NCBI RefSeq assembly: GCF_003710105.1
Contig: NZ_CP033325.1
Coordinates: 806,001 to 870,000 of the forward strand
Length of the DNA: 64,000 bases
Origin: Georgenia faecalis
GTDB lineage: Bacteria; Actinomycetota; Actinomycetes; Actinomycetales; Actinomycetaceae
Direction: 5' to 3'
In this document: one piece after another, positions 1 through 64,000 of the stretch
Numbering within the stretch: position 1 is the first letter of the stretch
Layout of the letters: every line of letters begins with the position of its first letter
Translations under genes and position numbers: made by a program
Notes under the pieces: model-generated
Database searches by the model: none
What the model was told of the DNA's origin: nothing
What the model saw: only the letters and a program-made list of their open reading frames with translations

Positions 1-159
1 GTCGTGACGACGGGCGCGACGCTCGCCGAGTGCGCCCGGGTGCTGGCCGCCGCCGGGCACCCGGTGCGCGGCGCCCTCGTCCTTGCCGCCACAGGTCCGA
101 GCGGCCGGACGACGGCGGGGTGGCCGGGGGGCCCGTCCGGGGGGCGGGACGGTACCTGA
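1..159 (+). CDS. ComF family protein, C-terminal fragment
   Basis: The window opens inside this gene; the visible 52 codons read in frame from base 1 to a TGA. The first residues, VVTTGATLAECARVL, are the PRPP-binding loop and following helix of type I phosphoribosyltransferases as found in ComF/GntX proteins, followed by a VRGALVLAAT strand. ComF proteins are linked to DNA uptake or nucleotide salvage; the exact substrate in actinobacteria is not established. Position directly upstream of hpf and secA is the usual actinobacterial order and supports the call. The last ~20 residues are Gly/Pro-rich and unconserved. The N-terminal part, including any zinc-finger cysteines, lies outside the window. 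Confidence 0.75.
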   Translation, partial: VVTTGATLAECARVLAAAGHPVRGALVLAATGPSGRTTAGWPGGPSGGRDGT

Positions 160-280
160 CCCGAAGTGTCGGCGGGGTGGATCGTCTACTAACGTTTGGT
201 CATGGAAGCCACCCGCAGCGAGGCCGAGACGTTCCGGCCCCGTGCGGCGTGGTGGTGGGGAGGTGATAGCCGCATCGTCC

Positions 281-320
281 GCCCGCCCTCGAGCGGGCTG
301 TCGTCCTGGGCCTAGGCCCA
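281..320 (+). promoter_or_regulatory. Inverted repeats in the hpf leader
   Basis: Two adjacent symmetric elements lie between comF and hpf: a hairpin with 6-bp GCCCGC/GCGGGC arms (281-298) and a perfect 14-bp palindrome TGGGCCTAGGCCCA (307-320). They end 31 bases before the hpf start codon. They could be an operator or a folded 5' leader; no U-run follows, so a classical terminator is not indicated. Function is inferred only from position. Confidence 0.3.
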
Positions 321-351
321 CAGATCACCACAACCCCCCACGGAGGTCAGC

Positions 352-1002
352 ATGGACATCGCCGTCGTCGGCCGTAACACCGAGGTCCCGGAACGGTTCC
401 GCCAGCACCTGGAGGAGAAGCTCTCGAAGGTGGAGCAGTTCGCCCCACGTGCTCAGCGCGTCGAGGTGGAGCTCACCCACGAGCGCAACCCTCGTCTCGC
501 GGATCGTTCCGAGCGGGTCGAGCTGACCGTGCTCGACCGAGGCCCCACGGTGCGTGCCGAAGCCAGCGCGGGGGACCGCTACGCGGCCCTGGACCTCGCG
601 ACGGCGAAGCTGCTCGAGCGCCTGCGCCGCGTGCGGGACCGCCGCAAGGACCACCACGGCCGGCGCGACACGACGCCGGTCGACGTCCCGGCGCCCGAGC
701 CGGTCGTCGAGGAGGAGGCCCCGGAGCTGCCCACGGTGCCCGTCGCTCCCACGGAGCCCGGTGTCGCCGTCGAGGCCCAGCTCGGTGACTCCCCGGTCGT
801 CGTCCGCCAGAAGCTGCACGAGGCGACCCCGATGACGGTCGACCAGGCGCTCTACCAGATGGAGCTCGTCGGCCACCCGTTCTACCTCTTCATCGACGAG
901 GACACCGGCCAGCCCTGCGCCGTGTACCACCGCCACGGCTGGACCTACGGCGTCATCCGGCTCAACACGGTCGTCGCCCCGGCGCCGGCGGGCGAGTCCT
1001 GA
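352..1002 (+). CDS. hpf: Ribosome hibernation promoting factor, long form
   Basis: The 216-residue product is a long-form HPF/RaiA-type protein that binds the 30S decoding region and, through its C-terminal domain, pairs ribosomes into inactive 100S dimers in stationary phase or stress. Residues 1-100 form the S30AE beta-alpha fold (starts MDIAVVGRNTEVPERF, basic helix at LRRVRDRRKD). A Pro/Glu-rich linker of about 50 residues follows, then the dimerisation tail (VRQKLHEATPMTVDQAL, GHPFYLFIDEDTG, YGVIRL). The ATG is preceded by CGGAGG at good spacing. It sits between comF and secA, the usual actinobacterial arrangement. A hairpin terminator follows at 1041-1092. The family call is secure. Confidence 0.95.
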   Translation: MDIAVVGRNTEVPERFRQHLEEKLSKVEQFAPRAQRVEVELTHERNPRLADRSERVELTVLDRGPTVRAEASAGDRYAALDLATAKLLERLRRVRDRRKDHHGRRDTTPVDVPAPEPVVEEEAPELPTVPVAPTEPGVAVEAQLGDSPVVVRQKLHEATPMTVDQALYQMELVGHPFYLFIDEDTGQPCAVYHRHGWTYGVIRLNTVVAPAPAGES

Positions 1003-1040
1003 CCGAGCGGTGAGCCCGGACCACGCCGGGCCGTGAGCCT

Positions 1041-1092
1041 CCTGCCCGCCCCGGGTGGCGATCAGCGCCACCATGGGGGAGGGGCGGGCAGG
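1041..1092 (+). terminator. Two-tier hairpin after hpf
   Basis: A 12-bp outer stem (1041-1052 pairing with 1081-1092, CCTGCCCGCCCC/GGGGCGGGCAGG) encloses a second 7-bp stem (1054-1060 with 1066-1072). There is no T-run, as is common for actinobacterial intrinsic terminators. It lies 38 bases after the hpf stop. Confidence 0.65.
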
Positions 1093-1160
1093 GGCCGCGG
1101 GCCGCGACGCGCGGGCCGATGGGCGCCCGCCGGGGCCGACCGCCTGGCACGATCGGCGGC

Positions 1161-2390
1161 GTGCGCACCCTGACCCTGGCCCAGGCCCGCCGCGTCGCCG
1201 TCGCCGCGCAGGGGCTGGACCGCGCGCGGCCGGAGCCGTGGAGCGCGACGTCCGCGCACGTGGCCCGGACCGTCCGGAGGCTCGGCCTCCTCCAGATTGA
1301 CTCGGTCAACGTCCTCGCGCGTGCGCACCAGCTGCCGTTGTTCTCGCGCCTGGGCCCGTACGACCCCACGCTGCTCGACCGGGCCGCGGGTCGTCCGCCC
1401 CGACGGGTCGTGGAGGCATGGGCGCACGAGGCGTGCTTCGTCCCCGTCGAGACCTACCGGCTCCTGCGGGTGGGGCGTCGCCGCGTCGGCCGCGTCCAGC
1501 TCGACGCCGAGCACCCCGGGCTCGTGGAGGAGGTGCGCGACGTCATCGCCCGGTCGGGACCCGTCACCACCCGGGAGGTCGAGCAGCTGCTCGACGACCG
1601 CTACGCCGTCCGTGGCGAGGGCTGGGGCTGGCGCTGGAGCGCGGTCAAGCGGGCCCTGGAGTACCTGTTCGCCGTCGGCGAGACCACCGCCGCCCACCGC
1701 ACGCCCCAGTTCGAGCGCGCCTACGACCTCACGTCCCGGGTGCTGCCGGCGACCGTCCGGGCGCTCGCGGTGCCGCCCGCGGCGGAGGCCACCCGCGAGC
1801 TCGTGCGCATCGCTGCCCGCGCCCACGGCGTGGCGAGCGTGCGCTGCCTCGCCGACTACTTCCGCCTGCCCCAGGCGCCCACGCGCGAGGCGGTCGCCGA
1901 GCTGGCCGCCGCCGGTGAGCTGGAGCCGGTGCGGGTGGCGGGCTGGGACCGTCCCGCCTGGCTCGCGGCGGGGGCCCGGATACCCCGCCGCACGCAGGCC
2001 CGCGCGCTGCTGGCGCCCTTCGACCCGCTGGTCTTCGAACGGGACCGGCTGCTCGCCCTCTTCGGCATGCACTACCGGATCGGCATCTACACGCCGGCGG
2101 CGCAGCGCGTCCACGGCTACTACGTCCTGCCGTTCCTCCTCGGCGAGCACCTCGTCGCGCGGGTCGACCTCAAGGCCGACCGCGAGGCCGGGGCGCTTCG
2201 CGTGCGGACCGCGTTCGCCGAGGCGCCGTACAACGACGGCGCGGCGCGCTGGCCGGATGCCGGCACCGTGCTCGTCGAGCTCGCCGCCGAGCTGCGCACC
2301 ATGGCGGACTGGCTCCGCCTCGACGACGTCGTCGTCGAGGCCGACGCGCGCGGTGACCTGGCGCCGGCGCTGGCGGCCGTCCTGGGCTGA
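1161..2390 (+). CDS. HTH_42 superfamily protein, YcaQ/AlkX-like DNA glycosylase
   Basis: The product (409 residues from GTG at 1161) belongs to the winged-helix HTH_42 superfamily that includes E. coli YcaQ/AlkX and Streptomyces AlkZ, DNA glycosylases that unhook interstrand crosslinks or alkylated bases. The N-terminus (LTLAQARRVAVAAQGL) and the segment LGLLQIDSVNVLARAHQLPL carry the family active-site motif in its Gln-hydrophobic-Asp form (QID), as in AlkX; AlkZ has Gln-x-Gln. A mid-protein winged-helix stretch (GWGWRWSAVKRALEYL) and a C-terminal region (GYYVLPFLLGEHLVARVDLK) also match the family. An upstream in-frame ATG at 1119 would add 14 unconserved residues, so the GTG is preferred. 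It lies alone between two operons. The substrate lesion is not determinable; family confidence is high. Confidence 0.85.
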   Translation: MRTLTLAQARRVAVAAQGLDRARPEPWSATSAHVARTVRRLGLLQIDSVNVLARAHQLPLFSRLGPYDPTLLDRAAGRPPRRVVEAWAHEACFVPVETYRLLRVGRRRVGRVQLDAEHPGLVEEVRDVIARSGPVTTREVEQLLDDRYAVRGEGWGWRWSAVKRALEYLFAVGETTAAHRTPQFERAYDLTSRVLPATVRALAVPPAAEATRELVRIAARAHGVASVRCLADYFRLPQAPTREAVAELAAAGELEPVRVAGWDRPAWLAAGARIPRRTQARALLAPFDPLVFERDRLLALFGMHYRIGIYTPAAQRVHGYYVLPFLLGEHLVARVDLKADREAGALRVRTAFAEAPYNDGAARWPDAGTVLVELAAELRTMADWLRLDDVVVEADARGDLAPALAAVLG

Positions 2391-2612
2391 CGCCCGCCCG
2401 GGTGGGCGCGCCCGCGCGTCCGGCCCGTCCGCACGACCACGCCGCCGCTGCGCCCCCATGATCACGGAGTGGGGGTGCGGGGGACCGCTGGACGGAAGGG
2501 GCGGGACGAGGGCGGCGCAGGGCGCCTACCATGGGCGCAGGTGTGCGCCCGGGCGCGCACCGTCCGACGTCGACGACGGCGCGGACGGCCGAGACGAGCG
2601 GGAGTAACGCGC

Positions 2613-5567
<2,955 letters not shown>

Positions 5568-5616
5568 GGCGGCGGGCGGCCGCAGCCTCCGGGCGCGGCC
5601 GTCCCGCGGCACACGA

Positions 5617-5648
5617 GAAGGGCGGTTCCCTCGCGGGGACCGCCCTTC
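5617..5648 (+). terminator. secA terminator hairpin
   Basis: Fourteen-base arms (5617-5630 and 5635-5648) pair with a single G-U wobble around a TCGC loop: GAAGGGCGGTTCCC with GGGGACCGCCCTTC. It lies 50 bases after the secA stop. No U-tract follows. Confidence 0.75.
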
Positions 5649-5968
5649 ACGTATGCCCGGACGGCACGCTCGCCGTCCCCCCCCGCCTCCCGGTCGTGAT
5701 CATGCAGAAGTGCCGGGTCGTGCGCTCGACGGCAGCGGGGGAGATCGCGGTGGTCAGGGCGCGGGGATGCACCCGTAGGCGCCGGTCCTCGCGCGGGGAT
5801 GCCCCCCGCAGACCCGGTCCGGGGAGGCCCGGACGGGCCCGGGCGTGGTCCGCAGCGGCCGGCATCTGGGTCACACCGGCGTCGCTCGCCGCGCGCCGCG
5901 GCGCCGGTTGCGCCAGAGTCGATCATGGAAGGCCCTTGACGGGCACGCCGATCACCGAAGGAGCACCC
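5649..5968. other. Intergenic region without a recognised gene
   Basis: About 320 bases between the secA terminator and the cupin gene. Open frames here have neither a ribosome-binding site nor recognisable similarity. The last 20 bases hold the GAAGGAG ribosome-binding site of the cupin gene. A promoter for that gene must lie here but no clear -10/-35 pair stands out. Confidence 0.5.
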
Positions 5969-6370
5969 ATGACGGACATCGTCCACTTCCCCATCGCCAC
6001 GGTCGCGGAGCGCAGCGCGGACTTCCGGCGCGTCCTGTGGACCGGTGAGCACACGCAGCTCGTCATCATGACCATCCCGCCGGGTGGGGAGATCGGCGAG
6101 GAGACGCACGAGGGCATCGACCAGGTGCTCGCGTTCGTCAGCGGCGTCGGCAAGGCCATCATCGAGGGGTCGACGAAGTCGCTGGCCCCGGGCGACGTCG
6201 TCGTCGTGCCGGCCGGGGCGAAGCACAACTTCCGCAACACGGGTGAGAACCCGCTGGTGCTCTACACGGTCTACGGGCCGCCGGAGCACGCCGACGGCGC
6301 GGTGCACGCGACGAAGGAGGAGGCCGACGCGGCCGAGGAGGCCGGCGAGGACGAGCCGCCCACCTCCTGA
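5969..6370 (+). CDS. Cupin domain-containing protein
   Basis: This 133-residue protein is a single-domain cupin, a small metal-binding beta-barrel. Cupin motif 1 reads IPPGGEIGEETHEGIDQVLAFVSG (residues ~37-60) with the conserved Gly, a His in THEG and Gly in VSG. Motif 2, APGDVVVVPAGAKHNFRNTG (~76-95), gives the second His. The acidic C-terminal 25 residues look disordered. The ATG at 5969 follows GAAGGAG at ideal spacing. It could be an isomerase, dioxygenase or merely a ligand-binding cupin; nothing nearby specifies the substrate. It is monocistronic, ended by the hairpin at 6377-6406. Confidence 0.85.
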   Translation: MTDIVHFPIATVAERSADFRRVLWTGEHTQLVIMTIPPGGEIGEETHEGIDQVLAFVSGVGKAIIEGSTKSLAPGDVVVVPAGAKHNFRNTGENPLVLYTVYGPPEHADGAVHATKEEADAAEEAGEDEPPTS

Positions 6371-6376
6371 CGTCGT

Positions 6377-6406
6377 GGCGGGTGGCGGCCCCGGCCGCCA
6401 CCCGCC
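6377..6406 (+). terminator. Cupin gene terminator
   Basis: A near-perfect hairpin with 14-bp arms (6377-6390 and 6393-6406, GGCGGGTGGCGGCC/GGCCGCCACCCGCC) begins six bases after the cupin stop and immediately precedes the SigR-type promoter of the next operon. Confidence 0.75.
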
Positions 6407-6419
6407 GCCTGCCCGGCGC

Positions 6420-6445
6420 GGAATAGCCGGGCGGGCACGCCGGTT
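6420..6445 (+). promoter_or_regulatory. SigR/SigH-type promoter of the LLM operon
   Basis: GGAAT at 6420-6424 and GTT at 6443-6445 are separated by exactly 18 bases, the established spacing for actinobacterial SigR/SigH (thiol-stress) promoters. Transcription would start near 6452, about 33 bases before the ATG at 6485, leaving a short leader with a GAGGGG ribosome-binding site. An ATGC-AAAC-GCAT inverted repeat (6453-6464) lies at the predicted start point and could be an operator. A cognate sigR gene is in this window at 30549. Confidence 0.7.
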
Positions 6446-6484
6446 CCCTCATATGCAAACGCATCAATCGGCGAGGGGTACCCC

Positions 6485-7675
6485 ATGCAGTTCGGCATCT
6501 TCACGGTCAGCGACATCACGACCGACCCGACGACGGGCCGCGCCCCCACCGACGCGGAGCGGCTGAGGGCGATGGTCACCATCGCCCGGCACGCCGACCA
6601 GGCCGGTCTCGACGTCTTCGCGACCGGCGAGCACCACAACCCGCCGTTCGTCGCCTCCTCCCCGACGACGCTGCTCGGCTACCTGGCCGGCGTCACGCGC
6701 TCGATCGTCCTGTCGACGGCGACGACCCTCATCACGACGAACGACCCGGTGAAGATCGCCGAGGACTACGCGACGCTCCAGGTGCTCGCCGACGGCCGGA
6801 TGGACCTCATGCTGGGCCGCGGCAACACCGGCCCGGTGTATCCGTGGTTCGGCAAGGACATCCGCCAGGGCGTCGCCCTCGCCGTCGAGAACTACGCCCT
6901 GCTGCGCCGCCTGTGGCGCGAGGACGTCGTCGACTGGCAGGGGAAGTTCCGCACCCCGCTGCAGGGCTTCACGGCGACGCCGCGGCCGCTCGACGGCGTG
7001 CCGCCCTTCGTGTGGCACGGCTCCATCCGCAGCCCTGAGATCGCCGAGCAGGCCGCGTACTACGGCGACGGCTTCCTCCACAACAACATCTTCTGGCCGA
7101 TGGAGCACACGAAGCAGATGGTGGCGTACTACCGCCAGCGCTTCGAGCACTACGGCCACGGCCGGGCCGACCAGGCGATCGTCGGCCTCGGCGGCCAGTT
7201 CTTCGCGCGGAAGAGCTCCCAGGCCGCGGTCGCCGAGTTCCGCCCCTACTTCGACAACGCCCCGGTGTACGGCCACGGCCCGTCGATGGAGGAGTTCACG
7301 GCGCAGACGCCGCTCACCGTAGGGTCGCCCCAGCAGGTCATCGACCGGTACGCCGCCATGCGCGAGGAGGTGGGGGACTACCAGCGCCAGCTCTTCCTCA
7401 TCGACCACGCGGGCCTGCCGCTCAAGACCGTCCTCGAGCAGATCGACATCCTCGCCGAGGAGATCGTCCCCGCCCTGCGGCGCGAGAACGACTCCGCCCG
7501 GCCCGCCCACGTCCCGTCCGACCCGCCGAGCCACGCGGAGCGGGCCGCCGCCGCCCGTGGTGAGCACGGCGCCGGGCGCACCGGGGAGCAGGCGGCGGGC
7601 GGGCACGTGCCGGGCGAGGACCGCTGGACCGGTCGGCGCGCCGAGGACGACGTCGCCACCGAGGTCGGCCGGTGA
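6485..7675 (+). CDS. LLM class flavin-dependent monooxygenase, CE1758-like
   Basis: This 396-residue protein is a luciferase-like (bacterial TIM-barrel) FMN-dependent monooxygenase. The start MQFGIFTVSDITTDPTTG, the GEHHNPPF segment near residue 44, TTNDPVKIAEDYATLQVLA, and GRGNTGPVYPWFG are typical of the subfamily encoded next to a dedicated FMN reductase (Corynebacterium CE1758/CE1759 type). Residues 1-340 make the barrel; the last ~55 residues are charged, Gly/Ala-rich and unconserved. The next gene overlaps it by four bases (GTGA), so the pair is certainly cotranscribed and the reductase presumably supplies reduced FMN. The SigR-type promoter upstream suggests induction by thiol or quinone stress. 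The physiological substrate is unknown. Confidence 0.9.
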   Translation: MQFGIFTVSDITTDPTTGRAPTDAERLRAMVTIARHADQAGLDVFATGEHHNPPFVASSPTTLLGYLAGVTRSIVLSTATTLITTNDPVKIAEDYATLQVLADGRMDLMLGRGNTGPVYPWFGKDIRQGVALAVENYALLRRLWREDVVDWQGKFRTPLQGFTATPRPLDGVPPFVWHGSIRSPEIAEQAAYYGDGFLHNNIFWPMEHTKQMVAYYRQRFEHYGHGRADQAIVGLGGQFFARKSSQAAVAEFRPYFDNAPVYGHGPSMEEFTAQTPLTVGSPQQVIDRYAAMREEVGDYQRQLFLIDHAGLPLKTVLEQIDILAEEIVPALRRENDSARPAHVPSDPPSHAERAAAARGEHGAGRTGEQAAGGHVPGEDRWTGRRAEDDVATEVGR

Positions 7676-8343
7676 GCGCCCCCACGCCTCCGAGGCCCCC
7701 CACGCCCGCGGCGGCGAGCGGACCGACCCGGTCGCTCGTCGTCGTCTCCGCCGGACTGGGCCAGCCCTCGTCGACGCGGCTCCTGGCCGACCGGCTGGCC
7801 GGTGCCACGGTCGCCGCGCTCGAGGAGCGCGGCGTCGCCGCCTCGGTGGAGACCGTCGAGCTGCGCTCCGTCGCCCACGACATCGTCAACGCGATGCTCA
7901 CCGGCTTTGCCGGGGGCGAGCTGCGCCGGGTCCTCGACGCCGTCACCGGGGCCGACGGCCTCATCGCCGTCACGCCGCTGTTCACCACGACGTACTCGGG
8001 CCTGTTCAAGTCCTTCGTCGACGTCATCGACAAGGACGCGCTCAGCGGGATGCCCGTCCTCCTCGGCGCCACCGGTGGGACCCCGCGCCACTCGTTGGCG
8101 CTGGAGTACGCGATGCGCCCGCTGTTCACCTACCTGCGGGCGGAGGTGGTGAGCACCTCGGTGTTCGCGGCCACGGACGACTGGTCGGGCGAGACCGACG
8201 GGGCGAGCCCGCTCGTCACCCGCATCGGCCGGGCCGGGCGGGAGCTCGCCGAGATGGTCACCCGCCGGGAGAACCCCGGGCCGCCCGATGCCTACGCCGA
8301 CGCCCCCTCCTTCGCCGACCTCCTCGGGGGCCTCGAGGGCTGA
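7672..8343 (+). CDS. NAD(P)H-dependent FMN reductase, CE1759-like LLM partner
   Basis: The 223-residue product, from GTG at 7672 overlapping the monooxygenase stop by four bases, is a flavodoxin-fold NAD(P)H:FMN reductase. The phosphate-binding loop VVVSAGLGQPSSTRLLADRL (residues ~22-43) and LIAVTPLFTTTYSGLFKSF (~99-117), followed by GMPVLLGATGGTPRHS, are characteristic of the LLM-partnered reductases. It should reduce FMN in the cytoplasm and pass it to the preceding monooxygenase. It ends one base before the stop of the convergent Rv3235-like gene, with no terminator hairpin visible between them. Confidence 0.9.
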   Translation: MSAPTPPRPPTPAAASGPTRSLVVVSAGLGQPSSTRLLADRLAGATVAALEERGVAASVETVELRSVAHDIVNAMLTGFAGGELRRVLDAVTGADGLIAVTPLFTTTYSGLFKSFVDVIDKDALSGMPVLLGATGGTPRHSLALEYAMRPLFTYLRAEVVSTSVFAATDDWSGETDGASPLVTRIGRAGRELAEMVTRRENPGPPDAYADAPSFADLLGGLEG

Positions 8344-8865
8344 TCAGCCGATCTCCAGGGCGGTCGCCCGCCAGCGGCCGCGGTGCGCCTCGAGGCGGAC
8401 CGCGGCCGCGCGCACCCGGTTCCCGTCGTGCACGACGACGGCCGCCTCGTACACGTCCGGCCGGACCGGGCAGACGAGCACTCGCTGGACCCGCGCCTGG
8501 TGGACGACGGCGGGCCGACCGAGGATCCGCACGGCCAGGCCGGCGCGACGGGCGAGGGAGTCGTAGAGCTCGGCCGTGCACCAGCGGGCCAGCTGGGCGG
8601 CGGGGCGGCTGCCCACGAGCACCTCGACCGCGGCCCGGACGAGTGCACCCGCCCACGGGCCGGGCTCCGGGAGGGGGGCGTCGGTGCTGGCCGCCGCTGC
8701 CTCGGCCTCCTCGGCGCCGCGGGTCGTTGTCGCGCTGAACCGCAGCCGGTCCCACGGGGCGGTGGCACTGGTGCGAGGCACGGTGAGCGGGTGCCCCGCG
8801 GGTGCGGAGGTCACGGGGGTCCCGGGGCGGCCGGGCGGTCGTCTGAGCGTCGTCGTCGTCGTCAT
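8344..8865 (-). CDS. Rv3235-like conserved actinobacterial protein
   Basis: This 173-residue protein has a poorly conserved Thr/Pro-rich first 60 residues followed by a compact ~100-residue domain with the pattern seen in Rv3235-like proteins: WAGALVRAAVEVLVGSRPAAQLARW, then YDSLARRAGL, and a strand-rich C-terminus ending GRWRATALEIG. Function is unknown; the family is widespread in actinobacteria near secA/hpf. The ATG at 8865 overlaps the stop of the upstream LysM gene by four bases, so the two are translationally coupled. No signal peptide or membrane span is seen. Confidence 0.7.
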   Translation of the reverse strand: MTTTTTLRRPPGRPGTPVTSAPAGHPLTVPRTSATAPWDRLRFSATTTRGAEEAEAAAASTDAPLPEPGPWAGALVRAAVEVLVGSRPAAQLARWCTAELYDSLARRAGLAVRILGRPAVVHQARVQRVLVCPVRPDVYEAAVVVHDGNRVRAAAVRLEAHRGRWRATALEIG

Positions 8866-9575
8866 GGGGTCTCCTCGGTGGGGGCCAGCAGGACCTGGCC
8901 GGGGTGGATGAGGTCGGGGTCCGGGCCGACGACGGCCCGGTTGAGCGCGTACCAGCGGGGCCAGGCGCGGGCGATGTCCGCCGCGTCGGCCTCCGGGCCG
9001 AGGTGCTGCGCCGCGATGGACCACAGGCACTCGCCGCGTTCCACGGTGTGCGTCGCGGCGCGGGCGGCCGGAGGGGCCTCGACGGTCCGGGCCGCGAGCA
9101 CCCGCTCGGGGGTGCGCGGCGCGGCGGCCCAGCCGAGGTCGGCCGGCACGTCGCCGGGGGAGGGGGCCGGGGCCGGGACGAGGTCGACGGGGACGTCCCA
9201 GGTGAGGGCGGCCGCGGTGGTCGGGGGCGTCGCGGGGGCAGGGGCTGCCTGGGCGGGCGCCAGGGTGAGCGCGGCGCCGAGGCCCGCGCAGGCGCCGGCG
9301 CGGGCGGCGTGGCGCAGGACCGGTGCACCGGCCCGCTCGAGGAGCCGGTGCAGTGCGACGGCGTCGGTGGCGTGGCGCAGGACGAGCGCCAGGGCCGCGG
9401 TGACGGCGTACCAGGCGGCGGTCAGGGCGCCCGCACCGAGGACCGCGCCCGCGCACAGGTCGTCGACCGCTGCGTCGCTCCAGGCGTGCGGGAAGGTGGT
9501 CACCGCCCGGTGCCCCAGCCCTGCCGTGGCGAGGGCGGCCGCCGCCAGTGCCCCCCACAACCGCGCCGCGCCCAT
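8862..9575 (-). CDS. Membrane protein with C-terminal LysM domain
   Basis: From the ATG at 9575 the product has 237 residues. Two hydrophobic stretches lie in the first ~90 residues (LWGALAAAALATAGLG, and GAGALTAAWYAVTAALALVL), a third near residue 115 (AGACAGLGAALTLAPAQA), then a Pro-rich linker. The last ~60 residues form a LysM domain (HTVERGECLWSIAAQHLG ... HPGQVLLAP), which binds peptidoglycan N-acetylglucosamine. It is probably exported and wall-associated. In-frame alternatives start at 9599, 9584 or 9581; 9575 has the best-spaced GGGGG ribosome-binding site, and starting there leaves the four 10-base repeats (9591-9630) upstream. Coupled by ATGA overlap to the Rv3235-like gene. Confidence 0.7.
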   Translation of the reverse strand: MGAARLWGALAAAALATAGLGHRAVTTFPHAWSDAAVDDLCAGAVLGAGALTAAWYAVTAALALVLRHATDAVALHRLLERAGAPVLRHAARAGACAGLGAALTLAPAQAAPAPATPPTTAAALTWDVPVDLVPAPAPSPGDVPADLGWAAAPRTPERVLAARTVEAPPAARAATHTVERGECLWSIAAQHLGPEADAADIARAWPRWYALNRAVVGPDPDLIHPGQVLLAPTEETP

Positions 9576-9590
9576 CACCATCACCCCCAG

Positions 9591-9630
9591 TGATGCCATT
9601 TGATGCCGTTTGATGTCGCTAGATGCTAGG
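9591..9630. repeat. Four tandem 10-base repeats between divergent genes
   Basis: Four consecutive decamers, TGATGCCATT, TGATGCCGTT, TGATGTCGCT and AGATGCTAGG, share the GATG core with exactly ten-base spacing, so each core faces the same side of the DNA helix. The array lies between the minus-strand LysM gene and the plus-strand gene at 9728. Cooperative DNA binding by a head-to-tail regulator is one explanation. The first copy could alternatively be coding if the LysM gene starts at 9599. Confidence 0.6.
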
Positions 9631-9727
9631 CGGCCATGTCTACGCGATACGTCGACGTACGTCTAGACCTCGCTGGCCCCCTGTGGATCGGGGTGCGGGG
9701 CTGCGGTGCGGTCGTAGCGTTGCGCCC

Positions 9728-10279
9728 GTGCGATGGGAAGAGGTGCTCTTCGGCGACCTCGAGAGCCAGTTCGACGACGCCGCCCGCAGCCGGGTGGACG
9801 ACACCGTCCTCGACCTGGCCGAGGCCGAGACCTCCCGCGCTATGTTCACGGACCGTCTCCGCGCCCGCTGCGGGCAGCGGCTGACCCTGCGGCTCGTCGA
9901 CGGCAGCGACATCCGCGGCACCCTCCTCGACGCGGCCGAGCAGTGGCTCGTCATGGGCCGGGGGCTGCGGCGGGCGCTGGTGCCGGTGGCCGCTGTCGCC
10001 TCCGCGTGGCCCCTGCACGGCGTCGCGCCCGATCCCGGCGGCGTGGAGCGCCGGGTGCGCATCGGGCACCCGCTCCGCGCGCTCGCCCGGGAGGGGGAGG
10101 TCGTCGTCGTCCGCACGGCCGGTGGCGAGCACCGCGGGTGGATCGTCCGGGTCGGGCACGACCACCTCGACCTGCACGTGTACGCGGCCACCGCACCCGA
10201 GGACGAGAAGGACGACGGTGACTGGGCGCCCGTGATGACGGTGCCGCTGCAGCACCTGCTCACCGTCTGGTCCGGCTGA
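9728..10279 (+). CDS. Conserved actinobacterial protein of unknown function
   Basis: The 183-residue protein starts at GTG 9728 with VRWEEVLFGDLESQFDDAA, a pattern I associate with a conserved actinobacterial family often mislabelled as a Fis-like regulator. A predicted helix (residues ~8-45) is followed by a beta-rich segment, LTLRLVDGSDIRGTLLD and EQWLVMGRGLRRALVPVAAV, that resembles a small LSm-like barrel. A second similar strand pair (EVVVVRTAGGEHRGWIVRVG) follows. There is no helix-turn-helix, signal peptide or membrane segment. Function is unknown. It faces the HTH gene at 10305-10520 across a weak hairpin at about 10279-10299. Confidence 0.65.
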   Translation: MRWEEVLFGDLESQFDDAARSRVDDTVLDLAEAETSRAMFTDRLRARCGQRLTLRLVDGSDIRGTLLDAAEQWLVMGRGLRRALVPVAAVASAWPLHGVAPDPGGVERRVRIGHPLRALAREGEVVVVRTAGGEHRGWIVRVGHDHLDLHVYAATAPEDEKDDGDWAPVMTVPLQHLLTVWSG

Positions 10280-10304
10280 CCCGGACCTACCGGTCGGGTT
10301 CGGC

Positions 10305-10520
10305 CTAGACCTGCTCGATCGAGCCCTCGTCGAGGCGGGCGCGCGTGCGGGCGTACTGACGCTGGATGTACTCCTCGAGGACGACCGCCTCCACCCGCCA
10401 GACCCCGCGCCCCCCCACCTGGATGGCGGGCAGCTCGCCCGAGTGGACGAGGGCACGGGCCTGCGCGACCGACACGGACAGCTCGTCCGCGACGTCGGCC
10501 AGGGACAGGAAGCGCGGCAT
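10305..10520 (-). CDS. BldC-like small helix-turn-helix DNA-binding protein
   Basis: This 71-residue protein is almost entirely one excisionase/MerR-type winged helix-turn-helix: FLSLADVADELSVSVAQARAL (helix-turn-helix, residues 4-24), the wing HSGELPAIQVGGRGVWRVE, then a terminal helix (VVLEEYIQRQYARTRARLD). Size and layout match actinobacterial BldC-type developmental regulators, which bind head-to-tail on direct repeats; small excisionases share the fold, but no recombinase is nearby. Its genomic neighbour, the decameric repeat array at 9591-9630, is a candidate target by inference only. The ATG at 10520 lies 137 bases from the divergent SAF gene. Confidence 0.75.
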   Translation of the reverse strand: MPRFLSLADVADELSVSVAQARALVHSGELPAIQVGGRGVWRVEAVVLEEYIQRQYARTRARLDEGSIEQV

Positions 10521-10657
10521 GGCCCCAGTCTCTCACCGGCCCGGGCCCGACCCGGGGACCGCGCGCGGTCGTTGTGGAATTCCGGTCCGCGCGGGCCCGC
10601 TCCCGGGCACGATGGGCCCTGCGGCGCCGAGGCGGTGCCCGGCCCGGAGGGAGCGCC

Positions 10658-11311
10658 ATGAGCACGGAGGAGAGCCCGGCGGCCCGCCGCCTGCGACGCC
10701 CCACCTGGCGTGACCCACGGCTGGGGGTCGGCGTGCTACTCGTCGCCGGCTCCGTCGCGCTGACCACGTGGGTGGTGGGCGACGCCTCCCGCACCGTCGA
10801 CGTCTACGCGGCCGAGGCCACCCTCACGCCGGGGGACCGGCTCACCGACGAGGACGTGCGGGTGCTCCAGGCCCGCCCCGGTGGGCCGGAGGGCACGTAC
10901 CTCCTCGTCGCCGACGGGCTGCCCGAGGACGGCGTGCTCACCCGGGTGGTGGGCGAGGGTGAGATGATCCCCGCCGCGGCGGTGGGGCGGGTCGGCGATG
11001 TCGACCTCCGTCCGGTCGTCGTGCCGCTCACCGGCACGGTCCCCACGGGGCTCGGCCCGGGCACCGTCGTCGACCTGTGGCTCACCGACCCGGCGCGCCC
11101 GGGCGCGGCGACGGAGGAGCGGGCGGAGCCGTCGCTCCTCGCGGGGGACCTCGTCGTCGCGGACCTCGTCGAGTCCGACACGCTCTTCACCGGCGGCACG
11201 GGTACCTCCGTCGAGGTGCTCGTCCCCCGGGCCGAGCTCGCCGGGGTGCTCGACGCCCTGAGCGGGGACGGGGCGGTCGTCGTCGTCCCCGTGCCCGGGG
11301 GCGGGGGATGA
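10658..11311 (+). CDS. SAF domain protein, CpaB-like
   Basis: The 217-residue product has a short basic N-terminus, one membrane anchor (LGVGVLLVAGSVALTTWVV, residues ~23-41) and then a SAF domain (YAAEATLTPGDRLTDEDVRVLQ, ... VLTRVVGEGEMIPAAAV), followed by a beta-rich region (VVVPLTGTVPTGLGPGTVVDLW). This is the architecture of CpaB/RcpC, the periplasmic protein of type IVc (Tad/Flp) pili, and of flagellar FlgA-like chaperones. ATG at 10658 follows CGGAGGG. The next gene overlaps by four bases (ATGA) and encodes a TadZ/CpaE-like ATPase, but no prepilin, prepilin peptidase, TadA ATPase or TadB/C genes are in the window. The true role is therefore open. Confidence 0.75.
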   Translation: MSTEESPAARRLRRPTWRDPRLGVGVLLVAGSVALTTWVVGDASRTVDVYAAEATLTPGDRLTDEDVRVLQARPGGPEGTYLLVADGLPEDGVLTRVVGEGEMIPAAAVGRVGDVDLRPVVVPLTGTVPTGLGPGTVVDLWLTDPARPGAATEERAEPSLLAGDLVVADLVESDTLFTGGTGTSVEVLVPRAELAGVLDALSGDGAVVVVPVPGGGG

Positions 11312-12666
11312 CCACCGGGGTCCTCGTCGCCGTCCGCGGCCCGCGCGAGGCCGAGCTCGTCCAGCTCGCCGACGCCCGCGGTACGGGGCTGCGGGTGGTC
11401 CGCCGCTGCGCGGACCTCGCGGAGGTGCTGGCGGCCGCGGTGGCGGGGCTGGGCGCCGTCGCCGTGGTCTCGGGCGACCTCGAGGGGATGGACCGGACGG
11501 CCGTCGCCCGGCTGGGTGCGGCCGGCGTGCGCACGGTGCTCCTCGCGCCGCCCGAGGACGTCGAGCGGTGCCGGGCGCTCGGCGCCCATGCGGTCCTCGA
11601 CGCCGGGACGCCGGTCGCCGACTGGCTCACCACCGTCCAGGCCGCCGCCGCCAGCGAGGCCGGCGCGGATGGTGGCCCCGTCCCGACGGCGCGACGCGCC
11701 CCCCGCGCGGTCGCCGGTGCGGACGGCGCAGCGCCAGCCGGTGACGCGTCCGGGGACGCACCACCGGACGGTGAGGCGTCCCCGGACGCCGACGGCGCAC
11801 CGGGCGGCCCCGCGCCCCGGATCGTCGCCGTCTGGGGACCGCGGGGAGCCCCGGGCCGCACCACGGTGGCCGTCGCCCTGGCGGCCGAGCTCGCCGCCGC
11901 CGGCGAGTCGGTGCTCCTCGTCGACGCCGACACCGAGGCGCCGAGCGTCGTCCAGGTCCTCGGCCTGCTCGAGGAGAGCGCCGGCATCGCGGCCGCCGCG
12001 CGCGCGGCGGCCCACGGGCGGCTCGACCGGGCCGCCCTCGCCCGGGTCTGCCGTCTCACGTCCGAGGGGTTCCGGGTGCTGCCCGGGCTCACCCGCGCCG
12101 ACCGGTGGCGGGAGCTGCCGGCCTCCTCCCTGGAGGTGATCTGGGAGCGGGCGCGGGAGCTCGCGGCGTGGACGGTCGTCGACACGGCGGCCGGCGCGGA
12201 GGGGGCGCTGGGGGGCCTCGACGCCGCCTACACGCCCCGCCGCCACCAGGCCACGCTCTCCGCGCTCGAGGCCGCCGACGTCGTCCTCGTCGTCGGGGCC
12301 GGGGAGCCGGTGGGCATGCACCGCCTCGTCGTCGCCCTCGCCGAGCTCGCCGAGCGGGGGCTGCCGCGCCCGGGCGCGGAGCGGATCGTGCTCGTCAACC
12401 GGGTCCGGGCGTCCGCGGCCGGCCCCCGGCCCGAGGAGTCGGTGCGCGAGGCCCTCGCCCGGTTCGCGGACGTCGAGGACGCCGTCGTCGTCCCGGACGA
12501 CCGGGCCGCGGCGGACAAGGCGCTCCTCACGGGCGCCACGCTGCGCGAGGTGAGCCCCGCCTCCCCGGCGCGCATCGCCCTCGCCGAGCTCGCCGACCGG
12601 CTCTCCGGGTCCGGCACGCCTCGGCGGCGACGTCGGCGTGCCGCCCGCCGGCGTGGGCGAGACTGA
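11308..12666 (+). CDS. TadZ/CpaE-like MinD-family ATPase with degenerate Walker A
   Basis: The 452-residue protein has an N-terminal receiver-like half (residues 1-120, strand/helix pattern with LAEVLAAAVAGLGAVAVVSGDLEGMD), a Ser/Asp/Pro-rich linker (~125-170), and a C-terminal MinD/ParA-type P-loop domain (~170-430). The P-loop reads VWGPRGAPGRTTVAVALA: the catalytic lysine of the canonical GKT is Arg, and the MinD signature lysine is absent. The following strand LLVDADTEAPSVVQVLGL is well kept. CpaE/TadZ proteins position pilus machinery and often show such atypical P-loops. The C-terminus is a run of Arg. It is coupled by ATGA to the CpaB-like gene; the two likely work together at the membrane. 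Confidence 0.75.
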   Translation: MTTGVLVAVRGPREAELVQLADARGTGLRVVRRCADLAEVLAAAVAGLGAVAVVSGDLEGMDRTAVARLGAAGVRTVLLAPPEDVERCRALGAHAVLDAGTPVADWLTTVQAAAASEAGADGGPVPTARRAPRAVAGADGAAPAGDASGDAPPDGEASPDADGAPGGPAPRIVAVWGPRGAPGRTTVAVALAAELAAAGESVLLVDADTEAPSVVQVLGLLEESAGIAAAARAAAHGRLDRAALARVCRLTSEGFRVLPGLTRADRWRELPASSLEVIWERARELAAWTVVDTAAGAEGALGGLDAAYTPRRHQATLSALEAADVVLVVGAGEPVGMHRLVVALAELAERGLPRPGAERIVLVNRVRASAAGPRPEESVREALARFADVEDAVVVPDDRAAADKALLTGATLREVSPASPARIALAELADRLSGSGTPRRRRRRAARRRGRD

Positions 12667-12670
12667 GGGC

Positions 12671-13156
12671 ATGCGCGTCTACCTCCCGGCGACAGCCGAC
12701 GACCTCGCCCATCCCAGCCTCGCGCCGAGGTGGGCCCACACGGTGACCCAGGCCCTCCGCGTCGCCCTGCCCGATGAGGACGTCGAAGGCCTCGCGGAGT
12801 CGGCGATGCTCGCCGCGGCCGACGAGAGCGTCGAGCGGATCCGCACGGACGGGGCATCCGTGATGCGCCGGGTGGTCGTCGCCGCCGATGTCGACGATAC
12901 GGAGATCGCCGACACGGAGATCGATGACGCGGGGGCGGCCGGCGACGAGGAGCGGCTGCCCAGCGCGGTGCTCGTGCGGACCGCGGTCCCCTGGTCGCAG
13001 GTGGTGAGCATCCACGTCGACGAGGGCGCCGCTGAGGCGGACGTCCGGGCGGCGGTGGCCGGCGACGACGACGCCCTCGAGCGGGCCGCGGAGCGGGACC
13101 TGCTCTGGTACGACGTCGTCGAGCTCGCGCAGCTCCGGGGCGAGCTCGCCGAGTAG
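12671..13156 (+). CDS. DUF6912-like actinobacterial protein
   Basis: A 161-residue protein beginning MRVYLPATADDLAHPS and containing RVVVAADV and VPWSQVVSIHVDE, with a closing LLWYDVVELAQLRGEL segment. This pattern matches the small DUF6912 family common in actinobacteria, whose function is unknown. It is acidic, soluble, and lacks export signals. It begins four bases after the TadZ-like gene, suggesting one transcript. A 42-base perfect palindrome terminates it at 13196-13237. Confidence 0.7.
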   Translation: MRVYLPATADDLAHPSLAPRWAHTVTQALRVALPDEDVEGLAESAMLAAADESVERIRTDGASVMRRVVVAADVDDTEIADTEIDDAGAAGDEERLPSAVLVRTAVPWSQVVSIHVDEGAAEADVRAAVAGDDDALERAAERDLLWYDVVELAQLRGELAE

Positions 13157-13195
13157 CCGCGCGCCGCGCACCACCGGGCACCTGGCCGCGACGAC

Positions 13196-13237
13196 GAAGG
13201 GGTGGCGGCCGGACCCGGGTCCGGCCGCCACCCCTTC
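13196..13237. terminator. 42-base perfect palindromic bidirectional terminator
   Basis: Nineteen-base arms (13196-13214 and 13219-13237) starting GAAGGGGTGGCGG pair without mismatch around CCGG, and the complete 42 bases are self-complementary. It lies between convergent genes (stops at 13156 and 13249) and can terminate transcription from both sides. Confidence 0.85.
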
Positions 13238-13248
13238 GGTGGCGCGGG

Positions 13249-15114
13249 TCAGCTGCCGATCGCCGAGCGGGCGGCCGCCCTGATGATCATGCCGGCCTCC
13301 CGCTGGGTGATGAGCTCGTCGTCGGCGAGGGGCCGGACGGCGTCACCGACGTGCCGGACGAACTGGCCGTGGCTGTCGTAGTCGCCGTTCTCGTCGATGA
13401 GGTCGTTGATCGTGCACCCGTCGCCGAGGTCGACGTTGGTCACGCCGCTGTCGATCCCGCCGATGACGACCGTGTCCCGGCTGTCGGGGCACTCGCCGGG
13501 CGCCTGCTCGGCGACGGTGAGGGTGAGGGTGTCCTCGGTGGTGTTGCCGGCGTTGTCGGTGGCCCGGTAGGCGAGGGTGTGCTCGCCGGGCTCGGAGATG
13601 GTGATCGCCGCGTGGTAGTGCGTGAACTCCCCGCCGTCGAGGGAGTACTCGAGGGTGTCGACGCCGGAGCCGGCGTCGGTGGCGGCGAGGGTGATCTGGG
13701 CGGAGCCGAGGTAGCTGCCGTCCTCGTCCTGGTCGCCGGTGACCGTGGCGGTGACCTCGGGGGCGGTGGTGTCCGGGTCGGGGTCGGGGGCGTCCTCGGC
13801 GACGGTGAGGGTGAGGGTGTCCTCGGTGGTGTTGCCGGCGTTGTCGGTGGCCCGGTAGGCGAGGGTGTGCTCGCCGGCCTCGGAGATGGCGATCGCCGCG
13901 TGGTAATGCGTGAACTCCCCGCCGTCGAGGGAGTACTCGAGGGTGTCGACGCCGGAGCCGGCGTCGGTGGCGGCGAGGGTGATCTGGGCGGAGCCGAGGT
14001 AGTGGCCGTCCTCGTCCTGGTCGCCGGTGACCGTGGCGGTGACCTCGGGGGCGGTGGTGTCCGGGTCCGGGTCGGGGGCGTCCTCGGCGACGGTGAGGGT
14101 GAGGGTGTCCTCGGTGGTGTTGCCGGCGTTGTCGGTGGCCCGGTAGGCGAGGGTGTGCTCGCCGGCCTCGGAGATGGTGATCGCCGCGTGGTAATGCGTG
14201 AACTCGCCGTCGTCGAGGGAGTACTCGAGGGTGTCGATGCCGGAGCCGGCGTCGGTGGCGGCCAGGGTGACCTGGGCGGAGCCGAGGTAGTGGCCGTCCT
14301 CGTCCTGGTCGCCGGTGACCGTGGCGGTGACCTCGGGGGCGGTGGTGTCCGGGTCCGGGTCGGGGGCGTCCTCGGCGACGGTGAGGGTGAGGGTGTCCTC
14401 GGCGGTGTTGCCGGCGTTGTCGGTCGCCCGGTAGGCGAGGGTGTGCTCGCCGGGGGTGTCGACGGTGATGGGTGTGGTGTAGGCGGTGTAGGCGCCGTCG
14501 TCGAGGGAGTACTCGAGGGTGTCGACGCCGGAGCCGGCGTCGGTGGCGGCCAGGGTGACCTGGGCGGAACCGAGGTAGCTGCCGTCCTCGTCCTGCTCGC
14601 CGGTGACCGTGGCGGTGACCTCCGGGGCGGTGGTGTCCGGGTCCGGGTCCGGGTCGCCGCCGGTGACGACCAGCTCGCCCCACATCTGCCCGTGGCCCGG
14701 GATTGCGCAGAAGTAGCGGTACGTGCCCGGGGTGAGGGTGACCTCGACCTCGTAGCGCCCGCCGTTCGCGTCGAAGGGGTTGGCGACGATGTTGAGGTCG
14801 ACGTCGTGGTTGTACCCCGGGGTCGAGGTGTCGAACGTGAGGGTGTGCGGCATCCCGGTGGTGTTCCCCGCGGCCACGCTGTTGTCGAAGACGACGGTGG
14901 CGGTGCCGGCGACCGCCGTCCCCGGTTCGATGAGGTAGTCGACCACGCTGTTGCCCGCGGTCCACGTGAGCACCTGGTCCGCCGCCGAGGCGGTCGACGG
15001 GACGAGCGTGAGGCCGGTGAGGGCCGCGAGGAGCGCGACGACGATCCGGCGGAGGGTCCCTCGGCGCTCCGGGCGGGGCGCTGGGGTGGGGGGTGAGGTC
15101 ACGGACTGGGACAT
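13249..15114 (-). CDS. Secreted cupredoxin protein with four OmpL47-like repeats
   Basis: The 621-residue product has a Sec signal peptide (RRIVVALLAALTGLTLVP, cleavage after ASA near residue 44). A plastocyanin-like cupredoxin domain follows (~45-155) with type 1 copper ligands: His in MPHTLTF, then Cys, His and Met in YFCAIPGHGQMWGEL. Residues ~160-543 are four 96-residue repeats beginning DTTAPEVTATVTG with SGVDTLEYSLD and TLAYRATDNAGNT, resembling Ig-like/OmpL47-type beta domains. The last ~77 residues are an unnamed domain also found in the neighbouring 1336-residue protein. The protein is probably an extracellular electron carrier or copper-binding adhesin. It is the third gene of the laccase cluster. 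The ribosome-binding site (GGAAGG) is rather distant, so a nearby alternative start is possible. Confidence 0.85.
   Translation of the reverse strand: MSQSVTSPPTPAPRPERRGTLRRIVVALLAALTGLTLVPSTASAADQVLTWTAGNSVVDYLIEPGTAVAGTATVVFDNSVAAGNTTGMPHTLTFDTSTPGYNHDVDLNIVANPFDANGGRYEVEVTLTPGTYRYFCAIPGHGQMWGELVVTGGDPDPDPDTTAPEVTATVTGEQDEDGSYLGSAQVTLAATDAGSGVDTLEYSLDDGAYTAYTTPITVDTPGEHTLAYRATDNAGNTAEDTLTLTVAEDAPDPDPDTTAPEVTATVTGDQDEDGHYLGSAQVTLAATDAGSGIDTLEYSLDDGEFTHYHAAITISEAGEHTLAYRATDNAGNTTEDTLTLTVAEDAPDPDPDTTAPEVTATVTGDQDEDGHYLGSAQITLAATDAGSGVDTLEYSLDGGEFTHYHAAIAISEAGEHTLAYRATDNAGNTTEDTLTLTVAEDAPDPDPDTTAPEVTATVTGDQDEDGSYLGSAQITLAATDAGSGVDTLEYSLDGGEFTHYHAAITISEPGEHTLAYRATDNAGNTTEDTLTLTVAEQAPGECPDSRDTVVIGGIDSGVTNVDLGDGCTINDLIDENGDYDSHGQFVRHVGDAVRPLADDELITQREAGMIIRAAARSAIGS
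13486..14637 (-). repeat. Four tandem 288-base coding repeats
   Basis: Within the cupredoxin gene, units beginning at 14637, 14349, 14061 and 13773 (minus strand) have an exact 288-base period (96 codons). Neighbouring units differ at only a few residues, for example GDQDEDGHYLG versus GDQDEDGSYLG, and FTHYHAAI in three of the four. The first unit is the most divergent. Such near-identity suggests recent amplification and makes the copy number prone to change by recombination or to assembly error. Confidence 0.9.
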
Positions 15115-15205
15115 GTGAGGGGTGAGCCTTCCGGGTGTGCTGCGAAGGATGACGAGAGGGGCCGGTGCGGCGGGCGCGAGACGCCCGCCGCACCGGCATG
15201 ACGGC

Positions 15206-18200
15206 CTAGGACAGGTCCCGCACGCGGACGTTGCGGAACTCCATGAGGTCGTTGGTGCCGTGGTTCTGCAGGCCGATGAACCCGCTGACGAACTGCCGCA
15301 GGTCCGTGGGCGGGTCGCCCGCACGCGAGGACTCCTGGCCCGGCGCGTTCTCCCACTCGTTGATGACCACGCCGTTGCGCAGGATCGTGTACTGCTGGCC
15401 GACGACGCGGATCTCGTAGTCGTTCCACACGCCACGCTCGGTCGCCCCGGCCCCGTCGAGGCCGACGGGGTCGAAGTTGTAGACCGACCCCGTCTTCTGG
15501 GGCTCACCGGACGGACCGTCGTAGATCTGGATCTCGTGACCGCAGGAGATCGCCACCCACGCCTCGGACTGGCCCTGGCCGCACTCCGGCTGCTCCGCGG
15601 CGGTGGGGTCCGGGAAGCGCACGAACACCCCGCTGTTGGCGAAGGTGTCGCCGGTGGAGACGTCCCGGAACTGCAGCTTGAGCGAGAAGTCGGTGAACTC
15701 CTCCTCCTCGTACCACAGCATGCCCAGGCCTCCGCGGCTGAGCAGCGAGCCGCCCGGGAGCAGCTCGAAGGTCCCGCCCGGGGCCTGCCGCCAGCCGTCG
15801 AGGGACTCAGGCGTCCCGTCGAACAGCCACCGGTAGCCGGTCTCGCCGGGCCGCCCGACGGCGGACGCCGCGGCCGCGTTGCTCAGCCGGCCACCGTCGC
15901 GGCCGGTGAGGACGCCGTCGTCGCGCAGCTGGCGGACCAGCGCGTTGACGTGCCGGATGAACGCGCCGTGGTTGTCCCACTCGCCCTCGTCGTTGATGAG
16001 GTCGGCGATGGTGCACCCCCCGAGGTCCTGGTTGGCCACGCCGGAGTCCACCTCACCGACCCACACCGTCTCGCGGACGTCGGGCACGGCGCACTCGATG
16101 GCGACGGGCGTCTCGACCGTCTCCACCGTGCCGTCGGCGTAGGTGACCGTCAGCGTGGCGGTGTACTCGTCGACCCGGTCGTAGGTGTGCCGCGGGTCGG
16201 CCTCGGTCGACGTGGTGCCGTCGCCGAAGTCCCACTCCCAGGCCACGCCACCGGAGCGCGAGCCGGTGAACTGCACCGTCAGCGGGCTGCTCTGCACGCT
16301 CGCCGCCTGCGCCGTCGGCGCCGGGGTGGCCGGACCGCCGGTGTAGGCGATGCGGATGAGCTTCTGGTTCTCGTGCAGGGTGAAGAAGCCGCTGCCGTAG
16401 TCGAGGAGGTACAGCGCGCCGTCGGGGCCGAAGTCGGCGTCCATCCAGCTCTGCAGCTGGTTGCTGCCGCCGCCGGCCCGGATGATGTGGCGCAGGTCCT
16501 CGGCGAACGCCGGGGGCGCCTGCTCGTCGACGCCCTCCGGGTCGGCGGTGATCGCCACCCGGTTGTTGGAGTTCGACTGGTCACCGATGAGCCACTTGCC
16601 CTCCCAGTACTCCGGCCAGGCGACGTCGCTGTCCGGCGAGACCTGCGAGGTGCGGTAGGTCGGGCCGGACATGACGGCCTGACCGCCGCCCCGCAGGTAC
16701 GGCTGGGTGTAGGTGACCTCGTCCTCGACGTAGCTGGGGATGCCGGCCTCGTCCCGCGGGAAGACCGGGCCGCCGCCGCCGGGGGAGTACCAGATCATGT
16801 TGTCCCGGGCGTCGGGGATGTCCACGAGGCCGGTGTTGCGCGGTGACGTGTTCTGCAGGTCGTCGCAGTCGTACCAGTCGGTGAGGACGCTGGCGTCGGT
16901 GTTGCTGCGGTCCCGGTACGGCTGCCGGTTGCCCATGCAGTACGGCCAGCCCTGGTTCCCGGCCGAGGTGATGATGGTCGCCGTCTCGTACTTGGCCGGG
17001 CCCAGCTCGGGGTTCGGTCCGAAGGCGTCCGGGCCCACCCAGGCCGCGGTCAGCCAGTCGGTGTCCGGGTCGATCTGGATGCGCGAGGGGTTGCGCACGC
17101 CCATGACGTAGATCTCCGGGCGGGCCTGCTCGCCGTTCCCCTCGTCGCCGGTGAAGAGGTTGTCCTCGGGGACCGTGTACGTACCGTCCTCCTCGGGGTG
17201 GATCCGCAGGATCTTCCCGTTGAGGTCGTTGGTGTTGCCCGAGGTGCGGCGCGCGTCCTGGAACGAGATCCCGGCGTACTCCTGGGTCCAGTTGTTCCCG
17301 GAGTAGCCGTCCGAGCCCTGGGAGGAGTTGTTGTCACCGGTGGCGACGTACAGGTTGCCGTCGTCGTCGAAGCCCATGCCGCCGCCGGCGTGGCAGCAGC
17401 TGTGGATCTGGGTCTCCCACTCGAGGAGGTCCACGCGGGTGTCCTGGTCGATGGTGAGGTTCTCCCGGTCGTAGGTGAACCTCGAGACGGTCCGCATCCC
17501 CACCCGGTTCTCGGTGTCGATGGACTCGTAGGGCATCCAGTAGACGTAGAGCCAGCTGTTCTCGGCGAAGTTCGGGTCGGGCTCGATGCCGAACAGGCCC
17601 TCCTCGGTCTTGACGAGCTCGCCACCGCTGCCGCGGTTGCCGAACACGTCGAGCACGGTGAGCAGCGTGGCCTCACCGGTGTCCGGGTCCCACTGGTGGA
17701 TGGTGCCGCAGCCAAGCCCGACGTTCGGGTCGTCCCACGACGGGATCGGGCCGGTGGCGCAGGCGCCGCGGCCGACGTAGAAGATCGTGCCGTCGTCGGC
17801 GGCGACCAGGCCGTGAGGCTCACCGATCTGGTCGAGCTCGCCCGGTGCGTTCGGCGTCGTCAGGCGCTCGATCTCGTAGTTCGCACCGATGGTGGCCTGG
17901 CAGTCACCGCGCACGATGCCGCTGGACCACTGGATGGCACCGAGCAGGTGGCTGCGGAAGCCGTCCTCGTCGTAGCTCTCCGGGGTGCCGCCCATGCCGG
18001 TGTAGAAGGAGCGTCCGCCGTCGTAGTCACGGCACCAGGAGATGGGGTGGAACGGGCCGTTGGCGGTGGGGCCGGCGTTGTAGTCCCACTCCTGGACCTG
18101 GGCGACGGTGTGGACCTCGCCGATCGGGTTGGTCTCCCAGTTGAGCCACTTGTCGGAGCGCGTCCAGTTGAGCGGCAGGCCCTCGTTGGCCACGTGCTGG

Positions 18201-19216
18201 CGGTCGACGACGTTGACGGTCGCCTCCTCGGCCGGGATCTCCACCGGGGGAGGGTTGGCCGACGCGTCGGTGAACAGCAGCCAGTCCGCGAGCTGGGTGA
18301 GATCGTCACCGGCGTTCTCGGTGATGTCGAGCTGGAAGTACTGGTACGCCTCGGTGTTCTCGATCTCGTAGGCCTTGCGCTGGAAGCGCTGGGGGAAGTC
18401 GTCGCTGCGGGTGTCGAGGTCCACCCACGTCTCGCCGTCGGTGGACCCGCGCAGCGTCCACGCCTGAGGGTCGCGGCCGGCGGCGTCGTTGGCCGAGGTC
18501 ATCACGTAGCTCGTGATGACGGCCGGCTCCGCGAGCTCCACGGTGAGGGTCGCGGTGGGCTCGAACGCGAGCCACTTGGTGCCCTCGTCGTCGTCGATGA
18601 GGTTGGCCGCGACCTCGTTGGGCGGGTTCTCGGCGGTCGCCGAGATGCTGGCGACCTCCTCCGGGGTCGGGCGGATACCGGCGGGCCGGGCCCCGAGGAG
18701 ACCGGTGAACCACTGCGAGTCCACCTGGGCCGCGACGGCGTCACGGACCCCGAGGAAGCCGCCGCCGTCGTGGATGAAGTCCTGCAGCGCGGCCTCCTGG
18801 GCCGCGTCCAAGGCGCTGCCCTCGGCGGAGAGGAAGACCACCCCGCGGTAGAGGTCGAGGGTCTCCTCGGTGAAGTCGCCGGGGTCCGTGGAGACCGTCA
18901 CCTCGAAGCCACCGTCCTCGCCGAGCTCGGTGATGGTGCGGGCGGCCTCCTCGACCGGGTCGTCCTGGGCCTGCGGGTCGCCGTGGAAGACGAGCACGTT
19001 GACGTCCCCCGCCTGCCCGTCCGCGGCCGGGGCGGGACCGGCGGGGCGCTTGGCGGCGGTGCCCGCGGTCGCCGCGGCGTCTGCGCTGCCGGGCAGGGCG
19101 AGCGCCGGTGCCGCGGTCATGCTCAGCATCAGCGCCGCGCTGGCGGTCAGGACCCCTGCGTGCCGGAGTCGGCGAAGCCGTCCGCCGGTGGATGGGCTTC
19201 TTCGTTGCGTAGGCAA
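15206..19216 (-). CDS. Secreted ThuA / discoidin / PQQ-sugar dehydrogenase / PKD / DUF1080 mosaic
   Basis: A 1336-residue exported protein with signal peptide (LTASAALMLSMTAAPALAL). A ThuA-like (glutamine amidotransferase-fold) domain runs from ~72 to 180 and resumes at ~325-445 (HPISWCRDYDGGRSFYTGMG). Between the two halves sits a discoidin/F5-8C module (~185-320; VITSYVMTSAND, WTLRGSTDGETW). A glucose/sorbosone-dehydrogenase-like propeller spans ~447-955 (GEPHGLVAADDGTIFYVGRG, HAGGGMGFDDDGNLYVATGD). A PKD domain (WEWDFGDGTTS, ~965-1040), an unnamed domain shared with the cupredoxin gene (~1042-1122) and a DUF1080 hydrolase-like domain (~1124-1336) follow. The TTG start has a strong GAGGGGGAG site four bases upstream. 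It probably binds and oxidises or hydrolyses extracellular sugars; the substrate is unknown. Confidence 0.85.
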   Translation of the reverse strand: MPTQRRSPSTGGRLRRLRHAGVLTASAALMLSMTAAPALALPGSADAAATAGTAAKRPAGPAPAADGQAGDVNVLVFHGDPQAQDDPVEEAARTITELGEDGGFEVTVSTDPGDFTEETLDLYRGVVFLSAEGSALDAAQEAALQDFIHDGGGFLGVRDAVAAQVDSQWFTGLLGARPAGIRPTPEEVASISATAENPPNEVAANLIDDDEGTKWLAFEPTATLTVELAEPAVITSYVMTSANDAAGRDPQAWTLRGSTDGETWVDLDTRSDDFPQRFQRKAYEIENTEAYQYFQLDITENAGDDLTQLADWLLFTDASANPPPVEIPAEEATVNVVDRQHVANEGLPLNWTRSDKWLNWETNPIGEVHTVAQVQEWDYNAGPTANGPFHPISWCRDYDGGRSFYTGMGGTPESYDEDGFRSHLLGAIQWSSGIVRGDCQATIGANYEIERLTTPNAPGELDQIGEPHGLVAADDGTIFYVGRGACATGPIPSWDDPNVGLGCGTIHQWDPDTGEATLLTVLDVFGNRGSGGELVKTEEGLFGIEPDPNFAENSWLYVYWMPYESIDTENRVGMRTVSRFTYDRENLTIDQDTRVDLLEWETQIHSCCHAGGGMGFDDDGNLYVATGDNNSSQGSDGYSGNNWTQEYAGISFQDARRTSGNTNDLNGKILRIHPEEDGTYTVPEDNLFTGDEGNGEQARPEIYVMGVRNPSRIQIDPDTDWLTAAWVGPDAFGPNPELGPAKYETATIITSAGNQGWPYCMGNRQPYRDRSNTDASVLTDWYDCDDLQNTSPRNTGLVDIPDARDNMIWYSPGGGGPVFPRDEAGIPSYVEDEVTYTQPYLRGGGQAVMSGPTYRTSQVSPDSDVAWPEYWEGKWLIGDQSNSNNRVAITADPEGVDEQAPPAFAEDLRHIIRAGGGSNQLQSWMDADFGPDGALYLLDYGSGFFTLHENQKLIRIAYTGGPATPAPTAQAASVQSSPLTVQFTGSRSGGVAWEWDFGDGTTSTEADPRHTYDRVDEYTATLTVTYADGTVETVETPVAIECAVPDVRETVWVGEVDSGVANQDLGGCTIADLINDEGEWDNHGAFIRHVNALVRQLRDDGVLTGRDGGRLSNAAAASAVGRPGETGYRWLFDGTPESLDGWRQAPGGTFELLPGGSLLSRGGLGMLWYEEEEFTDFSLKLQFRDVSTGDTFANSGVFVRFPDPTAAEQPECGQGQSEAWVAISCGHEIQIYDGPSGEPQKTGSVYNFDPVGLDGAGATERGVWNDYEIRVVGQQYTILRNGVVINEWENAPGQESSRAGDPPTDLRQFVSGFIGLQNHGTNDLMEFRNVRVRDLS

Positions 19217-19240
19217 TTCTCCCCCTCGGAGTACGACGTC

Positions 19241-19263
19241 GCCCCCGGCGGTGTGCCGGGGGC
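19241..19263 (-). terminator. Hairpin between laccase and mosaic gene
   Basis: Nine-base arms GCCCCCGGC/GCCGGGGGC surround a five-base loop, 14 bases after the laccase stop (minus strand) and 25 bases before the TTG start of the mosaic gene. It may attenuate readthrough or stabilise the laccase message rather than fully separate the two genes. Confidence 0.55.
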
Positions 19264-19276
19264 GCGAGACCAGCGG

Positions 19277-20296
19277 TCAGTGCCCTCCTTCGTGCTCGTG
19301 GAACCAGTCGATCGACTCCTGGGCGCCGTCGGGCATGCTGCCGTCCGCGTTCCGGACGAGGAAGATGCCGGCCATCCCGCCGTCGGAGTGGAACTGGACG
19401 TGGCAGTGGTACATCCACGCGCCGGGACCCACGTCCTCGCCGGCCACCACCTGGAAGCCGAAGGAGTCCCCGGGGTTGAGGTCGCGGGTGTCGATGATCT
19501 GGCTCGGGTCGCGCGGGCCCTCGAGGTAGCCCGTCCGGTTGTTCGCCCAGCGGTGCGCGTGCAGGTGGAACGTGTGGAACATGTCCCCGTGGCCGATGCA
19601 GATGAACTCCACGGTCTCGCCGAGCCGCGCCTCGAACATCGGGGTGTGCGGCGCGGACTGGTTGTTGATGAGCATCCCGTTGAAGACGCAGGTGAACTGC
19701 CGGTCGGGCAGGACGTCGCCCCGCCGGCGCACGATGAGCGCGCCGTAGAGCCCGGCAGCCAGGCCACCCGTTCCGTGCGGGGTGCCCATGGCGTGGTCGT
19801 GGTAGTGCCAGTACCCCGCGGTGCCCGGACGGCTCCACCGGCCCATGGACCGCTCGCCGGTGGTCCGCCAGGTGTACGTGCGCGTCTCGCCGGGCCCGTT
19901 GTAGGAGGCGTTGAACGGGGAGCCGTCGGAGGCGGTGTCGTAGAGCACGCCGTGCGGGTGGATGGAGACATCCCGGTCGGTGGTGTTGACGAGCGTGATC
20001 TCCATGGTGTCGCCCTCGTACATCTCGAGGACGGGACCCGGGATCGTCGCGGCGCCCGGCTCGAGGCCGTAGCCCACCTGCCCGCCGCCGAGCTCCTCGA
20101 CGTACATGGTGATGCGGTGCGTCGTGCCCGCCGGCACCGCGGCGCTGGGGCGGCTGGCCGTGGACGGCGACACGGCGACGGCGGACGTCCCGAGGGCGGC
20201 GGCCGTCGCCGGGACGAACATGGCAGTGGTGGCGCCCGCGAGGACAGCGCGGCGCGAGAGCCCCCCGTCGTTCTGGGGCCGGGTGGTGCTGGTCAT
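19277..20296 (-). CDS. Two-domain (small) laccase, Tat-exported multicopper oxidase
   Basis: The 339-residue protein is a SLAC-type two-domain multicopper oxidase that oxidises phenols, metal ions or proteins while reducing O2 to water. ATG 20296 is preceded by GGGAG; an in-frame upstream start at 20332 lacks a site. A twin-arginine signal (LSRRAVLAGATTAMFVPATA, residues 13-32) indicates folded, copper-loaded export. Copper-site motifs in order: SIHPHGVLYD, YWHYHDHAMG, HTFHLHAHRW and the closing HCHVQFH, together supplying the type 2/3 cluster and type 1 centre. The family functions as a homotrimer. It is the promoter-proximal gene of the minus-strand cluster with the mosaic and cupredoxin proteins. 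Confidence 0.93.
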   Translation of the reverse strand: MTSTTRPQNDGGLSRRAVLAGATTAMFVPATAAALGTSAVAVSPSTASRPSAAVPAGTTHRITMYVEELGGGQVGYGLEPGAATIPGPVLEMYEGDTMEITLVNTTDRDVSIHPHGVLYDTASDGSPFNASYNGPGETRTYTWRTTGERSMGRWSRPGTAGYWHYHDHAMGTPHGTGGLAAGLYGALIVRRRGDVLPDRQFTCVFNGMLINNQSAPHTPMFEARLGETVEFICIGHGDMFHTFHLHAHRWANNRTGYLEGPRDPSQIIDTRDLNPGDSFGFQVVAGEDVGPGAWMYHCHVQFHSDGGMAGIFLVRNADGSMPDGAQESIDWFHEHEGGH

Positions 20297-20333
20297 GGAG
20301 GCTCCCGCCATCTCGGACAGCGCCTCGGTCACG

Positions 20334-20354
20334 TCGCCGGATCCTCACCGGCGA
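20334..20354 (-). promoter_or_regulatory. Inverted repeat in the laccase leader
   Basis: TCGCCGG-N7-CCGGCGA lies 38 bases upstream of the laccase ATG, within the predicted 5' leader. It could fold as an RNA hairpin or serve as an operator. Assignment rests on symmetry and position only. Confidence 0.35.
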
Positions 20355-20459
20355 GAACCGATGGGCGACCGCGTCGTTGCGACTACCGAGGCGTGGGGCG
20401 AACACACATCGTCATGACCGTAAGTCGGCCTTCCGGCGACTGACAAGCAAAAGTGATTT

Positions 20460-20488
20460 CCACTAGCGGAAGGTCGCGCGGGAGTCAA
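20460..20488 (-). promoter_or_regulatory. Candidate promoter of the laccase cluster
   Basis: On the minus strand, TTGACT (20488-20483) and TAGTGG (20465-20460) are 17 bases apart in an unusually AT-rich patch of this GC-rich region. The -35 is good and the -10 weak. It would give a leader of about 155 bases containing the inverted repeat at 20334-20354. Confidence 0.4.
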
Positions 20489-21066
20489 GTCGAAAGTGTG
20501 AAATCTTGCGACGGATAGCGTGGACCGCTGCCGCCCGGGAGCGACCCTCGCCTCGGGGACGACCGGCCCGCCGGTCGGCGGCACCGGCCGGGCCAGGCTG
20601 TCGCCCGAGGGCCCGGAGCGGCGGCACCGCGCGGATCTGACGACCGCAACGGGCCGGCTGGGCGGTCGGCGTGCGCGCCGCGGAGGGGGCCGACGGCGCC
20701 CTTACACCCCCGGTCGCGACGCCTTGCGGGGTGGTTGCCGGATCTCGTGCCGACCGATTGACTCTCGTCCTGGGGGTTGCCCCGACAGTGATGTCGTCCA
20801 GCCGGCAGGAGTGACAGATGGCGTCACGACCGACGCGCTCGAGGCGGGCTGCGGTGACGACGCCGGCCGGACGGGGGCTCGTGGCGAGGCGCCAGCGACG
20901 CGACCCGGGCGCGCCGGCGTGCGCCGTCCCGCCTCGGTCCTGCTCGTCCGCGCGCTGATGAACGTCCCCGAGCCCGCCCCGGCGGCGCCGCCCGCACCGT
21001 TCCACCCGAGCACGCCGCCGTCGGCGCGTCGTGGTCGGGCACCTCATCCGAGTCGAAGGAGAAACC
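20489..21066. other. Intergenic region without a recognised gene
   Basis: The divergent spacer between the laccase cluster and the beta-helix protein holds no open frame with a ribosome-binding site or recognisable product. The first part is AT-rich (promoter region of the minus-strand cluster). The last 15 bases contain the GAAGGAGAAACC ribosome-binding site for the gene at 21067. No clear plus-strand promoter pair was found. Confidence 0.5.
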
Positions 21067-22044
21067 ATGCGAAAGCGACTGACCAGCGTGATGATCGGCG
21101 GGCTGGTGCTCGCCGGGTTCGGGGCCGCCGGTCCCGCACAGGCCGGCCTGACCACCCACTGCGTGGGGTCAGCCTCGGGCGTGACCGTCCCGGGTGACCT
21201 CCTCGTCCCCGCCGACCAGGCCTGCTCGCTCGAGGACATCGTCGTCACCGGCAACGTCACCGTCGCCCGGGGCGCGGACCTCGTCGGCGACGGCCTCACC
21301 ATCAACGGGAACGTCACGGTCCAGGGCGACGGCTACCTCGACCTGGGGGAGTCGACGGTCGCGGGCAACGTCGCGAACCGCGGCGCCTTCGGCATCTACC
21401 TCGACGGCACCGACGTCAACGCCTACACCGCGACGGCCAACGTCAACCCCGACTCCTTCCTCTGGACCTACGGGGCCACCTTCGCCGGACGCATCGCCTC
21501 CACCGGCGGCTCGTTCCTCCTGGAGAGCTCGGTGGCCCAGCGGCTCGTGGAGACGACCGACTCGCTCTACACCGACGTCCTCGACTCCGTGGTCGGCGGC
21601 ACCCTCACCGTCACCGGCGCCGAGTACGGCGCGACCGTCTGCGGCAGCGAGGTCGACGGCCACGCCACCTTCGCCGGCAACGGGGTGGGGGTCCAGCTCG
21701 GGGCGGGCGGCGCGCTCGGCGAGTGCGAGCACGGCACCAGCGTCTGGAGCGGGAACGTCACCGTCACCGGGACCACCGGCGTCGCCGAGGTCTCGGGCAA
21801 CGTCATCCGGGGCAACCTGGCCGGGACCGGCAACGAGTCGGTGTCCGCGAGCGGCAACCGGGTCCGCGGTGAGCTCCAGGGCCAGTTCGCCGAGCAGGCC
21901 GACCAGGGCACCATGCGGATGCGGCTCGAGGCGCCGGCCGCCGCCGAGGCGGACGCCAACCGCGACGTCCTCGAGCAGCGCCGCACGGCGCGCCTCGCTG
22001 AGGCGGAGCAGCTGGCCGACGCCGCGGGGCCCGCTGACCTGTGA
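21067..22044 (+). CDS. Secreted beta-helix-like protein of unknown function
   Basis: The 325-residue product has a clear signal peptide (KRLTSVMIGGLVLAGFGAAG, cleavage after AQA near 26). The body repeats short strand/turn units: VVTGNVTVARGADL, TINGNVTVQGDGYL, STVAGNVANRG, WSGNVTVTGTTGV, VSGNVIRGNLAGTG, VSASGNRVRGEL. This regular G-N-V-T-V pattern suggests a right-handed parallel beta-helix (solenoid), as in bactofilin-like or adhesin-like proteins. Two cysteines near residues 33 and 53 and two near 190 and 215 may form disulfides. The C-terminal ~45 residues are a charged helix (NRDVLEQRRTARLAEAEQL). No catalytic motif is visible. It is monocistronic with a strong ribosome-binding site and terminator. 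Confidence 0.7.
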   Translation: MRKRLTSVMIGGLVLAGFGAAGPAQAGLTTHCVGSASGVTVPGDLLVPADQACSLEDIVVTGNVTVARGADLVGDGLTINGNVTVQGDGYLDLGESTVAGNVANRGAFGIYLDGTDVNAYTATANVNPDSFLWTYGATFAGRIASTGGSFLLESSVAQRLVETTDSLYTDVLDSVVGGTLTVTGAEYGATVCGSEVDGHATFAGNGVGVQLGAGGALGECEHGTSVWSGNVTVTGTTGVAEVSGNVIRGNLAGTGNESVSASGNRVRGELQGQFAEQADQGTMRMRLEAPAAAEADANRDVLEQRRTARLAEAEQLADAAGPADL

Positions 22045-22049
22045 CCCCC

Positions 22050-22082
22050 CACCGCGGGTCGGGCCCGGCTCGGCCCGCGGTG
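22050..22082 (+). terminator. Terminator of the beta-helix gene
   Basis: Nine-base arms CACCGCGGG (22050-22058) and CCCGCGGTG (22074-22082) enclose a 15-base loop that itself contains GGGCCC-type symmetry. It starts six bases after the stop codon. Confidence 0.65.
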
Positions 22083-22134
22083 CCACCGGGCGAGGACGGT
22101 GAGGCGGCCGGGCTCGACATCGACGCGGGCGGCG

Positions 22135-22195
22135 GCCTCCGGGCAGGGTGCGGGCACGGCCGTGCACCCCGCCCGGAGGCACCCCGCCCGGAGGC
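22135..22195. terminator. Long hairpin plus 15-base tandem repeat, likely sbcC-side terminator
   Basis: GCCTCCGGGC (22135-22144) and GGGTGC (22146-22151) pair with GCACCC (22164-22169) and GCCCGGAGGC (22171-22180), with one bulge. The right arm is duplicated: ACCCCGCCCGGAGGC occurs at 22166-22180 and again at 22181-22195, so two alternative 3' arms exist. It ends five bases before the sbcC stop and probably terminates the minus-strand operon. Confidence 0.65.
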
Positions 22196-22200
22196 CTCCG

Positions 22201-25200
22201 TCAGCAGCGCACGGTGAGGGTGGAGGCCCCTCCAGGCAGGCGTCGGACCTCGATGCGCTCGGCGATGCGTGACTTGAGCTCGGTGACGTGGCTGACGATG
22301 CCGACGGCCCGCCCGCCGGCCTGGAGCCGGGAGAGCTCGCCCATGACGTCGTCGAGGGTCTGCGGGTCCAGGGAGCCGAACCCCTCGTCGACGAAGAGCG
22401 TGTCGAGCGCGATGCCGCCCGCCTCGCTGGTGACGACGTCGGCGAGGCCGAGGGCGAGGGAGAGCGAGACGTAGAAGGTCTCGCCACCGGAGAGCGTGTG
22501 CGGGTCGCGGGCGCGCTCGGTGACGTGGTCGCGCACCGCCAGGCCCAGGCCGGCCTTGCGCGAGCGCTGGCCGCCCTCGCGCTCGTCGATGCGCTCGAGG
22601 CTGTAGCGCCCGTCCGACATGGCGCCGAGGCGCTCGTTGGCGGCGGCGACGACGTCCTCGAACCGGCGCAGGAGGACGAACGTCGCCAGGGTCATCGAGC
22701 TGGCGTTGCCCTCGGCCGCCGTGGCCAGGGCCGCCATGCGCAGCACCGGTGCGGCGGCGCGGGCGCGGGCGGCGTGGGCGCCCAGGCCCGCGGTGAGGAC
22801 GGCGCGGGCGGATGCCGACCGCTGGGCGCACCCGCGCGCCTCGACGGCCTGCCGGGTGGCGGCGGTGAGGTGCTCCTGGGCGGCGCGGTGGGTCAGCGTG
22901 GCCGCCGGCACGTCCGCCGACTCCTCGCCGGTGAGCGACGCGATCGGCGCCTCCGCGAGGCCGGCGGCCACGCGCCCGAGCGCGGCGCGGTGGTCGGTGA
23001 TCTCGCGGCTGAGCCGGTGGGCGGTGACGTCGTCGAGCAGCGCGGCACGCGCCGTGGCCGCGTCGGCGAAGTCACGCTCGGCGAGCGTGCGGGCGAGGGC
23101 CTCGGACGCCGCCGTGGCGGAACGGGCCGCCTCGAGGTGCTCCTCGAGGGCCTCGGCCAGCCGGTGGGCGGCCGCGACGCGGCGGGCCAGGTCCGCGGCC
23201 CGGGCGGCGACCGACGCCGCCTCACCCCGGGCGCGCCGGCAGTGCTCGGTGTCCCGGGCCAGCTGCGCGGCCTCGGCGGCCAGGCCGGCCTCCCGGGCGG
23301 CGACCTCGGTCCGGTCCCCGGCCAGGGCCGCCTCGAGCGCGGCGGTGCGGGCGTCGAACCCGGCGATCTCCCGCTCGAGCACGTCGAGGTCGCGGGACGC
23401 CTGCTCGGCGGTGGCGAGGGCGGTCGCGGCGCGGTCCCGGTCGGCCGTGGCCGCGGGGACGTCCCGCCCCCCGGCCGCCGCAGCGAGCGCGGTCACCTCG
23501 GCGGCGAGCGCGGCGTCGGTGGCATTGGCCGCGGAGAGGACCTCCTCGGCGGCGACGCGCGCGGCCGTGGTGGCCTCGACCTCCTCGGCGCTGGCGTGGG
23601 CCGCGGTGGGCCGGGCGGGCTCGGGGTGCTCGGCGGACCCGCACACCGGGCACGCCTCGCCCTCCTCGAGCTGGGTGGCCAGCTCCCCGGCCAGGCCGGC
23701 GATCCAGCGCATCCGGGTCTCGTGCTCGGCCTGCTGCGCCTTGCGCGCCGCGAGGGCCGCGCGGGCGAGCCGCTCCCGGGCGCTCCCGTGCGCGCGCTGG
23801 CGATCCTCCCAGGCGCGGGCGGCGAGGAGCACCTCCTCGGTCCGGGCGTGCGCGGCGCGCGCGCCCGAGCGCTCCGCCGCCGCGGCCCGGGTGGTCGCGG
23901 CGCGCGCGTGCAGGGCGGCGCGCTCGGCGGGGCGCTGGGCGAGGTCGGCGGCCCGCGCCGCCAGCACCGTCGCCTCGGCCCCGCACGCCTCCCGGTCGGC
24001 GGCCAGCCGGGCCGCGCGGGCCGGCAGACCGGCCTCCAGGTCGAGGACGTCGCTGAGCGCCCCCCGTTCCGCGGCGGCGTCGTGGGCGGCCGCCCGCACG
24101 CGCACGAGGTGGTCGCGCTCCGCCTGCTCCGGGTCGACCGGGACGAGCGTCGCGAGGTCGGCGTGCTCGCCCGCGGCCACCTCGGCCAGGCGGAGCGCGA
24201 GGGCCTGGGCGGCGTCCGCGGCGCGGGCGCCGGCGTCGGCCTGCGCGCGCAGCGCCGAGGTGGTCCCCGCCGCGCGTTGCGCGCTCGCCAGGCGGCGCTC
24301 GGCCACCTCCACGTCACTCGTGCGCTCGGCGAGGGCGTGCTGCTCGGCGAGGAGCGCCCCGCGCCGCGCGAGCCGGACGGCGAGGTCGCGCTCGGTGTCG
24401 AGCCGCCGCTGCGCCGACCGCTCGGCCTCCCGGGCGGCCTCCTCCGCGGCCGTCGCGCTCGCGGCACGCTGGTCCGCCTCCGCGCACGCGCGCTCGACCT
24501 CCTCGGTGAGGGCCTCCGCCGCGAGGTCGCGGGCGGCCGCCTCGAGGCGGGCCGTGCGGTCCTCGTCGAGCTCGGCCGCCACGACGAACCCGGACGCCGC
24601 AGCGCGGATGTCCTCCGCCGCGCGGCCCAGCTCGGACCTCGCCTCCTTGGCCATGGCGGCGAGCTGGTGCTGCACGCGCTCGTACACCTCGGTGCCGAAG
24701 ACGTCCTGCAGCACCGCCCGGCGCTGCTCCGGCTTGGCGCGCAGGAACGCGGCGAACTGCCCCTGCGGCAGGACGACCGTCTGGGTGAACTGGGACCGGT
24801 CCAGCCCGACGATGCGCCCGATCTCCGTGCCCACCTCCTGGGTCGTCGCTGCCATCGGCTCGCCCGCGGCGTCGTCCACCGCGGCGAGCCGCCAGAGCTT
24901 GGCGGTCGCGTTCTGGGTGGTCACGCCGTCGCCCCGGCGCTTGGGCCGGGCGTACTTGGGTGACCGGCGCACGCGGTGGATGCCGGCGCCGGTGGAGAAG
25001 GTGAGCTCGACGAAGGGCTCGGCGTCCGCGGGAGCATGGGCGGAGGGCAGCCGGTCCTCGCTCGTCTCGCTCGAGGCGACCGAGCCGTAGAGCGCAAAGA
25101 CGACGGCGTCGATGATCGTCGACTTGCCGGCGCCGGTGGGGCCCTCGAGGAGGAACAGGCCGCCCGCAGAGAGCCGGTCGACGTCGATCTCGTGCCGGCC

Positions 25201-25245
25201 GGGGAACGGCCCGATGGCCTGCAGCGTGAGGCGGTGCACGCGCAT
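22201..25245 (-). CDS. sbcC: Exonuclease subunit SbcC (Rad50-like SMC ATPase)
   Basis: The 1014-residue protein is the ATPase of the SbcCD (Mre11-Rad50) complex, which opens hairpins and trims DNA ends during repair. The N-terminal half-ATPase has MRVHRLTLQAIGPFPGRHE and Walker A LLEGPTGAGKSTIIDAVVFA (residues ~33-52). Two long Ala/Glu/Arg-rich coiled-coil arms (~180-500 and ~560-830) flank the zinc hook CPVCGSAEHPEP near residue 535. The C-terminal half carries the signature TLSGGETFYVSLSLALGLAD and Walker B TLFVDEGFGSLDPQTLDDV. The gene overlaps sbcD by one base (TGATG), so the two are translationally coupled. Confidence 0.96.
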   Translation of the reverse strand: MRVHRLTLQAIGPFPGRHEIDVDRLSAGGLFLLEGPTGAGKSTIIDAVVFALYGSVASSETSEDRLPSAHAPADAEPFVELTFSTGAGIHRVRRSPKYARPKRRGDGVTTQNATAKLWRLAAVDDAAGEPMAATTQEVGTEIGRIVGLDRSQFTQTVVLPQGQFAAFLRAKPEQRRAVLQDVFGTEVYERVQHQLAAMAKEARSELGRAAEDIRAAASGFVVAAELDEDRTARLEAAARDLAAEALTEEVERACAEADQRAASATAAEEAAREAERSAQRRLDTERDLAVRLARRGALLAEQHALAERTSDVEVAERRLASAQRAAGTTSALRAQADAGARAADAAQALALRLAEVAAGEHADLATLVPVDPEQAERDHLVRVRAAAHDAAAERGALSDVLDLEAGLPARAARLAADREACGAEATVLAARAADLAQRPAERAALHARAATTRAAAAERSGARAAHARTEEVLLAARAWEDRQRAHGSARERLARAALAARKAQQAEHETRMRWIAGLAGELATQLEEGEACPVCGSAEHPEPARPTAAHASAEEVEATTAARVAAEEVLSAANATDAALAAEVTALAAAAGGRDVPAATADRDRAATALATAEQASRDLDVLEREIAGFDARTAALEAALAGDRTEVAAREAGLAAEAAQLARDTEHCRRARGEAASVAARAADLARRVAAAHRLAEALEEHLEAARSATAASEALARTLAERDFADAATARAALLDDVTAHRLSREITDHRAALGRVAAGLAEAPIASLTGEESADVPAATLTHRAAQEHLTAATRQAVEARGCAQRSASARAVLTAGLGAHAARARAAAPVLRMAALATAAEGNASSMTLATFVLLRRFEDVVAAANERLGAMSDGRYSLERIDEREGGQRSRKAGLGLAVRDHVTERARDPHTLSGGETFYVSLSLALGLADVVTSEAGGIALDTLFVDEGFGSLDPQTLDDVMGELSRLQAGGRAVGIVSHVTELKSRIAERIEVRRLPGGASTLTVRC

Positions 25246-26474
25246 CAGGCGCTCATCTCCTGCGCGAGGACGGCCTCGTAGGCGCGGGCGAGGACGGCGC
25301 GCTCCGCGCCGTCGGGGTCGGCGCCGCCCACGGTGCGGACGAACTCGGCGGCCACGAGCAGCGGGTCGAGGGACGGGGACACGCCCGCCGCGGGGGAGGG
25401 GCCGGACTCGGGGCGGTGCTGGATGACGAGGGCGTGCGGGAACCGGGCGCGGACGCGGGCGTAGAGGTCAGGCGGGCGGACGGCGTCGGTGACGAGCACC
25501 CGTACCCAGTCCTGCGCCTGGGCGTCGAAGGCCGGCGAGCACAGTGCCTCGAGCGTGCCGGTGACCTCCGAGAGCCCGCGCGGCCGGGGGACGTCGAGGA
25601 GGTCGACGGAGCGCACGCCGCCGGGACCGAGCTCGACGAGCGCCGCCGACTTGCGGTGGTGGCGCTCGGAGAAGGAGTACGCCAGCGGGGAGCCGGCGTA
25701 CCGGGCGAGGGGCCGCCCGGGGGCCTCGGGGTCCAGGTCCGGGCCGACGCGCTGGGGCCCGTGGAGGTGGCCCAGGGCGAGGTAGTCCAGCGCCGCGTCC
25801 TCCCCGCCCGCGGTAAGGACCCCGAGCGGGACGCTGTCGACGCCCCCCACCCGGATGTCCCGTTCGGACTCCGACGGCTGCCCACCGACGACGAACGCGT
25901 GCGCCATGAGCAGCGCCGGCACCCGGGGACCACCGCCCGCGCGGCGGGCGGCGAGATCGGCGTGCACCCGCGCCATCGCGGCGCGGGCCACCGCCTCGTG
26001 GGACCGGGCGGGCACGAGGGGTGCGCCGTCGTCGCCGGTCTCGGGACCGGCGAGGCGGTGGCGGCAGGTGTCCGGGTCGAGGTAGGGCAGCGCGTAGACG
26101 AGCGCCTCCTCGGTGCCGTCCCGGGACGGCACGACGACGGGCGAACCCACGCCCTCGACGCGGCTGCGGACGACGAGCTGGTCGCGGAAGAGTGAGGCGC
26201 CGAACCCCAGGCGGGTGGCGGAGTCGTGGTTGCCGGGGGTGAGGACCACCCGGGTGTGCTCGGTGAGGCGCTCCAGCGCCTCGGCGAGCAGCTCGACGAC
26301 CGCCACGGGCGGGATGGCGCGGTCGTAGACGTCCCCGGCGACGACCAGGGCGTCGACCCGCTCGCTGCGCACGGCCTGGACGAGGTGGTCGAGGAACGCC
26401 TCCTGGTGGTCGAGCAGGTCCACCCCGTGCAGCGTGCGCCCGAGGTGCCAGTCCGAGGTGTGGAGGATCCTCAT
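25245..26474 (-). CDS. sbcD: Exonuclease subunit SbcD (Mre11-like nuclease)
   Basis: The 409-residue metallophosphoesterase partner of SbcC. The five phosphoesterase motifs are readable: MRILHTSDWHLGRTLHG (motif I, residues 1-17), VVAGDVYDR (II), LTPGNHDSATRLG (III, near 100), LLMAHAFVVGG (IV) and LGHLHGPQRVG (V). The C-terminal ~120 residues form the capping and SbcC-binding region. ATG 26474 opens the operon; the stop overlaps the sbcC start. Together they process DNA double-strand ends. Confidence 0.96.
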   Translation of the reverse strand: MRILHTSDWHLGRTLHGVDLLDHQEAFLDHLVQAVRSERVDALVVAGDVYDRAIPPVAVVELLAEALERLTEHTRVVLTPGNHDSATRLGFGASLFRDQLVVRSRVEGVGSPVVVPSRDGTEEALVYALPYLDPDTCRHRLAGPETGDDGAPLVPARSHEAVARAAMARVHADLAARRAGGGPRVPALLMAHAFVVGGQPSESERDIRVGGVDSVPLGVLTAGGEDAALDYLALGHLHGPQRVGPDLDPEAPGRPLARYAGSPLAYSFSERHHRKSAALVELGPGGVRSVDLLDVPRPRGLSEVTGTLEALCSPAFDAQAQDWVRVLVTDAVRPPDLYARVRARFPHALVIQHRPESGPSPAAGVSPSLDPLLVAAEFVRTVGGADPDGAERAVLARAYEAVLAQEMSA

Positions 26475-26546
26475 GCCTCGACGGTAACCGCGGCCACCGA
26501 CATCCCCGCCGCGCCGCGCGCCGGTGTGCGCGGCGCCACGCCCGGC

Positions 26547-27350
26547 TCAGTCGTGCTGGGACGTGAGCGCCTCGAGAACCTGGTCGTGGAGGAGGGAGTT
26601 GGTCACCACGGCGTTGGCGCCGAACGGCCCCGGCGCACCGTAGAGGTTGGTGAACCGGCCGCCGGCCTCGGTGACGATCGGGACCAGGGCGGCCATGTCG
26701 TAGAGCTCGAGCTCCGGCTCGCAGGCGACGTCGACCGCGCCCTCGGCGACGAGCATGTAGGACCAGAAGTCGCCGTACGCCCGGGTGCGCCAGCACGTCT
26801 GGGCGAGGGAGAGGAACGCCCGCAGCCGCCCCGTGTCGGCCCACCCGTCGAGCGAGGAGTAGCTCAGGGACGCGTCGTGGAGGTGCTCCACCTTGGACAC
26901 GTGCAGGCGGCGCGCCGCCGACAGCGACCGCCCGGTCCACGCGCCCGAGCCCAGGGCGGCCCACCAGCGCCGTCCCAGCGCCGGCGCGGAGACGACGCCG
27001 AGGACCACCTCGTCGTCCTCGACCAGGCCGATGAGGGTGGCCCACACCGGCACGCCGCGGACGAAGTTCTTCGTGCCGTCGATGGGGTCGATGACCCACT
27101 GCCGCGTCGAGCGGCCGGTGCTGCCGAACTCCTCACCGAGGACGGCGTCGCGGGGGCGAGTGCGGGCGAGCTGCGAGCGCACGAGCTCCTCGGCGCTGCG
27201 GTCGGCGTCGGAGACCGGCGTGAGGTCGGGCTTGGTGTCGACGACGAGGTCGAGGGCCTGGAAACGCGACATCGTGAGGGCATCGACCTGGTCGGCGATC
27301 ACGTGCGCCAGTCGGAGGTCGTCGTCGTAACGAAGTCGTGGGGAAGCCAT
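26547..27350 (-). CDS. hisN: Histidinol-phosphatase, inositol monophosphatase family
   Basis: The 267-residue product belongs to the Mg2+-dependent inositol monophosphatase fold, in the subgroup that acts as histidinol-phosphate phosphatase in actinobacterial histidine synthesis. Motif 1 DAVLGEEFGSTG (Glu metal ligand, residues ~70-80), motif 2 WVIDPIDGTKNFVRG (~88-102) and C-terminal ELELYDMAALVPIVTEAGG (Asp ligand) are intact. ATG 27350 with GAAGC-like site just upstream. It lies downstream of rsgA and aroA, its usual neighbours in this group. Activity on other sugar or inositol phosphates cannot be excluded. Confidence 0.85.
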   Translation of the reverse strand: MASPRLRYDDDLRLAHVIADQVDALTMSRFQALDLVVDTKPDLTPVSDADRSAEELVRSQLARTRPRDAVLGEEFGSTGRSTRQWVIDPIDGTKNFVRGVPVWATLIGLVEDDEVVLGVVSAPALGRRWWAALGSGAWTGRSLSAARRLHVSKVEHLHDASLSYSSLDGWADTGRLRAFLSLAQTCWRTRAYGDFWSYMLVAEGAVDVACEPELELYDMAALVPIVTEAGGRFTNLYGAPGPFGANAVVTNSLLHDQVLEALTSQHD

Positions 27351-27406
27351 GCTTCGCACGCTATCCCCGTGGCGTGCGGGGACGGAGGGGCCGCGCCGGG
27401 CGATGA

Positions 27407-28456
27407 TCAGACGGCCTCGGCCGGGTCGTCCGGGATCCGCGCCGCGAGCAGCCGGCGGAAGGAGTCGAGCCGCGCCTGCCCGGCGGTGCCGGCGTTCCCC
27501 GAGGCGACCCACTCGTCGAGCGCGCAGTCGGGTGCCCCGGCGGCGTGCGTGCACCCGCGCGGGCACTGCTCGGCCACGGCGGCGAGGTCGGCGAACCCGC
27601 GCAGGAGCTCCGCCGGCCCGACGTGGGAGAGCCCGAACGACCGCACGCCGGGGGTGTCGATGGCCCAGCCGCCCCCGGGCAGCGGGAGGGCGACGGCGGA
27701 GCTCGACGTGTGCCGCCCGCGGCCCGTCACCGCGTTGACCCCGCCGGTCGCCCGGTGGGCCGCCGGGACGAGGGCGTTGATGAGCGTGGACTTGCCCACA
27801 CCGGAGTGCCCGACGAGCACCGAGGTGTGCCCGGTGAGCCGGTCGACGACGGCGTCCAGCCCGTGCACCTCCGCACCCTCGATCGCCGTGACGAGCGCGG
27901 GCACCTCGAGGGCGGCGTACTGGGCGAGGAACGGTGCGGGGTCGGCCAGGTCCGCCTTGGTGAGGCACAGGATCGGCTCCATGCCGGCGTCGTACGCGGC
28001 GACGAGGCACCGGTCGACCATCCGGGGCCGGGGCTCCGGGTCCGCCAGTGCCGTGACGATGACGAGCTGGTCGGCGTTGGCGACGATGACCCGCTCGACG
28101 CCGGCGGACTCCCCGTCCTCCCCGGAGCGCCGCAGCGCCGTCGTGCGCTCCTCGACGCGGACGATCCGCGCCAGCGTGCCGGGCCGCCCAGTGGTGTCCC
28201 CGACGACGGCGACGCGGTCCCCGACGACGACGGCGGTCCGCGCGCCGCGCCCGAGCTCGCGCGCCTTCATCCCGACCAGGCGGGTGCCGTCCGGACCGAG
28301 GAGCGTGTAGCGCCCGCGGTCGACGGCGAGGACCATCGCCTCGGTGGCGTCGGCGTGCTCCGGGCGCTGCTTGGTCCGGGGGCGGGTGCCGCGGCGGTTG
28401 GGCCGTACGCGCACCCGGTCGTCGTCGGTGCCCGTGTCCCCGCGGGCCGGGGTCAC
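27407..28456 (-). CDS. rsgA: Ribosome small-subunit-dependent GTPase RsgA
   Basis: RsgA (349 residues from a GTG start) is the circularly permuted GTPase that checks late 30S maturation. An N-terminal basic OB-fold (~35-110; VVVGDRVAVVGDTTGRPG) is followed by the permuted G-domain in the order G4 (LTKADL, ~170), G1 (VGHSGVGKSTLINAL, ~218-232), G2 (GRGRHTSS) and G3 (IDTPGVRSFG). The zinc-binding C-terminus shows CPRGCTHAAGAPDCAL near 300-315. It starts 19 bases after the aroA stop, in the usual aroA-rsgA pair. Confidence 0.95.
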   Translation of the reverse strand: MTPARGDTGTDDDRVRVRPNRRGTRPRTKQRPEHADATEAMVLAVDRGRYTLLGPDGTRLVGMKARELGRGARTAVVVGDRVAVVGDTTGRPGTLARIVRVEERTTALRRSGEDGESAGVERVIVANADQLVIVTALADPEPRPRMVDRCLVAAYDAGMEPILCLTKADLADPAPFLAQYAALEVPALVTAIEGAEVHGLDAVVDRLTGHTSVLVGHSGVGKSTLINALVPAAHRATGGVNAVTGRGRHTSSSAVALPLPGGGWAIDTPGVRSFGLSHVGPAELLRGFADLAAVAEQCPRGCTHAAGAPDCALDEWVASGNAGTAGQARLDSFRRLLAARIPDDPAEAV

Positions 28457-28475
28457 CGCTGCCCCCGCACCGCGG

Positions 28476-29822
28476 TCAACGCCGGCCGGCCGGGGTGCGC
28501 GAGCCCGCGAGCATGGCGGTCCACATCCCCGGGAAGTCGGGGAGGGTCTTGGCCGTCGTGGCGACGTCGACCACCTCCACGCCGGGCACCCGCAGGCCGA
28601 TGATGGCGGCGAACGTCGCCATCCGGTGGTCGTGGTAGGTCTCCACCCGGGCGCCGTGGAGGGGCCGGGGGCTGATGGCGAGGCCGTCCTCCGTCTCCTC
28701 GGCGTGCCCGCCGAGGCGGTTGATCTCCGTCACCAGCGCCGCGAGCCGGTCGGTCTCGTGCCCGCGCAGGTGGGCGACTCCGCGCAGCCGGGAGGGGCCC
28801 TCGGCGAGCGCGCAGAGGGCGGCGAGGGTGGGGGTGAGCTCACCGACGTCGTGGAGGTCCTCGTCGAGGCCGGCGATGGTGCCCGTCCCGGACACCGTGA
28901 GCCCCTCAGGCCCGAGCGTCACCTCGGCGCCCATCCGGGCCAGCAGGTCGCGCAGGCGGTCGCCGGCCTGGGTGGTGGTCGTCGGCCAGCCGGGGACGCG
29001 CACCCGGCCACCGACGGCGAGGGCGGCGGCGAGGAACGGACCGGCGTTGGACAGGTCGGGCTCCACGGCGACGATCCCGCCGCTGATCGGCCCGGGGTGG
29101 ACGGTCCACCGTGCCGGGGTGCCGGCGCCGGGCTCGACGTCGACGCGCACGCCCCGCTGGCGCAGCGCGTCCACGGTCATGGCCACGTGGGGCAGGCTCG
29201 GCACGGGGCCCGTCACGCTCAGCTCGATGCCGGCGGCGAACCGTGCGGCGGGCAGGAGGAGCGCGGAGACGAACTGGCTCGAGGCCGACGCGTCGACCTC
29301 GACGGCGCCGCCGGGGAGCGCGACGGTGCCGTGGACGGTGAAGGGCAGGGCGCCCCGCCCGTCGTCGTCCACCTGTGCACCGAGGTCGCGCAGGGCGTCG
29401 ACCAGGGGACCCATCGGGCGCTGCCGGGCGCGCGGGTCGCCGTCGAAGGTGACCGGGCCGTCGGCGAGGCAGGCGAGGGCGGGGACGAACCGCATGACGG
29501 TGCCGGCGAGCCCGCAGTCGACGTGCCCGCCGCCGCGCAGCGGGGCGGGGTCGACGAGGAGGTCGGGCCCCTCGGGGTCGGGGCGGCCGTCGGCGTCCAC
29601 CGCGTCCACCCCCACGCCGAGGACGCGCAGGGCCTCCACCATGAGGGCGGAGTCACGGGAGTGGAGCGGGCTGCGCAGCTGCGTCGGCTCGGAGGCGAGC
29701 GCGGCGAGGACGAGGGAGCGGTTGGTCAGGGACTTCGAGCCGGGCACGTCGACGACGGCCTCGAGCGCGGCGGTCGCGACCGGTGCGGCCCACGGTTCCG
29801 TCGGGTCGGGGGTCAGGGTCAT
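28476..29822 (-). CDS. aroA: 3-phosphoshikimate 1-carboxyvinyltransferase (EPSP synthase)
   Basis: EPSP synthase (448 residues) joins shikimate-3-phosphate and phosphoenolpyruvate in the aromatic amino acid pathway. Active-site segments: [19 protein letters not shown] (residues ~25-43), DCGLAGTVMRFVPALA (~100-115), RQRPMGPLVDALRDLGA (~130), SSQFVSALLL, and C-terminal DRLAALVTEINRLGG and YHDHRMATFAAIIGL. All catalytic Lys, Arg, Asp and Glu positions visible are kept. ATG 29822 lies just after the DoxX gene. It is followed by rsgA with 19 bases between. Confidence 0.96.
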   Translation of the reverse strand: MTLTPDPTEPWAAPVATAALEAVVDVPGSKSLTNRSLVLAALASEPTQLRSPLHSRDSALMVEALRVLGVGVDAVDADGRPDPEGPDLLVDPAPLRGGGHVDCGLAGTVMRFVPALACLADGPVTFDGDPRARQRPMGPLVDALRDLGAQVDDDGRGALPFTVHGTVALPGGAVEVDASASSQFVSALLLPAARFAAGIELSVTGPVPSLPHVAMTVDALRQRGVRVDVEPGAGTPARWTVHPGPISGGIVAVEPDLSNAGPFLAAALAVGGRVRVPGWPTTTTQAGDRLRDLLARMGAEVTLGPEGLTVSGTGTIAGLDEDLHDVGELTPTLAALCALAEGPSRLRGVAHLRGHETDRLAALVTEINRLGGHAEETEDGLAISPRPLHGARVETYHDHRMATFAAIIGLRVPGVEVVDVATTAKTLPDFPGMWTAMLAGSRTPAGRR

Positions 29823-29865
29823 GCCGCGAGCGTAGTCGGGCGCGCTGCGGGCACGTCCGTGCGGC

Positions 29866-30348
29866 TCAGCTCGTCAGGGAGCCCTTGAGCTCGCGCATGG
29901 CGGCCCGGTGCTCGCGGTTGTTGGTCAGGCGCCAGCCCAGCGACGGCTTGCCGTCCCGGTCGAGGGCGGCGAGGAGCAGCCCGCCGGTGGCGCTGGCGCC
30001 GCGGAGCAGGCCCCGGCGCAGCTCGCGCTTGCGCCCGCGGTCGTGCGCGGACCACACGGGGTTGTTCACCAGGGTGAGGGGCACGGTGATCGCCGCGAGC
30101 GTGAGCGCCGCGGTCCGCGGCTTGCGGCTGGTGGCGAGCATGATCGCGGACACGGTCGTCACGGCGCCGGTGGCGCGCACGAGCAGGCGCGGGTCGGCGG
30201 CCATACCGCCGAGGCCCACCTTCTCCAGCAGCGGCTCGGCCTTGCGGAACCGCTCGACGTGGGAGTCCGGTCGGCGGAGGGCGTCCAGACCGTCGGCGAT
30301 GAAGATCGAGGCCAGCAGGGGACGGGCGAGGCGATGCGTGAGACTCAT
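29866..30348 (-). CDS. DoxX family membrane protein
   Basis: The 160-residue protein begins [25 protein letters not shown], the first transmembrane helix and following loop typical of DoxX proteins, with three further hydrophobic segments ([34 protein letters not shown], and [18 protein letters not shown]). DoxX proteins are small inner-membrane proteins linked in actinobacteria to thiol and oxidative homeostasis. It is divergent from sigR, sharing the 30349-30548 spacer. The final ~30 residues are charged and probably cytoplasmic. Confidence 0.85.
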
Positions 30349-30408
30349 GGGTCATTGCTACCGCAAACCGCTGCGCGCGGCGAGCGGTATGCGCTAGCGC
30401 ATGGGCGA

Positions 30409-30434
30409 GGAATGCCGGGCGCCGAACATCGGTT
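30409..30434 (+). promoter_or_regulatory. SigR/SigH-type autoregulatory promoter of sigR
   Basis: GGAAT (30409-30413) and GTT (30432-30434) are exactly 18 bases apart, matching the SigR promoter. It lies 115 bases upstream of the sigR ATG, giving a leader of about 105 bases. Autoregulation of sigR-rsrA from such a promoter is established in Streptomyces and related genera. Confidence 0.8.
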
Positions 30435-30548
30435 GCACCGGACATGACCATCCTGCTCGACCCGTCCGTGCCCGCCCCGTGCCGGCCCGACGCCGGCGCC
30501 GGGCTACCCGGCGCGCGCGAGCCGTGGGGGCGACTAGGCTCGTGGACG

Positions 30549-31169
30549 ATGACCGAGCGCTCGGAGGACGACCTCGACCGCGCCCCCGCCGCCGAGAGCG
30601 ACGCGGAGCGCGCGGCGCGCTTCGAGGTGGAGGCGATGCCCTACCTCGACCAGCTCTACGGCGCGGCGATGCGCATGACGCGCAACCCGGCCGACGCCGA
30701 GGACCTCGTCCAGGAGACCTTCACCAAGGCGTTCGCGGCGTTCCACCAGTACCGCCCGGGGACCAACCTCAAGGCGTGGCTGTACCGGATCCTCACGAAC
30801 ACCTTCATCAACACCTACCGCAAGAAGCAGCGCGAGCCGCTGCAGTCGGACGCCGACTCCGTCGAGGACTGGCAGATCGCGCGGGCGGCGTCCCACACCT
30901 CCGGCGGGCTGCCGTCGGCGGAGATGGAGGCTCTCGACCGGTTGCCGGACTCCGAGGTCAAGGACGCCCTCAACGAGCTGCCTGAGGACTTCCGCCTCGC
31001 GGTCTACCTCGCCGACGTCGAGGGCTTCGCGTACAAGGAGATCGCCGAGATCATGGGCACTCCGATCGGCACCGTGATGTCGCGCCTGCACCGGGGCCGG
31101 CGCCAGCTGCGGGTGCTGCTCGCGGACCACGCCCGCTCCCTCGGCGTCGTCAAGGAGGTGCAGCCGTGA
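30549..31169 (+). CDS. sigR: RNA polymerase sigma factor SigR/SigH (ECF, thiol stress)
   Basis: This 206-residue ECF sigma factor directs RNA polymerase to GGAAT/GTT promoters under disulfide stress. Region 2 spans residues ~35-105 ([57 protein letters not shown]) and region 4 ~135-195 ([40 protein letters not shown]). Both closely match Streptomyces SigR and mycobacterial SigH. ATG 30549 is chosen; an earlier in-frame ATG would add unconserved residues. It overlaps rsrA by four bases (GTGA), which keeps sigma and anti-sigma in balance, and is preceded by a matching promoter. Confidence 0.93.
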
Positions 31170-31498
31170 AGGAGCACGACCCGATGGTGGACCACCTCGA
31201 GGCGGCCCGGCGGGGCTGGGGCCCGGACCTGCCGCTCACGGACGAGGCCGGACCGTGCGGCTGCGAGGAGCTGCTCGACCGCCTCGACGAGTTCCTCGAC
31301 TCGGAGATGAGCGACTCCCAGTGCGCGCGCCTCCAGGAGCACGCGGCGCAGTGCCCGACGTGCCGGGAGGCGACCGACGCCGAGCAGCACCTACGCGCGA
31401 TAATCCGGCGCTCGTGCGCCGAGGTCGCTCCGGCCGAGCTGCGGATGCGGGTGGCCGTCCAGCTCACCCGGCTGCGGCTGACGGACCCGGGCCGGTAG
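31166..31498 (+). CDS. rsrA: Zinc-containing anti-sigma factor RsrA/RshA
   Basis: The 110-residue product is the redox-sensitive anti-sigma factor of SigR. The zinc-associated anti-sigma motif His-x3-Cys-x2-Cys is present as HAAQCPTC (residues ~53-60), with an upstream [15 protein letters not shown] helix providing the trigger cysteine(s). In the family, disulfide formation releases zinc and the sigma factor. The C-terminal half is a helical sigma-binding extension. GTG 31166 overlaps the sigR stop. A bidirectional hairpin terminator follows at 31546. Confidence 0.92.
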
Positions 31499-31545
31499 CC
31501 GGCCCCCTCCCGCGCGGCCGAGCGAGCGGCGGGGGCTCAACGCGC

Positions 31546-31573
31546 GAAGGGCCGACCATCCGGTCGGCCCTTC
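31546..31573. terminator. Bidirectional terminator between rsrA and bL37
   Basis: Perfect 12-bp arms GAAGGGCCGACC/GGTCGGCCCTTC around an ATCC loop, placed between the convergent rsrA and bL37 genes (stops at 31498 and 31593). It serves both directions. Confidence 0.85.
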
Positions 31574-31592
31574 TCACGTTGCCTGCCTGCGC

Positions 31593-31667
31593 TCAGGCGT
31601 TGGGGCGCTTGCCGTGGTTGGCGGCGCCGCTCTTGCGGGCCTTGCGCTTGCGTCCGCGCTTGCTCAT
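31593..31667 (-). CDS. Ribosomal protein bL37 (AURKAIP1/COX24-like, 24 residues)
   Basis: A 25-codon frame encodes the highly basic 24-residue peptide MSKRGRKRKARKSGAANHGK plus RPNA, the actinobacterial large-subunit protein bL37, related to the AURKAIP1/COX24 domain. Its ATG is preceded by GGGAGG at ideal spacing. Location next to sigR-rsrA is its normal place in actinobacteria. It is easily missed by gene finders because of size. The call rests on near-complete match to the known family sequence pattern. Confidence 0.9.
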   Translation of the reverse strand: MSKRGRKRKARKSGAANHGKRPNA

Positions 31668-31797
31668 GAGACCTCCCGGGTCGACGTAACCCGCCAGCGG
31701 CGGGACTCAGCGCCCTATCGTCCCATACGCGGCGAGCCACCCGGGTGCGCGCCCAGGAGCAGGGCCCGGCGGCGCCCACCCGTGGCAGGCTGGCGCG

Positions 31798-32790
31798 ATG
31801 ATGACGGTGCGGGCCACGGCCCAGGATGCCCGGGACCCGCTCAGCGGCGTCACGGTGGCGGACGTGGCCGACCCCGGGCCGCCCGAGGCGGGCTGGGTGC
31901 CGGTGGACGTCCGGGCGGCCGCCCTCAACCACCACGACCTGTGGTCGCTGCGGGGCGTCGGGCTGCCCGCCGACCGCCTGCCCATGGTGCTGGGGACCGA
32001 CGCGGCAGGCACGGACCCCGACGGGAGGGCGGTCCTCGTCCACGCCGTCCTGTCGACGCCCGGCTGGGAGGGCGACGAGACGCTCGACCCCGCCCGCACC
32101 CTGCTCTCCGAGCGCTACCCGGGCACGCTGGCCGAGCGCGTGTGGGTGCCGGCGCGCAACCTCGTGCCCAAGCACCCGGACCTCACGTGGGCCGAGGCCG
32201 CCTGCCTGCCCACCGCCTACCTCACCGCCTACCGGCTCCTCTTCACGGCCGCAGCCCTCCGGCCCGGCCGCACGGTCCTCGTCCAGGGCGCCGGCGGCGG
32301 TGTGGCGACGGCGGCGATCGTCCTCGGCCGGGCCGCGGGCCTGCGGGTGTGGGTGACGAGCCGGGACGAGGCCAAGCGCGCGCGGGCCCTCGAGATCGGC
32401 GCGCACGCGGCCTTCGCCACGGGCGAACGGTTACCGGAGCAGGTGGACGCCGTCGTCGAGACGGTCGGCGAGGCGACCTGGGGTCACTCGCTGCGCGCGC
32501 TGCGGCCCGGCGGCACCGTGGCCGTTGCCGGGGCGACGTCGGGGGCCATGCCCCCGGCGGACCTCAACCGCATCTTCTTCCGCAGCCTGCGGGTCGTGGG
32601 CGCGACGATGGGCACCCGCGACGAGCTCGTCGCGGTCCAGGAGATGCTCGTGGCGACCGGGGCGCGACCCGTGGTCGACGACGTCCTGCCGCTCTCCGCG
32701 GCGCCGCAGGCCCTGGCGCGGCTCGCCGGCGGGGACGTCGTGGGCAAGCTGGTGCTCACCGTCGGTGCGCCGGCCCGACGGGAGCCCTAG
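31798..32790 (+). CDS. Zinc-type alcohol dehydrogenase-like oxidoreductase (MDR family)
   Basis: This 330-residue enzyme is a medium-chain dehydrogenase/reductase of the quinone-oxidoreductase type. GroES-like N-terminal domain includes ALNHHDLWSLRGVG (residues ~42-55) and GTDAAGTDPDG; the Rossmann domain includes VLVQGAGGGVATAAIVLGRA near 161-180 and SRDEAKRARALEIGA. The structural-zinc cysteines are absent, suggesting a non-zinc or catalytic-only form. It reduces quinones, enals or alcohols with NAD(P)H; substrate unknown. ATG 31798 (or 31801) lacks a strong ribosome-binding site, so translation may be leaderless. Its stop overlaps that of the convergent TorD-like gene by three bases. Confidence 0.85.
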   Translation: MMTVRATAQDARDPLSGVTVADVADPGPPEAGWVPVDVRAAALNHHDLWSLRGVGLPADRLPMVLGTDAAGTDPDGRAVLVHAVLSTPGWEGDETLDPARTLLSERYPGTLAERVWVPARNLVPKHPDLTWAEAACLPTAYLTAYRLLFTAAALRPGRTVLVQGAGGGVATAAIVLGRAAGLRVWVTSRDEAKRARALEIGAHAAFATGERLPEQVDAVVETVGEATWGHSLRALRPGGTVAVAGATSGAMPPADLNRIFFRSLRVVGATMGTRDELVAVQEMLVATGARPVVDDVLPLSAAPQALARLAGGDVVGKLVLTVGAPARREP

Positions 32791-33431
32791 CGCTCGAGGT
32801 CCCGCAGGAGCCCCAGGCCGAGGGCGGCGACGCCCTGGTAGAAGTAGGTCTTCGAGCCGTTCTGGGCGCGTGTGAAGCAGCGTGGGCCCCAGGTGAGCAG
32901 GTCGCGGCGGACCCGCTCGGCGCGCACGACGAGGAGCGTGTCGCCGTCGTCGTCCGCCCCGGCCGTGGGCAGCGCCGCCAGCGTGGCGAGCATGACGGCG
33001 AGGTGGTCCGCCGGCCCGGTGACGGGCAGGTGGAGGAGCGCGAGGGCCTCCGGCGGTACCGGGGCCTCGGCGGCGTCGGACGCGCGACGAAGGTCACGCG
33101 TCCGGAGGGGCGCGAGGGCGTCGGGGCCGGCGAACAGCCGGTCGTAGTCGGCGCCGACGCGGTCGGCCGACTCCTGGGCGATCTCGGACTCCCCGAGCAG
33201 CGCGAGCCCGCGCCGCGACTCGGCGTCGCCCCGCACGGGCCAGGTCTCGCGGGCCTCGCACGTCGCGGCGAGGAGGGCGTCGTCGGGCCGGTCGGCCAGC
33301 ACCCGGGCCAGGGTGACCAGCGCGCTCGCGGTGGGACGCCGGGCCGGCGCCCGTCCGGTGAGGACGCGCTCGGTGGGGAACGGGACGCCCTGCCCGGCCC
33401 GCAGCCGGTCCTGCACCCTGTGTCCGCTCAT
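32787..33431 (-). CDS. TorD/DmsD-family molecular chaperone-like protein
   Basis: The 214-residue all-helical protein carries the landmarks of the TorD family, cytoplasmic chaperones for Tat-exported molybdoenzymes: DYDRLFAGPDALAPL (residues ~105-119, equivalent of the Y-x-R-LF-x-G-P loop) and GPADHLAVMLATLAAL (~150-165, the D-H-L segment). The last 60 residues form helices with a W-x-x-x-F pattern. ATG 33431 follows GAGGAGGG. No molybdopterin oxidoreductase gene lies nearby, so the partner must be elsewhere. Upstream is a GTCGACC heptamer array. The family assignment is motif-based and of moderate confidence. Confidence 0.65.
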   Translation of the reverse strand: MSGHRVQDRLRAGQGVPFPTERVLTGRAPARRPTASALVTLARVLADRPDDALLAATCEARETWPVRGDAESRRGLALLGESEIAQESADRVGADYDRLFAGPDALAPLRTRDLRRASDAAEAPVPPEALALLHLPVTGPADHLAVMLATLAALPTAGADDDGDTLLVVRAERVRRDLLTWGPRCFTRAQNGSKTYFYQGVAALGLGLLRDLER

Positions 33432-33443
33432 GGCGCCCTCCTC

Positions 33444-33475
33444 GTCGACCGTCGACCGTCGACCGTCGACCGTCG
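33444..33475. repeat. GTCGACC heptamer array
   Basis: Four and a half tandem copies of GTCGACC (GGTCGAC on the minus strand) lie 12 bases upstream of the TorD-like start codon. The array spans its ribosome-binding region approach and could influence expression or be a slippage-prone tract. Confidence 0.8.
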
Positions 33476-33545
33476 TGAGTCGATGGTCGCCCGGGCACGG
33501 GCAGCGGACGTGGGCCCTTCGGCCCGGAGCGCCCACCGGGGCGGG

Positions 33546-34139
33546 TCAGTCCTGGGCCACGCCGAGCCACTCGTGCCACCCGTTGTGCAGGACGAGCCAG
33601 GCGAGCAGCCCGTAGCCCGCCTGGCCGGGGTGCGTGCCGTCGCCGGCGGCGACGTCGGCGTGCCACTGGTCGTGGGTGCGCAGCGGGGCGAAGGTCTCGA
33701 CGTAGGGGACCTGCCGCCGGGAGGAGACGTCGGCGAAGGCCTGGGAGAGCGAGCCCAGCGCATCGGGGTCGACGTCCGGCCGCGGCGGCGGGCCGACGAC
33801 GAAGCACTCGATGCGAGCGGACCGCGCGGCATCGAGGATGTTGGCGAGGTTGAGCCGGCTGCGCGCGAGCGAGAGGCCCTCCCGCAGGTCGGTCGCGCCG
33901 AGCCCGACGACGAGCCGGTTGGTCGTGTGGCGCCCGAACCGCCGGGCGCACTCGGTCTCCCAGCGCGCCGCGAGCGCCGTCGACGTCTCGTCCGGCACGG
34001 CCAGCGGCGCGACGAGCATCGGGGTCTCCGTGCGCGTGCGGGCCGTGACCCGCCCCACCCAGCCGAGCCCGCGGGCGTCGCCGAGGCCCGCCACGAGCTC
34101 GTCGCCGACCACGCAGATGCGTACCTGGTCCTCACTCAC
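33546..34139 (-). CDS. SGNH/GDSL hydrolase-like protein lacking the nucleophilic serine
   Basis: The 197-residue protein has the SGNH-hydrolase layout: block I VRICVVGDELVAGLGDARG (residues ~6-24), block III VVGLGATDLREG (~83-94) and block V GDGTHPGQAGYGLL (~167-180) with the catalytic Asp-x-x-His. In block I the usual GDS is GDE, so the serine nucleophile is replaced by Glu and ordinary esterase activity is doubtful. Start GTG 34139 follows GAAGGAG; an upstream GTG at 34160 is less likely. It lies downstream of kgd on the same strand. It may be a binding protein or use a different nucleophile. Confidence 0.75.
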   Translation of the reverse strand: MSEDQVRICVVGDELVAGLGDARGLGWVGRVTARTRTETPMLVAPLAVPDETSTALAARWETECARRFGRHTTNRLVVGLGATDLREGLSLARSRLNLANILDAARSARIECFVVGPPPRPDVDPDALGSLSQAFADVSSRRQVPYVETFAPLRTHDQWHADVAAGDGTHPGQAGYGLLAWLVLHNGWHEWLGVAQD

Positions 34140-34202
34140 CGTTACTTCTCCTTCTGCCACCTCCTGAACCTATCCCGCCGCGCGGCGCGCGGACGACACG
34201 GC

Positions 34203-37200
34203 TCAGCGGCGGAAGGCCTCGTCGATGAGCTCGGTCTGCTCCTGCTTGTGGAACTTGCCCGAACCCGTCGCGGTCGCCGCCGCCGCCGCACGGGAGGCCA
34301 CGCGCAGCTCGCGGCCGCCCAGGGCGGGTGCGAGGTGGTCGGAGACGAACGTCCACGGGCCCTGGTTGCGCGGCTCGTCCTGGACCCAGACGACGTCGGC
34401 GTCCGGGTAGCGCTCGAGCTCCGTCCGCAGATCGTCGAGCTCGAGGGGGTAGAGCTGCTCGAGCCGGACGATCGCCGTGGCGGTGTCACCGATCTTCGCC
34501 CGGTGCGCGACGAGGTCGTAGTACACCCGGCCGGAGCACAGCAGGACGCGCGAGACGTCCGTCAGCTCGGAGGTGTCGCCGATGACCGGGCGGAAGGTGC
34601 CCGACGTCAGCTCTTCGAGCGGCGAGGCCGCGGCCTTGAGGCGCAGCAGCTGCTTGGGGGAGAAGACGACGAGCGGCACCCGCGGGCGGTCGTACGCCTG
34701 GCGGCGCAGGAGGTGGAAGTGGCTGGCCGGCGTGCTCGGCTGCGCGACGATCATGTTGTTCTCGGCGCACATCTGCAGGAACCGCTCGATCCGGCCCGAC
34801 GAGTGGTCCGGGCCCTGGCCCTCGTATCCGTGGGGGAGGAGCAGGACGAGCGAGGAGCGCTGGCCCCACTTCTGCTCCGACGCGGTGATGAACTCGTCGA
34901 TGACGGTCTGGGCGCCGTTGACGAAGTCGCCGAACTGGGCCTCCCACAGGACGAGCGCGTCCGGCCGCTCCACGGAGTAGCCGTACTCGAACGCCATGGC
35001 GGCGTACTCGCTCAGGGAGGAGTCGTAGACCCAGAACTTGGCCTGGTCCGCGGACAGGTACATCAGCGGCGTCCACTCGGCCCCGGTGTTGCGGTCGTGG
35101 AGGACGGCGTGGCGCTGGACGAACGTGCCCCGGCGGGAGTCCTGGCCGGCCAGGCGCACGGGGGTGCCCTCCATGAGGAGGGAGCCGAAGGCGAGGATCT
35201 CGCCGTAGCCCCAGTCGATCCCACCCTCGCGGGACATCTGCTCGCGCCGCTCGAGGAGCGAGGCGAGCTTGGGGTGCACGGTGAAGCCCTCGGGCGGGCG
35301 CACGTGCGCCGAGCCGATGTGGGCGAGGACCTCCGGGTCGACGGCGGTCCGCCAGCCGACCATGGTCCCCGCGTCGGCCTGCTGGGACTCGGGCAGCTCG
35401 AGGCCGGCCACCTGGTCGTCGTCGTGCACCTGCGGGCGCCAGCCCACCTCGCGGGTCTCGGTGAAGGCCTTCTCGAGCTCGCTGGAGTAGCGCTGGAGCG
35501 CCTCCTCGGCCTGCTCCTGGGTGATGTCGCCGCGCCCGACCAGCGACTCCGTGTACTGCTTGCGGACGCTGCGCTTGCTCTCGATGAGCGAGTACATCAC
35601 CGGCTGGGTCATCGACGGGTCGTCACCCTCGTTGTGCCCGCGACGGCGGTAGCACACCATGTCGATGATGACGTCCTTGTGGAACTCCTGGCGGTAGGCG
35701 AACGCCAGCTCCGCCACCCGTGCCACGGCCTCCGGGTCGTCCCCGTTGACGTGGAAGATCGGGATCTGCAGACCCTTGGCGATGTCGGTGGGGTACTGCG
35801 AGGAGCGCGAGCTCGTCGTGCCGGTGGTGAAGCCGATCTGGTTGTTGACGAGGATGTGCACCGTCCCGCCGGTGCGGTAGCCGCGCAGCTGCGAGAGGTT
35901 GAGCGTCTCCGCCACGACGCCCTGGCCGGCGAAGGCCGCGTCCCCGTGGATGAGGACGGGCAGCACCGAGAACCCCTGGTCGCCGAGGTCGATGCGGTCC
36001 TGCTTGGCGCGGACGATGCCCTCGAGCACGCCGTCGACGGCCTCGAGGTGGGACGGGTTCGCGGCGAGGTACACGCGGGTGTCGGCGCCGCTGGGGGCGG
36101 TGAACGTCCCCACGGTGCCCAGGTGGTACTTGACGTCCCCGGAGCCCTGGACGGAGCGGGGGTCCTGGTTGCCCTCGAACTCCGAGAAGATCTGCGCGTA
36201 GGACTTCCCGGCGATGTTCGCCAGGACGTTGAGCCGGCCGCGGTGCGCCATGCCGATGGCGACCTCGTCCATCCCGTCCTCGGCCGCACCGGTGAGGAGG
36301 GTGTCGAGCAGCGGGATGAGCGACTCGCCGCCCTCGAGGCTGAACCGCTTCTGCCCGACGTACTTCGTCTGCAGGAAGGTCTCGAACGCCTCGGCGGCAC
36401 CGAGCTTGTGGAGGATCTGGAGCTGCTGCTCCATGCCCGGCTTGGTGTACGGGGACTCAAGCCGGGCCTGCATCCAGCGGCGCTCCACCGGGTCCTGCAG
36501 GTGCATGTACTCGATGCCGATGGTGCGGCAGTACGTGTCGCGCAGCAGGGAGAGGATGTCGCGCAGCGGCAGCTTCGAGGTGCCCGCGAACCCACCGGTG
36601 GGGAAGGGGCGCTCGAGGTCCCACAGCGTGAGGCTGTGGCTGGTGATGTCGAGGTCCGGGTGGCGGCGCTGGCTGTAGACGATGGGGTTGGTGTCCGCCA
36701 TGAGGTGCCCGCGCGAGCGGTAGGCGTGGATGAGCTCGGCGATGCGCGCCGGCTTGCCCAGCTCCACGTCCGGGTCGACGTGGATGTCGCGCTGCCAGCG
36801 GACCGGCTCGTACGGCACCCGCAGCGCCGTGAAGACGCGGTCGTAGAACCCGTCCTCGCCGAGCAGCTTGACGTTGAGGATCCGCAGGAACTCCCCGGAC
36901 GCAGCGCCCTGGATGATGCGGTGGTCGTAGGTGGAGGTGAGCGTGAGCACCTTGGAGACCCCGGCCCGCGCGAGCGTCTCGGAGGAGGCGCCGGCGAACT
37001 CGGCGGGGTAGTCCATCGCACCGACGCCGATGATCGCGCCCTGGCCCTGCATGAGGCGGGGGATGGAGTGGACCGTGCCGATGGTGCCCGGGTTCGTGAG
37101 GGTGATCGTCGTGCCGGCGAAGTCCTCGACGGTGAGCTTCCCGCCGCGGGCCCGGCGTACGACGTCCTCGTACGCGGTGCGGAACTGGGCGAAGTCCATG

Positions 37201-38093
37201 GTCTCGGCGGCCTTGACCGACGGCACGAGGAGCTGGCGCGTCCCGTCGGGCTTGGGCAGGTCGATCGCCAGGCCGAAGTTCACGTGGCCCGGGCGCAGGA
37301 CGCCGGGCTTGCCGTCGATCTCCTGGTAGGCCGCGTTCATCTCCGGCATCTCGCTGAGCGCCTCGACGACGGCGTACCCGATGAGGTGCGTGAACGAGAT
37401 CTTCCCCCCGCGGCCGCGCGCGAGGTGGTTGTTGATGACGATCCGGTTGTCCACCAGGAGCTTGGCCGGGATGGCGCGCACGCTCGTCGCCGTCGGCAGC
37501 TCGAGGCTGGACTCCATGTTGGTCACCACGCGGGCGGCCGGGCCGCGCAGGCGGGTCACCTCGTCCTCGCCGCCGGCGCCGGAGGCGCGGCGGGCGTCGG
37601 GGGAGGGGCCGTAGGCGGCGATCATCGGCTGGGCGGCGGCGGGCGGGGCCTCGGCCGCGAGCGTGCGCGCGCGTTCTCCTGCCTCGCCGCGCGAGCGCGT
37701 CTCGGAGCGGCTCTGCGAGGTCTTCGGCACGGGCGTGCCCTCGGTGGCGGGGGCCACCGGCTCGGCCTCGTCGACGTCGGCGGGGACCTGGGCCGCAGGC
37801 GCCGCGGCAGGCTCGGGAGGGAGCGCGTCCGCCGGCGGCTTCGCGTCGGTGGCGGGGGCGTCCGCGGGGGCGGCGGGGGCGCCATCGGCGGGGGCGCCGG
37901 GCGCCGCGTCGGACGACGGTGCGCCATCGGTCCGCGCGGACGCCCCTTCGGGCTGGTAGTCCTTGAAGAAGTCCCACCACGCCGGGTCGACGAGTGCGCG
38001 GTCCTTCTTGTACTGCTCGAACAGTTCCTCGATGAGCCATTCGTTCGCGCCGAAGGCGGCAGCGATCGAGTCGGGGTGCTCCTGCGTGGACAC
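34203..38093 (-). CDS. kgd: Multifunctional 2-oxoglutarate metabolism enzyme (E1/E2-like)
   Basis: This 1296-residue actinobacterial enzyme combines E2-like and E1 domains and feeds 2-oxoglutarate to the TCA cycle with lipoyl partners, or decarboxylates it. Residues 1-45 ([20 protein letters not shown]) are the E1 N-terminal segment; ~45-130 is an Ala/Pro linker. The E2-type acyltransferase domain (~135-370) has the catalytic [16 protein letters not shown]. The ThDP-dependent E1 region (~400-1296) includes [34 protein letters not shown] and the C-terminal transketolase-like half ([20 protein letters not shown]). GTG 38093 is chosen because conservation starts with [14 protein letters not shown]. 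The in vivo balance of activities depends on an FHA inhibitor encoded elsewhere. Confidence 0.96.
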
Positions 38094-38475
38094 TCGGGGT
38101 TCGCCCTCTTCCGGTGCGGGTTCTGGTGACGAAAGTCGCCGTCCCAGCCTAGGCGATGGGCGGACCTCCGGCGCCTTCCAACCGCCGCGGAGCCGGACAT
38201 AGCGGTCCGCACGGGCCTGGCGAGCACCCCCCATCAAGGCCGGGTCAAGGTGCCGTCATCGCGGTGCCTCAGCGGGGTGACGGGCCGGCCAGGTCCGCCG
38301 CCCGGTTGGCCGGAGGACCCGTCGCCGGGTCGGTGCGCGCCCGCTGAGCAGGTTGTGCACAGGTGGTGACGCGCTAATGGACCCGCCTGACGGGCCTCCG
38401 TTACCCTTCTGTGACACGGCGCTGCGCCCACGGGGCCGCCGCCGCACTCTTACCCCCCTCCGGAGGACCTTTTCT
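38094..38475. other. Divergent kgd / M23 spacer with GTNAC sites
   Basis: This 382-base spacer contains no supported gene. It holds GTTAC-N6-GTGAC (38400-38415) and another GTGAC (38366-38370) ahead of the M23 gene, plus several GC-rich inverted repeats (for example GGTCC/GGACC around 38290-38320). The ribosome-binding site CGGAGGA is just before 38476. No riboswitch class was recognised. Confidence 0.5.
38400..38415 (+). promoter_or_regulatory. GTNAC direct repeat, candidate MtrA-type operator
   Basis: GTTAC and GTGAC are spaced by six bases, an 11-base (one helical turn) direct repeat, 60 bases upstream of the first M23 endopeptidase start. MtrA response regulators of actinobacteria bind GTNAC-like direct repeats and control cell-wall hydrolases. 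A related pair with tighter spacing (39839-39852) precedes the second M23 gene. The match is to a loose motif. Confidence 0.35.
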
Positions 38476-39792
38476 ATGCCTGAGCGCGCCATCTCGCCTT
38501 CCGGGGCACCGCTGACGCGGCGCCAGATCCGGGAGGCCGAGCGGCTCCGCGCAGGTCGCGCCACGGCCGACGCGACCGGGATGGCCCCCGACGCGATCGG
38601 GACTGGTCCCTCCGCGCCGGCCGACTCTTCACCCGCCGACTGTTCACCCGCCGACTCCGCACCCGCCGACTGTTCGCCCGCCGACTCCGCAGCGACGCCG
38701 ACGGCCGGTGTGCCGGCGCGTCGGCGCCGGGCCGAGCTCCGACGGGCGAGCGAGACGGCGACCACAGCGCCGCAGGCCGAGGCCCCCGCTTCCGAGGCCC
38801 CCGCTTCCGACGGCGGCGCTGACGAGTCACCCGTCGAGGAGGCTGCCAGCGTCGCCTCCGAGGACGTGGCGGACGCCAGGTCCGAGCGTCCTGGTCTCGC
38901 GGCGGCCGCCCCCGCGAGCCGCGCCCAGCGGCGCCGCGCTGACGGCCGGCGCACCGACCGCCCGGAGCGCCGGCGCACGCTGACCGCCTTCTCGATGCCG
39001 CGCTGGCTGCCCCGCGCCGCGGTGCTCGGCGTGCTCGGCGCGACGACCGTCGTGGCCCCGATCGCCGCGTTCGCGACCCCGGACACCCCGGAGCCGACCG
39101 CCGACCCCACGGTGTCCACCCTCAGCCTCGAGGAGAGCGCCCTCGAGCTCATCGACGCGGCCGCCGCGCGCACCGGCGTCGAGACGGCCGGAGCGACCGC
39201 CGCGATCATGGCGGACGCCACCGCGCCCGGGCGGGCCCTCGTCCAGACCTCACGCAGCATGGACCGCGAGGCGCCCGCGTGCGCGCTCCTGGAAGGTGGC
39301 GCCAACGGTGCGCGCGCCGCCCTCGCCGGCACCACCGTGGTCGAGCCCCTGGCCGGCGGCTCGTACTCGCAGAGCTCCGCGTACGGCTTCCGGGTGCACC
39401 CCATCAACGGGAGCTGGACCAAGCACGAGGGCCTCGACTTCTCCGCCCCGCTCGGCACGCCGATCTACTCGGTGGCCGACGGCACCGTGGTCCACGCCGG
39501 CAACGGCCTCGACGGACGGTCGAGCATGCTCGTCATCGTCCAGCACGAGATCGACGGCGTCACCTACTACAGCTGGTACGTCCACATGTACCCCGACGGC
39601 GTCTTCGTCGAGCAGGGCCAGCAGGTCCGCGCGGGCGACGTCATCGGTGAGGTGGGCAACAACGGGAACTCCACGGGGCCGCACCTGCACCTGGAGATCC
39701 ACCTCGACACCGAGGGCACGACGATGGACCCCGGCGTGTTCCTCGAGCAGCACGGGGCGATCTCGCTGCAGCCGGGCGCCTGCGCGCGCTGA
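38476..39792 (+). CDS. M23 family peptidoglycan endopeptidase (first of a tandem pair)
   Basis: The 438-residue protein has a long disordered Ala/Ser/Pro-rich cytoplasmic region (residues 1-175) containing five PAD[S/C] units (15-base repeats in the DNA at 38617-38691), then a transmembrane anchor (AAVLGVLGATTVVAPIAAFA, ~180-199). The extracellular C-terminal LytM/M23 domain (~300-430) keeps the zinc and catalytic residues: HEGLDFSAPLG (His-x3-Asp), YVHMYPDGVF and HLHLEIH. It should cleave peptide crosslinks in the wall. ATG 38476 follows CGGAGGA. The adjacent gene encodes a paralogue with the same active-site domain. Confidence 0.92.
   Translation: MPERAISPSGAPLTRRQIREAERLRAGRATADATGMAPDAIGTGPSAPADSSPADCSPADSAPADCSPADSAATPTAGVPARRRRAELRRASETATTAPQAEAPASEAPASDGGADESPVEEAASVASEDVADARSERPGLAAAAPASRAQRRRADGRRTDRPERRRTLTAFSMPRWLPRAAVLGVLGATTVVAPIAAFATPDTPEPTADPTVSTLSLEESALELIDAAAARTGVETAGATAAIMADATAPGRALVQTSRSMDREAPACALLEGGANGARAALAGTTVVEPLAGGSYSQSSAYGFRVHPINGSWTKHEGLDFSAPLGTPIYSVADGTVVHAGNGLDGRSSMLVIVQHEIDGVTYYSWYVHMYPDGVFVEQGQQVRAGDVIGEVGNNGNSTGPHLHLEIHLDTEGTTMDPGVFLEQHGAISLQPGACAR
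38617..38691 (+). repeat. Fifteen-base coding repeats in the first M23 gene
   Basis: GCCGAC recurs at 38620, 38635, 38650, 38665 and 38680, a strict 15-base period encoding alternating PADS/PADC units in the disordered cytoplasmic region. Cysteines in every second unit (two copies) could be redox-active or palmitoylated, but this is speculation. Confidence 0.8.
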
Positions 39793-39838
39793 TCGCCCGC
39801 CGCCCGCTCTCGCCCACCGGACGGCGTAGACCGGTGCT

Positions 39839-39852
39839 GTGACCTCGGTTAC
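39839..39852 (+). promoter_or_regulatory. GTGAC-CTCG-GTTAC pair upstream of second M23 gene
   Basis: Two GTNAC elements separated by four bases lie 62 bases upstream of the ATG at 39915. They resemble the elements before the first M23 gene (38400-38415), but with different spacing, which weakens a shared-operator interpretation. Confidence 0.25.
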
Positions 39853-39914
39853 GCTCTCTCGTGGAGGCCGCGCACGACGGTGAGGCGCGGTGCCCGGCGA
39901 GGGGAACGACCGAC

Positions 39915-41363
39915 ATGCCAGTGCCTGCGCGGCCATCGGAGCCAGCGGAGCGCTCTGTCGCGCCAAGCGGACCGGTGGCCCACCTCGCGGCGACCACGCG
40001 TCCGCCGTGGGTGCGGCGCGCCGCGATCCTCGCCTCGGCTGCCGCGCTCGTCGGTGCCACGGCGCTCTCGGGCGTGGGGACGGCCATCCCGGCTCCCCAG
40101 AAGGAGGCCCAGGCCGGGCTCGTCGCCGGTGGCCCCATCGACTACCTCGAGGCCGTGCCCGCCCGCACCCTGCCCGCCGCCGGTGTCGCCGTCGTCTCCC
40201 GGGTGGACGGCACGCTGAAGAACGGTGTGCCCGCCATCCTCAGCCCGGAGGCCTTCGCCGCCGCGGCGGCCGCCGGTGCCACTGGCGCCGGTGGCGCCCC
40301 GACCTGCGTCGCGCTGCCGCTCGCCGAGGGGTACCGCCTGACCTCGAACTACGGCTACCGCATCCACCCGATCTCCCGGCAGTACTCCCTGCACACCGGC
40401 ATGGACATGGCCGCCCCGCTGGGCACCCCGATCCACGCCGTCACCGACGGCACGGTGGTCTACACCGGCGCCGGCCGGCAGGGGCGCTCGAGTGAGCTCG
40501 TCATCATCGAGCACCAGGTCAACGGCACGACGTTCTTCAGCTGGTACGTCCACATGTACCCGGACGGCGTGTTCGTCACCGTGGGCCAGCAGGTCAAGGC
40601 CGGCGAGGTCATCGCCGAGGTCGGCAACAACGGCAACTCCACGGGCCCGCACCTCCACTTCGAGATCCACACCTCGGACGGCACCGGGGGGAGCGCGAAG
40701 AGCCCCATCGTCCGGACGACGTCCTCCGTGGTGCCCTTCTCGATCCCCGCGCCCACGCCCACCGACACGAGCGGCTGGGCGGTCCACGAGCCCACGCAGT
40801 TCCGCATCCACCCGGGGACCGGGCTCCTGCTGCGGCCCGACGGGGTGTTCGTCGACCCGACCACCCTCGAGCCGACGGACCCGCCGGCCGACTTCGTGCC
40901 GACCCCGCCCCCGACGGACCCGCCGACGACGGACCCGCCGACGACGGAGCCGCCGACGACCGAGCCGCCGACCACCGAGCCGCCCACCACGGAGCCGCCC
41001 ACCACGGAGCCGCCGACCACCGAGCCGCCGACGACGCCGCCCCCGACGGGCGAGCCGACCCCGCCCCCGACGGGCGAGCCGACCCCGCCACCGCCGACGG
41101 GGGAGCCGACCACGCCGCCGGCGACCGCGCCCCCCACGGGCAGCCCGACGACGCCGCCGGGAGCCACCCCCTCGCCCACGCCGGCCCCGTCGCCCACGCC
41201 GGGCGCGACCCCGACGCCCGGGCCGACCGCCGGCGGCGGTGCCGGGGAGGAGCGCACCCAGCACGCGCCGTTCCCCATCGCCGCCTACGGCACGACGGTC
41301 GACCCGGTCCGCTTCCTCGCCACGCTCGGCATCGACATGGTCGACCCCCGCCGCTGCAGCTGA
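39915..41363 (+). CDS. M23 family endopeptidase with Pro/Thr wall-spanning tail
   Basis: The 482-residue paralogue of the preceding gene. After a short N-terminus, a membrane anchor (VRRAAILASAAALVGATALS, residues ~33-52) leads to the LytM/M23 domain (~125-260) with HTGMDMAAPLG, YVHMYPDGVF and HLHFEIH, all metal and catalytic residues intact. A ~50-residue globular stretch follows, then ~110 residues of six-residue PPTTEP/PTGEP repeats (DNA 40905-41220) typical of wall-spanning spacers, and a terminal ~40-residue segment with one Cys. ATG 39915 is preferred; a GTG at 39861 is in frame. No LPXTG sortase signal is present. Confidence 0.92.
   Translation: MPVPARPSEPAERSVAPSGPVAHLAATTRPPWVRRAAILASAAALVGATALSGVGTAIPAPQKEAQAGLVAGGPIDYLEAVPARTLPAAGVAVVSRVDGTLKNGVPAILSPEAFAAAAAAGATGAGGAPTCVALPLAEGYRLTSNYGYRIHPISRQYSLHTGMDMAAPLGTPIHAVTDGTVVYTGAGRQGRSSELVIIEHQVNGTTFFSWYVHMYPDGVFVTVGQQVKAGEVIAEVGNNGNSTGPHLHFEIHTSDGTGGSAKSPIVRTTSSVVPFSIPAPTPTDTSGWAVHEPTQFRIHPGTGLLLRPDGVFVDPTTLEPTDPPADFVPTPPPTDPPTTDPPTTEPPTTEPPTTEPPTTEPPTTEPPTTEPPTTPPPTGEPTPPPTGEPTPPPPTGEPTTPPATAPPTGSPTTPPGATPSPTPAPSPTPGATPTPGPTAGGGAGEERTQHAPFPIAAYGTTVDPVRFLATLGIDMVDPRRCS
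40905..41130 (+). repeat. Pro/Thr-rich 18-base coding repeats
   Basis: Eight or so consecutive 18-base units encode PPTTDP/PPTTEP, followed by PTGEP-type units, in the wall-spanning tail of the second M23 endopeptidase. Codon choice varies slightly between copies (ACCACC, ACGACC, ACGACG). Confidence 0.85.
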
Positions 41364-41427
41364 GCGGCCGCCACCACGCCTGGCGCCAGTGGCCCGGGAG
41401 CGGTCGCCTGTGGGCAAGACTGGCCCC

Positions 41428-42252
41428 ATGGACGAGCCTGTCGACGCCCCCTACCTGACCTGGCCCGGGCCGCTGGCCCTGGCGCACCGGGGCGGGGGCG
41501 GGGAGGCGCCCGAGAACTCCCGGGCCGCCCTCGAGCACATGGCCGCCCTGGGCTTCCGATACTTCGAGACCGACGCCCGGGCCACCGCGGACGGCGTCGT
41601 CGTCCTCCAGCACGACGCCGACCTCGACCGCACCACGGACGGGACCGGGCCGCTGGCCCGGCGCACGTGGGCCGAGGTCGCCCGGATGCGCGACCGCTCC
41701 GGCTCGGCGCCGCTGCGGCTGCGCGACGTCCTCGCCGAGTACCCCGAGCTGCGGCTCAACATCGACGCCAAGGAGGACACCGTCGTCGGCCCGCTGGTGC
41801 GCGAGATCACCGACGCCGGTGCCGAGGACCGGGTCTGCCTCGCGTCGTTCTCCGACGCGCGGCTGCGCCGGATGCGCGCGGCGTTCGGCGGCCAGGTCGC
41901 CACCAGCCTCGGCCAGCGGGAGACGGCCCGCCTGGTCCTCGCCGCCGCGGCCCGCGTGCCCCCGGGCGCCGCCCGCCGGCGCCCGCTGCGGGTCCCCGCC
42001 CCGGGCGGTCCACCGCCCCGGCGCGCCGTGGCGGTCCAAGTCCCGCCCCGCCACGGCGGCATCCCGGTGGTGACGGCGCCGTTCGTCGCGCTGGCGCACC
42101 GCCTCGGGCTCGCCGTGCACGTGTGGACGGTCGACGACGCGACGGCGATGACCCGGCTCCTCGACCTGGGCGTCGACGGCATCGTCACCGACCGGCCGCG
42201 GGTCCTGCGCGCGGTCCTCGAGGCCCGTGGCGAGTGGTACCCGCCCCTGTGA
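41428..42252 (+). CDS. Glycerophosphodiester phosphodiesterase family protein
   Basis: The 274-residue TIM-barrel enzyme hydrolyses glycerophosphodiesters to glycerol-3-phosphate and alcohol. Catalytic segments: LALAHRGGGGEAPENSRAAL (His and Glu, residues ~15-34), FRYFETDARATADGVVVLQH (metal Glu/Asp and second His) and DADLDRTTDG. The C-terminal half keeps HVWTVDDATAMTRLLDLGVD and GIVTDRP. A Pro/Arg-rich stretch at ~180-200 varies in length in this family and I see no frameshift. No signal peptide, so probably cytoplasmic. The stop lies beside two palindromes that precede the TetR gene. Confidence 0.92.
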   Translation: MDEPVDAPYLTWPGPLALAHRGGGGEAPENSRAALEHMAALGFRYFETDARATADGVVVLQHDADLDRTTDGTGPLARRTWAEVARMRDRSGSAPLRLRDVLAEYPELRLNIDAKEDTVVGPLVREITDAGAEDRVCLASFSDARLRRMRAAFGGQVATSLGQRETARLVLAAAARVPPGAARRRPLRVPAPGGPPPRRAVAVQVPPRHGGIPVVTAPFVALAHRLGLAVHVWTVDDATAMTRLLDLGVDGIVTDRPRVLRAVLEARGEWYPPL

Positions 42253-42254
42253 GG

Positions 42255-42287
42255 GGGACCTAGGTCCCGCGGTCCCAAAACCGGGAC
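42255..42287. promoter_or_regulatory. Paired palindromes before the TetR gene
   Basis: GGGACCTAGGTCCC (42255-42268) is a perfect 14-base palindrome, followed after three bases by GTCCC-AAAACC-GGGAC (42272-42287). Both share GGGAC/GTCCC half-sites. They sit 23-55 bases upstream of the TetR start, where autoregulatory TetR operators are usually found. The first could also contribute a terminator for the phosphodiesterase gene. Confidence 0.5.
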
Positions 42288-42309
42288 GCGCACGCCGGGC
42301 CGTCGCACA

Positions 42310-42909
42310 ATGGCGGACATGACCACGACGGCCTTCCGCGATCCTCGCGCTCGGCGGACCCTCGAACGGCTGCGTGCGGCGATGGTGACGCTCATGGCGA
42401 CGAAGAACCTCGACGAGATCGGGGTCGCGGAGCTGTGCCGTGAGGCAGGCGTCCACCGCACCACGTTCTACAAGCACTTCACCAGCGTCACCGGCTTCGC
42501 CACCCACGTCTTCACCGGGCTCCTCGACGAGCTCGCCTCCGTCGACGCCGAGGAGGAGGCGGCCTCCAGCGAGGAGCTGGCGCTCACCTACCCGGTGGCG
42601 TTCGGCGCCGTGTTCCGCCACGTCCTCCAGGAGCGGGAGACCTACCGGCGCCTGCTCAGCGCGAACGGCGACGCCGTGTTCCAGCGCATCGTCGCCGAGC
42701 GCATGGTGGCGCGGGCCTCGGCCACCCTGCGCATCCTCGAGGAGCGGGGGATCGCGCCGGCCGTGGACCCGATGACGGCGGCCGGGATGATCGGCATGTC
42801 GATCACCGGCGCCCTGGCGGCCTGGGCGGTGAGCGACAGTGACGACGTGGAGCGCCACACGCAGGACGTGCTCACCTGCCTGCCGACGTGGTGGCCACGG
42901 ACCGCGTGA
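42310..42909 (+). CDS. TetR/AcrR family transcriptional regulator
   Basis: The 199-residue regulator has the TetR N-terminal DNA-binding domain: RLRAAMVTLMATKNLDEIGV (helix 1), AELCREAGVHRTTFYKHF (helix-turn-helix, residues ~40-58). The remaining ~140 residues form the helical ligand-binding domain, weakly hydrophobic toward the end (GMIGMSITGALAAWAVS). ATG 42310; a second ATG at 42319 is also possible. It is flanked by a phosphodiesterase gene and tRNA-Arg; the ligand is unknown. Two palindromes upstream are likely autoregulatory operators. Confidence 0.9.
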   Translation: MADMTTTAFRDPRARRTLERLRAAMVTLMATKNLDEIGVAELCREAGVHRTTFYKHFTSVTGFATHVFTGLLDELASVDAEEEAASSEELALTYPVAFGAVFRHVLQERETYRRLLSANGDAVFQRIVAERMVARASATLRILEERGIAPAVDPMTAAGMIGMSITGALAAWAVSDSDDVERHTQDVLTCLPTWWPRTA

Positions 42910-42930
42910 CCCACGTGGCGCTCCCGGGCG

Positions 42931-43006
42931 TGGTGCCCCCGACTGGACTCGAACCAGCGACCTTCTGCTCCGGAGGCAGACGCTCTATCCACTGAGCTAC
43001 AGGGGC
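42931..43006 (-). tRNA. tRNA-Arg (anticodon CCG)
   Basis: A 76-base cloverleaf on the minus strand: acceptor GCCCCTG pairs with CGGGGGC, D-stem GCTC/GAGC, anticodon stem TCTGC/GCAGA with loop CTCCGGA (anticodon CCG, reading CGG), T-stem GCTGG/CCAGT with TTCGAGT loop, and an encoded CCA end. All invariant positions are present. It lies about 1.2 kb before argS, but in the opposite orientation. Confidence 0.95.
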
Positions 43007-43159
43007 GTTGATGCCCGGCGATGCTATCGCACCGCGGGCGCTGTCATGACATCGCCGCCCGGCGCCCGCGCGGGCGCATGCCCCGTGCGACAGCGCCGCG
43101 GCCCCGGGCTAGCCTGGTCGACGAGTGTGAGACGTCCCAGGCGAGGCCAGGAGAGGTAC

Positions 43160-44125
43160 ATGAGCGTGAACCCACCGACGGACCCGGACGAGCCGCAGGA
43201 CGGCACGCGTCCCGGGGACGAGGAGCCGACGCGCCCGTTGGACGGGGGTGAGGAGCCCACGCGCCCCCTCGACGAGACGGCGGACCCGACCCGTCCCCTG
43301 GACGAGGGAGCCGGGCCGACCCCGTACGACGCGGACGCGCCGACCCAGCCGTTCGGCGCGGCGCCGGCACCCGCGACCCAGGACGGGGCGTCGACCGACC
43401 CGTACGCGACCGACGCCGACGCCGGCGCGCGGACCGGGGCGAGCACCTACAGCCGTCCGTCGTACGCCGACGGCGCTGAGGGCGGGGGGCCGGACGGCAC
43501 CTCCAGGAGCAAGGGCCCCGTCATCCTCATGATCGTCGGTGCGGTGATCCTCATCGCGGCCGCCGTCATCGCCGCCATCGCCTTCTTCGGCCGCAACGAC
43601 GAGGACCCCGCCCCGGGTGCCACCGCGACGACGGAGACGACCACCGAGGCCAGCGCCAGCCCGAGCGCCGAGCCGACGACGGAGGAGACCGCCACGAGCG
43701 AGCCGTCGGCGACGGCGAGCGGGGACCTGCTGCGCCAGCTCGACACCTCCGTCACCGCCGGCGACGCGACGTTCACGCTCACCGAGGCGGGTTTCGTGCC
43801 CGAGGCGGGCATCGTCGAGTCGGGGGCCGTGGAGGCCTACCTCGGCACGTACTCGGACGGCACCAACGAGATCCAGCTCCTCGCCACGGCGTGGCCGAGC
43901 GTCGAGGAGGCGGACGCCTACGCGGCCGCCATCATCGGGAACCTCGGGGGCGCCGAGGAGGTGGCCACCGGGGAGACCTACACCAACGGCATGGGCACCT
44001 ACTGGGCGTACCTGCTCGAGGACGGCAGCGGGATGTACCTGTGGACCACCGACCGCGGCGAGGTCCTCCGGGCCACCGGCTCGCCCGACTGGGTGGGCCA
44101 GTTCTACTCGAACTACTCCATCTGA
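43160..44125 (+). CDS. Single-pass membrane protein of unknown function
   Basis: The 321-residue product has an acidic cytoplasmic N-terminus (residues 1-115) with three TRPLD-type repeats (EEPTRPLDGG, EEPTRPLDETADPTRPLDE), one transmembrane helix (VILMIVGAVILIAAAVIAAI, ~122-141), a Thr/Ser/Glu-rich linker (TTETTTEASASPSAEPTTEE) and a compact extracellular domain (~195-321) beginning LDTSVTAGDATFTLTEAGFV and including YLGTYSDGTNEIQLLATAWP and GTYWAYLLEDGSGMYLWTTD. The architecture resembles actinobacterial envelope proteins with a small beta-rich sensor or binding domain. Function unknown. ATG 43160 follows AGGAGAGG. Confidence 0.8.
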   Translation: MSVNPPTDPDEPQDGTRPGDEEPTRPLDGGEEPTRPLDETADPTRPLDEGAGPTPYDADAPTQPFGAAPAPATQDGASTDPYATDADAGARTGASTYSRPSYADGAEGGGPDGTSRSKGPVILMIVGAVILIAAAVIAAIAFFGRNDEDPAPGATATTETTTEASASPSAEPTTEETATSEPSATASGDLLRQLDTSVTAGDATFTLTEAGFVPEAGIVESGAVEAYLGTYSDGTNEIQLLATAWPSVEEADAYAAAIIGNLGGAEEVATGETYTNGMGTYWAYLLEDGSGMYLWTTDRGEVLRATGSPDWVGQFYSNYSI

Positions 44126-44151
44126 GCCGACCCCGTCACCGTCCCTGCGCC

Positions 44152-44184
44152 GGCCCCCGTCACCGTACTCCGGTGGCGGGGGCC
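44152..44184 (+). terminator. Terminator between membrane protein gene and argS
   Basis: GGCCCCCG-T-CACCG pairs with CGGTG-G-CGGGGGCC around a TACTC loop (44152-44165 with 44171-44184). It lies 26 bases after the membrane-protein stop and 41 bases before argS. Confidence 0.75.
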
Positions 44185-44224
44185 GCGCCGTATCCCCCCG
44201 AGGCGCCGCACTACCCTGGTCCCC

Positions 44225-45901
44225 GTGACCCCCATCGAGCTCGCCGCCCTCATCCGCACCTGCCTCGTCGACGCCGCCCGCGCGGGTGAGGTCGGGATCG
44301 ACCCCGCGGACGTCCCGGAGCCCCGCGTGGAGCGGCCGCGGCAGCGCGAGCACGGCGACTGGGCGACGAACGTGGCGATGCAGCTGGCGAAGAAGGCCGG
44401 CATCGCGCCGCGGGCGCTGGCCGAGACGCTGGCCGCCCGCCTCACGGCCGCGGACGGGGTGGCGCGGGCCGAGGTCGCCGGGCCCGGGTTCCTCAACATC
44501 ACCCTCGAGGCGGGCGCCGCCGGAGAGCTGGCCCGCACCATCGTCGAGGCCGGGGCGCAGTACGGGCGGACGACGGCGAAGGCCGGCACCCGGATCAACC
44601 TCGAGTTCGTCTCGGCCAACCCCACCGGCCCGCTGCACATCGGCGGGGTCCGCTGGGCCGCCGTCGGGGACTCCCTCGCCCGGATCCTCGCGGCGACCGG
44701 CGCCGACGTCGCCCGCGAGTACTACTTCAACGACCACGGCGTGCAGATCGACCGGTTCGCCCGGTCGGTGCTCGCCCGGGCGCGCGGGGAGGGCGTCCCC
44801 GAGGACGGCTACGGCGGCCGGTACATCGAGGAGATCGGCGAGGCGGTCGTCGCGGACGCCCTCGCCGCCGGTGAGCCCGACCCCCGCACCCTGCCCGACG
44901 ACGAGGCGCAGGAGGTCTTCCGCCGCCGGGGCGTGGACCGGATGTTCGCCGAGATCAAGGCGGCGCTCCACGACTTCGGCGTCGACTTCGACCTCTTCGT
45001 CCACGAGGACGCCCTGCACGAGTCCGGCGCCGTGGACCGCGCCCTCGCCCGCCTGCGCGAGGCCGGCCGGCTCTACGAGGACGCCGGCGCCACCTGGCTG
45101 CGCACCTCCGAGTTCGGCGACGACAAGGACCGCGTCGTCATCAAGTCCGACGGTGAGCCCGCCTACATCGCCGGGGACATCGCCTACTACCTCGACAAGC
45201 GCGAGCGCGGCTTCGACGAGGTCATCATCATGCTCGGTGCCGACCACCACGGGTACATCGGCCGGATGATGGCCGTCTGCGCCGCGTTCGGGGACACCCC
45301 GGGGCGCAACCTCGAGATCCTCATCGGCCAGCTCGTCAACCTCATCAAGGGCGGCGAGCCGCTGCGGATGTCGAAGCGGGCGGGCACGGTCGTCACCATC
45401 GACGACCTCGTCGAGGCCGTGGGCGTGGACGCCGCGCGGTACTCCCTGGCGCGTTCGTCGGCGGACTCCCCGCTGGACATCGACCTCGACCTCCTCGTCC
45501 AGCGCAGCAACGACAACCCCGTCTTCTACGTCCAGTACGCCCACGCCCGCACCCGCAACGTCGCCCACAACGCGGCCGCGCACGGCGTGCGCCGGGAGGA
45601 CGGCTTCGTCCCCGCGGCCCTCGACCACCCGGCCGACGGCGCCCTCCTCGGGCTCCTCGCGCAGTTCCCCGCGACCGTCACGCAGGCGGCCGAGCTGCGC
45701 GAGCCCCACCGGGTCGCGCGGTACCTCGAGTCGCTGGCCGCCGGCTACCACAAGTGGTACGACCAGTGCCGGGTGACCCCGCGCGGCGAGGAGCCGGTGA
45801 CCGACGGCCACCGCGCCCGGCTGTGGCTCAACGACGCCACCACCCAGGTGCTGGCCAGCGGGCTCGAGCTCCTCGGCGTCAGCGCCCCGGACCGGATGTG
45901 A
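44225..45901 (+). CDS. argS: Arginyl-tRNA synthetase
   Basis: The 558-residue class I synthetase charges tRNA-Arg. The N-terminal Add1 domain (~1-110), the HIGH-like motif [20 protein letters not shown] (residues ~136-155), [13 protein letters not shown], and the KMSKS-equivalent [19 protein letters not shown] (~378-396) are intact, with the helical anticodon-binding domain at the C-terminus ([10 protein letters not shown]). GTG 44225 is the start. The stop overlaps the lysA GTG by four bases, so argS and lysA are coupled, the common argS-lysA pair in actinobacteria. Confidence 0.97.
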
Positions 45902-47277
45902 GCGCCCAGGACCCCCGGCCCGCGCCCGAGCCCGCGCCGGCCTCGCCCGCCACGCCGTGGTCGGCGACCGTGCGCCGTGGCGCCGACGGCGTCCTCGCGG
46001 TGGGCGGCCTGCCGGTCACCGCCCTCGCCGAGCGCTACGGCACGCCCCTGTACGTCCTCGACGAGGCGGACCTGCGGGCGCGGGCGCGCGCGTTCGCCGA
46101 CGCCTTCGGTGAGGCGTTCGCGGACCTCGGCGGGGGCGCCGACGTGTACTACGCCGGCAAGGCGTTCCTCTCCGTGGCCGTCGCCCGCTGGGTGCACGCC
46201 GAGGGCCTGCGGATCGACACCACCACGGGCGGGGAACTGGCCGTGGCCCTGCGGGCCGGCGTGCCCGGCGAGGCCATCGGCCTGCACGGGAACAACAAGT
46301 CCGACGCCGAGATCGAGCGCGCGCTGCGGGCGGGCGTGGGCCGGATCGTCCTCGACTCCCTCGCCGAGGTGGAGCAGGTGGCGGCCGTCGCCGCGCGGCT
46401 CGGGGTGCGCGCACCGGTGATGGTCCGGGTGACCACGGGCGTCCACGCGGGCGGGCACGAGTTCATCTCCACGGCCCACGAGGACCAGAAGTTCGGGCTG
46501 TCCCTCGCCGGCGGCGCCGCCCGCGCCGCCCTCGACGCCGTCGCGGCCCGCCCGGAGCTCGACCTGCTGGGGGTCCACTCCCACATCGGCTCGCAGATCC
46601 TCGACCTCGCCGGCTTCGAGGTGGCCGCCCGCGCGCTCCTCGCCCTGCGCGCGGAGATCGCCGAGCAGACCGGCCGCCTCATGCCGGAGGTCGACCTCGG
46701 CGGGGGGTACGGCATCTCCTACACCGGTGACGTCGCACCGCCCACGCCGCACGAGGTCGCCCACGCGCTCGCCGACGTCGTCCGCCGGGCCTGCGCCGAC
46801 CTCGGCACGCCGCCGCCGCGCATCTCGGTGGAGCCCGGCCGCGCCGTCGTCGGGCCCGCCGGCCTCACCCTCTACCGGGTGGGCACGGTCAAGCCCGTGC
46901 GCCTGGACGACGGCGCGCAGCGCCGGTACGTCTCGGTCGACGGCGGGATGAGCGACAACATCCGCACCGCGCTCTACGACGCCGAGTACACCGCGGCGCT
47001 CGCGGACCACCGCAGCACGGCGCCGCTCGTGCCCGCCCGCGTGGTGGGCAAGCACTGCGAGAGCGGGGACGTCGTCGTCCGGGACGTCGCCCTGCCCAAC
47101 GACGTCGCCCGCGGCGACCTCCTCGCCGTCCCCGCCACCGGCGCCTACGGGCGGTCCATGGCCTCCAACTACAACCTCGTCCCGCGTCCTGGCGTCGTCG
47201 CGGTCGCGGACGGGCAGGCCCGGGTGCTCGTGCGCCGGGAGACCGAGGAGGACCTGCTCGCCCTCGACGAGGGCTGA
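45898..47277 (+). CDS. lysA: Diaminopimelate decarboxylase
   Basis: The 459-residue PLP enzyme makes L-lysine from meso-diaminopimelate. The PLP lysine lies in [19 protein letters not shown] (residues ~82-100), followed by [40 protein letters not shown] and [13 protein letters not shown], all standard group IV decarboxylase motifs. The ~30-residue N-terminal Pro/Ala extension before [11 protein letters not shown] is unconserved. GTG 45898 overlaps argS. It is followed by hom, thrC and thrB. Confidence 0.97.
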
Positions 47278-47385
47278 GGGCGTTCGCCGGGTGGGCGCCC
47301 GGACGGCGGGCCCCCCGGGCGCCCCTATCCTGGCCCGGTGCCCGGGCGGGCCAGGCCGTACCGCGGCGCGAACGAGGGGAGTGGC

Positions 47386-48681
47386 GTGAGGGACATCCAG
47401 GAGACCGGGGTGCGCGTCGCCGTGCTCGGCTGCGGCACCGTCGGGACCGAGGTCGTCCGGCTGCTCACGACGACGGCGGACGACCTCGCCGCCCGCGCGG
47501 GCGCCCCGCTCCGGCTCGTCGGCATCGCCGTGCGCGACCTCGACGCCGAACGGGACCCCGTCGTCCCGCGCGAGCTGCTCACCACCGACGCGGCGGGCCT
47601 CGTCGCCCGCGCCGACCTCGTCGTCGAGCTCATCGGCGGCATCGAGCCGGCCCGCTCCCTCGTCCTGGCCGCGCTGGGCTCCGGCGCCTCCGTCGTCACC
47701 GGCAACAAGGCACTGCTCGCCTCCTACGGCCCGGAGCTCCACGCCGCCGCGGCCGCCGGGGACGCCGACCTGTACTACGAGGCCGCCGTCGCCGGCGCGG
47801 TCCCGGTCGTCTACGGCCTGCGCGAGTCCCTCGCCGGGGACAACGTCACTGCCGTCCTCGGGATCGTCAACGGCACGACCAACTTCATCCTCGACGAGAT
47901 GGCGACGCGCGGGCTGTCCTTCGACGAGGCGCTGGCCCTGGCCCAGGAGCGCGGGTTCGCCGAGGCCGACCCGACCGCCGACGTCGACGGCCACGACGCC
48001 GCCGCCAAGGCCGCGATCCTCGCCTCCCTCGCCTTCCACACCCGCGTGGGGGTCGACGACGTCCCCGTCACCGGCATCCGCTCGGTCACCGCCGACGACA
48101 TGCGGGAGGCGCGGGAGAACGGCTACGTCATCAAGCTGCTCGCCGTGGCGCGCCGGGACGGCGAGCGCGGGATCAGCGTCCGCGTCCACCCCGCCCTGCT
48201 CCCGGTCGGCCACCCGCTGGCCGCGGTGCGCGGGGCGTACAACGCGGTGGTCGTCGAGGCCGAGGCCGCGGGGCGGCTCATGTTCTACGGGCAGGGCGCG
48301 GGCGGCGCGCCGACGGCGTCGGCCGTCCTCGGGGACGTCGTCGCCGCCGCCGCCCACGAGGTCCACGGCGGGCGCGCCCCGCGGGAGTCCGCGTACGCCG
48401 AGCGCCCGCTCCTCGGGCCGGCGGACGTCGTCGCGCGCACCCAGGTCCAGCTCCGCCTGGCGGACCGGCCCGGCACGCTGGCCGCCGTCGCCGACGTCTA
48501 CGGCCGGCACACGGTGTCCATCGAGTCCGTCCGCCAGCACCGCCTGGCCGAGGGCCAGTCCTGGATCGCCATCGTCAGCCACGAGGCGAGCGAGGCGGCG
48601 CTGGCCGCCACCGTGGACGACCTCGCCACCCTGGAGAGCGTTCACGAGGTCCTGTCCGTCATGCGAGTCGAGGGGGTCTGA
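47386..48681 (+). CDS. hom: Homoserine dehydrogenase
   Basis: The 431-residue enzyme reduces aspartate semialdehyde to homoserine, the branch leading to threonine and methionine. The NAD(P)-binding segment [20 protein letters not shown] (residues ~8-27), catalytic core [18 protein letters not shown] and [25 protein letters not shown], and [19 protein letters not shown] are intact. The C-terminal ACT domain (~350-431; [19 protein letters not shown]) allows threonine feedback. GTG 47386, preceded by GAGGGGAG, is preferred to a GTG at 47338. Its stop overlaps thrC by one base. Confidence 0.96.
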
Positions 48682-49754
48682 TGGCGCACCTGTGGCGCGG
48701 GGTCGTCGAGGAGTACCGGGAGCGGCTGCCCATCGGGCCCGGCGACCCGGTCATCACGCTGGGGGAGGGCGGCACGCCGCTCGTCCCCGCGCCGGCGCTG
48801 TCGGCGCGCACCGGCGCCGAGGTCTACCTCAAGGTGGAGGGGGTCAACCCCACCGGGTCGTTCAAGGACCGGGGCATGACCATGGCGATGTCCAAGGTGG
48901 CCGCCACCGACACCGAGATGGTGGTGTGCGCGTCCACGGGCAACACCTCCGCGTCGGCCGCCGCGTACGCCGCCCACGCGGGCCTCGGCTGCGCCGTCGT
49001 CCTGCCCGCGGGGAAGATCGCGGCCGGCAAGCTCGCCCAGGCGATCGTCCACGGCGCGACGCTCGTCGCCGTCGACGGGAACTTCGACGACTGCCTGCGG
49101 ATCGTCCGCACCCTCGCCGAGCGCTATCCCGTCGCTCTCGTCAACTCCGTCAACCCGTTCCGCCTGCAGGGGCAGAAGACGGCGGCGTTCGAGGTGGTCG
49201 ACGCCCTCGGCGACGCGCCGGACATCCACGTCCTGCCCGTGGGCAACGCCGGGAACATCTCCGCGTACTGGATGGGGTACCGCGAGTACGCCGCCGACCA
49301 GGACGGGCTGCCGGCGCGGGCCACCCGCACGCCGCGGATGTGGGGGGTCCAGGCCGAGGGCGCCGCGCCGTTCGTCAAGGGCGCGCCGGTGGAGCACCCG
49401 GAGACCGTCGCCACCGCCATCCGCATCGGCAACCCGGCCTCCTGGGCGCTCGCCGAGGCCGCCCGCGACGAGTCCGGTGGGTGGATCGACGCCGTCTCCG
49501 ACGCGCAGATCCTCGACGCGCAGGCCCTGCTGGCCCGGGAGGTGGGCGTCTTCGTGGAGCCGGCCTCCGCGGCGAGCGTCGCCGGCCTGCTCCAGGCCGC
49601 CGAGCGCGGTGGCGTGCCCGCGGGCGCGCGCATCGTGTGCACGGTGACCGGGAACGGCCTCAAGGACACCGCCACGGCCCTCGGCCAGGTGGAGATCGAG
49701 CCGCAGGTCGTGGCGCCGGACGCCACCGACGCCGCCCGCGCGCTCGGTCTGTGA
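48681..49754 (+). CDS. thrC: Threonine synthase
   Basis: The 357-residue PLP enzyme converts O-phosphohomoserine to threonine. The PLP lysine is in [18 protein letters not shown] (residues ~55-72), the phosphate-binding [15 protein letters not shown] (~76-90), and the C-terminal TGNGLKDTA motif are intact. Length matches the short bacterial ThrC class. ATG overlaps the hom stop (TGATG), showing translational coupling, and thrB begins ten bases after its stop. Confidence 0.97.
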
Positions 49755-49764
49755 GGCGCCGGCG

Positions 49765-50667
49765 ATGAGCGCGCGGCTGGTGCACGACCGGGTGCGGGTG
49801 CGCGTCCCGGCGACCAGCGCGAACCTGGGACCGGGGTTCGACTCGCTCGGCCTCGCTCTGGAGATCTGGGACGAGGTCGACGTGCGCGCCGTCGCCGGGC
49901 CCACCACCGTGACCGTCCGTGGCGAGGGCGCCGGGACGGTGGGGGAGGGCGAGGACCACCTCGTCGTCCGCGCCGTGCGCGCCGGGCTCGAGGCTGCCGG
50001 TGCGCCGCAGGCCGGGCTCGACCTCGTCTGCGACAACCGCATCCCGCACGGCCGTGGGCTCGGTTCCTCCGCCGCCGCCGTCGTCGCCGGGCTGGTGGCG
50101 GCCCGCGGGCTGCTGGGGCCGTCGTCCCCCCTCGACGACGCCTCGCTCCTCGCCCTCGCCACGGAGCTCGAGGGCCACCCGGACAACGCGGCGCCCGCCC
50201 TCCTCGGCGGGGCGACCGTCGCCTGGGTCGGGGACGACGGCCCGCACGCCGAGCGGGTCCCGGTCGCGTCCGACCTCTTCCCGACGGTCCTCGTGCCGGA
50301 GAACCGCCTGCTCACCCGGCGGGCGCGGGCCGTGCTGCCCGACGTCGTCCCGCACGCCGACGCCGCCCGCACGCTCGCCCGCGCCGCCCTCCTCGTCCTC
50401 GCGCTCGGTGGACGCCCCGACCTCCTCCTGCCCGCCACGCAGGACTGGCTCCACCAGGACTACCGCGCTGCCGTGATGCCGGAGACCCTGGCGCTGGTGC
50501 GGGCGCTGCGCCGGCGCGGCCACCCGGCGGTCGTGTCGGGCGCGGGGCCGACGGTCCTCGTCCTCGGCAGGCTCGACGACGCCACCCGCTCGACGCTCGC
50601 CGCGCAGGGCTGGCGGGTCGGCGAACCGGGCGTGGCGCGGGCCGGCGCAGCGGTGCTCCCCGCCTGA
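49765..50667 (+). CDS. thrB: Homoserine kinase
   Basis: The 300-residue GHMP kinase phosphorylates homoserine. Motifs: VPATSANLGPGFDSLGLALE near the N-terminus, the ATP-binding PHGRGLGSSAAAVVAGLVAA (~93-112), ELEGHPDNAAPALLGGA and the C-terminal AVVSGAGPTVLVL loop. It completes the hom-thrC-thrB operon, with a separate predicted terminator (50675-50699) before rho. Confidence 0.96.
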   Translation: MSARLVHDRVRVRVPATSANLGPGFDSLGLALEIWDEVDVRAVAGPTTVTVRGEGAGTVGEGEDHLVVRAVRAGLEAAGAPQAGLDLVCDNRIPHGRGLGSSAAAVVAGLVAARGLLGPSSPLDDASLLALATELEGHPDNAAPALLGGATVAWVGDDGPHAERVPVASDLFPTVLVPENRLLTRRARAVLPDVVPHADAARTLARAALLVLALGGRPDLLLPATQDWLHQDYRAAVMPETLALVRALRRRGHPAVVSGAGPTVLVLGRLDDATRSTLAAQGWRVGEPGVARAGAAVLPA

Positions 50668-50674
50668 GCGGCCG

Positions 50675-50699
50675 CGGCCCGAAGCCCCCCACCGGGCCG
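50675..50699 (+). terminator. Hairpin after thrB with C6 loop
   Basis: CGGCCCG and CGGGCCG arms enclose an 11-base loop containing six C residues. It starts eight bases after the thrB stop and precedes the rho promoter region. It may act as terminator or as part of the rho leader. Confidence 0.5.
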
Positions 50700-50705
50700 G
50701 GGCCG

Positions 50706-50728
50706 GGTGCTACGATGTCAGGAGCACC
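50706..50728 (+). promoter_or_regulatory. Palindrome spanning a candidate rho -10
   Basis: GGTGCT (50706-50711) and AGCACC (50723-50728) flank a segment that begins with TACGAT (50711-50716), a plausible -10 element for the rho leader. A run of six C follows. Overlap of a -10 with an inverted repeat could indicate operator control or an RNA hairpin for rho autoregulation. Confidence 0.4.
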
Positions 50729-50907
50729 GCCCCCCGACGGATCGCGTCATCTGAGCGTCACCCCTTCGTCCAGCGGTGCCAGCCCCGATCCAGTGCGCCT
50801 CGGCGCGCACGTGCCTCGTGCGGCGTCCCACATCATCGCCCGCACCCGCCGGGCACATCCCTATCGGCCTGCAGAACCGCACGCCGACTCACCGGGGAAG
50901 GAACCTC

Positions 50908-52872
50908 GTGACAGAACAGCACGACGCCACCGCGTCCACCGCCAGCACCGACGCTGGCACCGGCGCCCAGAGTGGCTCGCTGAGCGCCATGCGCCTGGCC
51001 GAGCTCCAGGAGCTCGCCGGGCGGATGGGCCTCAAGGGCACCGGCCGCATGCGCAAGAGCGACCTCGTCTCCGCCATCCGCGACGCGCGGTCCGCGCCGG
51101 CCGCAGCCGCCCCGGCCCGCACCGAGCCCGCCCGCACGGAGCCGGCCCGCACCGAGCCCGCCCGCGCCGAGGCCGAGCCGGCCCGGACCGAGCCCGTCCG
51201 TGCCGAGTCCGAGCCGACGTCGGCCACCCGGCCCTCGACCCGGGCCGAGCGGACGAACCGCCGCGCGCGGTCGGCCCAGGCCGCCCCGCCCGCCGTCACC
51301 CCGCCCGTGGCCGAGCCGCAGGCCGACTCGCCCGAGCGCAACCCCGGCGGCCGTGAGCGCGACGTCCTCAGCGCGCTCGAGGCCATCGAGCTTCCCGCCC
51401 CCCGCGACGAGGACGCCCAGCGCCACCGCGGCGACGACGACCGGCACGCCCGGGCGCTCGACGCCGTCGGGACCGTTACCGGCCGCGCGCCGCGCCGGTC
51501 CCGGACGAACGGCGAGGCGACCGACGCCGTCCAGATCGACGTGCGCCGCGAGGCCGAGGCCGCCCGTGGCGGCGCCCCGCTCCTGCGCGCCGAGGACGGC
51601 ACCAGCCGCGGCAACCGCCGGCGCAACCGCGACCGGAACCGGGACCGCAAGCGCCGCGGCACCGACCTCGGCTTCGACGAGGTCGAGGTCACCGAGGACG
51701 ACGTCCTGCTGCCCGTCGCCGGCATCCTCGACATCCTCGACAACTACGCCTTCGTGCGCACGAGCGGCTACCTGCCCGGCAACCACGACGTCTACGTCTC
51801 CCTCGGCCAGGTGAAGAAGTACGGCCTGCGCCGCGGGGACGCCGTCACCGGCGCGGTCCGTCAGCCCCAGGACCCCGACCAGGCCGGCCAGCGCCAGAAG
51901 TTCAACGCGCTCGTCCGCCTCGACACGGTCAACGGCATGACGGTCGAGCGGGCCCGTGAGCGGCCGGAGTTCACCAAGCTCACCCCGCTCTACCCGCAGG
52001 AGCACCTGCGCCTGGAGACGACGCCCAAGGCCATCACGCCGCGCGTCATCGACATGGTCGCCCCCATCGGCAAGGGCCAGCGCGGCCTCATCGTCGCGCC
52101 CCCCAAGGCCGGCAAGACGATCATCATGCAGCAGATCGCCAATGCCATCGCGGTGAACAACCCCGAGGCCCACCTCATGGTCGTGCTCGTCGACGAGCGC
52201 CCCGAGGAGGTCACGGACATGCAGCGCATGGTCAAGGGCGAGGTCATTGCCTCGACCTTCGACCGGCCCGCCTCCGACCACACCATCGTCGCCGAGCTCG
52301 CCATCGAGCGGGCGAAGCGGCTCGTCGAGCTGGGGCAGGACGTCGTCGTGCTCCTCGACTCCATCACCCGGCTCTCGCGGGCCTACAACCTCGCCGCGCC
52401 GGCGTCGGGCCGGATCCTCTCCGGTGGTGTGGACGCCTCCGCGCTCTACCCGCCGAAGAAGTTCTTCGGGGCCGCCCGCAACATCGAGCACGGTGGCTCG
52501 CTCACCATCATCGCCTCGGCGCTCGTGGAGACCGGGTCGAAGATGGACGAGGTGATCTTCGAGGAGTTCAAGGGCACCGGCAACATGGAGCTGCGGCTGT
52601 CCCGTCAGCTCGCCGACAAGCGGATCTTCCCCGCCGTCGACGTCAACGCCTCCGGGACCCGGCGCGAGGAGCTCCTCATGAGCCCGGAGGAGCTCAAGAT
52701 CATCTGGAAGCTCCGCCGCGTCATGGGGGCCCTCGACCAGCAGCAGGCGATCGAGCTGCTCCTGGGCAAGCTGCGGGGGACCGGCTCCAACGCCGAGTTC
52801 CTCCTCACGGTGGCCAAGACCACGCCCGGCACGAGCGCGTCGAGTGCCGAGTCGGAGCTCGTGCTGCAGTAG
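50908..52872 (+). CDS. rho: Transcription termination factor Rho (actinobacterial long form)
   Basis: Rho (654 residues) is the hexameric RNA-dependent ATPase that terminates transcription. The N-terminal Rho_N helix bundle ([20 protein letters not shown], residues ~24-45) is followed by a long insertion (~60-250) rich in Ala/Glu/Arg with PARTE-type repeats and ending in a basic [17 protein letters not shown] tract. The RNA-binding OB-fold (~270-340; [20 protein letters not shown]) and ATPase domain follow: Walker [14 protein letters not shown], Walker [15 protein letters not shown], and the Q-loop/R-loop region ([19 protein letters not shown]). The GTG at 50908 follows GGGGAAGGAA. Such arginine-rich insertions are usual in actinobacterial Rho. 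Confidence 0.96.
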
Positions 52873-52910
52873 TGGTGAGCGGCGTCACGTCACAGGCGCG
52901 TCGCAGAGAT

Positions 52911-52937
52911 GGAATAATCGTCCGTCGGCTACCGGTT
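52911..52937 (+). promoter_or_regulatory. SigR/SigH-type promoter upstream of rpmE
   Basis: GGAAT (52911-52915) and GTT (52935-52937) are separated by 19 bases, 52 bases upstream of the rpmE ATG. In Streptomyces coelicolor, rpmE is an experimentally supported SigR target, so conservation of this element here is expected. A housekeeping -10 (GAATAAT) overlaps the same site, so dual control is possible. Confidence 0.6.
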
Positions 52938-52988
52938 CACGCATTGGCACCCGCCAGCGACCCGGGGCCGAGACTCGAGGAGAGATCT

Positions 52989-53207
52989 ATGAAGCAGGGC
53001 ATCCACCCCGACTACGTCACCACCGAGGTGACGTGCACGTGCGGCAACACGTTCACGACGCGCTCGACCGCCCCCGGCGGCGAGATCCGCGCGGACGTCT
53101 GCAGCGCCTGCCACCCCTTCTACACCGGCAAGCAGAAGATCCTCGACACCGGTGGCCGGGTGGCGCGCTTCGAGCAGCGCTACGGCAAGCGGAACGCCGG
53201 CAAGTAA
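52989..53207 (+). CDS. rpmE: Ribosomal protein L31 (zinc-type)
   Basis: The 72-residue L31 (bL31) begins [20 protein letters not shown] and contains CTC near residue 16-18 and CSAC near 37-40, the zinc-binding (C+) form, as opposed to the zinc-independent paralogue used in zinc starvation. Start ATG 52989 follows a GAGGAGAG-like site. Upstream lies a SigR-type promoter. Followed by a perfect hairpin and then prfA. Confidence 0.97.
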
Positions 53208-53215
53208 GGACCGAG

Positions 53216-53247
53216 CAGCGCCGGTGGGGAGCTCCCCACCGGCGCTG
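53216..53247 (+). terminator. rpmE terminator, perfect 32-base palindrome
   Basis: Sixteen-base halves (53216-53231 and 53232-53247) starting CAGCGCCGGTGGGG are fully complementary, nine bases after the rpmE stop. It separates rpmE from prfA. Confidence 0.8.
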
Positions 53248-53294
53248 TCGTCTGCCACCGCCACGGTGGCCCGGGCAGTGAGGGAGGGGTCGCG

Positions 53295-54386
53295 ATGAGC
53301 GAGGACTTTGCCGCGGTGAGCCCGATGCTCGCCGAGCACGCCGAGCTCGAGCGCGCCCTGGCGGACCCGGCCCTCCACGCCGATGCCGGCCGGGCCCGCA
53401 CGCTGTCGCGCCGCTACAGCGAGCTCTCCCGCGTCGTCGCCGCCTACCAGGCGTGGCGGCGCGCCGCGGAGGACGCCGAGACGGCGGCCGAGCTGGCCGA
53501 GACGGACGAGTCCTTCGCCGACGAGCTGCCCGCCCTGCGCGCCGAGGCGGAGCGGGCCGCCGCCGAGCTGCGCACCGTGCTCGTCCCGCGGGACCCCGAC
53601 GACACCCGCGACGTCATCCTCGAGATCAAGGCGGGCGAGGGCGGTGAGGAGTCGGCGCTCTTCGCCGGCGACCTCCTGCGGATGTACCTGCGCTACGCGG
53701 AGCGGCACGGCTGGTCCACCCAGGTCCTCTCGGCGACGGAGTCCGACCTCGGGGGCTACAAGGACGTCTCCGTGGCGGTCAAGGCGCGCGGGAACCACGC
53801 CGACCCCGACGACGGCGTGTGGGCGCGGCTGAAGTACGAGGGCGGCGTCCACCGGGTGCAGCGCGTGCCCGTGACGGAGTCCTCCGGCCGCATCCACACC
53901 TCGGCCGCCGGCGTCCTCGTCCTGCCCGAGGTCGACGACCCCGGCGAGGTCGAGATCGACGGAGGCGACCTGCGCATCGACGTCTACCGGTCGTCGGGCC
54001 CCGGCGGCCAGAGCGTCAACACCACGGACTCCGCGGTCCGCATCACCCACGTGCCCACGGGCATCGTCGTGTCGATGCAGAACGAGAAGTCCCAGCTCCA
54101 GAACCGCGAGCAGGCCATGCGGGTGCTGCGGGCCCGGCTGCTCGCCGCCCGCCAGGAGGAGGCCGCCGCTGCCGCGTCCCAGGCCCGCCGGTCGCAGGTG
54201 CGCACCGTCGACCGCTCGGAGCGGATCCGCACGTACAACTTCCCCGAGAACCGGATCGCCGACCACCGGACCGGGTACAAGGCGTACAACCTCGACCAGG
54301 TGCTCGACGGCGACCTCGACCCGGTCATCGCCTCCGCGGTCGAGCTCGACGAGGCCGAGCGCCTCGCCGTCGCCGCGGCTCGCTGA
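53295..54386 (+). CDS. prfA: Peptide chain release factor 1
   Basis: RF1 (363 residues) terminates translation at UAA and UAG. The codon-recognition tripeptide PVT occurs in [20 protein letters not shown] (residues ~186-205), and the catalytic GGQ loop in [20 protein letters not shown] (~232-251). Flanking helices ([20 protein letters not shown]) are typical. ATG 53295 follows GGGAGGGG. prmC, which methylates this GGQ glutamine, starts one base after the stop. Confidence 0.97.
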
Positions 54387-54387
54387 C

Positions 54388-55254
54388 GTGACGTCCGTGC
54401 GGACGTGGCGCGAGGCGGTCGACGGCGCCACGCGCCTCCTCGCCGACGCCGGCGTGCCCTCGCCCCGGGTCGACGCCCTCGCCCTGGCCGCCCACGTCCT
54501 CGGCGTCGACCACCTCGTACTCGTCATGGCGCCCGCGCCGACGCCCGAGGCCCTGGCACGTTTCGCGGAGCTCGTCGACCGCCGCCGCTCGCGCGAGCCC
54601 CTGCAGCACATCACCGGGCGGATGCCGTTCCGCCACCTCGTGCTCGCGGCGGCACCCGGCGCCTTCATCGCCCGGCCGGAGACCGAGGTCGTCGCTGAGG
54701 AGGCGATCGCCGCGGCGCGGGCGGTCGGCGGGCGGCCGGTCGTCGTCGACCTGTGCACCGGCTCGGGCGCGATCGCGCTGGCGGTGGCCACCGAGGTGCC
54801 GCACGCGCAGGTGTGGGCGGTGGAGCTGTCCGAGGCCGCCCTGGCCGTCGCCCGCCGCAACGTTGCCGCCCACGCCCCGGCCGTCCGACTGGTCGCGGGC
54901 GATGCGGCCGACGCGTTGCCCGAGCTCGACGGCGCGGTCGACGTCGTCGTCGCCAACCCGCCCTACATCCCCCCGGACGCCGTGCCGCAGGAGGCCGAGG
55001 TCCGCGAGCACGACCCGGATCTCGCGCTCTACGGGGGCGGGCCCGACGGGCTCGCGGTGCCGCGCGCGGTGGTGCGGACCGCGGCCCGGCTGCTGCGCGG
55101 CGGTGGGGTCCTCGTCATGGAGCACGCCGAGGTGCAGGCGGCGGCGGTGCGCGAGCTCGTGGCGTCCACCGGCGCGTTCGCCGCCGTGCGTACCGCCCCG
55201 GACCTCACCGGACGGGACCGGATGGTCCTGGCTCGGCGGGCCACCGGGTCCTGA
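54388..55254 (+). CDS. prmC: Release factor glutamine methyltransferase PrmC
   Basis: The 288-residue SAM-dependent enzyme methylates the glutamine of the RF1/RF2 GGQ motif. N-terminal helical domain (~1-80), SAM motif I VVVDLCTGSGAIALAVATEV (residues ~117-136) and the substrate-binding VVANPPYIPPDAVP near 190 are intact. GTG 54388 starts one base after prfA, the standard prfA-prmC pair. Its last 50 bases overlap the 3' end of the convergent VanZ-like gene. Confidence 0.96.
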   Translation: MTSVRTWREAVDGATRLLADAGVPSPRVDALALAAHVLGVDHLVLVMAPAPTPEALARFAELVDRRRSREPLQHITGRMPFRHLVLAAAPGAFIARPETEVVAEEAIAAARAVGGRPVVVDLCTGSGAIALAVATEVPHAQVWAVELSEAALAVARRNVAAHAPAVRLVAGDAADALPELDGAVDVVVANPPYIPPDAVPQEAEVREHDPDLALYGGGPDGLAVPRAVVRTAARLLRGGGVLVMEHAEVQAAAVRELVASTGAFAAVRTAPDLTGRDRMVLARRATGS

Positions 55255-55579
55255 GCCTCGCCCCCAGCCACCACCCGACGGCCACGCCGGCGAGGTCGGC
55301 GAGCGCGTCGCGGGGGTCGCCGGAGCGCCGGGGCAGGAAGAGGTCCTGGACGACCTCGCTGCCCACTGCGTGCGCGACGAGCAGCGGCACCCACCACCGC
55401 GCCGGGACGCCCGCGAAGAGGCCGGCGGCGGTGAGCAGGGCGAAGACGAGGACGTGGCCCACCTTGTCCGAGCCCGGAACGCTCGTGGCCCCGGTGCTCG
55501 GCAGGCTCGGCGCATAGAGGGCCGCGAGGTTGACGACGACGGCGAGGGCGAGGAGGGCGCGGCGGGCGGACGGGCTCAT
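55205..55579 (-). CDS. VanZ family small membrane protein
   Basis: The 124-residue product has three to four hydrophobic helices (ALLALAVVVNLAALYAPSLP, VGHVLVFALLTAAGLFAG, WWVPLLVAHAVGSEVVQDLF, ALADLAGVAVGWWLGA). The central KVGHVLVF and SEVVQDLFLPRRSGDPRDALADL are the signature of VanZ proteins, related to teicoplanin-resistance protein VanZ; the chromosomal role is usually unknown. Start ATG 55579; the frame continues upstream without conservation. It is antisense to the prmC end by 50 bases. Confidence 0.85.
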   Translation of the reverse strand: MSPSARRALLALAVVVNLAALYAPSLPSTGATSVPGSDKVGHVLVFALLTAAGLFAGVPARWWVPLLVAHAVGSEVVQDLFLPRRSGDPRDALADLAGVAVGWWLGARLRTRWPAEPGPSGPVR

Positions 55580-55682
55580 CGCCGCAAGGATCCCACTGCC
55601 GCGCAGTGGCCGGCGACGCGGCGCGCAGTCCCGGCGCGCCGGTCGGGGCGGTGCAGCGGCCCGGCATGGGAAGATCGTGGCC

Positions 55683-56453
55683 GTGAGCGTGTACGACTGC
55701 ACCGACCCGGCCACCCGCGGGCCCGCCCTGGACGAGGCGGTCCACGCCCTCGCCCGTGGCGCCCTCGTCGTCCTGCCGACGGACACGGTCTACGGCATCG
55801 CCGCGGACGCCTTCACCCCGCGCGCCGTCGCCGCGCTGCTCGCCGCCAAGGGGCGCGGGCGGCACATGCCGCCGCCCGTCCTGGTCCCGTCCCCGAGCAC
55901 GGTGGCGGGCCTGGCCACGGACGTGCCCGCTGAGGTCACCGCGCTCGTCGAGCGGTTCTGGCCCGGCCCCCTCACCATCATCTGCCGTGCGCAGCCGTCG
56001 CTCGCCTGGGACCTCGGGGAGACCGCCGGCACCGTCGCGCTGCGGATGCCCGACGACGAGGTCGCCCTCGCCCTCCTGGCCCGCACCGGGCCGCTCGCCG
56101 TCTCCAGCGCCAACCTCTCGGGCCGCCCGTCGGCCACCACGGCGGAGCAGGCGCAGGAGGACCTCGGCGCCGCCGTCGCCGTCTACCTCGACGGCGGCCC
56201 CTCGCGCGGCGGCACGGCCTCCACGATCGTCGACATCACCGGCCCCGTCCCGCGGATCCTGCGGGAGGGCGCCCTGAGCCGGGCGGTCCTCGCCGAGGTG
56301 GTGCCCGCGCTCGCGGCGCCCGAGCCAGACCTCGCCGGGCAGGACGCGCCCGCTCCCGCGGCGGACCCCGTCCCGCAGGACGTCCCTCCGGCCGGCGGCG
56401 GCCCGGCGGCCGGACCGTCGGACGCGGGCAGGGACGGCCGCGGTCCGCGGTGA
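55683..56453 (+). CDS. L-threonylcarbamoyladenylate synthase (Sua5/YrdC/YwlC)
   Basis: The 256-residue enzyme makes threonylcarbamoyl-AMP for the t6A tRNA modification. The YrdC fold spans residues ~10-205: ALARGALVVLPTDTVYGIAA, the KxR-like AAKGRGRHMPPPVLVPS, VERFWPGPLTIICRA, TVALRMPDDEVAL and AVSSANLSGRPSATTAEQA. The last ~45 residues are a Pro/Ala-rich tail. GTG 55683 is preferred (GGGAAG nine bases upstream) over an in-frame GTG at 55677. Its stop overlaps the next gene (GTGA). Confidence 0.93.
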   Translation: MSVYDCTDPATRGPALDEAVHALARGALVVLPTDTVYGIAADAFTPRAVAALLAAKGRGRHMPPPVLVPSPSTVAGLATDVPAEVTALVERFWPGPLTIICRAQPSLAWDLGETAGTVALRMPDDEVALALLARTGPLAVSSANLSGRPSATTAEQAQEDLGAAVAVYLDGGPSRGGTASTIVDITGPVPRILREGALSRAVLAEVVPALAAPEPDLAGQDAPAPAADPVPQDVPPAGGGPAAGPSDAGRDGRGPR

Positions 56454-57565
56454 GGGTCTACCTGCTGGTCCTCCTCGTCGCCGCCGCGACGACGTTCGTC
56501 ATGACCCCGGTGGCGCGCCGGCTGGCACGGGTGACCAACGCGCTCACCCCCGTGCGCGCGCGCGACGTCCACACGATCCCCACCCCGCGGCTCGGCGGGC
56601 TCGCCATGCTCGCCGGGTTCGCCGTGTCCATGGTGGTCGCCTCACGGGTGCCGTTCCTCGCGGGGGTGTTCGCGGGGAACGAGCCCTGGGCGATCCTCGG
56701 CGGCGCGGCGGTCGTGTGCCTGCTCGGGGTCGCCGACGACATCTGGGACCTCGACTGGATGACCAAGCTCGTGGGGCAGGTCCTCGCCGCCGGCCTCATC
56801 GCCTGGCAGGGCGTCCAGCTCATCACCTTCCCCGTCGGCGGCGTCACCATCGGCTCCGCCCGGCTCTCGCTCATCGCCACCGTCGTCGTCGTCGTCGCCG
56901 CCATCAACGCGGTGAACTTCGTCGACGGCCTCGACGGCCTGGCGGCCGGCATGGTGGGCATCGGCGGCCTGGCGTTCTTCGTCTACACCTACGTGCTCAC
57001 CCGGATCGACACGCCGAGCGACTACTCGAGCCTCGCCGCGGTGATCATCGTCGCCGTGGTCGGCGTGTGCCTGGGGTTCCTGCCGCACAACTTCTCACCC
57101 GCGCGGATCTTCATGGGGGACTCCGGGTCGATGCTCCTCGGCATCACGGTGGCGGCCGCCGGCATCACGGTCACCGGGCAGATCGACCCCGCCGCGTACT
57201 CCGCCGGCCAGGTGTTCCCGGCCTTCCTCCCGATCCTGCTGCCGGTGGCGGTCATGCTGCTGCCGCTGCTCGACATGGGTCTGGCCGTGGTCCGGCGGCT
57301 GCGGGCCGGGCAGTCGCCCTTCCACGCGGACCGCCTGCACCTGCACCACCGCCTGCTCGCCCTCGGCCACAGCCAGCGGCGGGCCGTCCTCATCATGTAC
57401 CTGTGGACGACGGTCTTCGCGTTCAGCGCGGCGGCGCTGGCGCTGTTCTCCACCCGCGTCGTCGTCATCGGCGCCGGCGTGGCGGTCGTGCTCGCCGCCG
57501 CGGTGACCATCGCCCAGCTCCCCGGCCTTCGACGCCACCGCCCCTCGACGAAAGCGACACCATGA
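56450..57565 (+). CDS. MraY/WecA-family glycosyl-1-phosphate transferase
   Basis: The 371-residue polytopic membrane protein transfers a sugar-1-phosphate from UDP-sugar to a polyprenyl phosphate, probably decaprenyl-P in this group (WecA/Rfe-type, first step of arabinogalactan or other wall-polymer linkage). About ten or eleven transmembrane helices. Catalytic motifs: LLGVADDIWDLDWMTK (DD), NAVNFVDGLDGLAAG, ARIFMGDSGSM and HADRLHLHHRLLALG (HxH loop). Start GTG overlaps the Sua5 gene; the stop overlaps the AtpI-like gene by four bases. Placement before the atp operon is typical of actinobacteria. Confidence 0.94.
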   Translation: MRVYLLVLLVAAATTFVMTPVARRLARVTNALTPVRARDVHTIPTPRLGGLAMLAGFAVSMVVASRVPFLAGVFAGNEPWAILGGAAVVCLLGVADDIWDLDWMTKLVGQVLAAGLIAWQGVQLITFPVGGVTIGSARLSLIATVVVVVAAINAVNFVDGLDGLAAGMVGIGGLAFFVYTYVLTRIDTPSDYSSLAAVIIVAVVGVCLGFLPHNFSPARIFMGDSGSMLLGITVAAAGITVTGQIDPAAYSAGQVFPAFLPILLPVAVMLLPLLDMGLAVVRRLRAGQSPFHADRLHLHHRLLALGHSQRRAVLIMYLWTTVFAFSAAALALFSTRVVVIGAGVAVVLAAAVTIAQLPGLRRHRPSTKATP

Positions 57566-58026
57566 CCGAGTCGGACACCACCCGAGCCACCCGCGCCATG
57601 TTCCGCACCATCCTGCGGCGCCTCACTGCCCTCGTCGTCGTCCTCGCCGTCGGCGGGGCGCTCATCGGGGGAGTGCTCACCGGGATGCCGGGGGTGTGGG
57701 GCGCCCTCATGGCCGCCGGGATCGCGGCGCTCTTCACCCTGGGCACGGCGCTGACGATGCTCCTCACCGCCGACAAGCCGATCTACGTCGCCAGCGGCGC
57801 GGGCGTGGGGGCGTGGCTGGTGAAGACGGTCGTCGTCATCATCGTCCTCGTCCTCGTGCGCGACCGGGACTTCTACTCCCCGGGGGTCTTCTTCTGCGTG
57901 CTCGTCGTCGCACTCCTCGGGTCCCTGGCCATCGAGTTCTCGGCGATGCTCAAGGCCCGGATCCCCAACGTCGAGCCCGGAGCCGACCCGTGGACCGGCG
58001 CGGGGCCCACGGACGGGCCCCGGTAG
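57562..58026 (+). CDS. AtpI-like membrane protein
   Basis: The 154-residue product has four hydrophobic segments (LTALVVVLAVGGALIGGVLT, VWGALMAAGIAALFTLGTAL, GVGAWLVKTVVVIIVLVLVR, VFFCVLVVALLGSLAIEFSA) and sits immediately before atpB, the position of AtpI/UncI-like proteins that assist c-ring assembly or Mg/Ca supply. Sequence similarity to AtpI is weak, so the call leans on position and topology. It is coupled to the WecA-like gene by ATGA. The charged C-terminus lies in the cytoplasm. Confidence 0.7.
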   Translation: MTESDTTRATRAMFRTILRRLTALVVVLAVGGALIGGVLTGMPGVWGALMAAGIAALFTLGTALTMLLTADKPIYVASGAGVGAWLVKTVVVIIVLVLVRDRDFYSPGVFFCVLVVALLGSLAIEFSAMLKARIPNVEPGADPWTGAGPTDGPR

Positions 58027-58081
58027 TCGTGGCGGGCAGCGGCCATAGGTTAGGATTCCCAAGTCCCCGGAACGCTGCGCA

Positions 58082-59245
<1,164 letters not shown>

Positions 59246-59246
<1 letters not shown>

Positions 59247-59830
59247 TGACTCCCGCAGCCCTCGTCGTGGCGGCGGAGGAGGGGGAGTACAACATCCTCC
59301 TCCCCGCCATCTACGACATCGTCTGGTCCCTGCTGATCTTCGGGGTCATCGCGGGCGTGCTGGTCTGGAAGGTCGTCCCGGCTCTGACGAGGATCCTCGA
59401 CGAGCGCGCCGAGCGCATCGAGGGCGGGCTCAAGCAGGCGGAGACCGCGCAGGCCGAGGCCGCGCAGGCGCGCACGCAGATCGACGCGGAGATCGTCGCC
59501 GCGCGGCGTGAGGCCGTCGCCATCCGCGAGCGGGCGCAGGAGGACGGCAAGCAGATCGTCGCCGACGCCCAGGGCAAGGCCCAGGCGGAGGCGGACCGCA
59601 TCCTCGCGGGTGCCCAGCGTCAGATCGCGGCCGAGCGTCAGCAGGCCGAGATCGCCCTCAAGGCGGACGTCGGCGCGCTGGCGACGACGCTCGCCTCGCG
59701 GATCGTCGGCGAGTCCCTCGCCGACGAGGCGCGACGCTCGCGCGTCGTCGACCGTTTCCTCGACGAGCTCGACCAGCAGGCCGCCCCGGCGCCCACCGGC
59801 GTGCGGGTGGCCCCAGCGACGGAGGCGTGA
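59246..59830 (+). CDS. atpF: ATP synthase F0 subunit b
   Basis: The 194-residue stator subunit has one transmembrane helix (IYDIVWSLLIFGVIAGVLVW, residues ~22-41) and then a long charged alpha-helix (~50-175; ILDERAERIEGGLKQAETAQ and onward) that dimerises and contacts subunit delta. A short Pro/Ala tail ends it. The start overlaps the atpE stop. Confidence 0.96.
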
Positions 59831-60645
59831 TGCGCGCGACGAGCCAGACCTCGGTGGCCGCGGCGAGCGAGCGCTGGGAGCCCGTCCTGCGGGCGAGCGG
59901 GGAGCGTGCCCGGCAGTTCGGCGAGCAGCTCTTCGCCGTCGCGGACACCCTCGGCGAGTCCGCGTCGCTGCGTCGGGCGCTCGGCGACCCGGCGCGGGAC
60001 GGCGAGGACAAGTCCCGGCTCGTCGCCTCGCTCTTCGGGGCCCGCGTGGAGCCCGAGGTCGTCGACCTCCTCGGCGGACTCGTCCGCTCGCGGTGGTCCT
60101 CCGACGAGGACCTCACCGAGGCCCTCGAGGAGCTCGGCGCCAGCTCCGTGCTGGCCGCCGCGCAGTCACGGGGCGAGCTCGTGCAGGTGGAGGAGGAGAT
60201 CTTCCTCGTCGACCGGCTGCTCGCCCGCGAGCGTGACCTGCGGCTCGCGCTGTCCGACATGGAGGTCGCCCCCCAGCGGCGCCTCGCCCTCGCGGGGACC
60301 GTGCTCGGTGCACGGGTCCTGCCCGAGACCCGGCTCCTCGTGGAGCGGATCGTCCTGGTGCGGCGCGAGTCGTCCCTGACGAGCGCGCTGCGTCGGGTCG
60401 GGCAGCTGGCCGCCGCGCGTCGTTCGCGGCTCGTCGCGACGGTCACCGCCGCCGCCCCGCTCAGCCACGCCCAGGAGGAGCGGCTCGCCGAGATCCTCCG
60501 CCGGGCGTACGGCCAGGCGGTCCAGGTCAACGTGGGGATCGACCCCGCCGTCATGGGCGGGATCCGGGTGGAGATCGGCGCCGACGTCATCGACGGCACC
60601 GTGCTCGCCCGGCTGCAGGATGCTCAGCGCCGGTTCGCCGGCTGA
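59830..60645 (+). CDS. atpH: ATP synthase F1 subunit delta
   Basis: The 271-residue delta subunit (longer than the ~180 residues of E. coli, as usual in actinobacteria) links F1 to the b stalk. The conserved C-terminal region contains VTAAAPLSHAQEERLAEILR and DPAVMGGIRVEIGADVIDGT, standard delta motifs. ATG 59830 follows GGAGG by four bases and overlaps the atpF stop; a GTG three bases upstream is also possible. Confidence 0.94.
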   Translation: MRATSQTSVAAASERWEPVLRASGERARQFGEQLFAVADTLGESASLRRALGDPARDGEDKSRLVASLFGARVEPEVVDLLGGLVRSRWSSDEDLTEALEELGASSVLAAAQSRGELVQVEEEIFLVDRLLARERDLRLALSDMEVAPQRRLALAGTVLGARVLPETRLLVERIVLVRRESSLTSALRRVGQLAAARRSRLVATVTAAAPLSHAQEERLAEILRRAYGQAVQVNVGIDPAVMGGIRVEIGADVIDGTVLARLQDAQRRFAG

Positions 60646-60741
60646 GGACGACCAAGACACCCGCCGGCTGCGTGCAGCGTTCCGCCGGCCCACTGATGAG
60701 AACCACCGCGACCGTGCGGTCGCCGAAGCGAAGGAAAGCAC

Positions 60742-62364
60742 ATGGCTGAGCTGACGATCAGGCCCGAGGAGATCAGGGCTGCGCTGGACAGCTTCGTGGA
60801 CTCCTACGAACCCGCCGAGGCGGTGAGCGAGGAGGTCGGGCGCGTCTCCGTCGCCGGTGACGGCATCGCCCGCGTCGAGGGACTCCCCGGCGCCATGGCC
60901 AACGAGCTGCTCCGCTTCGAGGACGGCACGCTGGGCCTCGCCCTCAACCTCGACGTCCGCGAGATCGGCGTCGTCGTCCTGGGCGAGTTCGCCGGGATCG
61001 AGGAGGGCCAGGCCGTCCACCGCACGGGCGAGGTCCTCTCCGTCGCCGTCGGTGACGGGTACCTCGGGCGCGTCATCGACCCCGTGGGCAACCCCATCGA
61101 CGGCCTCGGCGAGATCGCCACCGAGGGTCGCCGCGCCCTCGAGCTCCAGGCGCCCGGCGTCATGGCGCGCAAGAGCGTCCACGAGCCGCTGCAGACCGGC
61201 ATCAAGGCGATCGACTCGATGATCCCGATCGGGCGCGGCCAGCGTCAGCTCATCATCGGCGACCGCGGCACCGGCAAGACGGCCATCGCCATCGACACGA
61301 TCCTCAACCAGAAGGCGAACTGGGACAGCGGCGACCCGGACAAGCAGGTCCGCTGCATCTACGTCGCCGTCGGCCAGAAGGGCTCGACGATCGCGTCGGT
61401 CCGTGCGGCGCTCGAGAACGCCGGGGCGCTGGAGTACACGACCATCGTCGCGGCCCCCGCGTCCGACCCGGCCGGCTTCAAGTACATCGCCCCCTACACC
61501 GGCTCGGCCATCGGCCAGCACTGGATGTACCAGGGCAAGCACGTCCTCATCGTCTTCGACGACCTGTCCAAGCAGGCCGAGGCCTACCGCGCCGTGTCGC
61601 TCCTCCTGCGCCGCCCGCCGGGCCGCGAGGCGTACCCCGGTGACGTGTTCTACCTGCACTCCCGCCTCCTCGAGCGCTGCGCGAAGCTCTCCGACGCGCT
61701 GGGTGGCGGCTCGATGACGGGGCTCCCGCTCATCGAGACGAAGGCGAACGACGTCTCGGCGTACATCCCGACGAACGTCATCTCCATCACCGACGGCCAG
61801 ATCTTCCTCCAGTCGGACCTCTTCAACGCCGACCAGCGTCCCGCCGTCGACGTCGGCATCTCCGTCTCCCGAGTCGGCGGTGCGGCCCAGGTCAAGGCGA
61901 TGAAGTCGGTCTCCGGCACGCTGAAGCTCGACCTCGCGCAGTACCGGGCGATGGAGTCGTTCTCCATGTTCGCCTCCGACCTCGACCCGACGTCGCGCCA
62001 GCAGCTCACCCGGGGTGCCCGCCTCATGGAGCTGCTCAAGCAGCCGCAGTACTCGCCGTACCCGGTCGAGGACCAGGTCGTCTCGATCTGGGCCGGCACG
62101 AAGGGCTACCTCGACGACGTCGAGGTCTCCGACGTCGGCCGGTTCGAGACGGGGCTCATCGAGCACCTGCGTCGCCACACGGACGTCCTCCCGACGATCG
62201 CGACCACGGGCAAGCTCGACGAGACGACGACGGAGGCCCTGCGCGCCGCCGTCGAGGCGTTCCGCGCCGACTTCCTGGCCGGGGTGGGCGGCACTGCCGG
62301 CGACGACGAGGGTGCAGACGCCAACGTCGAGCAGGAGCAGATCGTCCGGACCAGGCGGGGCTGA
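60742..62364 (+). CDS. atpA: ATP synthase F1 subunit alpha
   Basis: Subunit alpha (540 residues) forms the non-catalytic nucleotide sites. P-loop [20 protein letters not shown] (residues ~171-190), [17 protein letters not shown] and [20 protein letters not shown] are intact. ATG 60742 follows AAGGAAAG; a GCGACC/GGTCGC hairpin (60708-60723) lies just upstream. atpG begins two bases after the stop. Confidence 0.98.
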
Positions 62365-62366
62365 GC

Positions 62367-64000
<1,634 letters not shown>

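Follow-up and report, generated by a model that had tools for sequence, protein, structure and literature searches.

Small laccases have been investigated for dye, lignin and production uses. In the accessible part of the literature their known in vitro substrates are phenols (PMC3918160), a review speaks of the roles of the Streptomyces enzyme as "speculated" (PMC7036934, in excerpt), and SLAC (SCO6712; PDB 3cg8, 9ix9) of Streptomyces and relatives is treated as a lone enzyme. Two other described systems come close to the one reported here. The fungal quinohemoprotein pyranose dehydrogenase (AA8-AA12, CcPDH) combines a secreted sugar dehydrogenase of the GSDH fold with a one-electron carrier, a cytochrome b in the same chain; its PQQ contacts are partly different, and the available text mentions no laccase partner (PMC6881789). 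The Caulobacter LacABC lactose 3-dehydrogenase oxidises sugar outside the cytoplasm beside a DUF1080 hydrolase, the dehydrogenase being membrane bound and of another type than the one considered here, and the accessible text names neither a laccase nor a cupredoxin (PMC9007349). We found no paper describing a laccase/ThuA-GSDH/cupredoxin cluster in the accessible parts of the open-access literature.

Such a cluster is present in a 64,000-nucleotide stretch of the Georgenia faecalis genome (NZ_CP033325.1, positions 806,001 to 870,000; the window), whose ORF list contains three consecutive minus-strand ORFs at 13249-20296, so that the adjoining genes of the original prediction are real. Gene 1 (19277..20296, minus strand; open frame 19277-20332 with a GTG at 20332 and a probable ATG at 20296) codes for a protein of ~350 amino acids with Cu-oxidase_3 and Cu-oxidase_2 domains (Pfam), a length that fits a two-domain small laccase; its best PDB relative is the two-domain laccase 9ix9 (residues 25-342 aligned, E 1.5e-123). 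A twin-arginine motif, SRRAVL, marks a Tat-type signal, and by pattern matching 95 out of 128 related frames have such a motif. All twelve type 1, 2 and 3 copper positions, assigned by the SLAC pattern, are present in this laccase and in 120-126 of 126 relatives. The Georgenia enzyme, a two-domain laccase with predicted Tat export as had been proposed, thus shares with SLAC its domain layout, copper ligands and Tat-type signal but, unlike SLAC as studied, is a member of a conserved gene set.

Gene 2 (15206..19216, minus strand; 1336 amino acids) lies 60 bp from the laccase gene and starts at a TTG at 19216 behind a purine-rich, ribosome-binding-like stretch. Pfam recovers every domain of the secreted mosaic originally described: a ThuA domain (PF06283; 182.4 bits against a cut-off of 33.4, in two flanking stretches) interrupted by a discoidin (F5/8 type C) insert at 18245..18664, a GSDH-type six-bladed propeller at 16331..17896, a PKD domain, and a DUF1080/3-keto-disaccharide hydrolase domain at 15218..15832 (PF06439; 112.6 bits against 26.8), all on the minus strand. 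By sequence, the solved structure closest to the discoidin domain belongs to a GH92 mannosidase. DUF1080 had been counted among the polymer-binding modules; however, the family includes known 3-ketoglycoside hydrolases and accompanies a 3-dehydrogenase in lactose use, another member being named an endo-xanthanase/lichenase (PMC9007349, in excerpt), and by analogy the gene 2 domain is probably a 3-ketoglycoside hydrolase rather than just a binder.

Gene 3 (13249..15114, minus strand; 621 amino acids), 91 bp beyond gene 2, codes for a secreted protein with a plastocyanin-type cupredoxin domain (14659..14979; PF00127, 26.5 bits against a cut-off of 21.2) and four OmpL47 repeats (NCBIfam). Its type-1 copper site has the form His-Cys-x4-His-x2-Met, and all four ligands are kept in each of 116 cupredoxins. 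The cupredoxin and beta-repeats of the original prediction are accordingly borne out, but a C-terminal module (13252..13512, minus strand), which we call CTm, had been missed. A second copy of ~80 amino acids lies ahead of DUF1080 in gene 2 (15851..16090, minus strand), where it matched no Pfam family, and CTm occurs in the genome only in these two genes. Its structural model (pLDDT 84.9) gave no PDB match at E <= 0.001 and none with Z >= 5 among 118 chains.

Of 81 close laccase loci, 78 share a single arrangement, with the laccase, ThuA-GSDH-DUF1080 and cupredoxin genes in the same order and on the same strand; OmpL47 repeats are present at 77. In a class sample of 296 genomes, the laccase occurs in 42 and a matching GSDH domain in 41, every one of which also has the laccase; laccase and GSDH domain are separated by 1057-2227 bp in every one of the 41, and a cupredoxin is present at 34 of the 35 GSDH loci fetched from this sample. 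Consequently, a chance neighborhood is refuted, and the predicted linkage of small laccase, ThuA-GSDH and cupredoxin genes is upheld as the usual neighborhood of this small-laccase family in the loci seen, rather than a rare one (S. fungicidicus is a named genome with the setting). Gene distances, too, correlate across 111 loci (r 0.86 for laccase and GSDH). The partners also exchange a domain: 97 of 115 GSDH proteins carry DUF1080, as do 18 of 116 cupredoxin proteins, these 18 being from the Streptomyces-like loci. Among the exceptions, two loci (L152, L161) have the laccase alone, L120 is without a cupredoxin, and L151 is cut by a contig end.

We regard it as somewhat probable that the three genes form a conserved secreted unit that oxidises sugars and has a path of its own to oxygen. 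Gene 2 would, through its GSDH-type domain, oxidise a glycoside, perhaps at C3, and pass electrons singly to the gene 3 cupredoxin; the laccase would then re-oxidise this cupredoxin at its type-1 copper and reduce O2 to water. DUF1080, and perhaps ThuA too, may process the oxidised sugar, the discoidin, PKD and OmpL47 parts might anchor the proteins to a polymer or the wall, and the CTm module that both contain may let the gene 2 and gene 3 proteins dock to each other. Closely linked, across families, to a single dehydrogenase subfamily and a single blue copper protein, small laccases gain a concrete, testable partner set. If the proposal is true, the emphasis for these enzymes would move away from lignin and towards the oxidation of sugars outside the cell, and a dehydrogenase subfamily with a cofactor to be found and a small docking-type module would be exposed.

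The same linkage bears on an unlikely alternative, in which the laccase acts on phenols (lignin, humic matter) or generates radicals, with the other two proteins being separate polysaccharide tools that exchange no electrons with it. Carbohydrate-binding-type modules in the cluster and the phenolic in vitro substrates of small laccases (PMC3918160, in part) agree with this, as does a silA mutant of S. ipomoeae, which frees less lignin from straw and respires 40 percent less according to the accessible text (PMC5675413); the lignin defect, fitting a phenol-oxidising role, is also an observation against a sugar-oxidation unit. Nevertheless, phenol oxidation leaves a carrier-type cupredoxin with all its ligands without a role, and accounts neither for the tight linkage to one dehydrogenase subfamily in 41 of 41 genomes nor for the carrier fusions described below. 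Three further loci (L048, L154, L156) keep the laccase and cupredoxin without a GSDH, another observation that speaks against the sugar-oxidation unit. This persistent pairing (the contig end at L151 apart) would suit a function in copper supply or detoxification, wherein the cupredoxin stores copper for the laccase or serves as its copper chaperone, Cu(I) is what the laccase oxidises, and the GSDH protein anchors to carbohydrate with no redox role, as would the loss of three PQQ ligands from the GSDH site (see below). We judge this quite improbable: the His-Cys-His-Met site is of a kind used for electron transfer and never varies among the 116 cupredoxins, the catalytic His and Arg-Asn of the GSDH domain, needless in a mere anchor, are invariant in 118 of 118, and some loci have sugar-type regulators (LacI, ROK) nearby (metal-type regulators being outside that search).

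Returning to the sugar-oxidising unit, the gene 2 propeller resembles PQQ-type aldose sugar dehydrogenases in fold (2ism: Z 35.2, rmsd 2.3, 325 aligned; 3das from S. coelicolor: Z 32.7, rmsd 2.7, 324 aligned), and also hedgehog-interacting protein (Z 26.7), which has the same fold but is not known to be an enzyme. Like the PQQ aldose sugar dehydrogenases (YliI, 2g8s; 3das; Acinetobacter sGDH, 1c9u), it has six blades and retains part of the PQQ site: the equivalents of catalytic His144, Arg228-Asn229 and Ca-binding Gly247-Pro248 are conserved in 118 of 118 GSDH domains of the loci. Unlike them, it is fused to ThuA and, in its type, often to DUF1080; it has a Cys-Cys pair ahead of the catalytic His (118 of 118); and it is without Lys377, Arg406 and Arg408, at whose places none of the 118 domains has a Lys or Arg. 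The losses recur in 15 ThuA-GSDH-type sequences (Arg408 and Lys377 equivalents in all 15, Arg406 in 14), four of which have an Arg one place past Lys377. The Arg-x-Arg is kept by E. coli YliI and by an ordinary GSDH of the same Georgenia genome, but an ordinary Skermanella GSDH is likewise without it. Arg406 is a PQQ carboxylate residue. Lys377 and Arg408 are described as such in the accessible part of PMC6881789.

Moreover, pqqE, the sole pqq gene searched, was not found in 37 of the 41 GSDH host genomes, this one included, and is present in the other four. Host PQQ synthesis is not strictly required for a PQQ-dependent enzyme. Given the missing residues and the 37 hosts in which pqqE was not found, PQQ is doubtful as the cofactor, the redox activity of the domain is not a proven one, and the PQQ label originally attached to gene 2 is not supported in that form. 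As for the PQQ and calcium ligands, whose absence was to count against the original prediction, the Lys/Arg residues for PQQ are gone while the Ca-binding Gly-Pro and the catalytic His and Arg-Asn remain. It is possible that PQQ is held in another manner; AA12 enzymes do so through partly other residues (PMC6881789, in excerpt). A classic PQQ sugar dehydrogenase that takes PQQ from its surroundings, a variant of our main reading, would agree with this precedent, with the fold, with the five retained equivalents and with the four pqqE-bearing hosts; against the recurrent losses, the Arg-x-Arg retained in YliI and in the ordinary GSDH of this genome, and the 37 remaining hosts, we consider it rather doubtful.

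Relatives of the dehydrogenase supply further evidence on carriers, some of those in haloarchaea, Bacteroidota and Gemmatimonadota carrying a cupredoxin or cytochrome c. Four of 10 plasmid records have the GSDH with a cytochrome c (Runella, Gemmatirosa) or a cupredoxin (Haladaptatus, Halocatena), no carrier domain being seen in three others (H3, H4, H8), and in seven of nine haloarchaeal records, the query record included, the match runs from the cupredoxin on into the GSDH. In Natronococcus, a DUF1080-GSDH gene and the gene for a multicopper oxidase that has an additional cupredoxin domain lie ~5 kb apart. Together with the transfer of DUF1080 onto the cupredoxin protein in the 18 Streptomyces-like loci, these fusions support an electron path from dehydrogenase through cupredoxin and laccase to O2, which is plausible from such comparisons. 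The path from sugar to oxygen drawn in the original prediction hence retains the backing of co-occurrence, intact copper ligands and carrier fusions, but not its PQQ-type dehydrogenase. As one joint and tentative proposal, which we hold to be less probable than the sugar-oxidising unit itself, small laccases of actinobacteria may serve specifically as the terminal oxidases of a secreted, respiration-like chain. Its first member would be a dehydrogenase of the GSDH fold whose cofactor, or whose way of binding PQQ, is new; the chain would make 3-ketoglycosides on polymers for DUF1080 to cleave, and haloarchaea and Bacteroidota would use relatives of this dehydrogenase to which a cupredoxin or cytochrome c is joined. 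The wider GSDH family needs no such partner, since no laccase or cupredoxin occurs in the stretches fetched around four GSDH paralogues of the Georgenia genome (three with ThuA).

A strong hairpin separates genes 2 and 3 (15161..15197, minus strand; 17-bp stem, -42.7 kcal/mol, z -5.9), terminator-like or an attenuator but without a T run; we therefore reject the operon as proven and do not accept co-transcription of gene 3 as given. It recurs strongly in five near loci (L042-L045 and L036, of which L036 may duplicate a genome among the others; -39 to -47.5), and by raw energy the first 60 nt after gene 2 fold below -30 in only 32 of 78 loci. Another strong hairpin follows gene 3 (13195..13238, minus strand; 20-bp stem, -57 kcal/mol, z -6.6), a possible terminator without a T run, and that 3' of the laccase gene is weak (z -2.06). 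None of the three qualified in a scan for minus-strand T-run terminators and a scan for sigma-70-like promoters returned no site, negatives that say little in a GC-rich host.

LacI-type regulators lie within 4 kb at seven of 18 Streptomyces-like loci, and across 120 loci ROK proteins are found at four and xylose-isomerase-like proteins at five, neighbors that favor the sugar-oxidising unit. ABC transporter ATPases form the commonest other neighbor family, at 23 of the 120, and an amino-acid-type binding protein accompanies them in 10; both names were given by sequence look, and neither points to sugar. These amino-acid/ABC-type neighbors, and the separate transcription of the laccase from the other genes in Streptomyces-like loci, are observations that run against a sugar-oxidation unit. 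On the opposite strand, a divergent gene (21067..22044, plus strand) codes for a secreted-looking repeat protein of 325 amino acids that matched nothing in Pfam or NCBIfam; judged from its repeats it may be beta-helix-like, and its relatives are present at 50 of 121 laccase loci.

Reading of the open reading frames bore out the predicted run of three consecutive genes on the minus strand (13249-20296), all of which begin with a signal-like sequence: gene 1 codes for a two-domain laccase, gene 2 for a 1336-aa mosaic protein, and gene 3 for a 621-aa cupredoxin protein. By Pfam, the mosaic displays the domain order ThuA (with an inserted discoidin domain), GSDH, PKD, and DUF1080, and NCBIfam recognizes four OmpL47 repeats on the cupredoxin protein. 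The two secreted partners further share a module of ~80 aa, absent from the original prediction, which we named CTm; it is C-terminal in gene 3 (13252-13512) and lies just before DUF1080 in gene 2 (15851-16090), and a profile search (E <= 0.1) recovered just these two copies genome-wide. CTm carries a conserved cysteine and an HGxFVxHV-like stretch; comparison of its fold with the PDB found no match.

A laccase scan of genome contigs recovered at least 573 relatives, the best 80 of which were retained with their flanks and joined by L036, an extra locus from genome G007 that is possibly a repeat of one of them. Picked by nearness of laccase sequence, the 80 are a non-neutral sample, with hosts from Georgenia through Micromonospora, Saccharothrix, Jiangella, and Rhodococcus. 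The predicted linkage in other genomes was confirmed: at 78 of the 81 loci, the laccase, ThuA, GSDH, PKD, CTm, DUF1080, and cupredoxin matches lie on one strand in one order, and an OmpL47 match also follows downstream in 77 (best 80 of at least 573). The CTm queries from genes 2 and 3 cross-match, and hence the copy belonging to gene 3 was not scored separately in these loci. Two exceptions stop at a contig end (L119 for the full set, L083 for the OmpL47 repeats only), and with 10 kb covered downstream, ThuA-GSDH is absent from L048 and the cupredoxin from L120. Presence among the nearest relatives is patchy, a strong laccase match occurring in G000 and G007 alone (2/59 genomes).

For a neutral comparison, we sampled 296 genomes of the class and found the laccase in 42 (E <= 1e-40) and the GSDH domain in 41 (E <= 1e-90, a cut-off set so as to exclude paralogues), all of the latter within the former; genome G073 has the laccase without this GSDH. 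The Fisher test for co-occurrence (1e-49) ignores the kinship of the genomes, the 41 representing 9 genera. The gap between the GSDH domain and the nearest laccase is 1057-2227 bp in 41/41; the two are encoded on opposite strands in 23 and share a strand in 18. We inspected 35 of the 41 GSDH loci, one further being the window itself, and found a cupredoxin at 34, the exception (L164) being cut by a contig end. The three genes form a genuine unit that is widespread among actinobacteria. Among the loci fetched, five have a laccase without GSDH, with a cupredoxin in L154, L156, and L151 (cut by a contig end) and none in L152 and L161; the laccase-cupredoxin pair of the first three is possibly a second use of the pair. 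In these three the laccase is divergent from the cupredoxin gene, ROK-type regulators lie alongside, and no GSDH was seen nearby.

At 18 Streptomyces-like loci, the ThuA-GSDH protein is shorter, the laccase is divergent from its gene, and DUF1080 is terminal on the cupredoxin protein; counting every locus, the GSDH protein carries DUF1080 in 97/115 and the cupredoxin protein carries it in 18/116. This swapping of DUF1080 between neighbors suggests that the two proteins work jointly. A Streptomyces fungicidicus plasmid is arranged likewise, with the gene for a LacI regulator adjoining the laccase, its record annotating the proteins singly. Pairwise gene distances across 111 loci are correlated (laccase-GSDH 0.86, laccase-cupredoxin 0.64, GSDH-cupredoxin 0.52; chance maximum 0.22 over 500 label shuffles), to which common ancestry of the hosts contributes.

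The most likely reading, which we hold with moderate confidence, is an extracellular electron path from the GSDH-type dehydrogenase through the cupredoxin and laccase to O2. All four cupredoxin copper ligands are kept in 116/116 sequences, and twelve positions of the laccase are each conserved in 120-126 of 126. A structure model of the GSDH domain (pLDDT 85.5) best matches PQQ-type aldose sugar dehydrogenases (2ism: Z 35.2, rmsd 2.3, 325 aligned; 3das: Z 32.7, rmsd 2.7, 324 aligned); hedgehog-interacting protein, which shares this fold, gives Z 26.7, rmsd 3.2, 344 aligned. Profile alignment with sGDH equates His169 with His144, Arg268-Asn269 with Arg228-Asn229, and Gly299-Pro300 with Gly247-Pro248 (PQQ dehydrogenase numbering), and these are invariant in 118/118 GSDH domain sequences, of which 115 belong to the laccase loci's own gene and 3 are additional. 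The predicted PQQ dehydrogenase thus holds for the fold, catalytic His, Arg-Asn, and Gly-Pro, but not for three further places. In hhalign, the Arg-x-Arg of YliI aligns to Ser and Met and the Lys377 place has no Lys; across the 118, Met always stands at the Arg408 place, Arg is never seen at the Arg406 place (where one sequence has a gap), and neither Lys nor Arg occurs at the Lys377 place or the adjoining one. Of 15 ThuA-GSDH-type sequences in a wider set, none retains Arg408 or Lys377 and 14 lack Arg406 (L040, a paralogue locus, keeps Arg); four have Arg one place past Lys377. Arg-x-Arg is kept in YliI and in this genome's ordinary GSDH, the latter unaligned at Lys377; an ordinary Skermanella GSDH is without it. 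A Cys-Cys pair ahead of the catalytic His occurs in 118/118 here and 13/15 wider relatives. Also weighing against the claim, pqqE occurs in 6/296 genomes, including 4 of the 41 GSDH hosts; a search of 14 control genomes gave 0/14. Some PQQ contacts are replaced in AA12 enzymes (PMC6881789), and so PQQ may still be bound despite the loss at the Lys377/Arg406/Arg408 places, though by sequence it appears a doubtful cofactor.

Electrons may leave the GSDH domain one by one, for which carrier fusions in relatives are the best support. A protein search of plasmids gave 97 records, ten of which were inspected (H1, H3, H4, H7-H12, H14). Runella has GSDH-PKD-cytochrome c-CBM6 in one protein, and in Gemmatirosa a downstream frame matches cytochrome c. 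Cupredoxin domains occur on two Haladaptatus GSDH proteins (one with ThuA as well) and one from Halocatena; with the latter as query, 7/9 haloarchaeal records (its own included) give a match running from the cupredoxin region into GSDH, with GSDH of either type (ThuA-linked or other) counted. Near ABC transporter genes, Natronococcus has DUF1080-GSDH, a DUF1080 joined to a xylose-isomerase-like barrel, and a multicopper oxidase that bears an additional cupredoxin domain. In Skermanella, a cytochrome c gene lies close to the ordinary GSDH, and no carrier domain was found in the Paenibacillus or two Streptomyces relatives (H3, H8). The haloarchaeal stretch L190:5641-7626 (minus strand), near DUF1080 and GSDH genes, codes for a multicopper oxidase with an additional domain of plastocyanin type.

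Sugar dehydrogenases that act outside the cell with a one-electron carrier are already known, but an open-access literature search turned up no account of the present set, in which a small laccase would serve as oxidase. ThuA has a role in 3-keto sugar use. The GSDH-type domain perhaps oxidizes glycosides at C3; BT2157 is a DUF1080 protein that hydrolyzes 3-ketoglycosides, as probably does the Caulobacter one (PMC9007349).

Besides gene 2, the genome has four GSDH paralogues, three of them with ThuA; none has a laccase or cupredoxin within the stretches examined. Two of their loci have ABC transporter-like and xylose-isomerase-like genes on inspection of sequence (two barrels by Pfam), one also with Gfo/Idh-like and ROK-like genes. 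The large paralogues lie at L037:4960-8934 (plus), L038:8909-16006 (plus), and L040:5555-10789 (minus), with xylose-isomerase-like barrels in L037 and L038 and collagen-like repeats in L037 and L040.

The commonest neighbor families at laccase loci are an ABC transporter ATPase (23/120) and a secreted-looking repeat protein. By inspection, an amino-acid-type binding protein accompanies the ATPase at 10 of 120 loci, and such a transporter does not point to a sugar. In a group of Micromonospora-type loci (e.g., L085, L111), genes that by inspection code for the ATPase, permease, and binding protein of an amino-acid-type ABC transporter precede the laccase by 1-3 kb. The repeat protein (325 aa; 21067-22044, plus strand) has no Pfam or NCBIfam match and is a possible fourth component; its relatives, present at 50/121 laccase loci, take one of two positions, divergent from the laccase on its upstream side in the Georgenia group and past the cupredoxin on the downstream side in others.
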